A DNA stretch of 51,368 bases from an uncultured Caryophanales bacterium (GTDB lineage Bacteria; Bacillota_I; Bacilli_A; RF39; UBA660): assembly GCA_946623125.1 (NCBI GenBank), contig CAMOQR010000005.1, forward strand, positions 1 to 51,368, read 5' to 3'. Below are positions 1 to 51,368 of the stretch, piece by piece; position 1 is the first letter of the stretch; every line of letters begins with the position of its first letter. The notes beneath the pieces were generated by a model, which searched no databases, was not told where the DNA came from, and worked only from the letters and a program-made list of their open reading frames with translations. The position numbers and the translations under genes are program-made.

Positions 1-67
1 TTTTGAGACTAACAAAGCCTTTATTTATAAGGGTATATGAGTAAAATGATCACTGTCACCATAGTTC
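1..67. other. Window edge, possible tail of an upstream gene
   Basis: One frame is open from base 2 and stops at 38-40 (TGA), so it could be the last 12 codons of a truncated upstream gene, but it is too short to identify. Nothing else is recognisable here. Confidence 0.2.
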
Positions 68-93
68 ATGACAAAAGGTATAAAAGTTTATGA

Positions 94-99
94 TATAAT
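94..99 (+). promoter_or_regulatory. Possible -10 element for the GNAT gene
   Basis: TATAAT preceded by TGA gives the extended -10 form (TGATATAAT) that recurs through this window. It lies only seven bases before the AGGAG ribosome binding site at 106-110, so the leader would be very short. No clear -35 is seen. Confidence 0.45.
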
Positions 100-118
100 A
101 TTAATAGGAGTTGATAGT

Positions 119-604
119 ATGACTATTATTGAGTATTCTGATAAATATTTAGAAGATGTGAAAGATTTATTAGTTGAATTAGAAGAATATATTTTATCAA
201 TTGATAAGGATAACTTAGATCAACTTCATTCTGAATATAGAGAAAAAATGGCAATGCTAGATTTAAAAGATGTTCATGATTTTAATGGGAAATGTTATTT
301 AGCTATTAATAAAGATGATAAAGCAATTGGACTTATTATGGGAACTATTCCACAATATGATGAATTTGATTATTTAGATTATAAATGTCCAAAAAGAGGA
401 GAAATTACAGAATTAATTGTTACAAGCAAAATTAGAAGTAATGGCGTAGGTCAAGAACTAATAAACAAAATGGAAGAATATTTTAAATCAGTTGGATGTG
501 AATATGTTATAGTTGATGTATTTGCCTATAATGAAATAGGAAAGAAATTTTATAATAAGAAAAATTATCACACAAGAATGGAAACAATGATAAAAAAAAT
601 ATAG
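119..604 (+). CDS. GNAT family N-acetyltransferase
   Basis: This 161-residue protein looks like a GCN5-related acetyltransferase, which moves an acetyl group from acetyl-CoA to an amine; the substrate cannot be told. The central strand 'RGEITELIVTSKIRSNGVGQELI' region (around residues 98-120) has the motif A arrangement R-S-N-G-V-G, and the C-terminal part ('YNEIGKKFYNKKNY') matches the usual motif B end where a Tyr/Phe-rich segment closes the fold. The start at 119 is preferred to the upstream ATG at 68 because AGGAG at 106-110 sits eight bases before it and a -10-like TATAAT lies between the two ATGs. It is followed 12 bases later by the nuclease-like gene, with AGGAG at 603-607, so the two are probably cotranscribed. 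Confidence 0.8.
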   Translation: MTIIEYSDKYLEDVKDLLVELEEYILSIDKDNLDQLHSEYREKMAMLDLKDVHDFNGKCYLAINKDDKAIGLIMGTIPQYDEFDYLDYKCPKRGEITELIVTSKIRSNGVGQELINKMEEYFKSVGCEYVIVDVFAYNEIGKKFYNKKNYHTRMETMIKKI

Positions 605-616
605 GAGTAGATTTTA

Positions 617-1114
617 ATGAATGAAAAATTAACAGAAGAAGTTATTGTTGATAAAATTATTGATTTTATGATAAATAAGGAAGATGGCAATTGGCATGAA
701 GAAAAAGTTGAAAAAAGTGATTTGCATAAACATGGAGTAGATATAAAACTTGTTGGAGGAAAAAGAAACAGCGAATATTTTTATATAGAGTGCAAAGGAA
801 AATCTTATGCAAAATCTGCTAGATCAGTAAATCGTGAAGGTTGGCTAAATGCTTTAGGACAAATAATAACAAGAATGGATGTTAAGAGATTTTCAATGGC
901 AAAAGATGGTTCTGGTATTTCAGGTATAAATCATGCATATAAGTATGGATTAGGTTTATATTGGGAATCAGCTCAAGTAGCACTTAGAAGAATTCCTAAA
1001 GAAGTAGCAGAAGTTTTATGCTTACATATATTTGCTGTTAATGATAAAGGCAAAGTTAAATATTTCACACCAAGTAAGTTTGGAAAAGTTTATACTAAAC
1101 AAGATTTCATTTAA
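617..1114 (+). CDS. PD-(D/E)XK nuclease-like protein, function unknown
   Basis: This 165-residue protein is not one I can name. It carries a clear PD-(D/E)XK-type signature: an acidic helix, then 'HGVDIKL' (Asp near residue 42), a short hairpin and 'YFYIECKGKS' (E-x-K near residues 58-60). That is the metal-binding arrangement of restriction endonuclease-like folds. A conserved-looking 'EGWLNALGQIITRM' helix follows, as in type II-like and Mrr-like nucleases. There is no partner methyltransferase or DNA-binding subunit nearby, so a restriction role is not supported. It sits between an acetyltransferase and a broken NIF3-like gene in a stretch that looks accessory. The fold assignment is an inference from motif spacing. 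Confidence 0.55.
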   Translation: MNEKLTEEVIVDKIIDFMINKEDGNWHEEKVEKSDLHKHGVDIKLVGGKRNSEYFYIECKGKSYAKSARSVNREGWLNALGQIITRMDVKRFSMAKDGSGISGINHAYKYGLGLYWESAQVALRRIPKEVAEVLCLHIFAVNDKGKVKYFTPSKFGKVYTKQDFI

Positions 1115-1130
1115 TAAAGGAGATAAAATA

Positions 1131-1471
1131 ATGAAGTATAATTAAAAAAAGTAAAAGTATTTGTTATGGTACCTAAAGAAAATTTAGATGATGTTAGAAC
1201 AGCTATGTGTAATGCAGGAGCTGGTGTTATTGGCAATTATACTTTTTGTTCAACTTCAACTAAATCAGTCGGTACGTTTATTCCAAATGATAATGCAAAT
1301 CCATATATTGGGGAACAGAACAAATTAGAATTTGTTGAAGAAGAAAAATTAGAGGTTATTTGTGATGTTAAAAATGTAAAAAATGTTATTCAAGAATTAA
1401 GAAAAAAACATTCATATGAAGAACCTGCAATCGATATAGTTCCACTTATGGATGAGTCAGATTTTTTATAA
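1131..1471 (+). pseudogene. NIF3/YqfO-like C-terminal (CutA-like) domain protein, frameshifted at its start
   Basis: From the ATG at 1166 the frame encodes about 100 residues typical of the stand-alone YqfO/NIF3 inserted domain (CutA/PII-like fold): 'MCNAGAGVIGNYT', 'GTFIPNDNANPYIGE' and 'SYEEPAIDIVPL'. The ribosome binding site AAAGGAG at 1116-1122 points to the ATG at 1131, but that frame reads M-K-Y-N and stops at 1143. Adding one A near 1140 would give M-K-Y-K-L-K-K-V-K-V-F-V-M-V-P-K-E-N, which restores the first beta strand that the family needs. The 1166 ATG has no ribosome binding site of its own. A one-base deletion in the A-rich run, real or from assembly, is the simplest explanation. 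The domain itself is intact, so function cannot be excluded. Confidence 0.65.
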
Positions 1472-1614
1472 TTTAATATAAATTAAAATGAATTCTACAT
1501 ACGTTTTAGATACTTTTTTTTTGTAAATTAGAAACTTATTCAATCGCAATATAGTAATATTCCGATTATTTTAAATCCTACGATTCATAGGTTGTTATAT
1601 TTTTCTAAAACCTA

Positions 1615-1620
1615 TATAAT
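1615..1620 (+). promoter_or_regulatory. -10 element for the HTH-VanZ gene
   Basis: Perfect TATAAT 23 bases before the chosen ATG and just upstream of the AGAGGG ribosome binding site (1632-1637). The -35 region is not obvious. The preceding bases 1472-1610 hold no gene that I can see. Confidence 0.45.
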
Positions 1621-1643
1621 TTTTAGTGAAAAGAGGGATGATT

Positions 1644-2579
1644 ATGGATATAGAAAAAATATCAAACCTAATTAAAACTAAAAGAAAAGAAAAAGGATTA
1701 ACTCAAGAAGAACTTGCTCAAAAAATAAATGTTACTGAAAAAGCAGTTTCTAGATGGGAAACTGGAAGAGGAACGCCTGATATTTCGTTACTTATACCTT
1801 TAGCTAATACTTTAGGGATAGATGTTTCTGAGCTATTAAGTGGTATTGAAAATAAAAAAGATTTGAATAATAGTATTGTTAAAATAATTGAGTATGAGGA
1901 AAATAGCAAAAAAAATAGAAATAAAACTCCAATTATTATCTCAGCACTATTGTATTTAATTTTTATATTTTTATATTTACTATATTTAAAGAATACATAT
2001 AGTACAATTCAGCATGTTTCATATTTAGGACATATAATATTTAATTCAATTTTTGCTTTATTAATATCAATTGCTAATTGGAATCTATATTCTAATTATT
2101 TTGATAAAGAAATAGATAAAGAAAAGATGAAAAAAATAACATATGCATCGTTATTGTTTTTATATACTATCATGATTTTAAATGTTACAATCTTTGAAAG
2201 AAATTTTAATTTTGAATCTAAGTGGCAAGGTTTAGATAATTATTTTAAATATGGAGGATTTAATATTGTTCCTTTTAAAACAATTATAGAATACTTTACT
2301 GATTTTGGAAGATTTTGGCCACGATATTTTATAGTAAATGTTATTGGAAACATAGTAGTATTTATGCCTATTCAATATTTAATGATTAAGATATTTGGAA
2401 AACAGTCTTTTCAAAGATATTTAATTATAAATATTATAATATTATTAATAATTGAGAGTATGCAATTAATTACAGGTGCTGGTGCATTTGATATAGATGA
2501 TATTTTATTAAATCTATTAGGGATGTTTTCTATATATTTTCTATATATAAAGTTTGAAAAAGTATTCAAAAAAGAATAA
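1644..2579 (+). CDS. XRE-type HTH regulator fused to a VanZ-like membrane domain
   Basis: This 311-residue protein has two parts. Residues about 4-60 form a Cro/C1-type helix-turn-helix ('KGLTQEELAQKINVTEKAVS', 'WETGRGTPDISLLIPLANTLG'). After a basic linker come at least five membrane segments (about 97-310) with VanZ-family marks: 'GGFNIVPFKTIIEY', 'NVIGNIVVFMPIQY', an E-x-x-Q pair in 'IIESMQLITG', and 'FDIDDILLNLLG'. VanZ-like proteins are linked to glycopeptide resistance or envelope change in some bacteria; the biochemical role is unknown. The fusion suggests a membrane-tethered transcription regulator that reports on the envelope. Start 1644 is chosen over the upstream GTG at 1626 because of the spacing from AGAGGG. 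Confidence 0.8.
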   Translation: MDIEKISNLIKTKRKEKGLTQEELAQKINVTEKAVSRWETGRGTPDISLLIPLANTLGIDVSELLSGIENKKDLNNSIVKIIEYEENSKKNRNKTPIIISALLYLIFIFLYLLYLKNTYSTIQHVSYLGHIIFNSIFALLISIANWNLYSNYFDKEIDKEKMKKITYASLLFLYTIMILNVTIFERNFNFESKWQGLDNYFKYGGFNIVPFKTIIEYFTDFGRFWPRYFIVNVIGNIVVFMPIQYLMIKIFGKQSFQRYLIINIIILLIIESMQLITGAGAFDIDDILLNLLGMFSIYFLYIKFEKVFKKE

Positions 2580-2615
2580 TAGATATCTCTAGTTATTTCA
2601 AGAAAATTCATATAT

Positions 2616-2644
2616 TTGATTAAATAATCAACATGTAATATAAT
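2616..2644 (+). promoter_or_regulatory. Promoter-like sequence over an inverted repeat
   Basis: TTGATT (2616-2621) and TATAAT (2639-2644) are separated by 17 bases. The -35 hexamer is one arm of the inverted repeat TTGATTAAATAATCAA (2616-2631), which could be an operator. The only recognisable downstream sequence before 2940 is the SEC-C remnant, so this may be the promoter of a lost gene or may serve the esterase at 2940. Confidence 0.4.
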
Positions 2645-2812
2645 GATTACGGAGACAAAAAGTGTTGTGAAAAGATGAATTTGTCCACATAGAGCAAAAT
2701 AATCATAATATTCATAATATGAATAATACTGATAATAAACACTGCTAAATGCCCATAAAATAAGGAAATTATACATAGTACTATATGTACCAAGAATTGT
2801 ACAAATACTTCC

Positions 2813-2866
2813 AAATGGTTAGCATGTGGCTCTGGTAAAAAGTATAAACAATGCCACGGAAAGTAA
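2813..2866 (+). pseudogene. Remnant of a SEC-C zinc-binding motif
   Basis: The frame ending in TAA at 2864-2866 reads C-G-S-G-K-K-Y-K-Q-C-H-G-K. That is the C-terminal half of the SEC-C motif (C-P-C-G-S-G-K-K-Y-K-x-C-H/C), which is found at the end of SecA and of many small metal-binding proteins. The first Cys-Pro is replaced by Leu-Ala. In a neighbouring frame the bases just before read I-L-P-N-G and then a stop, as if one or more indels had broken the usual P-N-D/G-C-P-C lead-in. No start codon or full domain can be found upstream. This is a gene end, not a functional protein. Confidence 0.6.
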
Positions 2867-2939
2867 GCAATATCAACGATTTGCGAAGATCATAAAGTGA
2901 GAAAAAGTGAAAAATTGATGAAATAACAAGGATAATAAT

Positions 2940-3635
2940 ATGAAAGAATTAATGATTAACAAAAAAATTATCAACATATATTGTGGAAAAAACGATAAAG
3001 AAGAATTACCTGTAATAATGATTAATATGTTTCAAAATGAAACAAAAGAATTATGGGAAAAATGTATAGAATCAAATATAAGTGATTTTATATTAGTGTC
3101 TATTTCTAATATCAATTGGAATGATGATTTAACTCCATGGAAATGTAATCCTATCTATAAAGGAGATTTAGGATATAAAGGAGATGCCGATAACTATTTA
3201 AAAGAATTAGAAGAGTTAATAATTCCAAAAGTTAAAGAATACGTAACTTTAAAACTAAATAAAAAAATAACATATTATGGAATAATAGGTTATTCTCTAG
3301 CAGGACTTTTTGCCCTATATACAGCGTATAAAACTAATACGTTTAAAAGAATAGGAAGTGTTTCAGGGTCTCTATGGTATCCAGATTTTTCAGATTATAT
3401 TAAAAAGAATAAGATAAGTGAAAATGTGGATAAAATATATTTTTCATTGGGAAATAAAGAAAAAAATACAAAAATAGAATTATTATCAACAGTAGAAGAT
3501 AAAACGAAAGAAATTTATGAATATGTTAGTAAAAATATTAATTCTATTTATGAAGAAAATGAAGGGAATCATTTTAATGATGAAATTTTGAGAATATTTA
3601 AAGGAATAAAATGGATTTTAGAGAATGAAAAGTAA
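2940..3635 (+). CDS. Alpha/beta hydrolase, esterase-like
   Basis: This 231-residue protein resembles the putative esterase (esterase D/IroE-like) branch of the alpha/beta hydrolases. The nucleophile elbow is G-Y-S-L-A-G near residues 117-122, with Ser as the likely nucleophile, followed by 'GSVSGSLWYPDF', a signature of this branch. The likely catalytic His is in 'EGNHFNDE' near residue 212. There is no signal peptide, so it is probably cytoplasmic. The substrate is unknown. AAGGAT at 2928-2933 precedes the ATG by six bases. It is followed by the promoter of the phosphofructokinase gene. Confidence 0.75.
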   Translation: MKELMINKKIINIYCGKNDKEELPVIMINMFQNETKELWEKCIESNISDFILVSISNINWNDDLTPWKCNPIYKGDLGYKGDADNYLKELEELIIPKVKEYVTLKLNKKITYYGIIGYSLAGLFALYTAYKTNTFKRIGSVSGSLWYPDFSDYIKKNKISENVDKIYFSLGNKEKNTKIELLSTVEDKTKEIYEYVSKNINSIYEENEGNHFNDEILRIFKGIKWILENEK

Positions 3636-3640
3636 AATTA

Positions 3641-3649
3641 TGATATAAT
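3641..3649 (+). promoter_or_regulatory. Extended -10 promoter for the phosphofructokinase gene
   Basis: TGATATAAT (TG at 3641-3642, TATAAT at 3644-3649). The start codon at 3740 is about 85 bases downstream, giving one of the longest leaders in the window. Confidence 0.55.
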
Positions 3650-3700
3650 TTATAGAAAGAGATAGTAATTTTATTTACTATTTACAATCAAATAAAAAGA

Positions 3701-3727
3701 AAGGACTCTAATATCTGACCATTAGAG
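3701..3727 (+). promoter_or_regulatory. Hairpin between a strong ribosome binding site and the pfp start
   Basis: AAAGGA-like sequence at 3699-3705 is followed directly by CTCTAAT (3706-3712), an 8-base loop and ATTAGAG (3721-3727), a 7-bp stem. The pfp ATG at 3740 has no purine-rich site at normal distance. If the stem forms, the ribosome binding site comes within about 12 bases of the ATG. This is an inference from spacing. Confidence 0.4.
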
Positions 3728-3739
3728 AATAGATGCAAA

Positions 3740-4972
3740 ATGAAAAAATTAATAGTAGGTCAATCAGGAGGACCAACATCTGTAATTAATGGAACCCTTG
3801 CAGGTGTTTATTATGAAGCAAAGAAGAAAGGGTTTGATAAAGTATATGGAATGTTAAATGGAATAGAAGGATTATTACAAGAGAGAATAATTGATTTAGA
3901 TGATTATTTCCAAGATAAAAATAATCTAGAATTATTAAAAAGAACCCCATCAAGTTTTTTAGGAACATGTCGATTTAAGCTTGGAGGATTTGAAAAAAAT
4001 GAAGAAACATATGAAAAAATATTTAAAATATTAGATAAACATTCAATTGATTCTTTAATATATATTGGTGGAAATGATTCTATGGATACTGTAGAATCCT
4101 TATCAGATTATGCATTATTAAAGAAGAAAAAGCAAAATTTTATAGGGGTACCAAAAACAATTGATAATGATTTACCAATAACAGATCATTGCCCAGGATT
4201 TGGAAGTGCCTGTAAGTATATTGCTACAACATTAAGAGAAATCATTCAAGATAATAACTGTTATGGAGATACCAAACCAACAATTGCTATTGTTGAAATA
4301 ATGGGAAGACATGCAGGATGGTTAACTGCATCTAGTGCCCTTGCAAAAGATGAAACATGTGAAGGAGTAGATGCAATTTACTTACCAGAAATACCATTTA
4401 ATATAGATACATTTGTAAAAGAAACAGAAGAATTATTGAAGAAAAAATCATCTATTGTAATAGCAGTATCAGAAGGAATTAAAACAGAAGATGATCAGTT
4501 TATTTGTGAATTAACAGATAATAATTTATTAGTAGATTCTTTTGGACATAAAGAATTATCTGGGTGTGCAGAAATATTAAGCAAAGTCCTAAAAGAAAAA
4601 CTAAATGTAAAAACAAGAGCAATTACTCTTTCAACATTACAAAGAGCAGCAGCCCATCTAGCCTCAAAAACAGATTTAGAGGAATCCTATCATTGTGGTA
4701 TGAAGGGAGCAGATCTTGCATATCAAGGGCAAACAGGTAAGATGGTATATATGAGTCGTATATCAAATAACCCATATAAAATAAAATATAAAGTATTTGA
4801 TGATATTCATAAAATTGCAAATATTGAGAAAAAGATTCCACTAGAATGGATAGATGTAGATAATAATTATGTAAAAGAAGAATTAATAGATTATTTAAAA
4901 CCATTGATTCAAGGAGAGGTAAAACAAATTTATAAAGATGGACTTCCACAACATATTAGTTTAAAAAAATAA
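3740..4972 (+). CDS. pfp: 6-phosphofructokinase, probably diphosphate-dependent
   Basis: This 410-residue enzyme phosphorylates fructose 6-phosphate at C1 in glycolysis. Family marks are 'GGPTSVINGTLAG' at the N-terminus, 'YIGGNDSMDT' near residue 113, 'GVPKTIDNDLPIT' near 139 and 'EIMGRHAGWLTASSALA' near 191. The two residues that tell the phosphoryl donor apart are of the PPi type: Asp in GGNDS where ATP enzymes have Gly (GGDGS), and Lys in PKTIDND where they have Gly (PGTIDND). It is therefore likely to use pyrophosphate and to be reversible. Length is longer than the ~320 residues of ATP-type bacterial enzymes and usual for PPi-type. It is a single-gene unit with its own promoter. Confidence 0.88.
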   Translation: MKKLIVGQSGGPTSVINGTLAGVYYEAKKKGFDKVYGMLNGIEGLLQERIIDLDDYFQDKNNLELLKRTPSSFLGTCRFKLGGFEKNEETYEKIFKILDKHSIDSLIYIGGNDSMDTVESLSDYALLKKKKQNFIGVPKTIDNDLPITDHCPGFGSACKYIATTLREIIQDNNCYGDTKPTIAIVEIMGRHAGWLTASSALAKDETCEGVDAIYLPEIPFNIDTFVKETEELLKKKSSIVIAVSEGIKTEDDQFICELTDNNLLVDSFGHKELSGCAEILSKVLKEKLNVKTRAITLSTLQRAAAHLASKTDLEESYHCGMKGADLAYQGQTGKMVYMSRISNNPYKIKYKVFDDIHKIANIEKKIPLEWIDVDNNYVKEELIDYLKPLIQGEVKQIYKDGLPQHISLKK

Positions 4973-5005
4973 TGAGAAAAAGAATAAATGTCACGATAGA
5001 AAATA

Positions 5006-5034
5006 TTTACAATATGTAATATTTCCGTTATAAT
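5006..5034 (+). promoter_or_regulatory. Promoter of the giant leucine-rich-repeat gene
   Basis: TTTACA (5006-5011), 17 bases, TATAAT (5029-5034). The start codon is at 5128 after a leader of about 87 bases; AGGTGA at 5118-5123 is the ribosome binding site. Confidence 0.7.
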
Positions 5035-5127
5035 ATATACAAGATAGAGTATAGAATTCGGCGACTATTTATTCTTTTTTATTGTGAAAATAGTTTAATT
5101 GAATTAACAATACAAGTAGGTGACAAA

Positions 5128-8100
5128 ATGAAAAATAATAAATTATATAAAAGATTTATTACAATATGTCCTTTTATATGTTTTTTTATCATACTTGTAA
5201 CAATTTTTTCTTTTTACTCAATTAAGGCAGACATGATTTATAAACTAATTAAAGATACTGATGGTATTACCTGGCAATATGGATATAATGCTGATACAAA
5301 AGAATTAGATGTAATGTTTTTTGATTCTGATAATGATATTACAGAATTAACGATACCGGATAAAAGTTACTTTATATCAAATGATGAAGATGTTGAAGAG
5401 GTAGAAAGTTACAGTTTTTCTAATTATGAAAGTTATAATTTAGGATTTCCTAGGGAGTTAAGTTCTACTATTACAAAAATTGATTTAACAAATGTAGAAA
5501 TTGTTAATGGAATCAAACCACTATCTAATAATGAAGAGGATGCTGTTGAAATTATTTTAAATCCAAATGGTTCTAAAATTGGAAAAGATGCATTTCGTAA
5601 TTTAAGAATTACTATTTTGAATTTAGATAAAGTTTTAGAAGTTGGACCTGGTGCTTTTTATAAAACAATTTTTACCGAAACAAATATAAATTTACCTAAT
5701 GTTACTTCTGTATTAGACGGTTCTTTTGAGGAGTCTAATATTACTTCATTAAAAATCAACTCCCCAGAAATTGGAATATCCGCATTTAAAAATTGCAAAT
5801 ACCTAACTAGTGTTACTCTACTTGATAATGTAAAAACTATTTTAGATAGTGCATTTGAAGGAGATTCTAGGTTAGCTTATTTTATATTTAATCATGCAAA
5901 AAATATTGGAAATAATGCGTTTAAAGATTGTACCTCTTGGAATATTGATATAAAAGATACGGAGATTGAAACATTAGGCACTGGAGTGTTTTGGGGAGAT
6001 ACTGGTTATAGAATAAGTATTACACTTCCAGAAAAGGTAAAAGGAATTAATTGGAGAACTTTTTATGAAACAAATATTACAGGTTTGAATTTAAGAAATG
6101 TTGAAGTTATTGGAGCAGAAGCCTTTCGTGACTGCAAAGGACTATCATCCATTGATTTTGGTAAAGTAGATACTATTAATTATCGTGCTTTTATTAATGA
6201 TTCTAATATTCATAATTTAGATTTATCAACAGGAGTAATTGATATACAAACTCAAGCGTTTGATAATTGTGGTATTGAGAATTTGAATTTAAATGGTGTT
6301 CAAAAAATCGAGCATGGAGCCTTTGCAAATAATATTATAAAAGAATTATATTTACCAAAGTCAATTGCTGTTATGAATACATCTGCGATTTGGTATAATA
6401 ATCCAATTACTAAAATTACCATTGCATTTGATACTTTGTCTAATCAAATTAAGATGTTGTGGGTTTTGTTGGATAAAGATGGCTATAATTATACAGACGC
6501 CACTTATAATGGAAGTAAGTATTTGGAGATGGTTGAATTAGTCGCTCCTTATTCGTCGACTGAGTCGGCAAATATTAATTCTAGATTTAATGTGTCTAGA
6601 AACTATTTTCTAAATCAATATCCTACTATGATTTCTAAGGACCAGGGAAGTGATCAAAATTGGGCAAATCGTTATAAGAATGTTCTGCAAGCTAACTTTC
6701 TTAATAATTTGCTTAATTTAGAAAATGTAAAAATAGGAGAAGGTTATGAATTTTTGGGGGCTGCTCAATTTAATGCTTGGTATGATACTGCACATACAAT
6801 TATTCCAAAGGATAAATTAAAAAGCATTTCTTTGCCATCCACACTAAAGGGAATTGGTGCTGCAGCTTTTCAACAAACATTTTCTGCTAATAATGTACCG
6901 ACTATTAATCTTCCTCAATCTCTAGAATTTATTGGAGCATGTGCATTTTTGTTATCTTTTGGCTTTAAAAATGATATTTACCTACCAAATTTAAAAGAAG
7001 TAGGGTCCTATGCATTTATGTATAGTGGAATTGTTGGTATTACGTTAAATAACAAGCTAGAATATATTGGGAGAGAAGTTGCTAATTTAACCCCTTATTT
7101 AAAGAAGATAGTTTTAGATTGTGATTTCTATGATTTAGTAAAACGATATGATAATGATTATGATTACAGTGATAAACAAATCTTTGCTGCTTATTTTCCT
7201 ACGAGTTATAGTAGTTTTTATCAAACAAGTTTTAAACATGATGGACAATACGATTTAATTCAATTTACTTCAAATGTTAAAACGAATCCTACTTTTTCAT
7301 CAACTTCTTATGGTATGAATTTTGGTGCTTTTTATAACATTAAAGTTACGAATTTTATTTTACAAGACTCTCAAATAACAAATTTAGGAAAGAATACTTT
7401 TATAGAAACTTCAGTATCCACCTTAGTACTTCCAAACACTTTAAAATCAATTGGGAATGATGCATTCTATAATTCTAAAATAGATGTTATGGACTTTTCA
7501 AATACTAGTGTAGAAACAGTTGGTAAATTGGCATTCATGAGAGTAAACGCGTCACTAATTAAGTTTCCACCATCCTTGAAGAAAATAGGGACTCAACTAT
7601 TTTATAAGTCGAAAATTAATACCATTGATTTTGAAAATACTCAATTGGAAACAATCGATGATAATGCATTTCAAGAAGTCCAAGCAGAAAAAGTTTTACT
7701 TTCAAGCACTTTAAAAGAAATCGGAAAACATGCATTCTTTGATGCAAAAGTAGAACAAAATGTGATGTTGTCATCTTCTATACAAAAAATTGATAATAAT
7801 GCATTTCAATTTTTTGATAGTGTAAATTTTCATATAGATTTACCTAATTTAACTTATTTAGGAGATTATGCGTTTCAATATAGTAGTATTACAGGAGTGA
7901 CCTTAAATGATAAATTAACGTACATAGGAACTAATGCGGTAAATCAAACAAAGAATTTGAAAAAAATAATTGTAGACTGTGATTTTTATGCTATAGCACA
8001 ATATTCAGACTATTATGCTAAATATGGACAAGCCTTTTCTAACTTTTTTCCTCATGTAAATAATGGCTATTCTAATAATTATGAATTAATTATATTTACA

Positions 8101-10362
8101 GATAAGGCGTTAACCAATCCTAATACCGCTGGTAGTTATTTTTCAAAAGTAATAGCAACAGATTTTCAATTGGCAGATTCGAAATTTACCAATTTAGGGG
8201 AAAAAGCGTTTTTAGAGGCAGAGTTTACTAATTTATCTTTGCCAAAAGGATTATCTATAATTAAAAACAATACCTTCTTACGAGCAAAGGTAAAAAATTC
8301 AGTAGAAATACCAGACTCTATTACTACGTTTGAAGAAAATGCTTTTATGAGTGCTGATTTATATGCTAGTAACAATCTTCCAAATTCTCTAAAAACAATA
8401 GGGGATTGTGCTTTACTTGATACGATTTATAATAATGATATTATAGTTCCTGCGGGTGTTACAAGTATTGGATATAGTGCTTTTAATGGTGGATACGATA
8501 AAAACACTCATTTACATTTAAACTTACAAAGAAATTCTGTCACTTTCCTAAATCCAATGAATGCAACTGTTACAAAAAATCAGCCAATACATAATTTGTT
8601 TAGAAATAGTATATTAAATGAGTTGATTTTTGGAGAGAATGTCACAGACCTACCTACTAATACATTGAATAATGACAAAAGCAAGGATGAAACAAAACCA
8701 GAATTTGCTCAGATGACCATTAAAAAGATTACTTTAAAAAACATAAAAAAAGTCCCTAGCAAGGCATTCCTCGAATGTAATAATCTAGAAGAAATAGATA
8801 TGAGTGCAGCCGCTGGATTAAATGAATTTGGTTATTATGCCTTTATTGATACGCCAGCCTTAAGAAAAGTTAAAATTCGACAAGGACTTAATATCACTGC
8901 TAAAGATTTTGCATTCCTACGATCTGGCTTGGAAACACTGGGAGATGAATATTCTGGTTTAGATGTTTCTAACAATAAGATAATATTAGATGGTCAGTTT
9001 ATCTTCTCATATATGCCTAATTTAAAAGAGATAAAATTAAAAGGTGAAAAAATCAATAATGGTGTTCTTCCAAAAGGAACATTCTATCAAGATAAAAAAT
9101 TAGAAACAGTAATTTTAGATGATAAATTTACAGAACTTAAACAACAGGTTTTTGCAAATGATGATAGTCTAAAATCAGTTGTAATGTTTGGCGATACAAA
9201 AATATTTGATAATACAACAACTCATACTGCAACTTTCAATGATATTGAAGAACTAAATATTTATATAAATGAAGATACAAAGGATTTTACAATTACTATT
9301 AAAGATCCTAGTAATGGAAATACCACAATTACGAAATCCAATTTTATAGATAATAAATATGTTTATAAAAAAAGTAAAAAATTAAATTCAATTACCTTAG
9401 AAACATCTGATAAAGTATTTTTAGATAAAACAGCATCCGATAGTGTAAGTATAAGAAATATAAGTGTAGATACCATTACCATTGATCCAAGAGCAGATGT
9501 ATATTGTTATTTGAAGAATGAATATTGTAAGACATATAATCAGACGTATAGAGAAGCAAAAGACTTTTACAAAACCGATTTATATTATTTGGATGAAGTT
9601 TTATATCTTGATTCTAATAACAATCAAATAAATCTCAATGATAATCAAACAGGAGTAATTACCGATGATTTGGTGCTATATGCATTAAGAAGAGATGGAA
9701 TTATACTAGTATCTGAAGAATGGGGAAAGAAAACAGGTGCAGTCAAATATGCAGATAGTGGAATTACAATAAAAGATTATAATGCAGCAACAACAAATCC
9801 AAGGTTAAAAGTTTTTAATACTCCGTTACCAATTGATCAAGTAGATACCGATACAAATGATAATTTTAAGAATGTAACATACAGTATAGGAGATATTGAC
9901 CCAGATACAAAGAGAATTCCAATAAATTTTGTGTATCCGAATAAAGTGGTAGAAACAACTGCAGAAACCGATTTAAAGTCATATGGAAATACTGCAAGTG
10001 TTATTTATTCAGATGGTTGTGGAGGAGAAGCATTTGCAAATGTAATATTTATGAATGTTTTAATTGGAAGACAAACACCAAATTATGATGGTATACCTAC
10101 AAGAGAAGGTTATGAATTTATTGGTTGGGATAAGGAAATAGCCACAATTGTATCACAAGATGTAATATACACAGCAAAATGGAAAAAGAAGGAAATAGAA
10201 TATCCAATACCAAGTGTTGACCCACCGCCACAGCAACCAACCCCAACTAATATTCTTGAAATAGTTGAAAATCCATTTACAATTAACAGTTTGGTAGTAT
10301 TCATGGGATTGATTCTATCTATAATAATTCTTACAATCTCCAAAAAACTAATAAAGTATTAA
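5128..10362 (+). CDS. Giant BspA-like leucine-rich-repeat surface protein
   Basis: This 1744-residue protein starts with a signal or anchor segment (about residues 12-34, 'FICFFIILVTIFSFYSI'). Residues about 60-1400 are repeated BspA/LRR_5-type units of the pattern 'L...L.SIG..AF....L..+.LP', seen dozens of times ('LKSIGNDAFYNSKI', 'LKEIGKHAFFDAKV'). Such repeats form adhesive solenoids in surface proteins of gut and oral bacteria. A module of about 160 residues is duplicated (DNA near 6982-7465 and 7840-8290). Near residue 1655 is an InlB/Listeria-Bacteroides B-repeat ending 'GYEFIGWDKE...YTAKW'. The end is proline-rich, then N-P-F-T, a hydrophobic helix and a basic tail (K-K-L-I-K-Y), like a sortase signal. 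It is likely cell-surface exposed; the ligand is unknown. Confidence 0.88.
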   Translation: MKNNKLYKRFITICPFICFFIILVTIFSFYSIKADMIYKLIKDTDGITWQYGYNADTKELDVMFFDSDNDITELTIPDKSYFISNDEDVEEVESYSFSNYESYNLGFPRELSSTITKIDLTNVEIVNGIKPLSNNEEDAVEIILNPNGSKIGKDAFRNLRITILNLDKVLEVGPGAFYKTIFTETNINLPNVTSVLDGSFEESNITSLKINSPEIGISAFKNCKYLTSVTLLDNVKTILDSAFEGDSRLAYFIFNHAKNIGNNAFKDCTSWNIDIKDTEIETLGTGVFWGDTGYRISITLPEKVKGINWRTFYETNITGLNLRNVEVIGAEAFRDCKGLSSIDFGKVDTINYRAFINDSNIHNLDLSTGVIDIQTQAFDNCGIENLNLNGVQKIEHGAFANNIIKELYLPKSIAVMNTSAIWYNNPITKITIAFDTLSNQIKMLWVLLDKDGYNYTDATYNGSKYLEMVELVAPYSSTESANINSRFNVSRNYFLNQYPTMISKDQGSDQNWANRYKNVLQANFLNNLLNLENVKIGEGYEFLGAAQFNAWYDTAHTIIPKDKLKSISLPSTLKGIGAAAFQQTFSANNVPTINLPQSLEFIGACAFLLSFGFKNDIYLPNLKEVGSYAFMYSGIVGITLNNKLEYIGREVANLTPYLKKIVLDCDFYDLVKRYDNDYDYSDKQIFAAYFPTSYSSFYQTSFKHDGQYDLIQFTSNVKTNPTFSSTSYGMNFGAFYNIKVTNFILQDSQITNLGKNTFIETSVSTLVLPNTLKSIGNDAFYNSKIDVMDFSNTSVETVGKLAFMRVNASLIKFPPSLKKIGTQLFYKSKINTIDFENTQLETIDDNAFQEVQAEKVLLSSTLKEIGKHAFFDAKVEQNVMLSSSIQKIDNNAFQFFDSVNFHIDLPNLTYLGDYAFQYSSITGVTLNDKLTYIGTNAVNQTKNLKKIIVDCDFYAIAQYSDYYAKYGQAFSNFFPHVNNGYSNNYELIIFTDKALTNPNTAGSYFSKVIATDFQLADSKFTNLGEKAFLEAEFTNLSLPKGLSIIKNNTFLRAKVKNSVEIPDSITTFEENAFMSADLYASNNLPNSLKTIGDCALLDTIYNNDIIVPAGVTSIGYSAFNGGYDKNTHLHLNLQRNSVTFLNPMNATVTKNQPIHNLFRNSILNELIFGENVTDLPTNTLNNDKSKDETKPEFAQMTIKKITLKNIKKVPSKAFLECNNLEEIDMSAAAGLNEFGYYAFIDTPALRKVKIRQGLNITAKDFAFLRSGLETLGDEYSGLDVSNNKIILDGQFIFSYMPNLKEIKLKGEKINNGVLPKGTFYQDKKLETVILDDKFTELKQQVFANDDSLKSVVMFGDTKIFDNTTTHTATFNDIEELNIYINEDTKDFTITIKDPSNGNTTITKSNFIDNKYVYKKSKKLNSITLETSDKVFLDKTASDSVSIRNISVDTITIDPRADVYCYLKNEYCKTYNQTYREAKDFYKTDLYYLDEVLYLDSNNNQINLNDNQTGVITDDLVLYALRRDGIILVSEEWGKKTGAVKYADSGITIKDYNAATTNPRLKVFNTPLPIDQVDTDTNDNFKNVTYSIGDIDPDTKRIPINFVYPNKVVETTAETDLKSYGNTASVIYSDGCGGEAFANVIFMNVLIGRQTPNYDGIPTREGYEFIGWDKEIATIVSQDVIYTAKWKKKEIEYPIPSVDPPPQQPTPTNILEIVENPFTINSLVVFMGLILSIIILTISKKLIKY

Positions 10363-10363
10363 A

Positions 10364-10401
10364 AATATTTAGAAAGAGATATTCTTTCTAAATATTTTTT
10401 T
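10364..10401 (+). terminator. Intrinsic terminator after the leucine-rich-repeat gene
   Basis: A perfect 14-bp stem (10364-10377 with 10383-10396), loop GATAT, then a T-run to 10401. The stem begins two bases after the stop codon, and the next promoter starts right at the end of the T-run. Confidence 0.85.
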
Positions 10402-10402
10402 A

Positions 10403-10411
10403 TGATATAAT
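10403..10411 (+). promoter_or_regulatory. Extended -10 promoter of the hydrolase/flavin reductase operon
   Basis: TGATATAAT, with the ATG at 10429 only 17 bases further on and GGAGAG in between. The leader is about 10 bases. Confidence 0.6.
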
Positions 10412-10428
10412 CAAATAAAGGAGAGAAT

Positions 10429-11418
10429 ATGAAAGAAGAAATAAAAATTACTCAAGAATGGGATAAAGTTTTCCCTAAAAGTGAAAAGATTAATCATAAA
10501 AAAATAACATTTAAAAATCATTTTGGAATTACTTTAGTAGCAGATATGTATGAACCAAAAGATTATGAAGGAAAACTACCCGCTCTAGCAATAAGTGGAC
10601 CATATGGAGCAGTTAAAGAACAATCAAGTGGCTTATATGCTCAAGAATTTGCCGAAAGAGGTTTTTTAACAATAGCATTTGATCCATCTTTTACAGGAGA
10701 ATCTGGAGGAAGTCCTAGATATATGACATCATATGATATCAACGTAGAAGACTTTCAATCAGCAGTAGATTATTTAATAAGTCTAGATAATGTTGATAGT
10801 AATAAAATAGGAATTATAGGAATATGCGGATGGGGAGGAATGGCTCTTCAAACAGCATGCATTGATACAAGAATCAAAGCAACTATTGTATCAACTATGT
10901 ATGATATGTCGAGAATTGCCGGAAATGGTTATTTTGATGAGCAAGACAGTGAAGAAGCAAGATATCAATCAAGAGTAAATCTAAATAATCAAAGAAATGA
11001 AGATTATAAAACAGGGAAATATGCTCTTGCTGGTGGAGTAATAGATCCACTACCAGAAAATGCACCAGAATTCTTACAAGGGTATCACGCATACTACAAA
11101 ACAGAAAGAGGCTATCATGAAAGAAGTCTAAATTCCAATAATGGTTGGGCAATACAAACTAATACATCTATGATGAATGTAAGATTATTTCACTATTCAA
11201 ATGAAATCAGAAGTGCAGTAATGATTGTACATGGAGAAAAGGCTCATTCCTATTATATGGGAAAAGATGCCTATCACAATATGATAAAGGATAGTAAATA
11301 TAAAGATAATAAAGAATTCCTAACAATCCCAGATGCAACGCATACAGATTTATATGATCAAAAGGATAAAATACCTTTCGATAAAATAGAAGAATTTTTA
11401 AAAAAATATATGAAATAA
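10429..11418 (+). CDS. Alpha/beta hydrolase of the dienelactone hydrolase-like group
   Basis: This 329-residue protein has the alpha/beta hydrolase fold: an oxyanion-region 'LAISGPYGAVKEQ', 'FDPSFTGESGGSPR', and the elbow G-I-C-G-W-G-G near residues 137-143, where Cys is the probable nucleophile as in dienelactone hydrolases. The likely Asp/His partners are in 'VMIVHGEKAHS' and 'DATHTDLYD' near 306. YcjY-like proteins have this arrangement. Substrate unknown. The next gene (flavin reductase) follows after 12 bases with AAAGGAG, so the two form an operon; a joint redox or detoxification role is possible but not shown by the sequence. Confidence 0.75.
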   Translation: MKEEIKITQEWDKVFPKSEKINHKKITFKNHFGITLVADMYEPKDYEGKLPALAISGPYGAVKEQSSGLYAQEFAERGFLTIAFDPSFTGESGGSPRYMTSYDINVEDFQSAVDYLISLDNVDSNKIGIIGICGWGGMALQTACIDTRIKATIVSTMYDMSRIAGNGYFDEQDSEEARYQSRVNLNNQRNEDYKTGKYALAGGVIDPLPENAPEFLQGYHAYYKTERGYHERSLNSNNGWAIQTNTSMMNVRLFHYSNEIRSAVMIVHGEKAHSYYMGKDAYHNMIKDSKYKDNKEFLTIPDATHTDLYDQKDKIPFDKIEEFLKKYMK

Positions 11419-11430
11419 AAGGAGATTATA

Positions 11431-11982
11431 ATGAGAAAAAATATAAAAATAACAGAAGGAATTTTTCCAATGCCAGTATTAATGATTGCAACCTATAACG
11501 AAGATGGCTCAATCGATGTAATGAATGCTGCCTGGGGAACAATGTATGATAGAGACCAAGTAATTTTAAATTTAACAGAGTCTCATAAAACAGTAAAAAA
11601 CATTAAAGCACGAAAAGCATTTACAGTATCTATAGCAGATGAAAAAAATGTTATAGCTGCTGACTATTTTGGTATTGTATCTGGAAATAATACAAAAGAT
11701 AAATTTGAAAAAAGTGGTTTAACTGCAACAAAAAGTGAAAAGGTAGATGCACCTATTATTAATGAATTTCCATTATGCTTAGAATGTGAATTTATAGAAT
11801 ATAATGATTATGGAGTTTTAGGAAAAGTAGTAAACACAACTGCTGATGAAAAAGTTATGAATGGAGATTGCGTAGATATTACCAAAGTATCTGCAATAGC
11901 GTTTGATCCATATACTCATGGATACTATAAAGTAGCAGAAAGAGTTGGAGAAGCATTTAAAGATGGAATGAAATTAAAGTAA
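11431..11982 (+). CDS. Flavin reductase / flavoredoxin family protein
   Basis: This 183-residue protein fits the FMN-binding flavin reductase-like family (flavoredoxin group). Supporting parts are 'PMPVLMIATYNEDGSIDVMN' at the N-terminus, 'AWGTMYDRDQVILNL', 'KTVKNIKARKAFTVSIA' and 'GIVSGNNTKDKFEKSGL', the usual order in this family. It would bind FMN and pass electrons to an unknown acceptor in the cytoplasm. It is the second gene of an operon with the hydrolase at 10429 and is followed by a clear terminator. Confidence 0.85.
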   Translation: MRKNIKITEGIFPMPVLMIATYNEDGSIDVMNAAWGTMYDRDQVILNLTESHKTVKNIKARKAFTVSIADEKNVIAADYFGIVSGNNTKDKFEKSGLTATKSEKVDAPIINEFPLCLECEFIEYNDYGVLGKVVNTTADEKVMNGDCVDITKVSAIAFDPYTHGYYKVAERVGEAFKDGMKLK

Positions 11983-11986
11983 TTGA

Positions 11987-12013
11987 GAAAAGATAAAATC
12001 TTTTCTTTTTTTT
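11987..12013 (+). terminator. Intrinsic terminator after the flavin reductase gene
   Basis: Stem GAAAAGAT (11987-11994) with ATCTTTTC (11998-12005), loop AAA, followed by a T-run to 12013. Confidence 0.8.
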
Positions 12014-12069
12014 ACAAAAAAAGAATTAAAAATAATATAAGATAAAAAATAGGAATTATAAAAAAAAGA

Positions 12070-12078
12070 TGTTATAAT
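12070..12078 (+). promoter_or_regulatory. Extended -10 promoter of the surface-protein pair
   Basis: TGTTATAAT with TATAAT at 12073-12078. AGGGTGA (12099-12105) is the ribosome binding site for the ATG at 12110. Confidence 0.6.
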
Positions 12079-12109
12079 GAAAATAGAAAATTGAAAATAG
12101 GGTGAGAAT

Positions 12110-12820
12110 ATGTACTATCAAGATCCACAAGTTACAAAAAAGAGACGAATTATTGCAATTATCGCAATTATTGTAATTATATTTGTTGCATTACTTTTAT
12201 TCACAGTGAAAAAGATAATAACATTAGAAGATATTATTATAAAAGAAAAACAAGTTGATTTAGACCTAGGAGAGTCTTATACCATTGAATATGAATTATC
12301 TCCATCGTCTGTACCAAATCAAGAATTAGTATGGTCAACAGATAATACAAATGCAATATCATTAGATAATGGAACGGTTACTGGAATAAATGCAGGTGCT
12401 GCAAACGTATGGGTAAGTTCAAAAAAATATCCAAATATTAGAAAAAAAATATATATAACAGTAGCATCTAGAAAAAGAAGATTTTCTCAAAGATTGGAAC
12501 GAGAATTTGGATATCAAAGAAAAGATGCTAATGTTTTTGCGTATCAAGGAGATCAATATGTATTTGATTTTAATAATAATTATTTATCATCACAAGATAA
12601 TGGACTAGATTATTATTACTATTACAAAGAAAACTATATTTTAGGAATAGATGGATATGGAAGTCATATATCAGCAGAATATAGATATGATATAGGAACA
12701 GGACATTATAGTTGCAATGGAGATTGTAAAAATATACCAATGCCTACTGCAGCAATGTTAGACTTAATGAATAAATTAAAAGAATATTTAGGTGCAGAAT
12801 TTACATTAGATGATTTATAA
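12110..12820 (+). CDS. Membrane-anchored protein with a bacterial Ig-like (BIG2) domain
   Basis: This 236-residue protein has a basic start, a membrane segment at about residues 14-37 and then an external part. Residues about 44-125 look like a BIG2 Ig-like domain: 'LGESYTIEYELSPSSVPNQE', 'LVWSTDNTNAISLDNGTVTG', 'AGAANVWVSS', ending 'IYITVA'. The C-terminal half (130-236) is rich in Tyr and Asn, has a Cys pair (C-N-G-D-C) and is not recognised. It is followed 21 bases later by another surface-protein gene, so the pair is probably cotranscribed. A role at the cell surface is inferred from the architecture. Confidence 0.75.
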   Translation: MYYQDPQVTKKRRIIAIIAIIVIIFVALLLFTVKKIITLEDIIIKEKQVDLDLGESYTIEYELSPSSVPNQELVWSTDNTNAISLDNGTVTGINAGAANVWVSSKKYPNIRKKIYITVASRKRRFSQRLEREFGYQRKDANVFAYQGDQYVFDFNNNYLSSQDNGLDYYYYYKENYILGIDGYGSHISAEYRYDIGTGHYSCNGDCKNIPMPTAAMLDLMNKLKEYLGAEFTLDDL

Positions 12821-12841
12821 AAAAGAATAGGTGGTGATGCA

Positions 12842-14722
12842 ATGAATTCTAATACAAATCAATTAAGAAAAACAAATAGTATAGCAATGATTTTAGGACT
12901 ATCAATATTTGGAATTTTATTGTTATCCATCGGATATGCTCAAATTGTATATGATTTAAACGTAAATGGAGATATATCTCTACGTTCACAACAAGGAATA
13001 ATTATTACAGATGCAAAAGAAATAAGTAAAACAGGAACAAGTCAATCAACTATTTTAAATTATGTAGGAACATTATTAACAAATTACATGAAATTAGATG
13101 TTAATAAATCATCATCTATTATTCAAAAAATAAAAGTAGAAAATACAAATAGTGATAACTATCAACTAGTAGAACTATTATATGATACAACCTCATCAAT
13201 ACAAGGACTTGATTTATATACTAATCCTGATATCGTTCCACAAGTATTAACAAAGTCTGAGATTATCTCTACATTTCAAGATGTTTCAGAATCAGAATTA
13301 TTAGAAATAGGAGATTCCTTAAATGCAGGTGAAACGAAATATGTATATATCAAGTTTCAATATTCAGAAAATATTCAAAACAGCTCAACAAATCCAACGG
13401 AAGAACAAACAATTCTAGAAAAAGGAATGATTAATATTCATTTTAAAAAAGTCTTTCCAGTTACCTATATTAGTATAGATAATACAACATATCCAACAAC
13501 AGTATTAGAAAACGAAGAATTAGAGATTACATTGCCATTAGATGTATATGATTTAAAAATAATGAAATCAGATGGAACAGTACTTCAACAAAATACAGAT
13601 TATACACTGATAGAACAAGGAAGCAATAAACAATTAATAATTCAAAGCATATCATCCCCAATTACGATTGAAAGATATTTCTCTATAACATATGAATTAA
13701 ATGGAGGAACAAATGATTCCCAAAACCCAGAAAAATATTTAAAAGATGATGTTATAGATTTAAATGATCCTAGTGGAGATACATCTTTTATCGGATGGTA
13801 TGAAACAAGTGACTTTTCAGGACAAAAAATAGAAAAAATTGAAAATAGAGAAGAAAATATCACTTTATATGCTAAATGGCAAAGTGCAGGATCAAACTTT
13901 GTTGTTCGAATTCAAAACTTAGTGGCAGGACAAGATACAACATCAAAAAATATTATTACCGTACCAAGTGAGGATAGCAGTTGTACGAATACATTTATCT
14001 ATGATCAAACAAGTGATAATAACTTAAGATATGTAGGCTCAAATCCATGTAACTATGTAAAATTTAATTGTGATAGCAGTGGCAACTGTGAAAATTGGAG
14101 AATAATTGGAGTAATGAATGGAATTAGTTCAGAACCTGTGATAAAGTTGGCAAAAGCAGCAATATCCACAACAACGCTAGCATGGGATTCTAATAAAAAG
14201 AACACTTGGGATACAGCAAGTATAAATACTTATCTAAACGGAGATTATAAGTCATCTCTAAACTCTTCTACATTAAATTATATTTTAACAACAAAATGGT
14301 ATATAGGAGGAGTAAATGCAGCATCTACAGCATTACAAGCCTATGAAGAAGAAAAAACGTTAAGTGATAATACCTATTCCATTGGATTATTTTCTCCATC
14401 AGACTATGGCCTAGCAACTTCTGGAACAGATAATGCGTCCAGAATAGTATGTACAGAAAATGCACTAAATGGAAATAAAATAACGGCAACCTGTTACAAT
14501 AATGACTATTTATTCCAAGGATCAGGAGATTATCAGTGGACAATATCAAAAAGAGCAAATAATACAAATCAAGCAATTAGAATTTCAAATGTAGGAAAAT
14601 CCGTTGCAACGACAACACAATCTGCCTATGATTATAGACCAGTAGTTTATTTAAAAAATAATGTAATTGTAACAGGAGGAAATGGTTCTGCAAATACTCC
14701 ATTTGAATTATCCGTATCATAA
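12842..14722 (+). CDS. Large surface protein with a Listeria-Bacteroides repeat and a DUF6273-like end
   Basis: This 626-residue protein has an N-terminal membrane or signal segment (about 14-35, 'IAMILGLSIFGILLLSIGYA') with 'YDLNVNGDISL' after it, a layout loosely like TasA/camelysin-type matrix proteins. Residues about 280-345 form an InlB B-type repeat ('ITYELNGGTNDSQ' ... 'FIGWYETSDFSG' ... 'ITLYAKWQ'). The C-terminal 260 residues resemble DUF6273-type domains: 'ENWRIIGVMN', 'WDTASINTYLNGDY' and 'YDYRPVVYLKNNV'. Cys residues in this part may form disulfides outside the cell. GGTGGTGATG at 12830-12839 is the ribosome binding site. There is no obvious sorting signal at the C-terminus. Function unknown; surface or matrix role inferred. 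Confidence 0.75.
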   Translation: MNSNTNQLRKTNSIAMILGLSIFGILLLSIGYAQIVYDLNVNGDISLRSQQGIIITDAKEISKTGTSQSTILNYVGTLLTNYMKLDVNKSSSIIQKIKVENTNSDNYQLVELLYDTTSSIQGLDLYTNPDIVPQVLTKSEIISTFQDVSESELLEIGDSLNAGETKYVYIKFQYSENIQNSSTNPTEEQTILEKGMINIHFKKVFPVTYISIDNTTYPTTVLENEELEITLPLDVYDLKIMKSDGTVLQQNTDYTLIEQGSNKQLIIQSISSPITIERYFSITYELNGGTNDSQNPEKYLKDDVIDLNDPSGDTSFIGWYETSDFSGQKIEKIENREENITLYAKWQSAGSNFVVRIQNLVAGQDTTSKNIITVPSEDSSCTNTFIYDQTSDNNLRYVGSNPCNYVKFNCDSSGNCENWRIIGVMNGISSEPVIKLAKAAISTTTLAWDSNKKNTWDTASINTYLNGDYKSSLNSSTLNYILTTKWYIGGVNAASTALQAYEEEKTLSDNTYSIGLFSPSDYGLATSGTDNASRIVCTENALNGNKITATCYNNDYLFQGSGDYQWTISKRANNTNQAIRISNVGKSVATTTQSAYDYRPVVYLKNNVIVTGGNGSANTPFELSVS

Positions 14723-14743
14723 AAGCCCATCTGGGCTTTTTTT
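14721..14743 (+). terminator. Intrinsic terminator after the surface-protein pair
   Basis: AAAAGCCC (14721-14728) pairs with GGGCTTTT (14733-14740), loop ATCT, T-run to 14743. It overlaps the stop codon and is the most GC-rich hairpin of the set. Confidence 0.9.
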
Positions 14744-14772
14744 AAAAATATAACATAAAACAAAAAGATGTA

Positions 14773-14781
14773 TGTTATAAT
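14773..14781 (+). promoter_or_regulatory. Extended -10 promoter of the nfnAB operon
   Basis: TGTTATAAT with TATAAT at 14776-14781; start codon 14813 with GAAGGTG at 14801-14807. Confidence 0.6.
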
Positions 14782-14812
14782 TATAGAAGAATAAAATAGA
14801 GAAGGTGTTGAA

Positions 14813-15652
14813 ATGTATAAAGTAATTAGAAACGAAAAAATAAGTCCAAACTCATATTTGATGGAAGTAATTGCTCCAGAAACAATAAAAAAAGCAATGC
14901 CTGGTCAATTTGTAATTGTAATGGCAAAAGAAGACAGTGAAAGAATTCCATTAACCATATATGATTTTGATTTAGAAACAGGAGTTTTATCTTTAATATA
15001 TCAAGTGATAGGAGCATCAACAGAAGAATTAACAACTATTAAAGAAGAATTATTTGCGGTAGTTGGACCACTTGGAAAGCCAAATGAGATTTGTGCAAAT
15101 TATGAAGAATTTAAAGGAAAAAGAATCGTATATGTAGCAGGAGGAGTTGGAATTGCTCCCGTATATCCACAAGTTAAATTTTTAAAAAATCATGGCTTTG
15201 ATGTAGATATCATATATGGATCAAGAGAAAAAGATTTATTATTAATAAGGGATAAAGCAGAATCAGTTGCTAGAAAAGTAAGTTATGCAACGGATGATGG
15301 CTCTTACGGAGAAAAAGGATTCGTTACCAGTATTCTAGAAAGAGAAATAGAAAACTATGATATTTGTGTTGCAATAGGACCTGTTATTATGATGAAAAAT
15401 GTTGCAGAATTAACAAAGAAATATCAATTAAAAACAATTGTAAGTATGAATCCACTAATGGTAGATGGTAGTGGTATGTGTGGAGCATGTAGATGTGAAA
15501 TTGAAGGAAAACCAAAATTTGCTTGTATTGACGGACCAGAATTTGATGGACATAAAGTTAATTTTGATTTGGCTCTAAAAAGAATGAATATCTATAAAGA
15601 AGAAGAAAAAGAAAAATGGGCACAAATGAAAAAAAGATTAGGAAGAGATTAG
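14813..15652 (+). CDS. nfnA: NADH-dependent ferredoxin:NADP+ oxidoreductase small subunit (FAD, 2Fe-2S)
   Basis: This 279-residue protein belongs to the ferredoxin-NADP+ reductase-like family that includes NfnA and dihydroorotate dehydrogenase electron-transfer subunits. Seen in order: the FAD-binding barrel with 'RIPLTIYDF', the nucleotide-binding 'VAGGVGIAPVYPQVKFL', and a C-terminal 2Fe-2S Cys set ('GSGMCGACRCEIEG' ... 'KFACIDGPEFDGH'). The next gene is the matching large subunit, which starts 11 bases after the stop. Together they would be NfnAB, which couples NADH and reduced ferredoxin to make NADPH. No dihydroorotate dehydrogenase or glutamate synthase large subunit is next to it, which supports Nfn. 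Confidence 0.85.
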   Translation: MYKVIRNEKISPNSYLMEVIAPETIKKAMPGQFVIVMAKEDSERIPLTIYDFDLETGVLSLIYQVIGASTEELTTIKEELFAVVGPLGKPNEICANYEEFKGKRIVYVAGGVGIAPVYPQVKFLKNHGFDVDIIYGSREKDLLLIRDKAESVARKVSYATDDGSYGEKGFVTSILEREIENYDICVAIGPVIMMKNVAELTKKYQLKTIVSMNPLMVDGSGMCGACRCEIEGKPKFACIDGPEFDGHKVNFDLALKRMNIYKEEEKEKWAQMKKRLGRD

Positions 15653-15663
15653 GAGGAATCATA

Positions 15664-17031
15664 ATGAATGATGAAAAAGTAAAAATGAGAGCACAAGAAC
15701 CTAATGTGAGAAATAAAAACTTTGAAGAAGTAGAATTAGGTTATACTCATGAAGAAGCAATTCAAGAAGCATCAAGATGTCTACATTGTAAAATTCCAAG
15801 ATGTGTAGAAGGATGCCCTGTAAACATCATGATTCCAGAATTTATTGCAGCCTTAAAAGAAAATGATATCAAAAAAGCCTATGACATTATAAGTGAAACC
15901 TCTTCTTTACCTGCTATATGTGGAAGAGTATGTCCTCAAGAAAAGCAATGTGAAGCAAAATGCGTAAAAGGAATCAAAGGAGATGCAATATCAATTGGTT
16001 CTCTAGAAAGATATGTTGCAGATGAAGCAATCAAAAACAACTTTACAACATTAATTAAAGTTCCTAAAAATCATAAAAAAGTAGCAATTATAGGAAGTGG
16101 GCCTGCAGGACTAACATGTGCAGGAGATCTAGCAAAAGCAGGATTTGATGTAACAATATTTGAAGTATTACATAAAGCAGGAGGAGTTTTAACATATGGA
16201 ATACCAGAATTTCGTTTACCAAAAAATATTGTAGAGCAACAAGTAAAAAGTCTAAAAAAATTAGGAGTTAGAGTAAGAACCAATGTGCCAATTGGAAATG
16301 CAATTACGATTCCAGAATTACAAGAAGAATATGATGCAATATTTTTAGGAACTGGAGCAGGATTACCAAAATTCATGGGAATTGAAGGAGAAGATGCAAG
16401 TGGAGTATTTTCAGCAAACGAAATACTAACAAGAATTAATTTAATGGGAGCCTATAAAGAGGATTCTAAAACACCAATAAAAAAGGCAAAAAAAGCCTAT
16501 GTCATTGGTGGAGGAAATGTTGCAATGGATGCAGTTAGATCATTAAAACGTTTAGGGCTTGATGCTCACATCATGTATCGAAGAGGAGAAGAGGAACTAC
16601 CTGCCAGAAAAATGGAAGTAATGCATGCAAAAGAAGAAGGAATCGTGTTTGAATTGTTAAAAAATCCAACTAAAATTTTAACAGATGAAAATAATAATGT
16701 AGTTGGAATGGAAATTGTAGATATGGAATTAACAGAACCAGGAGAAGATGGAAGAAGAAAAGTAATAGAAAAAGCAGGATCTAATCATACAATTGATTGT
16801 GATATGGTGGTAATGGCACTCGGAACAGGCCCAAATCATGAAGCATTAAAAAGTACAAATATCGTATTAACAGAAAAGAATTTAATAGAAGTAACAAATA
16901 CAAAAACATCATTAGATAAAGTATTTGCAGGAGGAGATGCTGTAACAGGTGCTGCAACAGTAATACTTGCTATGGAAGCAGGAAAAAAAGCAGCAAAAGA
17001 AATTATAGAATATGTAAAGAGTGTAGAATAA
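15664..17031 (+). CDS. nfnB: NfnB-type large subunit (glutamate synthase small-subunit family)
   Basis: This 455-residue flavoprotein has an N-terminal domain with two 4Fe-4S Cys sets ('CLHCKIPRCVEGCP' and 'CGRVCPQEKQCEAKC'), then two Rossmann dinucleotide-binding motifs: FAD at 'VAIIGSGPAGLTCAGDLA' and NADPH at 'AYVIGGGNVAMDAVRSL'. The ending 'VFAGGDAVTGAATVILAMEA' is typical of the family. It is often annotated as glutamate synthase small subunit; beside the 2Fe-2S/FAD partner it is better read as NfnB, the site of NADP+ reduction and electron bifurcation. Start 15664 is chosen because AGGAGG at 15651-15656 precedes it; an earlier in-frame ATG at 15616 lies inside nfnA. Confidence 0.87.
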   Translation: MNDEKVKMRAQEPNVRNKNFEEVELGYTHEEAIQEASRCLHCKIPRCVEGCPVNIMIPEFIAALKENDIKKAYDIISETSSLPAICGRVCPQEKQCEAKCVKGIKGDAISIGSLERYVADEAIKNNFTTLIKVPKNHKKVAIIGSGPAGLTCAGDLAKAGFDVTIFEVLHKAGGVLTYGIPEFRLPKNIVEQQVKSLKKLGVRVRTNVPIGNAITIPELQEEYDAIFLGTGAGLPKFMGIEGEDASGVFSANEILTRINLMGAYKEDSKTPIKKAKKAYVIGGGNVAMDAVRSLKRLGLDAHIMYRRGEEELPARKMEVMHAKEEGIVFELLKNPTKILTDENNNVVGMEIVDMELTEPGEDGRRKVIEKAGSNHTIDCDMVVMALGTGPNHEALKSTNIVLTEKNLIEVTNTKTSLDKVFAGGDAVTGAATVILAMEAGKKAAKEIIEYVKSVE

Positions 17032-17144
17032 CGTAAAAAAAATAAAAAAAACTTTACATAAAAATAAAAAGAATGATATATTTAAGTTAAGCAAGATGTA
17101 ACTTGCTAATAGGATAATAGAAATAATTGAAAGGTGGTGAAAGT

Positions 17145-17441
17145 ATGGCTGCAGGAACAACAGCAGATTTCCAACAAATCGATAGTGTTATTAACACTAT
17201 GAAAAACTGGTTAGAAGGAGAATATCCAAGTTTAGTAAATAAATTAAAACAATGCATGGATGATCAAATCGCTGCTTCAGGAGAAGGAAAAGCATGGATC
17301 GGACAAAAAGCACAAGAATTTATTACAAAAATGGATGAAAATGTTAACCAAAACTTTAACGTTTATTTCAAACAAAGATTAGATGAGATATCTAACAATT
17401 TAGTAAATCAATTAAATATTTGGAAAAGTGTTTACCAATAG
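17145..17441 (+). CDS. WXG100 family (EsxA/YukE-like) secreted protein
   Basis: This 98-residue all-helical protein has the WXG100 size and layout: a first helix ('DFQQIDSVINTMKNWLEGEY'), the W-x-G turn as 'KAWIGQKAQEF' near residues 48-58, and a second helix ending at 'NQLNIWKSVYQ'. Such proteins are exported as helical-hairpin dimers by type VII secretion (EssC/YukB ATPase) and often pair with larger substrates. AAAGGTGG at 17130-17137 precedes the ATG; the in-frame TTG at 17127 is less likely. It opens a cluster of six genes with no ATPase in the window. I see no clear Y-x-x-x-D/E export motif at its C-terminus. Confidence 0.85.
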   Translation: MAAGTTADFQQIDSVINTMKNWLEGEYPSLVNKLKQCMDDQIAASGEGKAWIGQKAQEFITKMDENVNQNFNVYFKQRLDEISNNLVNQLNIWKSVYQ

Positions 17442-17477
17442 AAAGTTGGTAATGAGTAGAATTTAGGAGGTGAGACG

Positions 17478-17777
17478 ATGGACGGAGTAAAAATGAACTA
17501 CGCAGCAATGATGTCATTAAAGACAGAAGTTGCTAATAGAGGTAGAGATATTAATGACGGAATTGTAAACTGGAAAAACAATGTACTTAATGGTTTACAA
17601 GGAAATTATGAAGGTAATGCTGCACAAGAATTCGATGCTGCATGTAACCAAGTAACTACTGAAATTAATAATAAAATTGCTGAAATACTTCAAGACATCG
17701 ATAAAGCAATCGCTGGAGAACAAGCAAGAAACGAAGAAACAGATGCAGCTGCACAACGTGTATCTGGAAGTCTTTAA
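17478..17777 (+). CDS. WXG100-like small helical protein with the Trp replaced
   Basis: This 99-residue protein has the WXG100 layout: helix ('MMSLKTEVANRGRDINDGI'), a turn 'LQGNYEGNAAQEF' at residues about 36-50 and a second long helix ('NQVTTEINNKIAEILQDIDK'). At the turn the Trp is replaced by Tyr (N-Y-E-G), while the following A-A-x-E-F matches the usual 'GxAAxxF' segment. It is probably a partner of the protein at 17145, either as a heterodimer or as a second substrate. AGGAGGTGA (17465-17473) gives a strong start at 17478. It is followed by a structured gap without a T-run. Confidence 0.75.
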   Translation: MDGVKMNYAAMMSLKTEVANRGRDINDGIVNWKNNVLNGLQGNYEGNAAQEFDAACNQVTTEINNKIAEILQDIDKAIAGEQARNEETDAAAQRVSGSL

Positions 17778-17784
17778 AAATAAA

Positions 17785-17835
17785 AAGAAATTACATTGTA
17801 ATTTCTTATCAAGGTTGGCTATCTCAGGATAGTCT
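17785..17835 (+). other. Two hairpins between WXG100 cassette genes
   Basis: A 10-bp perfect stem (17785-17794 with 17798-17807, loop ATT) is followed by GGCTATC/GATAGTC (about 17818-17834; one G-U pair). Neither has a T-run, so they are more likely mRNA-stability or attenuation structures than a full terminator. They would separate the two abundant small proteins from the genes behind them. Confidence 0.45.
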
Positions 17836-17883
17836 GTCTTGCTAAGAAATTAATGATAGGGAATGAAGAAGGGAGAGATAATT

Positions 17884-18612
17884 ATGGTAGCATATGAACC
17901 AGGAGCAAATAATGGATACGAAGTATTTATGGGAGAAGCATATTCGAACAATTATATATTGCATAAATCTAATCAAGTAACAGCACAAGAAAAGATAGCA
18001 GAAATCAGCGAAAAAATGAATGATTATATGGAGCATATTAAGGACCTAGTTGAAAGAGTAGAAAATTATGGTAGAGTTTTTACAGTAGCGGAGCAACGCC
18101 AAAATATGGATGATGCCTGGATGAAATTATATGATTTTCAATTGGATTTAAATCAAGTTGTGAACCATCCATTACAACAATGGATAGAAAACTATAACTC
18201 GAACCTAGATGAAGCAAATGCGGAACAAGCATTGCAAGATGCTTCAAAGTATCATGCCGACGCAGTAAAAAAAGCAGATAATCTACTTCAGCAGTATGAT
18301 GCTAGGCTTAAAAGTGCTATTAGCAGCTTAAATAGGTGTTATGCAAAATCTCATGCAAATTGTAGTAGACTTGAAAGTAGAGTTAATACTTTAGAGCAAA
18401 ATGTAGACGATTGTGAAGCGGTTATAGATGATTTCAATAGTAACCAACCAAGAAGAGATGAAACAATCGTTGGCTTCTGTAATACCAATTCAAATGTATG
18501 GAGTATTCCAGGAAGACATGGCATAACTGATGTTGTACCAAGTTGGCCAGGTCAATCCCAAAATTGGATATCAACACTTGTAAGTAACTACAAACGACCA
18601 GCAGATTCATAG
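17884..18612 (+). CDS. Helical protein of the WXG100 cassette, K-R-P-A-D tail
   Basis: This 242-residue protein is not recognised. It is almost all helix: a coiled-coil-like stretch at about residues 35-62, an Asn/Asp/Gln-rich middle with 'LQQWIENYNSNLDEANAEQA', and another coil at 115-175 ('SRLESRVNTLEQNVDDCEAV'). A Trp-rich section near 200-230 ('NVWSIPGRHG', 'VPSWPGQSQNW') ends in 'STLVSNYKRPADS'. A similar ending occurs in the next gene. No signal peptide is seen. Start 17884 follows AAGGGAGA (17870-17876). The context suggests a type VII substrate or chaperone, and the length and helix content fit a long WXG/LXG-like fold, but this is only inference. Confidence 0.6.
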   Translation: MVAYEPGANNGYEVFMGEAYSNNYILHKSNQVTAQEKIAEISEKMNDYMEHIKDLVERVENYGRVFTVAEQRQNMDDAWMKLYDFQLDLNQVVNHPLQQWIENYNSNLDEANAEQALQDASKYHADAVKKADNLLQQYDARLKSAISSLNRCYAKSHANCSRLESRVNTLEQNVDDCEAVIDDFNSNQPRRDETIVGFCNTNSNVWSIPGRHGITDVVPSWPGQSQNWISTLVSNYKRPADS

Positions 18613-18636
18613 AAATAGAAAAGAAAGGGGATACAG

Positions 18637-19266
18637 ATGTCAACCGCATTAGTAGACTTTAAAGCAGGACAACAAGCAAATGTATTTACTCCAGATTTAT
18701 CTATTAAAATATCATATATAACAGATTGTACTCAACAATCAATGTCTTTTGGTAAAATAAAGGCGATTGTAGATTATTTAAGTGAAGATATCAAACTATT
18801 AAAGTCTAGTTATGAAGCCATTGGATCAAAAGGAACGGTATTTGTATCTAGAGAATCAACTTATGAATTTCAAGATGCTCTAGATTACATATATGATATT
18901 ATGGAAATATTAAGAGATTTAGAAGAAATAAATCTAAAAGAAATGATTAATGAATATAATACTAATTTAGAAATGGGAAAATCTAAATGGTGTGCTAGAA
19001 GAACAAACCAAATTGTAGATGAAATCAATGAACGAAATGATGGAAAAGGAGTAGTAACAGATTGGGAATGGAACGATTCAGATCATGATTCATGGCACTA
19101 CGTATATACCAAAGTAATAAGGAGAAGCGTGACAGCCCCCGGAACCCTAAAAAAATGGTATGATCAAGATGTAATTAGAGAATTAGAGGCTCCTCCTTTT
19201 AATGTAGAAGGATTTGATTCATGGTTAAATGGTTCAATGAAACGCCCAAGTGATACTGGAGAATAA
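18637..19266 (+). CDS. Uncharacterised protein of the WXG100 cassette, K-R-P-S-D tail
   Basis: This 209-residue protein is not recognised. The N-terminal half is mostly helical ('IKAIVDYLSEDIKLLKSSYE', 'YIYDIMEILRDLEEINLKEM'). The second half is rich in Trp, Asp and His ('VTDWEWNDSDHDSWHYVYTK') and ends 'FDSWLNGSMKRPSDTGE', resembling the tail of the preceding protein. There is no signal peptide or membrane segment. A purine-rich GAAAGGGGA site at about 18624-18632 precedes the ATG. The gene is followed by a terminator, so the four genes from 17145 form one unit. A role in type VII-type export is suggested only by position. Confidence 0.55.
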   Translation: MSTALVDFKAGQQANVFTPDLSIKISYITDCTQQSMSFGKIKAIVDYLSEDIKLLKSSYEAIGSKGTVFVSRESTYEFQDALDYIYDIMEILRDLEEINLKEMINEYNTNLEMGKSKWCARRTNQIVDEINERNDGKGVVTDWEWNDSDHDSWHYVYTKVIRRSVTAPGTLKKWYDQDVIRELEAPPFNVEGFDSWLNGSMKRPSDTGE

Positions 19267-19292
19267 AATGGATGAAAATCCATTTTTTTTTT
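19266..19292 (+). terminator. Intrinsic terminator closing the first WXG100 unit
   Basis: AAATGGAT (19266-19273) with ATCCATTT (19278-19285), GAAA tetraloop, then T-run to 19292. Confidence 0.85.
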
Positions 19293-19314
19293 GAAATAAG
19301 GGAAAATAATATTC

Positions 19315-19343
19315 TTTACAGAATACTTGAAAAAAGATATAAT
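19315..19343 (+). promoter_or_regulatory. Promoter of the first large paralog
   Basis: TTTACA (19315-19320), 17 bases, TATAAT (19338-19343). The start codon is at 19413 after a leader of about 63 bases, with GAAGGTG at about 19401-19407. Confidence 0.7.
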
Positions 19344-19412
19344 TAAACTAGATTAAAATGAGATAATAATAGCAAGCAAATAGAACAATTCCATGAATGA
19401 GAAGGTGTTAAA

Positions 19413-20981
19413 ATGAATAATTCAGATAATTTGATATCATCTGCAAATAAAGATTTACAAGACTACAATTATGATGAGATGTCTAAATACATACAAAATT
19501 TTGATGAAGTTATAGATAATTTAGAAGGATATTTTAGAACAATTAATAAAGGAATGAATAATTTAGAATATCGAGTAAGTGATTATTTAGAAAAGACATT
19601 TAAAACAAAAGAATTGTATTCCTTAATTAACAAAGCACGAACTTCATTGAATGAATATAGAAACTTTGTCCATGTTCAAAATGAAAAGACAAATGATGCA
19701 AATCTAAGAGTAGAAAGAGCAGCATCAGAGGCCGGAGAAGGAAAGGCTCAAACGAGTGAGATTCAACTTCATGAAATTAAAGATGCAGTAGAAGAAAAAG
19801 TAGAAAAACAGGTAAAGACATGGAAACAAGAAGAAAAAAATACTCAGCCATCTCAAGAACAAAATACAAAGAAAACCCAGTTAGTGCAAGTAGCGGAAAA
19901 TGGAAACAACGTTAAAGAAACTATATCTGATGTTGAAACGGGTACTGCTAAAAAGATTGATGTGTCAAATGAAATAAATTTAGTAGAAGATGCAATAAAA
20001 GATTCAGAATTAGCAGAAAAAGGGCCAGCAGTAAAGAAAACATTACGCGTCAAAAAAGATGAAGTTGTTGAAAAAGAAGCAGATCCAAAAGCAACAAAAG
20101 TAGAAAGATCAGGAGAAAAACCTACAGCAACAAATTATTCAACAACATATGGATCAACAACAACCTTATCAAGTAGCATGGATGGAATCGTTAAATTTTC
20201 TGATTCATGGAATGTATTTGATGGAGATTTAGGTACAATGAAGTCATCACGATCATCTCTAAACCACTTTGATAGTGGAAGATCTGGAAAAGTAGCAAAT
20301 TTTGAAACATCTGGATCAGGGGAAAGTGGAAACACAAATACAAATTCAGGGAAACCTTCTATACTATCTTCTGCAGCAACAAACTTAAGACCTACACTTT
20401 CTAATAATACAGGAGGACAAAACGGAATGAACATACCACAAAGCAGACCAAGAGGAGAAACAACCTCTACTGCAGGAATGCTAGCAGGAGGAGGCTTAAT
20501 GCTTGGAGGAATTGCTGGAGGAGGTTTATTGCTTACGAAAAAAATGGGTTATTATGTTTTTGGCCCTAAAGATTGGAATGACGAAACTCCAACAATGAAA
20601 AACGTCATTATAAGAAAAATGGCAAGTGTAGGATTTCGCAAAGAAGATGTAGAACAATTCCAAAGAGCAACTTTTAAAATAAAGAAACAAGAAATAGATG
20701 ATCATATTAAGTTGATAAAGACAGCAATGAGAAACAATAAAAACATAGAAGAACAATTTATGAAAATGTACAATTTCAGTATATTTGATGGAAAAGACAT
20801 AGATCCCTATTATTTATTTATCGTAATGATAATAGATGGAGGAGACTCTATAGATGGAACAAACATGTATAATATTATAAATCAATCACTAAGAAACGAA
20901 GATGAAGCAAACTTTATTTATACAGGAATTCAAATGGATGATTACATTTATGATGAAGAAGATAACGAGGAAGAAGAATAA
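19413..20981 (+). CDS. One-TM protein of the WXG100 cassette, paralog A
   Basis: This 522-residue protein belongs to no family I recognise. Layout: residues about 14-105 form a helical domain starting 'KDLQDYNYDEMSKYIQNFDE'; 105-350 are a low-complexity Lys/Glu then Ser/Gly/Asn-rich linker; about 354-377 is a Gly-rich membrane helix ('GMLAGGGLMLGGIAGGGLLL') followed by K-K; 380-508 is a compact domain beginning 'YYVFGPKDWNDETP' with 'MYNFSIFDG' and 'YYLFIVMIIDGGDSIDG'; the tail is acidic (D-E-E-D-N-E-E-E-E). Both the N-terminal and C-terminal domains are repeated in the protein encoded at 21096. There is no N-terminal signal peptide. It has its own promoter and no terminator of its own. Confidence 0.6.
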   Translation: MNNSDNLISSANKDLQDYNYDEMSKYIQNFDEVIDNLEGYFRTINKGMNNLEYRVSDYLEKTFKTKELYSLINKARTSLNEYRNFVHVQNEKTNDANLRVERAASEAGEGKAQTSEIQLHEIKDAVEEKVEKQVKTWKQEEKNTQPSQEQNTKKTQLVQVAENGNNVKETISDVETGTAKKIDVSNEINLVEDAIKDSELAEKGPAVKKTLRVKKDEVVEKEADPKATKVERSGEKPTATNYSTTYGSTTTLSSSMDGIVKFSDSWNVFDGDLGTMKSSRSSLNHFDSGRSGKVANFETSGSGESGNTNTNSGKPSILSSAATNLRPTLSNNTGGQNGMNIPQSRPRGETTSTAGMLAGGGLMLGGIAGGGLLLTKKMGYYVFGPKDWNDETPTMKNVIIRKMASVGFRKEDVEQFQRATFKIKKQEIDDHIKLIKTAMRNNKNIEEQFMKMYNFSIFDGKDIDPYYLFIVMIIDGGDSIDGTNMYNIINQSLRNEDEANFIYTGIQMDDYIYDEEDNEEEE

Positions 20982-21012
20982 TGTAAAGGAAAAAATGTTC
21001 TAAACTAAAATC

Positions 21013-21041
21013 TTTACAAGGAGAAAAAAAGTCGATATAAT
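21013..21041 (+). promoter_or_regulatory. Promoter of the second large paralog
   Basis: TTTACA (21013-21018), 17 bases, TATAAT (21036-21041), the same arrangement as before paralog A. The start codon at 21096 follows GAGAGGAG. AACTC at about 21066-21070 and GAGTT at about 21086-21090 can pair over this ribosome binding site. Confidence 0.7.
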
Positions 21042-21095
21042 AAAAATATAATGTAAAAATAGGGGAACTCTAAAAAGATAGAGAGGAGTTAAAAT

Positions 21096-23123
21096 ATGAG
21101 TGAAGGAATGTCAAAACAAGAAGCCGCTGCAGTAAAAGCAACACAAGATACAATAAGTTCATTAACATCATCAGGGATAATGTCAGATGTATTAAGTGGT
21201 AATATGGCTGCAGGAAACGATAACTTTGGAGTAACACCAACCAAAACCCAAACGGAATCAACAAAAACAACAGGGAAACCATCTGCAAAAGATGTTGGAA
21301 ATATGACTATTGGAAATGATATGGCAGATGAAACAATTACAATGGGTAAGAGTGCAGATAGAGGTGGCCCAGGTGATCATGAGGTACAAGCCATAATTGA
21401 TGAAAAACTAGAACAAAAAAAGCAAAATAAAACTCCAACACAAGTACAAAGAGAAGATAAAGCAAATAATGGTGGAGGATCAGGAAAAAAAGATCTTCAG
21501 AATTATAGTTATGAAGAAATAAATATGATTATTCAAGAACTTGAGAAATTGATTGAAGATTTGACAAATGAAGGTGAGGACACAAATCAACAATTCTCAA
21601 TTTTTGATCAAAGAGTCTACACATACTTTGATGAAAAAAATTCTATCCAAGGAACATTAGATAAATTAGCAGAAGCAATTGAAAAATTAAGACTATACTT
21701 AGATTGGTTAAGAAGAAAGAATGAACAAGTAAATTCTGCCGCAAATCAAGCAGCAGCCGTAGCAGCAGGACTAGGAGCATCCGGTGGTGGTGGTGGAGCA
21801 GCAGGACTTGGAGCAGCCGGAGCAGGAGCACAAGCACAGGCTCCAGAATCAGCACCAACTTCAGAGCCAGTAACAGAACCGGAAACAGAGCCAGTAACAG
21901 AGCCAGAACCTGAAGAAGAAGAAGAGGAAGAATATGATGAATATGATGACTTCGAAGAATACGAATCACCTGAGATTGAAGATCCTGGATTTGATAATCA
22001 ACCTTATAACGAGCGTGATTTTGATATTGACCGTGGAATCAATAATGACGGCACAAGAAGATTTTCAGACTACGATTATGACGATTACTCTGGATCTGAC
22101 GGAATAAATACCAACGGAATGAGAAATTGGGATACAGGTGGTGGCTACAATTACGATGACTATGATAGGAATACCGGAGGAGACTATAATAGATTTAGAA
22201 ATAATAATGATCCTGGATATGATTATGGTGATAATAATAGTGGAAACACTTCTAACTGGGGAGGTGGCGGAGGCTCTTACCCAGGAGGAATTACTGGAGG
22301 ATCTGGATCAGGCGCTGGATTATCAGGCGGAACTGGTTCATTATCAGATGGCCTAATTGATATCAAAGGTGGAGGATCAACTGATGGTGTTGGAGAAACC
22401 ACTGGAGGATCATCTGTAGATGGTAAAAACCTTGCAACAAGCTTTGGAGACGTATTAAAGAATGGTGTATCACGACTTGCAAGTGGAATATCTCCAACAA
22501 GCAGAACAAATGGACAATCAGGAATCAATCCAGGAGCCCTTGCAGGAATTGGCCTTGCAGCAGGAGGATTAATTGCTGGAGCAGGATTAATTGCTAAGAG
22601 TCAATTCTCAACATATACATTTACACCAGAAGATTGGGAAGACTTAGATGAAGAAACACAAAATATTATTTTAGCAGACTTCAGAAAAGTAGGATTCTCA
22701 GAAGAAGAAATTAATGTATTTGTAAATTCAACATTCAAGATTAAAGCATCTGAATTAGATGAACATACAAAGAAAATTCAAAAAGTTTATGAAGTAGATG
22801 AAAACTTAGAAAATGAATTAGCAGAAATGTATAACTTCAGTTGCTTCGATGAAGATGAAAAAATAGATAACTATTATGTATTCATCATGTTGATTATAGA
22901 TGGTAAAGATACAATGGATGAAGTTAACTTGTACAATATCTTAAATGTTAACTTAGAAGAAGACGATGTAGACTTCATTTACTCAGGTATTAATATGGAA
23001 GAATATATCTATGACGAAGATGAAGAAGAAGAAGAATCTGAAGAAGACGTAGAAATTCAACAAGGAGATTCTGACGGTGAAGATACGGAAGATTGGTTAA
23101 AAGATATAGGACTAGATGAATAA
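21096..23123 (+). CDS. One-TM protein of the WXG100 cassette, paralog B
   Basis: This 675-residue protein is a longer paralog of the one at 19413. Residues 1-130 are a Ser/Thr/Lys-rich leader; about 131-225 repeat the helical domain ('KKDLQNYSYEEINMIIQELE'); 225-470 are low complexity, first Ala/Gly, then Glu/Asp ('EPEPEEEEEEEYDEYDDFEE'), then Gly/Asn/Tyr/Asp-rich; about 479-500 form a Gly/Ala membrane helix ('ALAGIGLAAGGLIAGAGLIA'); 505-645 repeat the C-terminal domain ('TFTPEDWEDLDEETQ', 'MYNFSCFDEDEKID', 'YYVFIMLIIDGKDTMDE'); the tail is acidic and ends 'WLKDIGLDE'. No catalytic motif is seen. It may be a membrane component or surface structure linked to the WXG100 proteins. Confidence 0.6.
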   Translation: MSEGMSKQEAAAVKATQDTISSLTSSGIMSDVLSGNMAAGNDNFGVTPTKTQTESTKTTGKPSAKDVGNMTIGNDMADETITMGKSADRGGPGDHEVQAIIDEKLEQKKQNKTPTQVQREDKANNGGGSGKKDLQNYSYEEINMIIQELEKLIEDLTNEGEDTNQQFSIFDQRVYTYFDEKNSIQGTLDKLAEAIEKLRLYLDWLRRKNEQVNSAANQAAAVAAGLGASGGGGGAAGLGAAGAGAQAQAPESAPTSEPVTEPETEPVTEPEPEEEEEEEYDEYDDFEEYESPEIEDPGFDNQPYNERDFDIDRGINNDGTRRFSDYDYDDYSGSDGINTNGMRNWDTGGGYNYDDYDRNTGGDYNRFRNNNDPGYDYGDNNSGNTSNWGGGGGSYPGGITGGSGSGAGLSGGTGSLSDGLIDIKGGGSTDGVGETTGGSSVDGKNLATSFGDVLKNGVSRLASGISPTSRTNGQSGINPGALAGIGLAAGGLIAGAGLIAKSQFSTYTFTPEDWEDLDEETQNIILADFRKVGFSEEEINVFVNSTFKIKASELDEHTKKIQKVYEVDENLENELAEMYNFSCFDEDEKIDNYYVFIMLIIDGKDTMDEVNLYNILNVNLEEDDVDFIYSGINMEEYIYDEDEEEEESEEDVEIQQGDSDGEDTEDWLKDIGLDE

Positions 23124-23127
23124 AAAA

Positions 23128-23159
23128 AAATAACATCTCATAATTGAGATGTTATTTTT
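23128..23159 (+). terminator. Intrinsic terminator closing the WXG100 cassette
   Basis: A perfect 13-bp stem (23128-23140 with 23145-23157), loop TAAT and T-run. The adjoining A-run on the other side gives a weaker terminator for the - strand. Confidence 0.9.
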
Positions 23160-23166
23160 ACGAAAA

Positions 23167-23226
23167 GAAGGAAATTCCTTCATCTATATATAAGAGGATC
23201 TTCACACTTTCAGTGAACCTTCCTCT
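23167..23226. other. Two inverted repeats upstream of prfB
   Basis: GAAGGAAATTCCTTC (23167-23181) is an odd-length palindrome. After it AGAGGA (23193-23198) and TTCAC (23201-23205) pair with GTGAA (23213-23217) and TCCTCT (23221-23226), a hairpin with a small internal loop. It lies between the terminator and the prfB start and may be a leader structure or a small RNA; it does not match a riboswitch I know. Confidence 0.4.
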
Positions 23227-23325
23227 AACATAATATATGTAAAAATATAAAAATAATTCATAAAAAGAATAAAAAAAATTAAAATATGATAAACTATAAG
23301 TAAATGAAAGTTTTAGGTGATAAAA

Positions 23326-24424
23326 ATGGAAATAAAAGAACAAAAAAAGGAACTTGAATCAGTTAAAGAAAAAATTAATCAAATATGGAGGTCACTTTGA
23401 CCTCGATAAGAAAAAAGAAAAAGTAAAAGAATTACAACAAGAAACAGAAAAGTTGGATTTTTGGAATGATAAAAATAATGCAGAAATAATCATGAAAGAA
23501 ATGAATGATGAAAAAGATGTAATTGATAAAATAGAGAATATTAAAAATGAAATAGAAAGTAATCTAGAACTATTACAATTATTAGAACAAGAAGAAGATC
23601 AAGATATGTTAACAGAAGTAGAAAAAAACATTAATTCTATAAAACAAGAAACTGCTGAAATGGAAGATTTAACTTTCTTGAATGGACCTTATGATAAAAA
23701 TAACTGTATTTTAGAAATACACCCAGGAGCAGGAGGAACAGAGTCTTGTGACTGGGCAAGTATGCTATATCGTATGTATCAAAGATGGTGTGAAAAAAAG
23801 AACTATAAGTTAACAGTACTAGATTATCAAGCAGGGGATGAAGCAGGAATAAAAAGTGTTGCAGTTTTAATCAAAGGATTAAATGCTTATGGATATTTAA
23901 AAAATGAAAAAGGTGTACATAGATTAGTACGTCTTTCTCCATTTGATTCAAACAATAGAAGACATACCTCTTTTGCATCCGTTGAAGTAACTCCAGACAT
24001 GGATAAAGATATTGATATCGAAGTAAACGAAAAGGATTTAAAAATAGATGTTTATCACTCATCAGGTGCTGGAGGACAAAGTGTAAATACAACAGATTCT
24101 GCTGTAAGAATTACCCATATTCCAACCAAAATAGTTGTAACTTGTCAAAATGAAAGAAGCCAAATACAGAATAAAGAACAAGCATTAAAAGTATTAAAAA
24201 ACAAGTTAATGATGATAGAATTAGAAAAGAAAGAAGAAGAATTAAATAAAATTAAAGGAATTCAATCTAATATTGATTTTGGTTCTCAAATACGAAGTTA
24301 CGTAATGCATCCATATTCTATGGTAAAAGATCATAGAACAAACGTAGAAACCAGTAATGTATCGAAAGTAATGGATGGAGATATAGATTTATTTATAGAA
24401 AGTAATTTAAAAAGGAAGATATAA
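23326..24424 (+). CDS. prfB: Peptide chain release factor 2, made by programmed +1 frameshift
   Basis: RF2 ends translation at UGA and UAA. The first frame runs from ATG 23326 through 24 codons to CTT (23395-23397) and an in-frame TGA (23398-23400). Reading resumes one base later (GAC at 23399), giving 365 residues in all. Upstream of the stop, GGAGGT at 23387-23392 serves as the internal Shine-Dalgarno that promotes the shift, three bases from CTT as in other prfB genes. In the second frame the RF2 codon-recognition motif S-P-F is in 'RLSPFDSNNRRHTSFASVEV' and the catalytic G-G-Q is in 'SSGAGGQSVNT'. GGTGA at about 23316-23320 precedes the start. This is autoregulation: low RF2 allows frameshifting. 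Confidence 0.96.
23387..23401 (+). promoter_or_regulatory. prfB programmed frameshift site
   Basis: GGAGGT, TCA/C spacing, then CTT-TGA-C. This is the canonical prfB shift element: internal Shine-Dalgarno, slippery CUU and UGA followed by C, a weak termination context. Confidence 0.95.
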
Positions 24425-24426
24425 AT

Positions 24427-25308
24427 ATGAATATGTTTTCAAAAAATAAAGACATTCATACTATAGTAACAATAAATAATAAGAATAAATGGAAAAGAAT
24501 AGCCATGTTTGTATTGGGATGCTATTTAATAGCAATAGCATACAATGTTTTTATTGCACCCAATAAACTGGTACCAGGTGGAGTTGGAGGTATTGCTGTA
24601 TTAGTCAATAATCTAACACATTTTGATAATTCATTCATAATACTAATTGTAAATATCATTTTATTATTATTTAGTTATTTCTTTTTAGGAAGAGAAAAAA
24701 CAAAATCCAATATATTAGGAACATTGTTATTTCCACTTTTAGTGAAAGTTACTCAATATGCAAATGTCTGGATTCAAATGGATACTTCAAAAGTATTATT
24801 ATCTGCTATTGTTGGAGGAATTCTACATGGAATTGGTTTAGGTCTAGTATTTAAAGCAGGATTCACAACAGGAGGAACTGATATTCTAAATCAAATCATT
24901 TCAAAATATGGAAAAATGAGTCTAGGAAAAAGTATGTTATATAGTGATGGATTAATTGTTGTTTTATCAGGAATCATTTTTGGAATATATAACATGATGT
25001 ATTCTATTTTAGTACTATATATTATTAGTTTAATATCAGATAGAATTGTACTAGGAATATCAGATAATAAAATGTTCTATATTATTAGTGAAAAAGATGA
25101 AGAAATTAAATCCTATATTATTAATAATATGAATCATGGAGTAACCACCTTTCAAGCAAAAGGTGGTATGAGAAAAAATAAAGAAAATATTATTATGACC
25201 GTATTACCAACAAAAGATTTCTATGAATTAAAAACAAATATAAAAAGAATAGATGAAGAAGCATTCTTTATTATTACTGATTCCTATGAAGTATTTGGAG
25301 GAGAATAG
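24427..25308 (+). CDS. YitT family membrane protein (first of a tandem pair)
   Basis: This 293-residue protein has the YitT layout: several membrane segments (about residues 20-200) with the family's 'AIAYNVFIAPNKLVPGGVGG' start and 'GLGLVFKAGFTTGGTDILNQ' middle, then a cytoplasmic DUF2179-type domain (about 220-293) with 'FYIISEKDEEIKSYIINN' and 'AFFIITDSYEVFGG'. Function in this family is not settled; transport roles are proposed. It starts 2 bases after prfB and ends 1 base before its paralog, so the three genes are cotranscribed. Confidence 0.88.
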   Translation: MNMFSKNKDIHTIVTINNKNKWKRIAMFVLGCYLIAIAYNVFIAPNKLVPGGVGGIAVLVNNLTHFDNSFIILIVNIILLLFSYFFLGREKTKSNILGTLLFPLLVKVTQYANVWIQMDTSKVLLSAIVGGILHGIGLGLVFKAGFTTGGTDILNQIISKYGKMSLGKSMLYSDGLIVVLSGIIFGIYNMMYSILVLYIISLISDRIVLGISDNKMFYIISEKDEEIKSYIINNMNHGVTTFQAKGGMRKNKENIIMTVLPTKDFYELKTNIKRIDEEAFFIITDSYEVFGGE

Positions 25309-25309
25309 T

Positions 25310-26164
25310 ATGAAAAATATTATAAAAAAGATAAATGAAAAAGATAGAGTAAAAAGAATAATAATTTTATTAATTGCTTTAACTTTAAGCGCTATTGTAT
25401 ACAACTTATTTCTATTACCTCTAAATCTAGTAGTAGGAGGAACTAGTGGTATTGCAACAGTAACCTATCATTTATATCGAATTAATCCCGCACTTATGAT
25501 TCTTTTATTATCTCTTGCTTGTATTGTTATTAGTTTTATGTATTTAGGGGTAGAGAAGACAATGACAACGATTGCTGCAAGCCTAATTTATCCTCTATTA
25601 GTAGAATTAACATCCCCTCTACAAAACTTAGCATCTCAAGAACCAGATAAACTACTATTGGTTCTATTTGCAGGAGTATTAGGAGGAGTATCCAGTGGAT
25701 TAATCTATAAAACAGGATATAATGGTGGAGGAACAACTGTCATTAGTCAAATCTTATTTGAATACAAAAAGATTTCTATTGCCAAAACATCTTTTGTAAT
25801 AAGTTCGTTAATAGTAATATTAGGTTCCATCTTCTTTGGAACAACAAATGCTTTATATGCAGTCATTTATTTATATATCAATAATGTCGTTACAGATAAA
25901 GTATTATTAGGAATTTCTAATAATAAAGCCTTCTATATTATTACAGATCAAGATGAACAAGTAAAAGAATATATAATTAATTCTTTATCGCATGATGTAA
26001 CGGTATTTGATGTAAAAGGTGGATTTATGGAACAAAAAAGAAAAGTATTATTAAGTGTAATTCCATCAAGAGAATATTATAGAGTAACGGAAGGAATTAA
26101 ACAAATAGATCCAGATGTATTCTTTGTTGTTACAGATTCTTACCAAGTAGAAGGTGGAAAATAG
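25310..26164 (+). CDS. YitT family membrane protein (second of a tandem pair)
   Basis: This 284-residue protein is a paralog of the preceding one with the same order: 'VYNLFLLPLNLVVGGTSGIA', 'GLIYKTGYNGGGTTVISQ', 'FYIITDQDEQVKEYIINS' and 'VFFVVTDSYQVEGGK' at the end. The start at 25310 follows GGAGGAG at the end of the first gene; an earlier in-frame start at 25253 lies inside it. The tandem copies are diverged at the DNA level, so the duplication is old. It is followed by a terminator. Confidence 0.88.
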   Translation: MKNIIKKINEKDRVKRIIILLIALTLSAIVYNLFLLPLNLVVGGTSGIATVTYHLYRINPALMILLLSLACIVISFMYLGVEKTMTTIAASLIYPLLVELTSPLQNLASQEPDKLLLVLFAGVLGGVSSGLIYKTGYNGGGTTVISQILFEYKKISIAKTSFVISSLIVILGSIFFGTTNALYAVIYLYINNVVTDKVLLGISNNKAFYIITDQDEQVKEYIINSLSHDVTVFDVKGGFMEQKRKVLLSVIPSREYYRVTEGIKQIDPDVFFVVTDSYQVEGGK

Positions 26165-26181
26165 TGTTAAATTAGAAAAAT

Positions 26182-26212
26182 AAAGGGAATATCACATGAG
26201 TTTCCTTTTTTT
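26182..26212 (+). terminator. Intrinsic terminator after the YitT pair
   Basis: AAAGGGAA (26182-26189) with TTTCCTTT (26201-26208; one G-U pair) and a T-run. The loop is 11 bases, so it is weaker than others here. Confidence 0.65.
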
Positions 26213-26234
26213 GTCGAAAAATATATGATATAAT
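26212..26234 (+). promoter_or_regulatory. ftsE promoter with a possible Spo0A box
   Basis: TGATATAAT (26226-26234) is an extended -10. Eight bases upstream TGTCGAA (26212-26218) matches the Spo0A-box core TGNCGAA. Spo0A is encoded in this window. The match may be chance; the promoter itself is supported by repeated use of the motif. Confidence 0.5.
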
Positions 26235-26261
26235 AAAAAGTACTAAGGTGGTGATAAAATA

Positions 26262-26960
26262 ATGGACCTAATTAGAATAAAAAATGTTGAAAAAAAATAT
26301 AAAAACGGAGTAACTGCCATATATGATTTAAATTTAGCCATAGAAAAAGGATCGTTTGTATTTGTAATTGGTGGATCCGGAAGTGGAAAATCAACATTAA
26401 TCAAAATGTTATATCGAGAAGAAAAACCTACAAAAGGACAAGTAATTGTAGGAGGATTAGATGTAGCAAAACTAAAAAACAAAAAAGTATACAAACTAAG
26501 GAGAAAACTTGGAATTGTTTTTCAAGATTATCGACTTTTACCAAAATTAACCGTATATGAAAATGTAGCATTTGCATTAGAGTGTATTGGTGAAAAAAAA
26601 GATGAAATTCGTATAAAAGTATTGAAGGCTCTAGAAGATGTAGGATTAAAAAACAAAGTGCATAGTTATCCTGATCAGTTATCTGGAGGAGAACAACAAA
26701 GAGTAGCCATTGCAAGGGCAATTGTAAATGATCCAAAATTATTATTGTGTGATGAGCCAACAGGAAACCTAGATCCAGATAGAAGTATGGAGATTATGAA
26801 AGTATTGGATGATATTAATAAATCAAGAGGAACAACTATTATTATGGCAACCCATGATAAAGACATTGTAAACAGAATGAAAAAACAAGTTATTACATTA
26901 AAAGATGGGCACTTAGTAAATTATAAACAGAAAGGAAAGTATGATAATGAAGCCATTTAG
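26262..26960 (+). CDS. ftsE: Cell division ATP-binding protein FtsE
   Basis: This 232-residue ABC ATPase has Walker A 'GGSGSGKST', signature 'LSGGEQQR', Walker B 'LLLCDEPTGNLD' and the H-loop in 'TIIMATHDKDIV'. The Q-loop 'VFQDYRLLP' is the usual FtsE form. With FtsX it forms a membrane complex that uses ATP to switch on a peptidoglycan hydrolase at the septum. ftsX follows with overlap, and the cognate hydrolase candidate comes third. AAGGTGGTGA precedes the ATG. Confidence 0.96.
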   Translation: MDLIRIKNVEKKYKNGVTAIYDLNLAIEKGSFVFVIGGSGSGKSTLIKMLYREEKPTKGQVIVGGLDVAKLKNKKVYKLRRKLGIVFQDYRLLPKLTVYENVAFALECIGEKKDEIRIKVLKALEDVGLKNKVHSYPDQLSGGEQQRVAIARAIVNDPKLLLCDEPTGNLDPDRSMEIMKVLDDINKSRGTTIIMATHDKDIVNRMKKQVITLKDGHLVNYKQKGKYDNEAI

Positions 26961-27846
26961 AATGTTAATCCGAAGCATTAGAGATGCTTTTAAAAGTGTA
27001 ATTCGAAACTTCAGTCTTTCCCTAGCCTCAATTTCTTGTATAACAATAACCTTAATTATCGTAGCAATTGCAGTTATTGCATCATTAAATGTTCAAAACT
27101 TTACTAAAGTAATTGAAAAAGATATGACTATCGTTGTATTTTTAGACAGTGATGCATCAGAAGAAGATGCAGATGAAGTAGAAAACCAGATTAAAAAAAT
27201 TAGTAATGTTAGTGAATATACATTTCAAACAAAACAAGAAGTAAAAGAAAGAATGCAAGAAGAATCAGAAGTGTTCAATACAGTACTTGAAAATTTTGAT
27301 GATGAAGATAGTCCACTAAAAGATACATTCCAAGTAAAAGTAAAGAAAATAGAAGATATTAAAGATACTGCTCAAAAAATAGAAAAAATTAAAAATGTAG
27401 CAGTAGTTCGATATGGAGAAGGAATGGTAGATAAAATGGTAACAGCCTTTTCTTCTATTGAAAAAGTAACATATGGAATAGTAGTAGCATTAATTTTAGT
27501 AACTATTTTCTTAATTGTTAATACTATAAAACTAACGATATCTGCAAGAAAAAAAGAGATTGGGATTATGAGATTAGTAGGAGCAAGCAATTTTACAATA
27601 AAAACACCATTTATTGTAGAAGGAATGATTCTAGGAATGTTTGGTTCCATTGTTCCAATACTCATAACTACTTATGGTTATGTAGCATTTTATAATCATT
27701 TTAATGGTTATTTGTACTCTGAATTAATAAAATTAATATTACCAGAACCATTTATATATCAAGTATCACTAATTGTACTAGGAGTTGGTATTATAGTTGG
27801 TATGATAGGAAGTTCTGGTGCTGTAAGAAAGTATTTAAAAGTATGA
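26947..27846 (+). CDS. ftsX: Cell division protein FtsX
   Basis: This 299-residue membrane protein has one N-terminal membrane segment (about 22-45), an extracellular domain (about 50-165, 'MTIVVFLDSDASEEDADEVE') and three C-terminal segments with the family's 'KEIGIMRLVGASNFTIKTPF' loop. It transmits FtsE ATP hydrolysis to the extracellular hydrolase. Its start overlaps the end of ftsE; 26947 is preferred over ATG 26941 because of better spacing from AGGAAAG. Its last codons overlap the next start (ATGA at 27843). Confidence 0.95.
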   Translation: MKPFRMLIRSIRDAFKSVIRNFSLSLASISCITITLIIVAIAVIASLNVQNFTKVIEKDMTIVVFLDSDASEEDADEVENQIKKISNVSEYTFQTKQEVKERMQEESEVFNTVLENFDDEDSPLKDTFQVKVKKIEDIKDTAQKIEKIKNVAVVRYGEGMVDKMVTAFSSIEKVTYGIVVALILVTIFLIVNTIKLTISARKKEIGIMRLVGASNFTIKTPFIVEGMILGMFGSIVPILITTYGYVAFYNHFNGYLYSELIKLILPEPFIYQVSLIVLGVGIIVGMIGSSGAVRKYLKV

Positions 27847-28979
27847 GAAAAAAAATAATAGGATTGTTTCTAATAGCTCTTATTGGAATAGCGGGAATTC
27901 TACCACAAGAAGTAGGGGCAACAACACTAAGAGAATATGAAGAAGCATTAGAAAAATATAAAAATGAATTAGATAGTACAAATTACCAAATAAATGCAAA
28001 TAGAAAAGAACTAGAAGAAATACAAGCAAAGATTGCAGCAATTGATACGCAAATACAAGATGCCATTGCAGAGGTAGAAAGATTAGAAGAAGAAATAGAA
28101 AAAAACAATCAAGAAATCGAAAAGAAAAAAGAAGAATCTAAAAGATTAATGGAATATTATCAAATATCAAACGGAGATAATATATACTTAGAATATGCAT
28201 TTGGAGCAAGTGATATTACAGATATGATTTATCGTTTATCAATTGTAGAACAATTAACAGATTATAATGATAGAGTGATGAAAGAGTTAAAAGAATTGAT
28301 AAAAAGGAATCAAGAAAAACAAAAAGAACTAGAAGAAAAACAAGTAGAATTAAAAAAACTAAAAGAGCAGATGAATGCCGAAGCAAAAAAAGTACAAGGT
28401 AATATTTCCAGTATGGAAGGAACAGTTCCAAACCTACAAGGACAATTAGATACATATCAACAAAAAGTAAATTATTATAAAAGAGTAGGATGTGAACCAG
28501 ATGATGTAATTGGAAGAGATTGTGCAAAAGAAAATAATGCCGATGGATTTGTCTTTCCACTAAATGGGTACTTTTGGACATCTACTGGTTTCTACTGGAA
28601 TGGATATAGTGGACATAAAGGATTAGACTTTGCCCAAGGATGTGGAAATGTTGTAAAAGCAGTGGCAAATGGAAAAGTTTATTATGTTGGAAGTAACAAA
28701 GATATCTATGGAGCAAAGATGATCTTAATTGTACATAATTATAATGGAAGAAAAGTATTCTCACAATATACCCACTTATCAGGTTATGCTGTAAGTGAAA
28801 ATGACAATGTAACAGCAGGACAGGTAATTGGATATGTTGGAACAACAGGATGGTCAACAGGATGCCACTTACACCTTGAAATGTCAGTCGATGTAGGTTG
28901 GGATTATAATAGACCAGGAAATTACTGGAACTATGTTCAATATATTGTAAGTCCATACAATTATATTCCAAGAAGATAA
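27843..28979 (+). CDS. Coiled-coil M23 peptidoglycan hydrolase, FtsEX partner (EnvC/PcsB-like)
   Basis: This 378-residue protein has a signal peptide (about 1-27, ending V-G-A), a long coiled coil (about 30-200: 'ELEEIQAKIAAIDTQIQDAI', 'LEEKQVELKKLKEQMNAEAK') and a C-terminal M23 (LytM) domain with 'HKGLDFA' near residue 258 and 'HLHLEM' near 340 as zinc ligands, so it should be an active endopeptidase, unlike EnvC, which is degenerate. Coupling to FtsEX is inferred from the operon (ATGA overlap) and the coiled coil. The segment 'CEPDDVIGRDCAKEN' between the coil and the domain has a Cys pair. A terminator follows directly. Confidence 0.9.
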   Translation: MRKKIIGLFLIALIGIAGILPQEVGATTLREYEEALEKYKNELDSTNYQINANRKELEEIQAKIAAIDTQIQDAIAEVERLEEEIEKNNQEIEKKKEESKRLMEYYQISNGDNIYLEYAFGASDITDMIYRLSIVEQLTDYNDRVMKELKELIKRNQEKQKELEEKQVELKKLKEQMNAEAKKVQGNISSMEGTVPNLQGQLDTYQQKVNYYKRVGCEPDDVIGRDCAKENNADGFVFPLNGYFWTSTGFYWNGYSGHKGLDFAQGCGNVVKAVANGKVYYVGSNKDIYGAKMILIVHNYNGRKVFSQYTHLSGYAVSENDNVTAGQVIGYVGTTGWSTGCHLHLEMSVDVGWDYNRPGNYWNYVQYIVSPYNYIPRR

Positions 28980-29005
28980 AACAAGGAGAAAGACTCCTTG
29001 TTTTC
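28980..29005 (+). terminator. Intrinsic terminator after the M23 hydrolase
   Basis: AACAAGGAG (28980-28988) pairs with CTCCTTGTT (28994-29002), loop AAAGA, followed by a short T-run. Confidence 0.8.
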
Positions 29006-29063
29006 TTATATAAAAAATGATAAAATAAGCCTAATTGTAATATCAACAGAAAGGGGAATCATT

Positions 29064-31016
29064 ATGTTTGAATTAGTATCAAAATATAAACCAAATGGAG
29101 ATCAACCAGAAGCCATTAAACAACTAGTAGAAGGAATCAAAAACGGAACAAAAGAACAAGTATTATTAGGAGCAACTGGAACAGGTAAAACATTTACGAT
29201 TGCAAATGTAATTAAAGAAGTTAATAAACCTACATTAGTACTTGCTCATAACAAAACTTTAGCAGGTCAATTATATGGAGAGTTAAAAGAATTATTTCCC
29301 AATAACAGAGTAGAATACTTTGTTTCTTATTATGATTACTATCAACCAGAGGCTTATGTTCCATCAACTGACACATACATTGAAAAAGACTCCTCTATTA
29401 ATGATGAAATTGATGAATTGCGTCACGCCGCAACATCTGCTTTAATTAGTAGAAGAGATGTCATTGTAGTAGCCAGTGTATCATGTATCTATGGTATAGG
29501 TGAAGTGGATGAATATAAAAGCAAAATGTTAACACTTTCTGTTGGGGAAAAACAAGAAAGAAATAAAGTATTAACAAAATTAGTGGAAATGTTATATGAA
29601 AGAAATGATCTTGATTTCAAAAGAGGAACTTTTCGAGCAAGAGGAGATACACTAGAAATAATACCAGCCAATCAAAATACTCAAGGTTATCGAATCGAGT
29701 TTTTTGATGATGAAATTGAAAGAATATCAGAGATTGATTCTTTAACAGGAAAAGTAATTAATAATCTTAAAAACGTATCTATTTTTCCAGCAAGTCATTT
29801 CGTCGTAAGTGATATAAAACTACAAGAGGCCATTGAAAGAATCAAAAAAGAATTAAAAGAACGTTTAGAAGTATTAAAACGTGAAAATAAACTATTAGCA
29901 GCAGAGAGACTAGAACAAAGAACAAATTATGATTTAGAAATGCTACAAGAAACAGGATTTTGTTCTGGAATAGAAAACTATTCTGCCCCAATGGCAGGAA
30001 GAAAACCAGGAGAAACCCCAACAACTCTAATGGATTTTTTTCCTAAAGACTTTTTATTAGTAGTAGATGAGTCCCACGTTACTCTTCCTCAAGTAAGAGG
30101 AATGTACAATGGAGATAGGGCAAGAAAAGAAAACCTTGTAGAATATGGTTTTAGATTACCAAGCGCCTTAGACAATAGACCGTTAAAATATGATGAATTT
30201 GAAAAAAAGATTAACCAAGCAATCTATGTATCTGCAACACCAGGTGATATAGAACTACAACATACCAATGGAAAATTTATTGAACAAATCATTAGACCAA
30301 CAGGACTACTAGATCCAACGATAGAAGTTAGAAAAACAGAAGGACAAATTGATGATTTAGTAGGAGAGATAAATGACAGAATCGAAAAAAATGAAAGAGT
30401 ACTAGTCACAACATTAACAATCAGAATGGCAGAAGAATTAACAAATTATTTAAAAGAACTAGATATTAAAGTAGCCTATCTTCATAGTGAGGTAAAAACC
30501 CTAGAAAGAATGCAAATTATTCATGATGTCCGTACTAAAAAATATGATGTACTAGTAGGAATTAACTTATTAAGAGAAGGACTAGATATACCAGAGGTAT
30601 CCTTAATTGCTATATTAGATGCCGATAAAGAAGGATTCTTAAGAAGTACAAGAAGTCTAATTCAAACAATAGGTAGATGTGCGAGAAATGCAAATGGACA
30701 TGTTATTTTATATGGAGATAAAATAACAGACTCTATGCAAGAAGCAATGGACGAAACCAATAGACGTAGAAAAATACAAGAAGCATATAATAAAGAGCAT
30801 AATATAATTCCACAAACAATACAAAAAGAAATAAGAGAAGTCATTACAAATACTGATGAAAAAGGAAATAAAAAAGAAAAGAAGAAAATGACGAAGAAGG
30901 AACTAGCAATCACAATGGATAATATTGAACAAGAAATGAGAGAGGCTGCAAGAAATTTAGATTTCGAAAGAGCTATGGAACTAAGAGATATATTATTTGA
31001 AATGAAGAGCAATTAA
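29064..31016 (+). CDS. uvrB: UvrABC excinuclease subunit B
   Basis: This 650-residue helicase-like protein verifies damage in nucleotide excision repair. Walker A is 'GATGTGKT' near residue 38; the beta-hairpin that probes the strands is '[12 protein letters not shown]' near 93; helicase motifs 'LVVDESHV' and '[17 protein letters not shown]' follow, and the C-terminal UVR domain ('[16 protein letters not shown]') binds UvrC. AAGGGG precedes the ATG by about seven bases. uvrA lies further on but in a separate unit, not next to it. Confidence 0.97.
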
Positions 31017-31874
31017 ATGAAAAAGTATAAAAAAATATATATAGAAATCACAAATATTTGTAATCTAAATTGTTCCTTTTGTAAAAAAAGCATTCGAAAA
31101 AAAGAATACATGTCTCTTGATTTATTCGAAACAATATTAAAAAAAATTAAAGATTATACTGATTATATTTATCTTCATGTACAAGGAGAACCTCTCCTTC
31201 ATCCAAATATAATAGAAATGATACATCTAGCAGAAAAATATAATTTAAAAGTAAATCTAACAACAAACGGAACACTTATTAATAAAACAGCAAAAGAATT
31301 ATCAAAATGCAAGAATCTAAAAAAGATAAATTTTTCCCTTCATTCTGAAAATAAAAAAGATAATTATTTGGAAGAAATATTTGATCAAGTAAAATTGTTT
31401 TCAAAAGATACTACCATTATATATCGATTATGGACATTAGCGGGAAAAGAACTTGATCAAAAATCAACAGATATTGTGAATAAAATGAAAAATTATTATC
31501 AATTATCACCAGAAACAGTGGAAAAAATAAAAACAGAAAGCAATATTAAAATTTCTTCCACAATATATGTGGATAAAGATATGAAGTTTGACTGGCCAGA
31601 AATAACAAATGATAAATCTTTAGGATATTGTTATGCCTTAAAGACACAAATTGCAATCCTAGTAGATGGAACAGTAGTTCCTTGTTGTCTAGATTCAGAT
31701 GGCATAATAAACCTTGGAAATATAAAAGAAGAATCAATAGAAGAAATTATATCATCAGAAAGATATCAAAAATTAAAAAAATCATTTCAAGATAGAAAAC
31801 CATCTGAAAAACTTTGCCAATCCTGTACTTATAAAAACAGAATTGACAAATTTTTACAAGAAAAAAACAAATAA
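31017..31874 (+). CDS. Radical SAM protein with a SPASM-like C-terminus
   Basis: This 285-residue protein has the radical SAM cluster motif C-N-L-N-C-S-F-C (C-x3-C-x2-C) at residues about 15-22 and the usual 'VQGEPLLHPNI' and 'VNLTTNGTLI' strands. The C-terminus has further Cys ('GTVVPCCLDSDG', 'LGNIKEESIEEIISS', 'LCQSCTYKN') of SPASM type, which bind another Fe-S cluster. The substrate is unknown; SPASM enzymes often modify peptides or mature other enzymes. It starts at the base after the uvrB stop, so it is coupled to uvrB, and no small precursor peptide gene is seen nearby. Confidence 0.85.
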   Translation: MKKYKKIYIEITNICNLNCSFCKKSIRKKEYMSLDLFETILKKIKDYTDYIYLHVQGEPLLHPNIIEMIHLAEKYNLKVNLTTNGTLINKTAKELSKCKNLKKINFSLHSENKKDNYLEEIFDQVKLFSKDTTIIYRLWTLAGKELDQKSTDIVNKMKNYYQLSPETVEKIKTESNIKISSTIYVDKDMKFDWPEITNDKSLGYCYALKTQIAILVDGTVVPCCLDSDGIINLGNIKEESIEEIISSERYQKLKKSFQDRKPSEKLCQSCTYKNRIDKFLQEKNK

Positions 31875-31929
31875 AAAGAATGAATTAACAAAATATGTTA
31901 AAATAGAATTAGCAAAGGTAGTGAAGAAA

Positions 31930-32166
31930 ATGAGATGTCCAGTATGTGCAACAGAAAATGATAATTCCTTAACATATTGTATAAATTGTGGAAGCCCACT
32001 AACTCAAAATACAAATGTCGAACCAACAACCACAACAGTAAAAAGAAAACATAAAAGAAAAAAATTAAGTCAAAAGTCAATTCTTTTAATACTGATATTT
32101 GGTCCATCTGCAGTCCTATTAGTATTCATCTTTTTATTATTAATCATATTAGGCTTATTAGGATAA
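31930..32166 (+). CDS. Zinc-ribbon single-TM protein
   Basis: This 78-residue protein begins with a zinc ribbon ('MRCPVCATENDNSLTYCINC', four Cys), a Thr- and Lys-rich linker and a C-terminal membrane helix (about residues 53-77, 'ILLILIFGPSAVLLVFIFLL'). Small proteins of this kind are common in low-GC Firmicutes; function unknown. AAAGGTAGTG lies before the ATG, and TGTTAAAAT near 31893 could be its promoter, so it need not depend on the radical SAM gene. Confidence 0.75.
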   Translation: MRCPVCATENDNSLTYCINCGSPLTQNTNVEPTTTTVKRKHKRKKLSQKSILLILIFGPSAVLLVFIFLLLIILGLLG

Positions 32167-32188
32167 AATCTAGAAATAGATTTTTTTT
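32165..32188 (+). terminator. Intrinsic terminator after the zinc-ribbon gene
   Basis: AAAATCTA (32165-32172) with TAGATTTT (32177-32184), GAAA loop, T-run to 32188. Confidence 0.8.
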
Positions 32189-32220
32189 CTTTGGAATAAA
32201 AGTATTTTTAAGAAGAAATA

Positions 32221-32229
32221 TGATATAAT
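32221..32229 (+). promoter_or_regulatory. Extended -10 promoter of the uvrA-lgt-yvcK-whiA unit
   Basis: TGATATAAT; the start codon of uvrA is at 32247, so the leader is about 10-12 bases with AGGTGA between. Confidence 0.6.
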
Positions 32230-32246
32230 ATGAAACAGGTGATTTT

Positions 32247-35060
<2,814 letters not shown>

Positions 35061-35070
35061 AGGCGATGAA

Positions 35071-35496
35071 ATGCAACTAATTATTACAAAGAAAAATAAA
35101 ACAAGAATCAATCATTTTATTGATTGGATATTATATATGGCTGGTTACACGATTGTTTTAATCCTTGTAACCAGTTTATTTCATTCTATTGTAATTGATA
35201 ATAATCATTTAATACTATGGTCAATTATTACAGAATTAATTATTTATGCACTAAACAAAACAGTAAAACCAATTTTAGTAACTCTAACAATTCCAATTAC
35301 TGGACTAACTTTAGGACTATTTTATCCATTTATAAATGTATTTATTTTAAAATTAGTAGACTGGTTATTAGGAATCCATTTTGAAATAAAGAATATCTAT
35401 ATTGCATTTTTTGCAGCAATATTAATATCTATTATGAATTTTATAATGGAAAAAATTATTAAAAAAATAATTGATAAGGTAAAGAAAAATGGATAG
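35071..35496 (+). CDS. YvlD-like (phage holin superfamily IV) membrane protein
   Basis: This 141-residue protein has four membrane segments and the YvlD/DUF360 signature: 'NKTVKPILVTLTIPITGLTL' followed by 'GLFYPFINVFILKLVDWLLG'. Despite the family name it is usually chromosomal and its role is unsettled; YvlD in Bacillus lies with envelope stress genes. It overlaps the lgt start by 8 bases. AGAGGCGATG precedes its ATG. Confidence 0.8.
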   Translation: MQLIITKKNKTRINHFIDWILYMAGYTIVLILVTSLFHSIVIDNNHLILWSIITELIIYALNKTVKPILVTLTIPITGLTLGLFYPFINVFILKLVDWLLGIHFEIKNIYIAFFAAILISIMNFIMEKIIKKIIDKVKKNG

Positions 35497-36286
35497 TGTT
35501 TTATTTCAATTTGGATGGATCCAAATAAGATGGTATTCTTTTTTGATTCTACTTGCAGTCATTATAGCAAGTTTTATCATTCAAAAAGAAGCAAAAAAAA
35601 AGGGAATGACCCAAGACAATTTATTGGATATTATTTTCTATGTTATGATAATTGGAATATTAGGGGCAAGAATTTATTACGTTATCTTTAATTTAGATTA
35701 CTATGGACAATATCCCCTAGAAATAATAAAAATATGGAATGGCGGATTAGCCATACATGGTGGTTTAATTGCATCCCTTATTTTTTTGACAATATATACA
35801 AGAAAGAAAAATATCAATTTATTATTATTACTAGATATTATAGTAGTAGGATTAATTTTAGCACAATCCATTGGAAGATGGGGAAACTTCTTTAATGGGG
35901 AAGCCTATGGAAGAGAAGTTACAAAACAGTTTCTAGAAAATCTTCATATACCAAACTTTATCATAAAAGGAATGTATATAGAAGGATCCTATAGAGAACC
36001 AACATTTTTATATGAATCTATTCTTTCTTTAATAGGCTTTATTGTATTAATATCAATCAGAAAAATAAAAAAATTAAAAACAGGAATGCTTACAAGTATT
36101 TATTTGTTATGGTATGGAATATCAAGATTAATAATAGAAAGCCTTCGATCAGATTCTCTAATGCTTGGACCAATAAAAATAGCCCAATTAGTATCAGGAA
36201 TAAGTATAATATGTGGAATTGGTTTGTTTTTCTATAGTATTAAAAATCAAAAAGATTATGAAAAGGATAAATTGTACTTAAAATAA
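35489..36286 (+). CDS. lgt: Prolipoprotein diacylglyceryl transferase
   Basis: This 265-residue membrane enzyme attaches diacylglycerol to the Cys of lipoprotein precursors. Seen: 'IQIRWYSFLILLAVIIA' at the N-terminus, 'GGLAIHGGLIA' (catalytic-region His near residue 91), and 'IGRWGNFFNGEAYGREV' near 130, the Lgt signature. It overlaps the YvlD-like gene. Upstream in many Bacilli hprK precedes lgt; here that position is filled by the YvlD-like gene. Confidence 0.95.
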   Translation: MDSVLFQFGWIQIRWYSFLILLAVIIASFIIQKEAKKKGMTQDNLLDIIFYVMIIGILGARIYYVIFNLDYYGQYPLEIIKIWNGGLAIHGGLIASLIFLTIYTRKKNINLLLLLDIIVVGLILAQSIGRWGNFFNGEAYGREVTKQFLENLHIPNFIIKGMYIEGSYREPTFLYESILSLIGFIVLISIRKIKKLKTGMLTSIYLLWYGISRLIIESLRSDSLMLGPIKIAQLVSGISIICGIGLFFYSIKNQKDYEKDKLYLK

Positions 36287-36297
36287 GGAGGAAGCCT

Positions 36298-37251
36298 ATG
36301 TATAAAAAAGTATTAGTATTTGGAGGAGGAACAGGAATTTCCTATTTATTGAAAGGATTAAAAGATTTCCCAGTAGATATAACAGCCGTTATAACAGTAT
36401 CAGATAATGGTAGATCAACGGGAAAACTAAGAGAAGAATTTCATACTCCAGCCGTAGGAGATATTCGTAAAGTTATTACGAATTTATCTCAAATAGATGA
36501 ACCAATCAAAGAAATGATGTCATATCGCTTTAAAACATCAAGTGATTTAGATGGGCATGCAGTTGGGAATTTAATATTAACTGCCATGTTAGACATTACA
36601 GGATCATTAAAAGATTCCATTGCTCATTTAAGTAAAATTCTAGATGTAAGACATACCGTATTACCTATCTCAGAAGATTCGGATTTAACACTAATGGGTC
36701 TAGATAAAGATGGAAATATTATTGAGGGAGAAGAACAAATAACACAAGCACATCGTCAATTTGAAAAAATATTTTACAAAAATGAACCGAAAGTAACAAA
36801 GGAAGTTCTTTCTGCCATAAAAAAAGCAGATCTAATTATATTTAGTATGGGAAGCCTATATACAAGTATCTTACCTAATATTATTTGTCAACAAGTAAAA
36901 GATGCGATACAAGAAACAAAAGCTCCAATCATGTACTTATGTAATATCGTAACACAACCAGGAGAGACAGATAATTTTACAGTAGGAGATCATGTAAAAC
37001 TTCTAAATCGTTATCTTGAAGGAAGAAAAGTAGATGTGGTTGTTGCAAATAGTAAACCAATTGGTGAAAAAATGGCAAAAAAATATGAAAGTGAAGAGCA
37101 AAAAGATCCGGTTTTAATTGATAAAGAGGAATTAGAAAAAATAGGAGTAGAACTAATTGCTGACGATTTATTAACAATAGATGATAACACACTAAAACAT
37201 GATAGTCTAAAATTAAGTTCCTTAATATTCTCTTATTTAATGAGAAAATAA
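36298..37251 (+). CDS. yvcK: YvcK family (gluconeogenesis factor, CofD-like)
   Basis: This 317-residue protein has 'VLVFGGGTGISYLLKGLK' and 'VSDNGRSTGKLREEFHTP' at the N-terminus, and 'FSMGSLYTSILPNIICQQV' in the middle, all standard for YvcK/CofD-like proteins. It binds UDP-sugar-type nucleotides and affects cell shape and growth on gluconeogenic carbon in Bacillus. AAGGAGG precedes the ATG. whiA follows after a single base. RapZ (yvcJ), which usually comes just upstream, is absent. Confidence 0.93.
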   Translation: MYKKVLVFGGGTGISYLLKGLKDFPVDITAVITVSDNGRSTGKLREEFHTPAVGDIRKVITNLSQIDEPIKEMMSYRFKTSSDLDGHAVGNLILTAMLDITGSLKDSIAHLSKILDVRHTVLPISEDSDLTLMGLDKDGNIIEGEEQITQAHRQFEKIFYKNEPKVTKEVLSAIKKADLIIFSMGSLYTSILPNIICQQVKDAIQETKAPIMYLCNIVTQPGETDNFTVGDHVKLLNRYLEGRKVDVVVANSKPIGEKMAKKYESEEQKDPVLIDKEELEKIGVELIADDLLTIDDNTLKHDSLKLSSLIFSYLMRK

Positions 37252-37252
37252 A

Positions 37253-38191
37253 ATGTCATTTACCGTAAAAGTAAAAGAAGAAATTTCTACACAAAACAAT
37301 ACAAAATCGGAAATGCTTGCAGAACTATCAGCCTATATAAAAAATAATGGAAATATAGAAGACGATAAAATAACTCTAACAACAGAAAATCACTTCATAG
37401 TAGAAAGAGTCATAAAAGGATTAATGGATTTATTTCAAATCCATGCAAAAGAAGAAGTAATAGAAAATATGAATTTCAGTAAAAAAGCCTTATACCAAAT
37501 AACAATTACTGAAAAAATAACGGAATTATATAAAAATCTAGGAATAATAGATGAAAATGGAAAAAAACTAGATATTGTTCCAAATTATATAGTTGGAGCA
37601 AATGAAGAGATAAGATCATATATACGAGGGGCTTTCTTAGCAAATGGAAGTATAAATGATCCACAAAAATCAAGATATCATTTAGAAATATTAGTATTTC
37701 AAGCAGATGAGGCAGTATTTGTTCAAAAACTCCTAAATATATTTGAATTAAATGCTAAAATATTAAGTCGAGAAAAAGGCTATATGATATATATAAAAGA
37801 AGCTGAAAAAATAAGTGACTTTTTAAAAATATTGGGAGCAAATAATGCTGTGTTATACTTTGAAAATGTAAGAATCTATAGAGAACAAAAGAATAAAACA
37901 AATCGATTAAATAATTGTGAACAAGCAAATATGGATAAAGTATTTGAAACAGCAAATCTTCAATTAAAACAAATTGAAATCATAGAAAAAAATGATGGAG
38001 TAATGTTATTAGATGAAAAAACAAAAGTAGCATTAGATTACAGAAAAAAATATCCAGAAGCATCCCTAAAAGAACTTGCTGAAATTATCTCTATCGAAAC
38101 AGGAAAACCATTAACAAAATCTGGCCTAAATCATAGACTAAGAAAAATTAAAGAATTAGCCAGCCGATTTGAAAATAATAAAACTTCATAA
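37253..38191 (+). CDS. whiA: Sporulation/cell-division regulator WhiA
   Basis: This 312-residue DNA-binding protein has the LAGLIDADG-like N-terminal domain ('RSYIRGAFLANGSINDPQKS' near residue 122) and the C-terminal helix-turn-helix with 'LTKSGLNHRLRKIKELA', the WhiA hallmark. In low-GC Firmicutes it influences division and chromosome segregation. There is no separate ribosome binding site beyond the end of yvcK, so translation is probably coupled. Confidence 0.95.
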   Translation: MSFTVKVKEEISTQNNTKSEMLAELSAYIKNNGNIEDDKITLTTENHFIVERVIKGLMDLFQIHAKEEVIENMNFSKKALYQITITEKITELYKNLGIIDENGKKLDIVPNYIVGANEEIRSYIRGAFLANGSINDPQKSRYHLEILVFQADEAVFVQKLLNIFELNAKILSREKGYMIYIKEAEKISDFLKILGANNAVLYFENVRIYREQKNKTNRLNNCEQANMDKVFETANLQLKQIEIIEKNDGVMLLDEKTKVALDYRKKYPEASLKELAEIISIETGKPLTKSGLNHRLRKIKELASRFENNKTS

Positions 38192-38207
38192 AAGATGAAG
38201 TTTTTTT
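38181..38207 (+). terminator. Intrinsic terminator after whiA
   Basis: AAACTTCAT (38181-38189) with ATGAAGTTT (38195-38203), loop AAAAG, T-run to 38207. The stem overlaps the whiA stop codon. Confidence 0.85.
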
Positions 38208-38237
38208 GTTCTTAAAATTTGTAAAAATCATAAAATA

Positions 38238-38246
38238 TGATATACT
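38238..38246 (+). promoter_or_regulatory. Extended -10 promoter of the nucleoside kinase gene
   Basis: TGATATACT with the start at 38272 and GAGGGAG at 38257-38263. A TTTGTA at about 38218-38223 could be a weak -35. Confidence 0.55.
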
Positions 38247-38271
38247 TAATAAGAATAGAGGGAGTGATACA

Positions 38272-39927
38272 ATGATTGAAAAAATAGAATTAACGATTAA
38301 TAATCGTAAATATAAATATGATAAAGGGGTAACAATAGAAGAAATCCTAATGGAACGAGAAACAAATACAAAATATCCAGTATTAATTGCAAGAATAAAT
38401 AACAGATTAAAAGAACTATCAACTCAAATTAAACAATCTTGTGAAATTGAATTATTAGATTTGACCACTCCAGAAGGAAATAGAGTTCATATAAATGGAT
38501 TAATTCTAATACTTTTATATGCTTTAAATATACTATATGATAACAATGGAAAAATTACAGTAGAACATTCCCTTGATAAAGGTATTTATATAAAGACAAA
38601 ATTTAAATTAACAGAAGAAAAATTAAAAAAGATTAAAGAAGTGATGAAAGAAATCATCAATAAAGATCTACCAATTACGAAATTAGCAATTGATCGATTA
38701 GAAGCAATGAAATACTATGAAGAAATAGATGAAAAAACAAAAGCAGGAGTATTAAAATATAATACTGATAATTATATTACTCTATATAGACTTGGAAATG
38801 TATATGATTACTTCTATAGTCTAATGCCAACATCTACGAAAAAAGTAAAAGATTTTGATCTAACTTATCTAAATGAAAATAGTTTTGTATTGAGATTTCC
38901 AACAGTATTTATAAATGATAGAATAAAAAAATATGAACATCATCAACACATGTTTGATGTGTTTGCGGAATATAAAGAATGGGCAAATTTAATCGGTGTT
39001 TCAAATTCAGTTGACCTAAATAGAGTAGTATCAACTGGAAAAGTAAGTGATTTAATAAAAATAGATGAGACACTTCAAAGCAACAGACTATTAAAAGTAG
39101 CGAAAGAGATAAACCGGAAAAAATCAAATATTAAAGTAATCCTAATGGCAGGACCATCATCATCAGGAAAAACAACAACGTCAAGAAAATTATGTATGTA
39201 TTTAAAAAGCTTTGGACTTCATCCAATTGCAGTTGGAATGGATGATTATTTTGTAGAAAGAGAAGATACTCCAAAAGATGAGAATGGAAATTATGACTTT
39301 GAATGCTTAGAAGCAATCGATATCAAACTTTTTGATAAACAAATCTCTAAACTACTAGCAGGAGAAGAAGTTCTTGTACCAACATATAACTTTGGCCTTG
39401 GTAAAAAAGAATATAATCATACAATGAAACTTGAAAAAAATGATGTTTTAATCATTGAAGGAATTCATGCACTAGACACAAAGATATTAATGAATATTCC
39501 AAGAGAAAAGAAGTTTAAAATTTATATTTCCCCATTAACAGGATTATTAATGGATGCTCATAATAGATTTTCAACAACGGATAATCGTCTGTTAAGAAGA
39601 ATTGTAAGAGATAATAGAACAAGAAACTATAAAGTAGAAGATACTTTAAAACAATGGGCAAGCGTAAGAGAAGGAGAAGAAAAATATATATTTCCTTTCC
39701 AAGATGATGCCGATGAAACAATTAATTCAGCAGCAATCTATGAAATTGGAGTATTAAAAACATATGTAGAACCATTACTATATTCTGTTGATAATAACTC
39801 AATTTATTATGAAGAAGCAAAAAGATTAATTAATTTTTTAAGATTATTTTTACCAATACCATCAGAGGCTATTCCAGAAGATGCTGTAATAAGAGAATTT
39901 ATTGGAGGAAGTTATTTCCATGAATAA
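38272..39927 (+). CDS. Uridine kinase-like nucleoside kinase with TGS and ThrRS-like N-terminal domains
   Basis: This 551-residue protein begins with a TGS-like domain (about 1-65, 'VLIARINNRLKELSTQI') and a region like the threonyl-tRNA synthetase second additional domain (about 75-230, with 'YYEEIDEKTKAG', 'DYFYSLMPTSTK'). Residues about 290-551 are a P-loop kinase: Walker A 'AGPSSSGKTTTSRKL', 'GMDDYFVEREDTP', 'NYDFECLEAID' and 'VLIIEGIHALD', as in uridine/phosphoribulokinase family enzymes. Such fusions are widespread in Firmicutes and often annotated as nucleoside kinase. Nucleoside choice is unknown. It is a single-gene unit with promoter and terminator. Confidence 0.88.
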   Translation: MIEKIELTINNRKYKYDKGVTIEEILMERETNTKYPVLIARINNRLKELSTQIKQSCEIELLDLTTPEGNRVHINGLILILLYALNILYDNNGKITVEHSLDKGIYIKTKFKLTEEKLKKIKEVMKEIINKDLPITKLAIDRLEAMKYYEEIDEKTKAGVLKYNTDNYITLYRLGNVYDYFYSLMPTSTKKVKDFDLTYLNENSFVLRFPTVFINDRIKKYEHHQHMFDVFAEYKEWANLIGVSNSVDLNRVVSTGKVSDLIKIDETLQSNRLLKVAKEINRKKSNIKVILMAGPSSSGKTTTSRKLCMYLKSFGLHPIAVGMDDYFVEREDTPKDENGNYDFECLEAIDIKLFDKQISKLLAGEEVLVPTYNFGLGKKEYNHTMKLEKNDVLIIEGIHALDTKILMNIPREKKFKIYISPLTGLLMDAHNRFSTTDNRLLRRIVRDNRTRNYKVEDTLKQWASVREGEEKYIFPFQDDADETINSAAIYEIGVLKTYVEPLLYSVDNNSIYYEEAKRLINFLRLFLPIPSEAIPEDAVIREFIGGSYFHE

Positions 39928-39960
39928 AATATCCACAAAAATTGTGGATATTTTATTTTT
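39926..39960. terminator. Bidirectional terminator between convergent genes
   Basis: A 13-bp stem (39926-39938 with 39942-39954, loop AAA), with A-rich flank on one side and T-rich on the other. It can stop both the kinase gene and the convergent gene ending at 39959. Confidence 0.85.
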
Positions 39961-40450
39961 ATTCTCCTAATAATTTACATTTATAATCATATAAAAAATT
40001 ATTAACTGTATCTATATTATATATATGTTCTTTAAAACAAAATCTTATTATCAAATCAAATGTAGTATTCATAGGTAAGGAATAAGATGCGCTAGAAAGT
40101 AAATCTACAAATTCTTCTTCCATTAATTCTAATGCTAACCCTAGTAATATGATTGTTTCCTTAGAAGGATGATAATCTTTATTACTTCTAATCTTACTAA
40201 ATAATCTTCTATCTATATTGACCTTATTATAAACATCAGAATCTTTTAATTTTTTTTCATCGATAAGTTTAAATAATTTTGTTTGAAAAGTGTTTTCATC
40301 CATATTGCTATTTATAAACTCATTTATACTACTAGAAGCACAACAATCATATGTCACACCAAATTTTGCACTTTTAAAAAATGATTTTTCTTGCTCTATA
40401 GGTTTTAAATAATTATCTAAATAGAGTTTTAATTTCTTTTTTATATTCAT
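39959..40450 (-). CDS. HTH-like protein of the type found with macro and VWA domains
   Basis: This 163-residue protein is the only convincing - strand gene in the window. Its C-terminal 85 residues ('VNIDRRLFSKIRSNKDYHPS', 'ETIILLGLALELMEEEFVDL', 'YNIDTVNNFLYDY') match a conserved domain I recall from the ends of macro-domain and phosphatase/ATPase proteins; it looks like an XRE-type helical domain ('SKETIILLGLALEL'). The N-terminal part ('YLDNYLKPIEQEKSFF') is unrecognised. It diverges from a VWA gene, which is the same company these domains keep elsewhere. Ribosome binding site AAAGGGGAC is about five bases before the start; TGATATAAT at 40505-40497 (on this strand) is the promoter. Confidence 0.6.
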   Translation of the reverse strand: MNIKKKLKLYLDNYLKPIEQEKSFFKSAKFGVTYDCCASSSINEFINSNMDENTFQTKLFKLIDEKKLKDSDVYNKVNIDRRLFSKIRSNKDYHPSKETIILLGLALELMEEEFVDLLSSASYSLPMNTTFDLIIRFCFKEHIYNIDTVNNFLYDYKCKLLGE

Positions 40451-40496
40451 AAATGTCCCCTTTCAAGCGACCAATTTAACTAATTAATTCGATACT

Positions 40497-40505
40497 ATTA
40501 TATCA
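40497..40505 (-). promoter_or_regulatory. Extended -10 promoter of the HTH-like gene
   Basis: On the - strand this reads TGATATAAT, the window's usual extended -10. It lies next to the + strand ribosome binding site of the VWA gene, so transcription of the two genes could interfere. The + strand has only a weak TATTAT at 40496-40501. Confidence 0.6.
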
Positions 40506-40523
40506 GAAAAGGAGATGAAAAAA

Positions 40524-41141
40524 ATGAAAAAAGAAAAGAAATTAGATGTTGTCTTTATTCTAGACAGAAGTGGATCTATGTCAAATCAATGTGAAAATAC
40601 GATAAGTAGTTTTAATGAATATTTAGAAAGGGAGAAGAAAAATAAGTATAAAACTTATATAACTACAGTACTATTTAGTGATAATTATAATATTATACAT
40701 AATAGAGTTAATGTTACTAAAGTAAATAAACTAACAGAAGAAGATTACTATGTAAATGGTTGTACTGCATTATATGATGCATTAGGTAATACAATTCACA
40801 ATATGGAGAAAAAAGATACTGATAAAGTGTTATTCATAATTATTACTGATGGTTATGAAAATGCTTCTCGCAAATATAACAGGGATGATATAAAGAAACT
40901 AATAAAAAAACACAATGATTATGAATTTGTCTACATAGGTGCAGATATTGATTCATATGCTGCAGGTAATGATATAGGAATACGTAGTAGTAATATAGCA
41001 AACTTTAGAAAAGATAAAAAAGGTACGGCTAAAGTATTTAGAGCTGTTGAATGCTTCGAAGGATCTATGATGGAAGAATCTATGAATATGTCTAATTGGA
41101 AACAAGAATTAGACGACTATATTAAAGAAAATGGACAATAA
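40524..41141 (+). CDS. von Willebrand factor A domain protein
   Basis: This 205-residue cytoplasmic protein has a complete MIDAS metal site: D-R-S-G-S in 'VVFILDRSGSMSNQ' near residue 12, Thr in 'GCTALYDALG' near 76 and Asp in 'IIITDGYENAS' near 102. It resembles TerY-type single VWA proteins. No signal peptide. The MIDAS suggests Mg2+-dependent binding of a partner protein. The start at 40524 is nine bases after AAAAGGAG; the earlier ATG at 40515 touches that site. It diverges from the HTH-like gene and is followed by a terminator. Function unknown; stress or phage defence roles are possible for this family. Confidence 0.85.
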   Translation: MKKEKKLDVVFILDRSGSMSNQCENTISSFNEYLEREKKNKYKTYITTVLFSDNYNIIHNRVNVTKVNKLTEEDYYVNGCTALYDALGNTIHNMEKKDTDKVLFIIITDGYENASRKYNRDDIKKLIKKHNDYEFVYIGADIDSYAAGNDIGIRSSNIANFRKDKKGTAKVFRAVECFEGSMMEESMNMSNWKQELDDYIKENGQ

Positions 41142-41155
41142 TTCCATTTTTTTTT
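41128..41155 (+). terminator. Intrinsic terminator after the VWA gene
   Basis: AAAATGGA (41128-41135) with TCCATTTT (41143-41150), 7-base loop, T-run to 41155. The stem overlaps the last codons. Confidence 0.75.
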
Positions 41156-41177
41156 ATGTAAAATACTTTTTTTAATG

Positions 41178-41183
41178 TATAAT
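41178..41183 (+). promoter_or_regulatory. -10 element of gapA
   Basis: TATAAT preceded directly by TG, followed by AGGAG at 41194-41198. A -35 is not clear. Confidence 0.45.
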
Positions 41184-41207
41184 AATAATTAATAGGAGAT
41201 GATAAAA

Positions 41208-42212
41208 ATGATAAAAGTTGCAATAAATGGATTTGGAAGAATTGGAAGATTATGTTTTCGTTTGATGGAAGAAAATAGTGAGTTTGAAGTAGTTGCCATC
41301 AATGATTTAACAGATGCTGATCAACTTGCTTATTTACTAAAATATGATACAAATCACAGAAATTACAGAATCGATGAAATTAGAGCAGAAGGAGATTATA
41401 TTGTAGTTGGAAATAGACAAGTAAGAGTATATGCTGAAAAAGACCCTGCAATGTTACCATGGAAAGATTTAGACATTGATGTAGTATTTGAATGTACCGG
41501 ATTATTTACATCAGAAGAAAAAGCAATGGCACATATTAATGCAGGAGCAAAGCATGTAATAATTTCTGCACCAGCAAAAGGAGATATTAAAACAATCGTT
41601 TACAATGTTAACCATGAAATATTAACAGGAGATGAAAGAATAATATCTGCTGCAAGCTGTACAACAAACTGTTTAGCACCAGTTGTTGATGTATTAGATA
41701 AAGAATTTGGTATTAAAAAAGGATACATGACAACAGTTCATGCATATACAAATGATCAAGCATCACTAGATATTGCACATAAGAAAGGACATTTGGCTCG
41801 TCGTGGACGTGCATGCGCTGCAAATATCGTACCAGCATCCACAGGAGCAGCATCTGCAATTGGATTAGTTTGTCCAAACTTAGCAGGAAAATTAGATGGA
41901 ACAGCAATGCGTGTACCAGTTCCAACAGGATCAGTTATTGATTTAACATTGGAATTAGGAAGAAATACTACTAAGGAAGAAATAAATGAAGTGTTAAAGA
42001 ATCATACAAATGAAACATTAGAATACACAGAAGATCCAATTGTATCAAGTGATGTAATTGGAAGAAGATGTGGTTCACTAGTAGATGCTTTATCTACAAA
42101 TGTATTAGAAGTAGATGGACAACAATTAGTAAAAGTAGTATCTTGGTATGATAATGAAATGTCATATACTGCGCAAATGGTAAGAACAGCAAAATACTTA
42201 ATGACAAAATAA
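41208..42212 (+). CDS. gapA: Glyceraldehyde-3-phosphate dehydrogenase, NAD type
   Basis: This 334-residue enzyme oxidises glyceraldehyde 3-phosphate to 1,3-bisphosphoglycerate. The N-terminal Rossmann motif is 'INGFGRIGRLCFRL'; Asp in 'INDLTDADQLAYLL' favours NAD over NADP. The catalytic Cys is in 'SAASCTTNCLAP'; the His partner is in 'TTVHAYTNDQ' and the C-terminus is 'VSWYDNEMSYTAQMVRT'. Start 41208 has the right distance from AGGAG; the ATG at 41199 touches it. pgk follows after its own promoter. Confidence 0.97.
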   Translation: MIKVAINGFGRIGRLCFRLMEENSEFEVVAINDLTDADQLAYLLKYDTNHRNYRIDEIRAEGDYIVVGNRQVRVYAEKDPAMLPWKDLDIDVVFECTGLFTSEEKAMAHINAGAKHVIISAPAKGDIKTIVYNVNHEILTGDERIISAASCTTNCLAPVVDVLDKEFGIKKGYMTTVHAYTNDQASLDIAHKKGHLARRGRACAANIVPASTGAASAIGLVCPNLAGKLDGTAMRVPVPTGSVIDLTLELGRNTTKEEINEVLKNHTNETLEYTEDPIVSSDVIGRRCGSLVDALSTNVLEVDGQQLVKVVSWYDNEMSYTAQMVRTAKYLMTK

Positions 42213-42233
42213 AAGGGATAATTCCCTTTTTTT
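42211..42233 (+). terminator. Intrinsic terminator between gapA and pgk
   Basis: AAAAGGGA (42211-42218) with TCCCTTTT (42223-42230), loop TAAT, T-run. gapA and pgk are thus separate transcripts. Confidence 0.8.
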
Positions 42234-42246
42234 AATTTGAAAAAAA

Positions 42247-42255
42247 TGATATACT
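42247..42255 (+). promoter_or_regulatory. Extended -10 promoter of pgk
   Basis: TGATATACT, 23 bases before the pgk ATG; AGGAG at 42266-42270. It is the same sequence as the promoter at 38238. Confidence 0.55.
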
Positions 42256-42277
42256 TTTGATAGATAGGAGAAATAGT

Positions 42278-43450
42278 ATGAAAAGGGTAGAAAATTTAGA
42301 TTTAGATCATAAGAAAGTAATTATTAGATGTGACTTTAATGTTCCAATGAAAGATGGAAAAATAACAGATAACACAAGAATTGTAGGAGCACTTGATACT
42401 ATTAATTATTGTATCAATCACAATTGTAAAGTTATATTGTTATCACATCTAGGTAGAGTAAAAGAAGAAAGTGACTTAGCAAAAAACGATTTATCTCCAG
42501 TAGCAAAAGAATTATCAAAATTGCTAAAAAAAGACATTTTATTTAGTGAAAAAACAAGAGGAGAGGAACTTGAGGCAGTAATCGACAGTATGGAAGATCA
42601 AGATGTGTTATTAATTCAAAATACAAGATATGAAGATTTAGATGGTAAAAAAGAAAGCAGTAATGATCCAGAATTAGGAAAATATTGGGCATCTTTAGGA
42701 GATGTATTTATAAATGATGCATTTGGAACAATCCATAGAGCCCATGCTTCAAATGTTGGAATAGCAACCCATCTAGAATCTGCCATTGGATTTTTAATAG
42801 AAAAAGAACTTGATGCATTATCAGAACTAGATAATCCAGAAAGACCATTTATTGTAATACTAGGAGGAGCAAAAGTTTCTGATAAAATTGGAGTAATTGA
42901 AAACCTAGTAACAAAGGCAGATAAGATTTTAATTGGTGGAGGGATGGCATTTACATTCTTAAAAGCACAGAAAAAAGAAATAGGAAGATCTCTATTAGAT
43001 GAAGAAAACATAGAATTCTGCGAAAAAATATTAGCAAATTATCCAGAAAAAATACTTCTTCCAAAAGATGTTGCTGTAACAAATGAATATACAAACGATG
43101 AAGATTATCGAATTAAAAAAATAGAAGATATAACACCACTTGAGATGGGATTAGATATTGGACCAGAAACAATTCAAGAATATGAAGAAGTAATTCAAAA
43201 AGCAGGAATTATTGTTTGGAATGGACCACTAGGAGTATATGAATTTGATAAATACAAAAAAGGAACAGATGAACTATTAGAATTTATAGTTAATAATAAT
43301 AAAAAAGCAATTCTTGGCGGTGGAGATATTGTGGCTGCTGCATCCCAAGCAGGATACAAAGATAAAGTATTCCACGCATCAACTGGAGGAGGAGCAACTT
43401 TAGAATATTTGGAAGGTAAAAAGTTACCAGGTTTAGAAGCAATAAAGTAG
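42278..43450 (+). CDS. pgk: Phosphoglycerate kinase
   Basis: This 390-residue enzyme makes ATP from 1,3-bisphosphoglycerate. Seen: 'VIIRCDFNVPMKDGKITDN' (substrate Arg and Asp-Phe-Asn), 'SHLGRVKEESD', 'NDAFGTIHRAHASNVGI', 'VILGGAKVSDKIGVIENL' and the hinge/C-terminal 'GGGDIVAAASQAG' with 'HASTGGGATLEYLEG'. Length is normal. Next gene starts 9 bases later with a TTG codon. Confidence 0.97.
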   Translation: MKRVENLDLDHKKVIIRCDFNVPMKDGKITDNTRIVGALDTINYCINHNCKVILLSHLGRVKEESDLAKNDLSPVAKELSKLLKKDILFSEKTRGEELEAVIDSMEDQDVLLIQNTRYEDLDGKKESSNDPELGKYWASLGDVFINDAFGTIHRAHASNVGIATHLESAIGFLIEKELDALSELDNPERPFIVILGGAKVSDKIGVIENLVTKADKILIGGGMAFTFLKAQKKEIGRSLLDEENIEFCEKILANYPEKILLPKDVAVTNEYTNDEDYRIKKIEDITPLEMGLDIGPETIQEYEEVIQKAGIIVWNGPLGVYEFDKYKKGTDELLEFIVNNNKKAILGGGDIVAAASQAGYKDKVFHASTGGGATLEYLEGKKLPGLEAIK

Positions 43451-43459
43451 GTGAGAAAA

Positions 43460-43897
43460 TTGAGTACAAGACTCATACCAATAGATCCTAACAATTTAAA
43501 TCATATTCAGTTAATGGATGAATTTGAAAAGAAAGAAGATATAAGTACTCCAATAGGAACGTATTCAAAAGTAAAAAAAGAAGAAAATGATTCTAGTAAC
43601 GATATTAGTATTGAATTAGTATTAGAAGAGAAAAAAAAAGTTCAAGATATTTGTCATTTACAAGGTTTTAAAGATATTAAACAATGCAGCATTTCTCTAA
43701 CATCGAAAGAAAAGAAAAACAGAAAAATAATCCCTTTAGCAACCTCATATGCTCTAGAAATACTAGGAATGGAAGAAGTCTTTATAAAGATTAATCCACA
43801 TGATAAAAATATGATAGAATATATGAATAAAAACAACTATGAATGCCTAGGAAATGAAAAGGGAAATTTAATTTATTTAAAAGAAAAAGAATTTTAG
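43460..43897 (+). CDS. GNAT-like acetyltransferase fold protein, degenerate
   Basis: This 145-residue protein has the outline of a GNAT fold: an N-terminal 'RLIPIDPNNLNHIQLMDEF', a middle strand 'IELVLEEKKKVQDICHLQGF' and a C-terminal half 'ALEILGMEEVFIKINPHDKN', 'MNKNNYECLGNEKGNLIYLK' like the end of acetyltransferases. The Q/R-x-x-G-x-G/A acetyl-CoA loop is not visible, so it may not bind acetyl-CoA. It begins with TTG at 43460, after AGGTGAG (43449-43455) which overlaps the pgk stop; no ATG is available nearby. It is between pgk and the flippase-like gene and probably cotranscribed with both. Function unknown. Confidence 0.55.
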   Translation: MSTRLIPIDPNNLNHIQLMDEFEKKEDISTPIGTYSKVKKEENDSSNDISIELVLEEKKKVQDICHLQGFKDIKQCSISLTSKEKKNRKIIPLATSYALEILGMEEVFIKINPHDKNMIEYMNKNNYECLGNEKGNLIYLKEKEF

Positions 43898-43914
43898 CAA
43901 CAAGGGATGATGAA

Positions 43915-44910
43915 ATGAAAATTCTAGAAAATCTGAAAAAAAACACACTACTACTATTAATTATTACAGTAGTAGTGTTATATATCATACTAAAAGATGA
44001 CTTCTTTGGAATTATTGAAACCATTAACAATATGGACAAAAAATATATCATACTTGCCATGCTTTTTTATTTTTTCTCAGTCATTATAAAAGGATATGTA
44101 AATTACTTAATAATTAATGATTCAACAAAGGTAAGTAAAAAAGAAGCAATACGTCAAAACTTTATCGCCCAATTTTTTAATGGTATAACTCCTTTTTCAA
44201 CAGGAGGAGAGCCAATGGGAGTGTACATGTTGATGGAAAATGGTATTCCGTTTGCCAAAGCAACAAATTATATGGTTCAAAGTTTTGTATTTTATCAAGT
44301 AGCCTTAGTTATATGTGGAATGATTGCTGTAATTTATAATTTTATTTTTAAAATCTTTCCAACTGTAAGACTACTACAACATCTTGTATTATTGGGCTTT
44401 ACAATTAATACAATTGTAGTTATTTTATTATTATTATCATACTCAAAAACAGCAACAGAAAAGATGAGTAAGATTACGTATGCCATTGTAAGAAAATTAA
44501 AATTAAAACATACCAAAGAAGAAATTAATCAAAAGTTTGAAGACTATTATAATGGATTTCAAGAACTAAAAAATAGAAAAACATTATTCTTTATAGGAAT
44601 CATATTAAATATAGTAAGTTTAGTATGCCTTTATTCTGTACCCCTTTGGATAATTTTAGGAATGGAAAATCATATCTCTATCACCGTAATGGAGACACTG
44701 GTATCCTCTTCCTATGTATATTTAATAGGAGCATTTGTACCAGTACCTGGAGCAAGTGGAGGTATGGAATATGGATTTAGCCAATTCTTTGGAAATTTTA
44801 TAAAGACAAGTGAAGTATCCGCAATTATGATTGTCTGGAGATTTATCACATATTATTTAGGAATAACAGTTGGAGGAATAATATTTAATATCAGGAAGAA
44901 AGGTGAATAA
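43915..44910 (+). CDS. Flippase-like membrane protein (UPF0104/AglD-YbhN type)
   Basis: This 331-residue protein has about eight membrane segments and the LPG-synthase-TM/YbhN signature: 'YFFSVIIKGYVNYLIIND', 'QNFIAQFFNGITPFSTGGEP', 'VPVPGASGGMEYGFSQFF'. Relatives include the transmembrane part of MprF, and members sit beside glycolipid glycosyltransferases. The next gene is exactly such an enzyme, so this may move a glycolipid across the membrane. Ribosome binding site GGGATGATG is close to the start. Confidence 0.85.
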   Translation: MKILENLKKNTLLLLIITVVVLYIILKDDFFGIIETINNMDKKYIILAMLFYFFSVIIKGYVNYLIINDSTKVSKKEAIRQNFIAQFFNGITPFSTGGEPMGVYMLMENGIPFAKATNYMVQSFVFYQVALVICGMIAVIYNFIFKIFPTVRLLQHLVLLGFTINTIVVILLLLSYSKTATEKMSKITYAIVRKLKLKHTKEEINQKFEDYYNGFQELKNRKTLFFIGIILNIVSLVCLYSVPLWIILGMENHISITVMETLVSSSYVYLIGAFVPVPGASGGMEYGFSQFFGNFIKTSEVSAIMIVWRFITYYLGITVGGIIFNIRKKGE

Positions 44911-44911
44911 A

Positions 44912-46147
44912 ATGAGAATTGGAATTTTTTCAGAAACATATACACCATATATAAGTGGATTAGTGACAAGTGAAGTAATGTTAAAAAATGCACTTGAAAA
45001 ACAAGGACATGAAGTATATGTAGTAACTGCAAACCTAGAGAGTTTCAAATATGAATATGATGAGAAAGAAAGAATTTTAAAAATTCCAGGATTACCAACT
45101 GGAATTTATGATTCGAGACTTACAAGCATCTACCCTGTAAAGGCTGTTAATAAAATTAAAAGCTGGAACTTAGATGTAATTCATTCGCAAACAGAATTTG
45201 CAATAGGAACTTTTGCCAGACTTTTTGCGAAACAGTACAACATTCCACTTGTTCATACCTATCACACATTATATGAAGATTATGTACATTATATAACAAA
45301 AGGTTATTTTAAAAAATCAAGTAAAAAGATTGTTGAGTATCTAACAAAATTCTATTGTGAAACAACCGCAACAGAATTAATTGTACCCACAAATAAAATA
45401 TATAAATTATTCACCGAAAAATATAAGTTTGAAAAAAATATTCACATTATTCCAACCGGAATAGAGACAGAACGTTTTTATAAAGAAAACCAAGATGAAA
45501 AAGAAATTGTTAATTTGAAAAAAACGCTTGGAATCAGTAAAAAAGACTTTGTAATACTATTTGTTGGAAGATTGGCAGAGGAAAAAAATGTCGAGTTTTT
45601 AATTCATTCAGAAAAAGAAATATCAAAGAAATATCCAAATATAAAATTATTAATTGTTGGAGATGGACCTGATAAAGAAAAGTATGAAAATTATAGTAAA
45701 GAACTAGGTCTTGAGGAAAATGTAATTTTTACAGGGAAAGTAGCATGGGGTGATATGCCATATTATTATCATGTCTCTAACGTTTTCGCAACAGCCTCTA
45801 AAACAGAAACACAAGGATTAACGATAATAGAAGCAATGGCTGCAAATGTTGTACCAGTATGTATGAGAGATGAAGCATTCCAGTCAATGATCACAGAAGA
45901 TTTAAATGGTTTATTTTTCACAACAGAGGAAGAATATCAAAAGGAAATCATTCAATTATATGAAAACAAAAATGAATTAAGGCGCTATGATAAACAAGCA
46001 AGAATACAAGCAGAACATTACAGTTCAAAAAACTATGCAGATAGAGTGCTAGAGGTGTATGAGAGAGCAATTAAAGAAAAAGAAGAAGAAAATAGATTTG
46101 GAATTATCTCAAAAATAATAAAAACAATAAAGGAGAAATTAAAATGA
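44912..46147 (+). CDS. GT4 family glycosyltransferase, probably diacylglycerol glucosyltransferase-like
   Basis: This 411-residue protein is a GT-B fold enzyme: N-terminal 'IGIFSETYTPYISGLVTSEV', middle 'HTYHTLYEDYVHYITKGYF', sugar-binding 'ILFVGRLAEEKNVEFLIH' and the E-x7-E type end 'TKTETQGLTIIEAMAANVVP'. This matches the alpha-monoglucosyldiacylglycerol synthase group of low-GC bacteria, which make membrane glycolipids. It begins 2 bases after the flippase-like gene's stop, and its stop overlaps the tpiA start (ATGA). It has no signal peptide and would work at the inner leaflet of the membrane. Exact acceptor is inferred. Confidence 0.85.
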   Translation: MRIGIFSETYTPYISGLVTSEVMLKNALEKQGHEVYVVTANLESFKYEYDEKERILKIPGLPTGIYDSRLTSIYPVKAVNKIKSWNLDVIHSQTEFAIGTFARLFAKQYNIPLVHTYHTLYEDYVHYITKGYFKKSSKKIVEYLTKFYCETTATELIVPTNKIYKLFTEKYKFEKNIHIIPTGIETERFYKENQDEKEIVNLKKTLGISKKDFVILFVGRLAEEKNVEFLIHSEKEISKKYPNIKLLIVGDGPDKEKYENYSKELGLEENVIFTGKVAWGDMPYYYHVSNVFATASKTETQGLTIIEAMAANVVPVCMRDEAFQSMITEDLNGLFFTTEEEYQKEIIQLYENKNELRRYDKQARIQAEHYSSKNYADRVLEVYERAIKEKEEENRFGIISKIIKTIKEKLK

Positions 46148-46845
46148 TTATTGCCTTAAATAATAAAAGCAATTTAAACAAAATAGAATTTGAAGAATAT
46201 CAAAATCAATTAGAAAATATTGAGGCAACATCACAAATGATAGTATGCCCAACTTATCTAAATGTTAATGCTTTCCGATTAAAGAAGATGAATTTAGGTG
46301 CTCAAAATGTAAGTGCTACAACAAAAGGTGCATATACAGGAGAAATAAGCGCAGAAGATTTAAAAACATATCATGTAGAATACTGTATTGTGGGCCACAG
46401 TGAAAGAAGACAAAATCAACATGAATCGTTTGAAGAAATTAATCATAAACTATTAAGATTAGAAGAAAATGAAATTATTCCAATACTATGTATTGGAGAA
46501 ACAAAAGAAGAAAGAGAACAGAATAAGGTAAAAGAAATATTAAAAGAAGAACTAGAAAGCGCAATTCAAGATTTAAAGGAAAAAGAAAAAATCATTATTG
46601 CATATGAACCAATCTGGTCTATAGGTACTGGCATCATTCCAACAAAAGAGGAAATCATTGAAGTATTTGAATTTATAAAAACCATTCTTCCAAATAATAA
46701 AATATTATATGGAGGAAGTGCCAATGAAAAAAATATAGAAATGTTAAAAACAATTTCTCAAATTGATGGCTTTTTACTTGGAGGACTTAGCCTAAAACCA
46801 AATGAATTACAAACTTTTATCAATATTTTAGAAAATAGAAATTAG
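46144..46845 (+). CDS. tpiA: Triosephosphate isomerase, divergent and short
   Basis: This 233-residue protein interconverts dihydroxyacetone phosphate and glyceraldehyde 3-phosphate. Key residues are kept: N-N-K-S-N near residue 6 (Asn and Lys of the active site), 'GAQNVSATTKGAYTGEIS', His in 'CIVGHSERRQ' and Glu in 'AYEPIWSIGTG'. It is shorter than the usual ~250, loop 6 reads G-T-G-I-I-P-T instead of G-T-G-K-T-A-T and the phosphate strand is G-G-L-S-L. It overlaps the glycosyltransferase gene, so glycolysis and lipid glycosylation are cotranscribed. Confidence 0.92.
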   Translation: MIIALNNKSNLNKIEFEEYQNQLENIEATSQMIVCPTYLNVNAFRLKKMNLGAQNVSATTKGAYTGEISAEDLKTYHVEYCIVGHSERRQNQHESFEEINHKLLRLEENEIIPILCIGETKEEREQNKVKEILKEELESAIQDLKEKEKIIIAYEPIWSIGTGIIPTKEEIIEVFEFIKTILPNNKILYGGSANEKNIEMLKTISQIDGFLLGGLSLKPNELQTFINILENRN

Positions 46846-46874
46846 ACACATTCGACAAATGATGTCTATTTTTT
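46843..46874 (+). terminator. Probable terminator after tpiA
   Basis: TAGACA (46843-46848) pairs with TGTCTA (46863-46868), 14-base loop that can pair further, then T-rich tract. It also contains TTCGACA (46850-46856), the reverse complement of a Spo0A-box core. Confidence 0.55.
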
Positions 46875-46900
46875 CTCTTTATCTTTTTTCCGACATATTA

Positions 46901-46906
46901 TATAAT
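46901..46906 (+). promoter_or_regulatory. -10 element of spo0A
   Basis: TATAAT 31 bases before the ATG. No good -35 is visible, only a T-rich stretch, so an activator or an alternative sigma factor may be needed. Confidence 0.5.
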
Positions 46907-46937
46907 GATAATGCATGGTAGATGATTGGAGAGACCC

Positions 46938-47714
46938 ATGGAAAGAATAAGACTATTAGTTATAGATGACAACGAGTCACTTGTAAAACTAGTAAAAGAA
47001 TATTTTAATAATTCAATCGATATCAATGTAGTACTAGATGCAAAAGATGGTATGGAAGGGATTGAAATAATCAAGCGAAAAGCGGATAAGTTTGATGTCA
47101 TAATATTAGACCTAGTGATGCCAAATAAAGATGGAATAGAAGTGCTAAAATATCTTCAAGAGAATAAAATTGATAAAAAGGTAATCGTTCTTACATCTTA
47201 TAATACGCAAGAAATGATCAGAAAAGTATCCGAGTTAGGAGCAGATTATTTTATTTTAAAACCATTTGAGTTGCGAACATTAGAAGAAAAAGTTAGAGAA
47301 ATAATGAATAACTATGGAGTAAATGGAGAAAGTATAGATTTATATAATAATAATTTACAAATTTCTATAACCAAAACACTTCATGAATTAGGGGTCCCAT
47401 CTCATATCAAAGGATACCAATATATTAGAGAAGGAATATCATTAATATATAATAATCCAAGTATTGTTGGAGGTATCACAAAAGAACTATATCCAGAAAT
47501 TGCCAAAAAATTTAATTCTACTACTTCAAGAGTAGAAAGAGCCATACGACATGCAATTGAAGTTAGTTGGAACAGAGCAAATTGGGACTTTATGGAAGAA
47601 ATATTTGGATATAGTGTGGATATAGATAAAGCAAAACCGACCAATTCAGAATTCATAGTTACGATAGCGGATAAGTTAAGACTGGAATATAACAAACCGT
47701 TAAATAACTCTTAA
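46938..47714 (+). CDS. spo0A: Sporulation master regulator Spo0A
   Basis: This 258-residue response regulator has a receiver domain (about 1-120) with Asp pair in 'LLVIDDNES', phospho-Asp in '[13 protein letters not shown]', Thr in '[12 protein letters not shown]' and Lys in '[12 protein letters not shown]'. The C-terminal domain (about 140-258) is the Spo0A-specific DNA-binding domain: '[20 protein letters not shown]', '[20 protein letters not shown]' and '[20 protein letters not shown]'. It starts at ATG 46938 after GGAGAG. Whether the organism sporulates cannot be told; no other sporulation gene is in the window. A terminator follows. Confidence 0.96.
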
Positions 47715-47736
47715 GACTAGGAATAGTCTTTTTTTA
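47713..47736 (+). terminator. Intrinsic terminator after spo0A
   Basis: AAGACTA (47713-47719) with TAGTCTT (47724-47730), loop GGAA, T-run. Confidence 0.8.
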
Positions 47737-47765
47737 TTGACGAAACTCAAAAAACAAAGTATACT
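47737..47765 (+). promoter_or_regulatory. Promoter of the AAA ATPase gene
   Basis: TTGACG (47737-47742), 17 bases, TATACT (47760-47765). TGACGAA at 47738-47744 overlaps the -35 and fits the Spo0A-box pattern TGNCGAA. Confidence 0.6.
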
Positions 47766-47798
47766 TATTTTATAAAATATGTAAGGAGGATACAATTT

Positions 47799-49076
47799 AT
47801 GGAACGTAAAATAAATGAATTCTTTCGAAAGTGGAAAAATGATATTATTAGAAAGCCCATGATATTATATGGTCCAAAACAAATTGGAAAAACATTCTCT
47901 GCCATTGAATTTGGAAAAAAAGAATATAAAAATGTTGTATACTTTAACACTGATAACAATATTGAATTAATTGAATTATTTACCAAAGAAAAATCAATAG
48001 AAAAGATAATTTTAAACTTATCCTTAAATATAGGAGAAACAATTTTAAAGGATGATACTCTAATTATATTAGACAATGTTAATAACATTGAAATTGTAAA
48101 GGGATTAAAATTATTTGGAAGTGATCATAGTAAATATCATATAATTGCAATCACATCTCGAAAAGAAAACTTAACAGATTTTAAAGGAGAAGAGTTACAA
48201 TTCAAAGGAATGTCAACCATGGACTTTGAGGAATATTTGTGGGCACATGATGAAAAAAACTTGGCAGAGTTAATAAAAGAATCCTATACCAAAAGAAAAA
48301 CATGTCCATTTCATAAAGTAGCACTTGAATTATTTTGGAACTATTTAGTAACTGGGGGAATGCCAGAAGTAATAGATGCTGAGATAAGTGGGAAAAGTGC
48401 ATATGAAATAGACGCCATAAAACAAAAAATAATTGATGTGTATAAAAAAGAAGTATCAATATCTAAAAATTTAATCGATATACCAAGAGGATTAGAAGTA
48501 ATTGACTCTATACCAGAACAATTAAAGAAAGAAAACAAAAAATTTCAATATGGAGTAATAGGTCAAGGAAAAAGAGCAAAAGAATATGAAAGCTGTATAA
48601 AAAATCTTGTAAATAATCAAATTGTTTACAGATGTAGTAAACTAAAAGATGTAAAATCACCACTAAGTTCATGTAAAGAAAAAGATAGTTTTAAGCTTTA
48701 CATGATCGATACTGGTTTATTATACACAATGTTACATTTAAATTATAAGAAAGTTTACTCTGACGAGAACATAAAAGAAACATTATATGAAAACTATATA
48801 GCAAAGAGTTTAGTAGAAAATGGATACTCCCTATATTACTATCAATCTGATGGTAAAGCAGAAGTAAACTTCGTTGTTCAGAACAGAATGGGACAAATAT
48901 TACCGATTGAAATAACAACAAAAACAAATTCTAAAGCAAAATCATTATCTGTTTTTATGAAAAAATTTACAGTTCCATTAGCCTTCAGAATAACAGAAAA
49001 TAACTTTTCTACCAAAAAGGATATTCGATATATTCCAATTTATGCAATATTTTGCATAGATAATACAAAATTCTAA
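47799..49076 (+). CDS. AAA-type ATPase with a DUF4143-like C-terminus, degenerate motifs
   Basis: This 425-residue protein resembles the AAA_14/DUF4143 group. Walker A is 'LYGPKQIGKTFSAIEF' near residue 23. Walker B is 'LIILDNVNNIE', where the usual D-E-I-Q has become D-N-V-N, so the catalytic Glu is missing. The C-terminal nuclease-like part reads 'EVNFVVQNRMGQ' and 'LPIEITTKTNS' where most members have E-V-D-F and I-E-V-K, so both the Asp and the Lys of the PD-(D/E)XK set are changed. It may bind ATP without cleaving DNA. Function unknown. AAGGAGGA precedes the ATG. It stands alone between spo0A and the S10 operon. Confidence 0.75.
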   Translation: MERKINEFFRKWKNDIIRKPMILYGPKQIGKTFSAIEFGKKEYKNVVYFNTDNNIELIELFTKEKSIEKIILNLSLNIGETILKDDTLIILDNVNNIEIVKGLKLFGSDHSKYHIIAITSRKENLTDFKGEELQFKGMSTMDFEEYLWAHDEKNLAELIKESYTKRKTCPFHKVALELFWNYLVTGGMPEVIDAEISGKSAYEIDAIKQKIIDVYKKEVSISKNLIDIPRGLEVIDSIPEQLKKENKKFQYGVIGQGKRAKEYESCIKNLVNNQIVYRCSKLKDVKSPLSSCKEKDSFKLYMIDTGLLYTMLHLNYKKVYSDENIKETLYENYIAKSLVENGYSLYYYQSDGKAEVNFVVQNRMGQILPIEITTKTNSKAKSLSVFMKKFTVPLAFRITENNFSTKKDIRYIPIYAIFCIDNTKF

Positions 49077-49106
49077 GCATTATCAATCAAGATAATGCTT
49101 TTTTGT
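49075..49106 (+). terminator. Intrinsic terminator after the AAA ATPase
   Basis: AAGCATTATC (49075-49084) with GATAATGCTT (49091-49100), loop AATCAA, T-run. Confidence 0.85.
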
Positions 49107-49138
49107 AGGAGAAAAAAGCAAAAAAAGCAAAAAAAAGG

Positions 49139-49167
49139 TTGAAAAAACTTAAAGTTGCTGTTATAAT
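49139..49167 (+). promoter_or_regulatory. Promoter of the S10 ribosomal protein operon
   Basis: TTGAAA (49139-49144), 17 bases ending in TGT, then TATAAT (49162-49167). It has both a good -35 and an extended -10, the strongest promoter in the window. Confidence 0.8.
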
Positions 49168-49173
49168 TTAATA

Positions 49174-49311
49174 CGTGTGACTGCTTAGATGTGCGAGGTT
49201 GTCGATACGCCAGGATAAGTTGATAATTTATTACAATAATAGAGAAATTCTGGGTCGGGTTATTCGCATGGAGCAAGTCTATACTAGATATAGGCGAAGG
49301 GAGGATTTCAA
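49174..49311 (+). promoter_or_regulatory. S10 operon leader, probably structured
   Basis: About 140 bases between promoter and rpsJ. GC content is visibly higher than in other gaps and several short pairings are possible (GCG/CGC around 49193-49211; CTATA/TATAG around 49281-49295). Ribosomal operons of this kind usually have an r-protein-binding leader. I cannot match it to a named family by eye. GGGAGG at about 49300-49305 is the ribosome binding site. Confidence 0.45.
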
Positions 49312-49623
49312 ATGTCAACAGAAAAAATTCGTATTAGAATTAAAGCATATGATCATAGAATCCTTGACAATGCAGCAAAGAAAATTGTTGAAACTGTTAA
49401 GAGATCTGGTGGAGAAATATCTGGTCCAGTACCACTTCCAACAGAAATCGAAAAGTTCACTATTTTAAGAGCTGTACACAAGTACAAAGATTCACGTGAG
49501 CAATTCGAAATGCGTACACACAAAAGATTAATTGATGTTAAAAATCCTAGCAAGGAAACTATTGATGCATTAGCACATTTAGATTTACCAAGCGGGGTAG
49601 ACATCGAAATTAAAACAAAATAA
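49312..49623 (+). CDS. rpsJ: 30S ribosomal protein S10
   Basis: This 103-residue protein is S10, also known as the NusE partner in antitermination. Motifs: '[20 protein letters not shown]', '[20 protein letters not shown]', '[16 protein letters not shown]' and '[12 protein letters not shown]' at the end. It is the first gene of the S10 operon. Confidence 0.98.
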
Positions 49624-49637
49624 TGGAGGAAAATTAA

Positions 49638-50402
49638 ATGAAAGGAATCTTAGGAAAAAAAGTCGGAATGACACAAGTTTTCACAAAAGAAGGAAAACTT
49701 ATCCCAGTTACTGTTGTGGAAGTAGAACCAAATGTGGTTACTCAAATTAAAACAGTAGAAAAAGATGGGTATGATGCAATTCAACTTGCAACAGAAACAG
49801 TTAAAGAAAAAGCAAGCACAAAAGCAGAAATTGGTCATACTAACAAAGCAAACACAACACCTAAGCGCTTCTTAAAAGAAATTAGAGGAGTTAATGTTAA
49901 TGATTACACTTTGGGACAAACAATCGGTGTAGACATTTTCGAGGCTGGAGAGATTGTTGATGTTACAGGAACTTCTAAAGGTAAAGGGTTCCAAGGTGTT
50001 ATTAAACGTCATAATCAACACATTGGTCCAAAAGGACATGGTTCACAATACCATAGAGGTGTTGGTTCATTAGGTACATTATTACCAATGCACGTTTTAA
50101 AAGGCAAGAAAATGCCTGGACAAATGGGTAATGTACAAAGAACTGTTCAAAATCTTGAAATTGTATCAATTGATACAGAAAATAGTGTAATTTTAGTTAA
50201 AGGAAATGTTCCTGGTCCAAAAAAATCATTAGTAATGATTCGTACTGCAGTTAAAAAACCAAATGCTAAAAATGATGCTGCAAACTTAATTTCATATCAA
50301 CAAGCAGTTGAAGCAGAAAAAAATGCTGAGGCATCTGCTGATGTTGAAAATGTAACAGTTGAAGTTGAAGATACAGCTGCAGAACAAACAACTGAAGAAT
50401 AA
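49638..50402 (+). CDS. rplC: 50S ribosomal protein L3 with an acidic C-terminal extension
   Basis: L3 is seen in '[20 protein letters not shown]', '[19 protein letters not shown]', '[20 protein letters not shown]' and '[20 protein letters not shown]'. The protein has 254 residues, while most bacterial L3 are about 205-215; the extra 40 residues form an Ala/Glu/Val-rich acidic tail ('[20 protein letters not shown]'). The tail is probably disordered and does not disturb the core. Confidence 0.97.
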
Positions 50403-50467
50403 TCATCACGGTATATATAATAAGGAAAAACTAAAATGTATAAAGTGATGAAAGGAGGAAACAAGAG
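50403..50467 (+). other. Gap between rplC and rplD with a long-range inverted repeat
   Basis: TCATCAC (50403-50409) and GTGATGA (50445-50451) could form a 7-bp stem around a 35-base AT-rich loop, placing the ribosome binding site AAAGGAGG (50451-50458) next to the stem. L4 often represses its operon, so a control element is possible. Confidence 0.35.
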
Positions 50468-51094
50468 ATGAAAAAAGTGGAACTTTTAAATCTAAAAGGT
50501 GAAAAAGTAAAGGACATTAATTTAAAAGAAGAAATATTTGGAATTACACCAAACAATAACGTTTTAAATGATGCAATTATTTTAGCAATGGCATCATTAA
50601 GACAAGGAACACATAAAACAAAAAATCGTTCAGAAGTTTCTGGTGGAGGAAGAAAGCCATGGAGACAAAAAGGAACTGGACATGCTAGACAAGGTTCTAT
50701 CAGAGCCGTTCAATGGGTAGGAGGAGGAAGATATGGAACTCCAGTACCTAGAGATTACAGCAAAAAACAAAATAGAAAAGAAAGACAATTAGCAATTCGT
50801 ACTGCATTAACTGAAAAAGCAGATGCAAAAGAAATAATTGTTTTAGACAAAATGGAGGTTAAAACTCCAAAGACTAGTGAAATGATGAATGTATTAAAAA
50901 CATTAAAGATTGATGATAAAAAAGTTTTACTAGTTGTAAAAGAATTTGATGACAATTTAATTTTGGCATCAAGAAATATTCAAAATCTAGTATTAATTTT
51001 AGCAGATGAAATTAACGTTTTAGATGTAGTTGGTACAGATGTTATGGTAGCAACAGAAGATGCTATTAAATATATTGAGGAGGTGCTTAAATAA
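50468..51094 (+). CDS. rplD: 50S ribosomal protein L4
   Basis: This 208-residue protein is L4: '[20 protein letters not shown]', '[20 protein letters not shown]' and '[20 protein letters not shown]' form the conserved extended loop, and '[16 protein letters not shown]' follows. AAAGGAGG at 50451-50458 gives the start. Its stop overlaps the rplW start (TAATG). Confidence 0.97.
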
Positions 51095-51368
51095 TGAAAG
51101 ACACAAAATATTTAGAAATAATTAAAGCACCAGTTATTACTGAAAAATCAGAAGCAGCAAAAGAAAATGGAAAATATACTTTTAAAGTAGATCCAAAAGC
51201 AAACAAAATTGAAATTAAGGAAGCAATTGAAAAATTATTTAATGTAAAAGTTACATCAATTCGCACAATAAATGTTAAACCAAAGAAAAGAAGAGTTGGT
51301 CGTTATACAGGATTAACAAATCGTTCAAAGAAAGCAATTGTTACTCTTCAAGAAGGACAAACAATTGA
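51094..51368 (+). CDS. rplW: 50S ribosomal protein L23, cut off by the window end
   Basis: The first 91 codons are present. L23 is seen in '[20 protein letters not shown]', '[20 protein letters not shown]', '[20 protein letters not shown]' and '[17 protein letters not shown]'. It overlaps the rplD stop by one base; GAGGAGGTG is the ribosome binding site. The 3' end lies outside the window. Confidence 0.97.

What the first reader, a model, noticed from the sequence alone, without database searches (positions are those of the whole stretch)
17145..23123. Six-gene WXG100 cassette without the usual secretion ATPase or a known toxin
Two WXG100-type proteins, two unrecognised helical proteins with a shared tail motif, and two large one-TM paralogs lie together between two housekeeping units. 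It has three readable transcription units (terminators at 19266 and 23128; promoters at 19315 and 21013). WXG100 proteins normally leave through EssC/YukB, but none is seen here. No LXG toxin, immunity gene or EsaA/EssB-like gene is recognisable either. This could be a reduced or new kind of type VII-linked surface system.
Basis: partly seen in the sequence, partly recalled or inferred. Interest (0 to 1): 0.85.

Follow-up and report, generated by a model that had tools for sequence, protein, structure and literature searches.

The report
Genus-specific type VII secretion substrate cassette
A block of six genes in an uncultured gut bacterium most likely makes a set of export partners that carry two large membrane-anchored proteins out through a stripped-down type VII secretion machine encoded elsewhere in the same genome; the protein families are new, but the way it works is probably a variation on known type VII substrates.

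Summary
The six genes are real, and their unit is conserved: two WXG100-type proteins (A, B), a helical partner (C/D) and a large one-TM protein (E/F). The E/F family occurs in 15 of 39 genomes of one genus, mostly within this unit; its repeat domain was absent or only marginal in about 390 other genomes sampled at class level and again at phylum level. The window is one filled copy of an accessory site (gltAD|prfB) that is empty in two relatives. The ATPase is not missing: the same genome encodes EssC and an EsaB/YukD-like protein on another contig. EssC was in all 19 genus genomes searched; EssB and EsaA gave no match above cut-off in 39. A, B, C and the F N-terminal hairpin co-vary across cassettes; the F repeat domain does not. 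In one close pair, C and the F hairpin are 37% and about 20% identical between mostly 90-98% identical flanks, while the F anchor, later repeats and tail stay 81-89%. Best reading: A, B, C and the F hairpin form an export-targeting complex for an N-out/C-in anchored protein. A glycine-zipper toxin is less likely: motif not enriched, no immunity gene. Topology, export and function are inferred.

The parts
17145..17441 (+). A: WXG100-type hairpin (W-I-G motif), 98 aa
   Evidence: W51 and G53 invariant in 12 homologs; 4 of 12 match PF06013
17478..17777 (+). B: WXG100 protein with Y-x-G turn, 99 aa; most relatives carry a C-terminal YxxxD/E tail, the window copy lacks the Y
17884..18612 (+). C: helical partner, 242 aa, tail KRPADS (paralog of D)
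18637..19266 (+). D: C-family partner, 209 aa, tail KRPSDTGE; low-confidence model = helices, three strands, short helix
19413..20981 (+). E: F-family large protein, 522 aa
19461..19727 (+). E N-terminal helical hairpin (about residues 17-105)
   Evidence: inferred from alignment with F
20478..20534 (+). E Gly/Ala-rich hydrophobic helix (residues 356-374)
20559..20912 (+). E 118-aa repeat domain
21096..23123 (+). F: F-family large protein, 675 aa
21510..21779 (+). F N-terminal helical hairpin (residues 139-228)
   Evidence: (pLDDT about 60)
22539..22595 (+). F Gly/Ala-rich hydrophobic helix (residues 482-500)
22620..22973 (+). F 118-aa repeat domain (pLDDT about 85)
23091..23120 (+). F C-terminal tail DWLKDIGLDE, a motif shared with many relatives
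19315..19343 (+). promoter-like site upstream of E
21013..21041 (+). promoter-like site upstream of F
17053..17082 (+). promoter-like site upstream of A (10 of 12)
19267..19295 (+). weak terminator-like hairpin with T10 after D
   Evidence: seen directly in the sequence
23126..23159 (+). terminator-like 15-bp inverted repeat after F

Best explanation
An accessory type VII secretion substrate cassette. A and B form the WXG100 pair (B-type tails in most relatives carry a YxxxD/E export signal). C/D bind the N-terminal helical hairpin of E/F, and A, B, C and the F hairpin together form the export-targeting complex that is recruited to the EssC/EsaB machine encoded on another contig. EssC pushes the N-terminal part of E/F out; the Gly/Ala-rich helix stops transfer, leaving an N-out/C-in surface protein with a disordered stalk outside and, in the window copies, the repeat domain and the acidic tail inside. 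Shown by computation: co-occurrence, co-variation, presence of EssC, absence of EssB and EsaA matches above cut-off, hydrophobic helix, basic residues mainly on its C-terminal side. Inferred: complex formation, export, topology, surface function.
For: EssC (FHA plus two FtsK domains) and an EsaB-like protein in the same genome, EssC-type ATPases in all 19 genus genomes searched. A family with invariant WxG; B family WXG100 in 10 of 12 members, with YxxxD/E at one aligned position in 7 of 12 and WxxxD in 2. C and F counts equal in nearly all cassettes: five have two of each, the others one of each. A, B, C and the F hairpin co-vary (C-F hairpin rho 0.475, p 0.0002, n=15; A-B, C-A and C-B 0.64-0.79) while the F repeat domain co-varies with none. 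In G003/G008, C is 37% and the F hairpin 20-22% identical, the F helix, later repeats and tail 81-89%, flanking proteins mostly 90-98%. K/R 63 after versus 32 before the hydrophobic helix, 16 of 23 proteins in that sense, 2 against. F hairpin: two of the top second-look rows are HP0062 and EsxA:EsxB (Z 8.8, 8.4), weak. Known precedent: LXG-Lap1-Lap2 pre-secretion complexes (PMC9600955), EsaD-EsxBCD (PMC10653861).
Against: The repeat domain lies before the hydrophobic helix in some relatives, after it in others and on both sides in G002, G003, G008, G012, G013 and G418, which a simple two-compartment topology does not explain. The window's B lacks the Y of YxxxD/E. Three cassettes (G010, G418:C2, G425) have an F without a C. 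A, B, C and the F hairpin are adjacent on the DNA, so linkage could add to the co-variation. The structure models are poor outside the repeat domain. No physical link between this cassette and EssC is shown.
Confidence: 0.55

Rival explanations
1. E/F are secreted antibacterial effectors that insert their Gly/Ala-rich helix into the membrane of competitors, like the glycine-zipper LXG toxins TelE and EsxX; A, B and C are their export partners (Laps).
For: Same general layout: WXG-type partners, helical N-terminus, Gly-rich hydrophobic segment in the C-terminal half. Fast divergence, as in antagonistic systems.
Against: The zipper pattern is not enriched (7 of 23 segments, 11.2 expected from shuffles; F itself none). 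No immunity-like gene: in G012, G418:C50 and G412:C7 the cassette is just A-B-C-F followed by prfB. In G003/G008 the C-terminal half is the conserved part and the N-terminus varies, the reverse of polymorphic toxins. C co-varies with the F hairpin, not with the rest. No LXG match in nine F-family proteins.
Confidence: 0.2
2. E/F are accessory parts of the secretion machine that stand in for EssB or EsaA, which the genus lacks.
For: EssB and EsaA have no match above cut-off in 39 genomes; F is one-TM. The F tail (WLxxIGIDD) resembles the tail of the small protein X encoded beside EssC (SLEALGDD); 14 such tails plus one unrelated among 890 ORFs.
Against: F is found in only 15 of 39 genomes although EssC was in all 19 searched. 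It is never beside EssC in the loci read. Several genomes carry two or more F genes. The tail resemblance was found post hoc, and the window genome's own X lacks that tail.
Confidence: 0.12
3. E/F are cytoplasmic or peripheral proteins; the hydrophobic segment is an oligomerisation element and nothing is exported except perhaps A and B.
For: No signal peptide seen; repeat domain on either side of the segment; AlphaFold2 leaves the segment unstructured.
Against: All 23 complete F-family proteins keep a Gly-containing 19-residue stretch with mean hydropathy 1.3-2.1, mostly followed by basic residues; long Gly/Ser/Thr/Asn-rich stalks are typical of surface proteins (general knowledge).
Confidence: 0.13

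Closest known systems
LXG effector with Lap1/Lap2 targeting factors (T7SSb; PMC9600955)
   Same: Small WXG100-like hairpins encoded beside a large protein with a helical N-terminus; [quoted passage not shown]
   Different: No LXG match, no recognised toxin domain, no immunity gene; an additional 200-290 aa partner C; in the close pair the C-terminal half of F is conserved and the N-terminus variable
EsaD-EsxBCD-EsaE complex of S. aureus (PMC10653861)
   Same: One large substrate with several helical partners
   Different: EsaD is a nuclease with immunity protein EsaG; whether C resembles EsaE/EspG is not settled here
T7SS variants T7SSc-T7SSj (PMC11217815)
   Same: EssC-type ATPase with an EsaB-like protein, without EssB or EsaA; substrates beside extra WXG100 proteins
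   Different: The EssC locus of this genus (EssC, EsaB-like, small proteins X and Y) was not matched here to any named subtype; the cassette families are not mentioned in the sections read
Glycine-zipper T7SS toxins TelE and EsxX (PMC10434224, PMC12744356)
   Same: Gly-rich hydrophobic segment in a protein with a helical N-terminus
   Different: No zipper enrichment, no immunity genes, conserved globular repeat domain after the segment in the window copies

Membership tests
WXG100 (PF06013), protein A | about 100-aa helical hairpin with W-x-G in the turn | tested here: met
   W51 and G53 invariant in 12 homologs; Pfam hits in 4 of 12 members, not in the window member
WXG100 (PF06013), protein B | Pfam profile above its curated cut-off | tested here: met
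   32.7 bits against a cut-off of 27.3; 10 of 12 family members match
T7SS export signal in B | YxxxD/E after the second helix | tested here: inconclusive
   Present at one aligned position in 7 of 12 homologs, WxxxD in 2, absent in the window copy
LXG effector (PF04740) | N-terminal LXG domain | tested here: not met
   No match in E, F or seven relatives
LXG effector (PF04740) | variable C-terminal toxin domain with immunity gene | tested here: not met
   C-terminal half is the conserved part in G003/G008; no extra gene in the G012, G418:C50 and G412:C7 cassettes
Glycine-zipper toxin (TelE/EsxX) | (G/A/S)xxxGxxxG or GxxxGxxx(G/S/T) in the hydrophobic segment | tested here: not met
   7 of 23 against 11.2 expected by shuffling; F none, E one
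T7SSb machine in this genome | EssC ATPase with FHA and FtsK domains | tested here: met
T7SSb machine in this genome | EssB (PF10140) | tested here: not met
   No match above cut-off in 39 genus genomes, B. subtilis control found; the weak own-genome match is a PASTA-type kinase
T7SSb machine in this genome | EsaA (TIGR03929) | tested here: not met
   None above cut-off in 39 genomes; none at all in the window genome, which is 71% complete
T7SSc-T7SSj subtype | EssC phylogeny and subtype-specific gene set | not tested
   No tree with the published EssC set was built
WXG100-like fold of the F hairpin | helical hairpin superposing on WXG100 structures | tested here: inconclusive
   HP0062 Z 8.8 and EsxA:EsxB Z 8.4 lead the list, inside the noise range for helical bundles
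Functional substrate of EssC | EssC-dependent export | not testable with these tools
   needs a culture or reconstitution

The most novel reading that the evidence does not exclude
A type VII machine without EssB and EsaA inserts N-out membrane-anchored surface proteins: a four-part helical targeting complex (A, B, C and the F hairpin) drives export of the N-terminus, a stop-transfer helix holds the protein, and the variable end is the exported hairpin-plus-partner while the conserved end stays inside, the reverse of polymorphic toxins.
Probability: 0.3. Interest if true: 0.75.

Novelty: new variant of a known kind. Interest (0 to 1): 0.5.

Why it matters
If right, type VII systems do more than release effectors: they would also place anchored proteins on the cell surface, in a genus of uncultured gut Bacilli whose machine lacks two core T7SSb parts. 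The modular co-variation gives a direct, testable prediction of which parts bind each other. The 118-aa repeat domain, the C family and the F family match nothing convincing in the libraries searched.

Tried and rejected
Missing ATPase: rejected, EssC is on contig C6. Chance grouping of unrelated genes: rejected by recurrence in relatives. Own-genome EssB candidate at C20: it is a PASTA-type kinase. Glycine-zipper toxin motif: not enriched. Known domain for the repeat: no Pfam, PDB-sequence or Foldseek match of value; the domain was not folded and searched alone, so its fold is untested rather than new. Foldseek on D gave nothing (model pLDDT 45). EF-hand or dockerin reading of the DxxGxI stretch: by eye the loop positions do not fit. 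EssC C-terminal variants linked to cassette presence: identity profiles of cassette-bearing and cassette-free genomes look alike in 12 genomes. The genome-contig scan with the wide alignment could not be run; the narrower one found four close relatives only. Weak phylum-level hits G502 and G323 (E 4e-6 and 3e-5, partial) were judged chance-like and not followed. A literature search for WXG100 with rumen metagenomes found nothing on point.

Full report
What was checked. B is WXG100 by Pfam; A belongs to a family with an invariant W-x-G. C and D are diverged paralogs sharing the KRP[AS]D tail; E and F are paralogs, clearest over their C-terminal half.

The missing ATPase. The window's genome is a 1.14-Mb, 41-contig assembly, 71% complete. 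It has an EssC of 1524 aa (FHA and two FtsK domains) on contig C6, followed by an 84-aa EsaB/YukD-like protein (identified by position and sequence look; no Pfam match) and two small helical ORFs, here called X and Y. EssC-type ATPases were found in all 19 genus genomes of that search, several genomes with two to four; where the neighbourhood was read, one class is EssC-EsaB-X-Y-type beside housekeeping genes and a second class (about 38% identical) has its own small-protein cluster. EssB (PF10140) has no match above cut-off in 39 genus genomes with B. subtilis found as control; EsaA (TIGR03929) has none above cut-off. EssC/EsaB systems without EssB are already known as T7SSc-T7SSj (PMC11217815). 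So the cassette is not a system without an ATPase but a set of substrates and partners at a distance from the machine; the genome has further WXG100 sites on C1, C2, C12 and C6.

Recurrence. A profile of a 118-aa repeat domain in E/F (22 copies in the first set) finds the family in 15 of 39 genus genomes. In 394 other genomes in the class draw it finds nothing, and in 391 others at phylum level only two weak partial hits. The cassettes mostly read A-B-C-F; the window, G005, G013, G431 and a second G412 site have two C and two F. Three F genes (G010, G418:C2, G425) have no C; in G006 and G423 the neighbour is a C by position and weak similarity only. At one site, between the gltAD-like pair and prfB, the cassette is present in the window, G003, G008, G012, G013, G412 and G418 (and cut by a contig end in G431), and absent in G426 and G006. 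Named relatives are uncultured Bacilli MAGs, among them two from yak and sheep rumen.

Anatomy of E/F. N-terminal helical hairpin (F 139-228, pLDDT about 60), long disordered stretch, one Gly/Ala-rich hydrophobic helix, a confident globular repeat domain (F 506-640, pLDDT about 85), acidic tail ending in a WLxxIGI motif in many relatives. Basic residues lie mainly on the C-terminal side of the helix (63 versus 32; 16 of 23 proteins), which by the positive-inside rule suggests N-out/C-in. There is no evident signal peptide, so export of the N-terminus would need another route; type VII is the obvious one given the WXG100 partners. Against a simple picture, relatives carry the repeat before, after or on both sides of the helix.

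Who goes with whom. Similarity matrices of A, B, C and the F hairpin correlate with each other across cassettes, while the F repeat domain correlates with none of them: C against F hairpin rho 0.475 (p 0.0002, n=15), C against the rest of F 0.06; with repeats from the same position and with A and B included the pattern holds, at lower significance in the smallest sets. In the close pair G003/G008, whose flanking proteins are mostly 90-98% identical (one 82%), C is 37%, the F hairpin 20-22%, A 72%, B 63%, and the F helix, post-helix repeats and tail 81-89%. This is one pair; in G005/G431 the contrast is small, in G010/G418 it is intermediate. Physical linkage may contribute, but the hairpin and repeat of F are in the same gene and do not co-vary. 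The natural reading is one export complex made of A, B, C and the F hairpin, as in LXG-Lap1-Lap2 and EsaD-EsxBCD complexes.

Toxin or surface protein. A glycine-zipper toxin of the TelE/EsxX type was the strongest rival. The strict zipper pattern occurs in 7 of 23 segments against 11.2 expected by shuffling, and not in F; no immunity-like gene accompanies the A-B-C-F cassettes followed directly by prfB; the conserved part is the C-terminal half; no LXG domain matches. A membrane-anchored surface protein fits better but is not shown. A machine part replacing EssB is less likely because F is absent from most EssC-bearing genomes.

Tail resemblance. The F tail (for example EWLKGIGIDD) resembles the tail of protein X encoded beside EssC (SLEALGDD); a pattern made from the two finds 14 of them and one unrelated protein in 890 ORFs. 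The pattern was made after seeing both, and the window genome's own X lacks the tail, so this is a lead only.

Verdict.

Noticed in passing
L004 (contig C6) 13448-14204: Two small helical ORFs (X, Y) follow EssC and the EsaB-like gene; X has a GWxxxDNxNY turn and may be a miniature WXG-type component of the machine.
   Followed up: partly
L123, L125, L127, L134, L135, L140 (protein X C-termini): X proteins end in a conserved SLEALGDD-like tail after a variable linker, resembling the F tail.
   Followed up: partly
L019 9300-11560 (contig C1), L020 8380-10324 (C12), L021 3688-4611 (C2), L018 7416-7730 (C6): Further WXG100 substrate sites in the same genome, some with NlpC/P60-type or peptidase-like domains.
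   Followed up: partly
L038 2872-5366 and L110 3834-6542: An F gene beside four small WXG-like genes and an NlpC/P60-like protein, conserved between G010 and G418.
   Followed up: no
L045 9058-14640: FHA-ABC transporter fusion, PP2C phosphatase and PASTA kinase next to an F gene in G006.
   Followed up: no
L044 10120-11025, L115 2398-3285, L118 8711-9634, L045 4304-5955: Members of one unidentified family (similar to G006a_3/4) recur near F cassettes.
   Followed up: no
window 23390-23401: prfB has the usual programmed frameshift site (CTTTGA); ordinary.
   Followed up: no
window 5128-10362: 1744-aa BspA-type leucine-rich repeat surface protein (PF13306).
   Followed up: no
L018 2515-4821 (contig C6): 768-aa surface-like protein with a weak Hint (intein-like) domain match in its C-terminal half.
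   Followed up: no
L136, L137, L138 (G001); L139, L140 and contig C7 (G007): Some genomes of the genus carry three or four EssC genes of different classes.
   Followed up: partly
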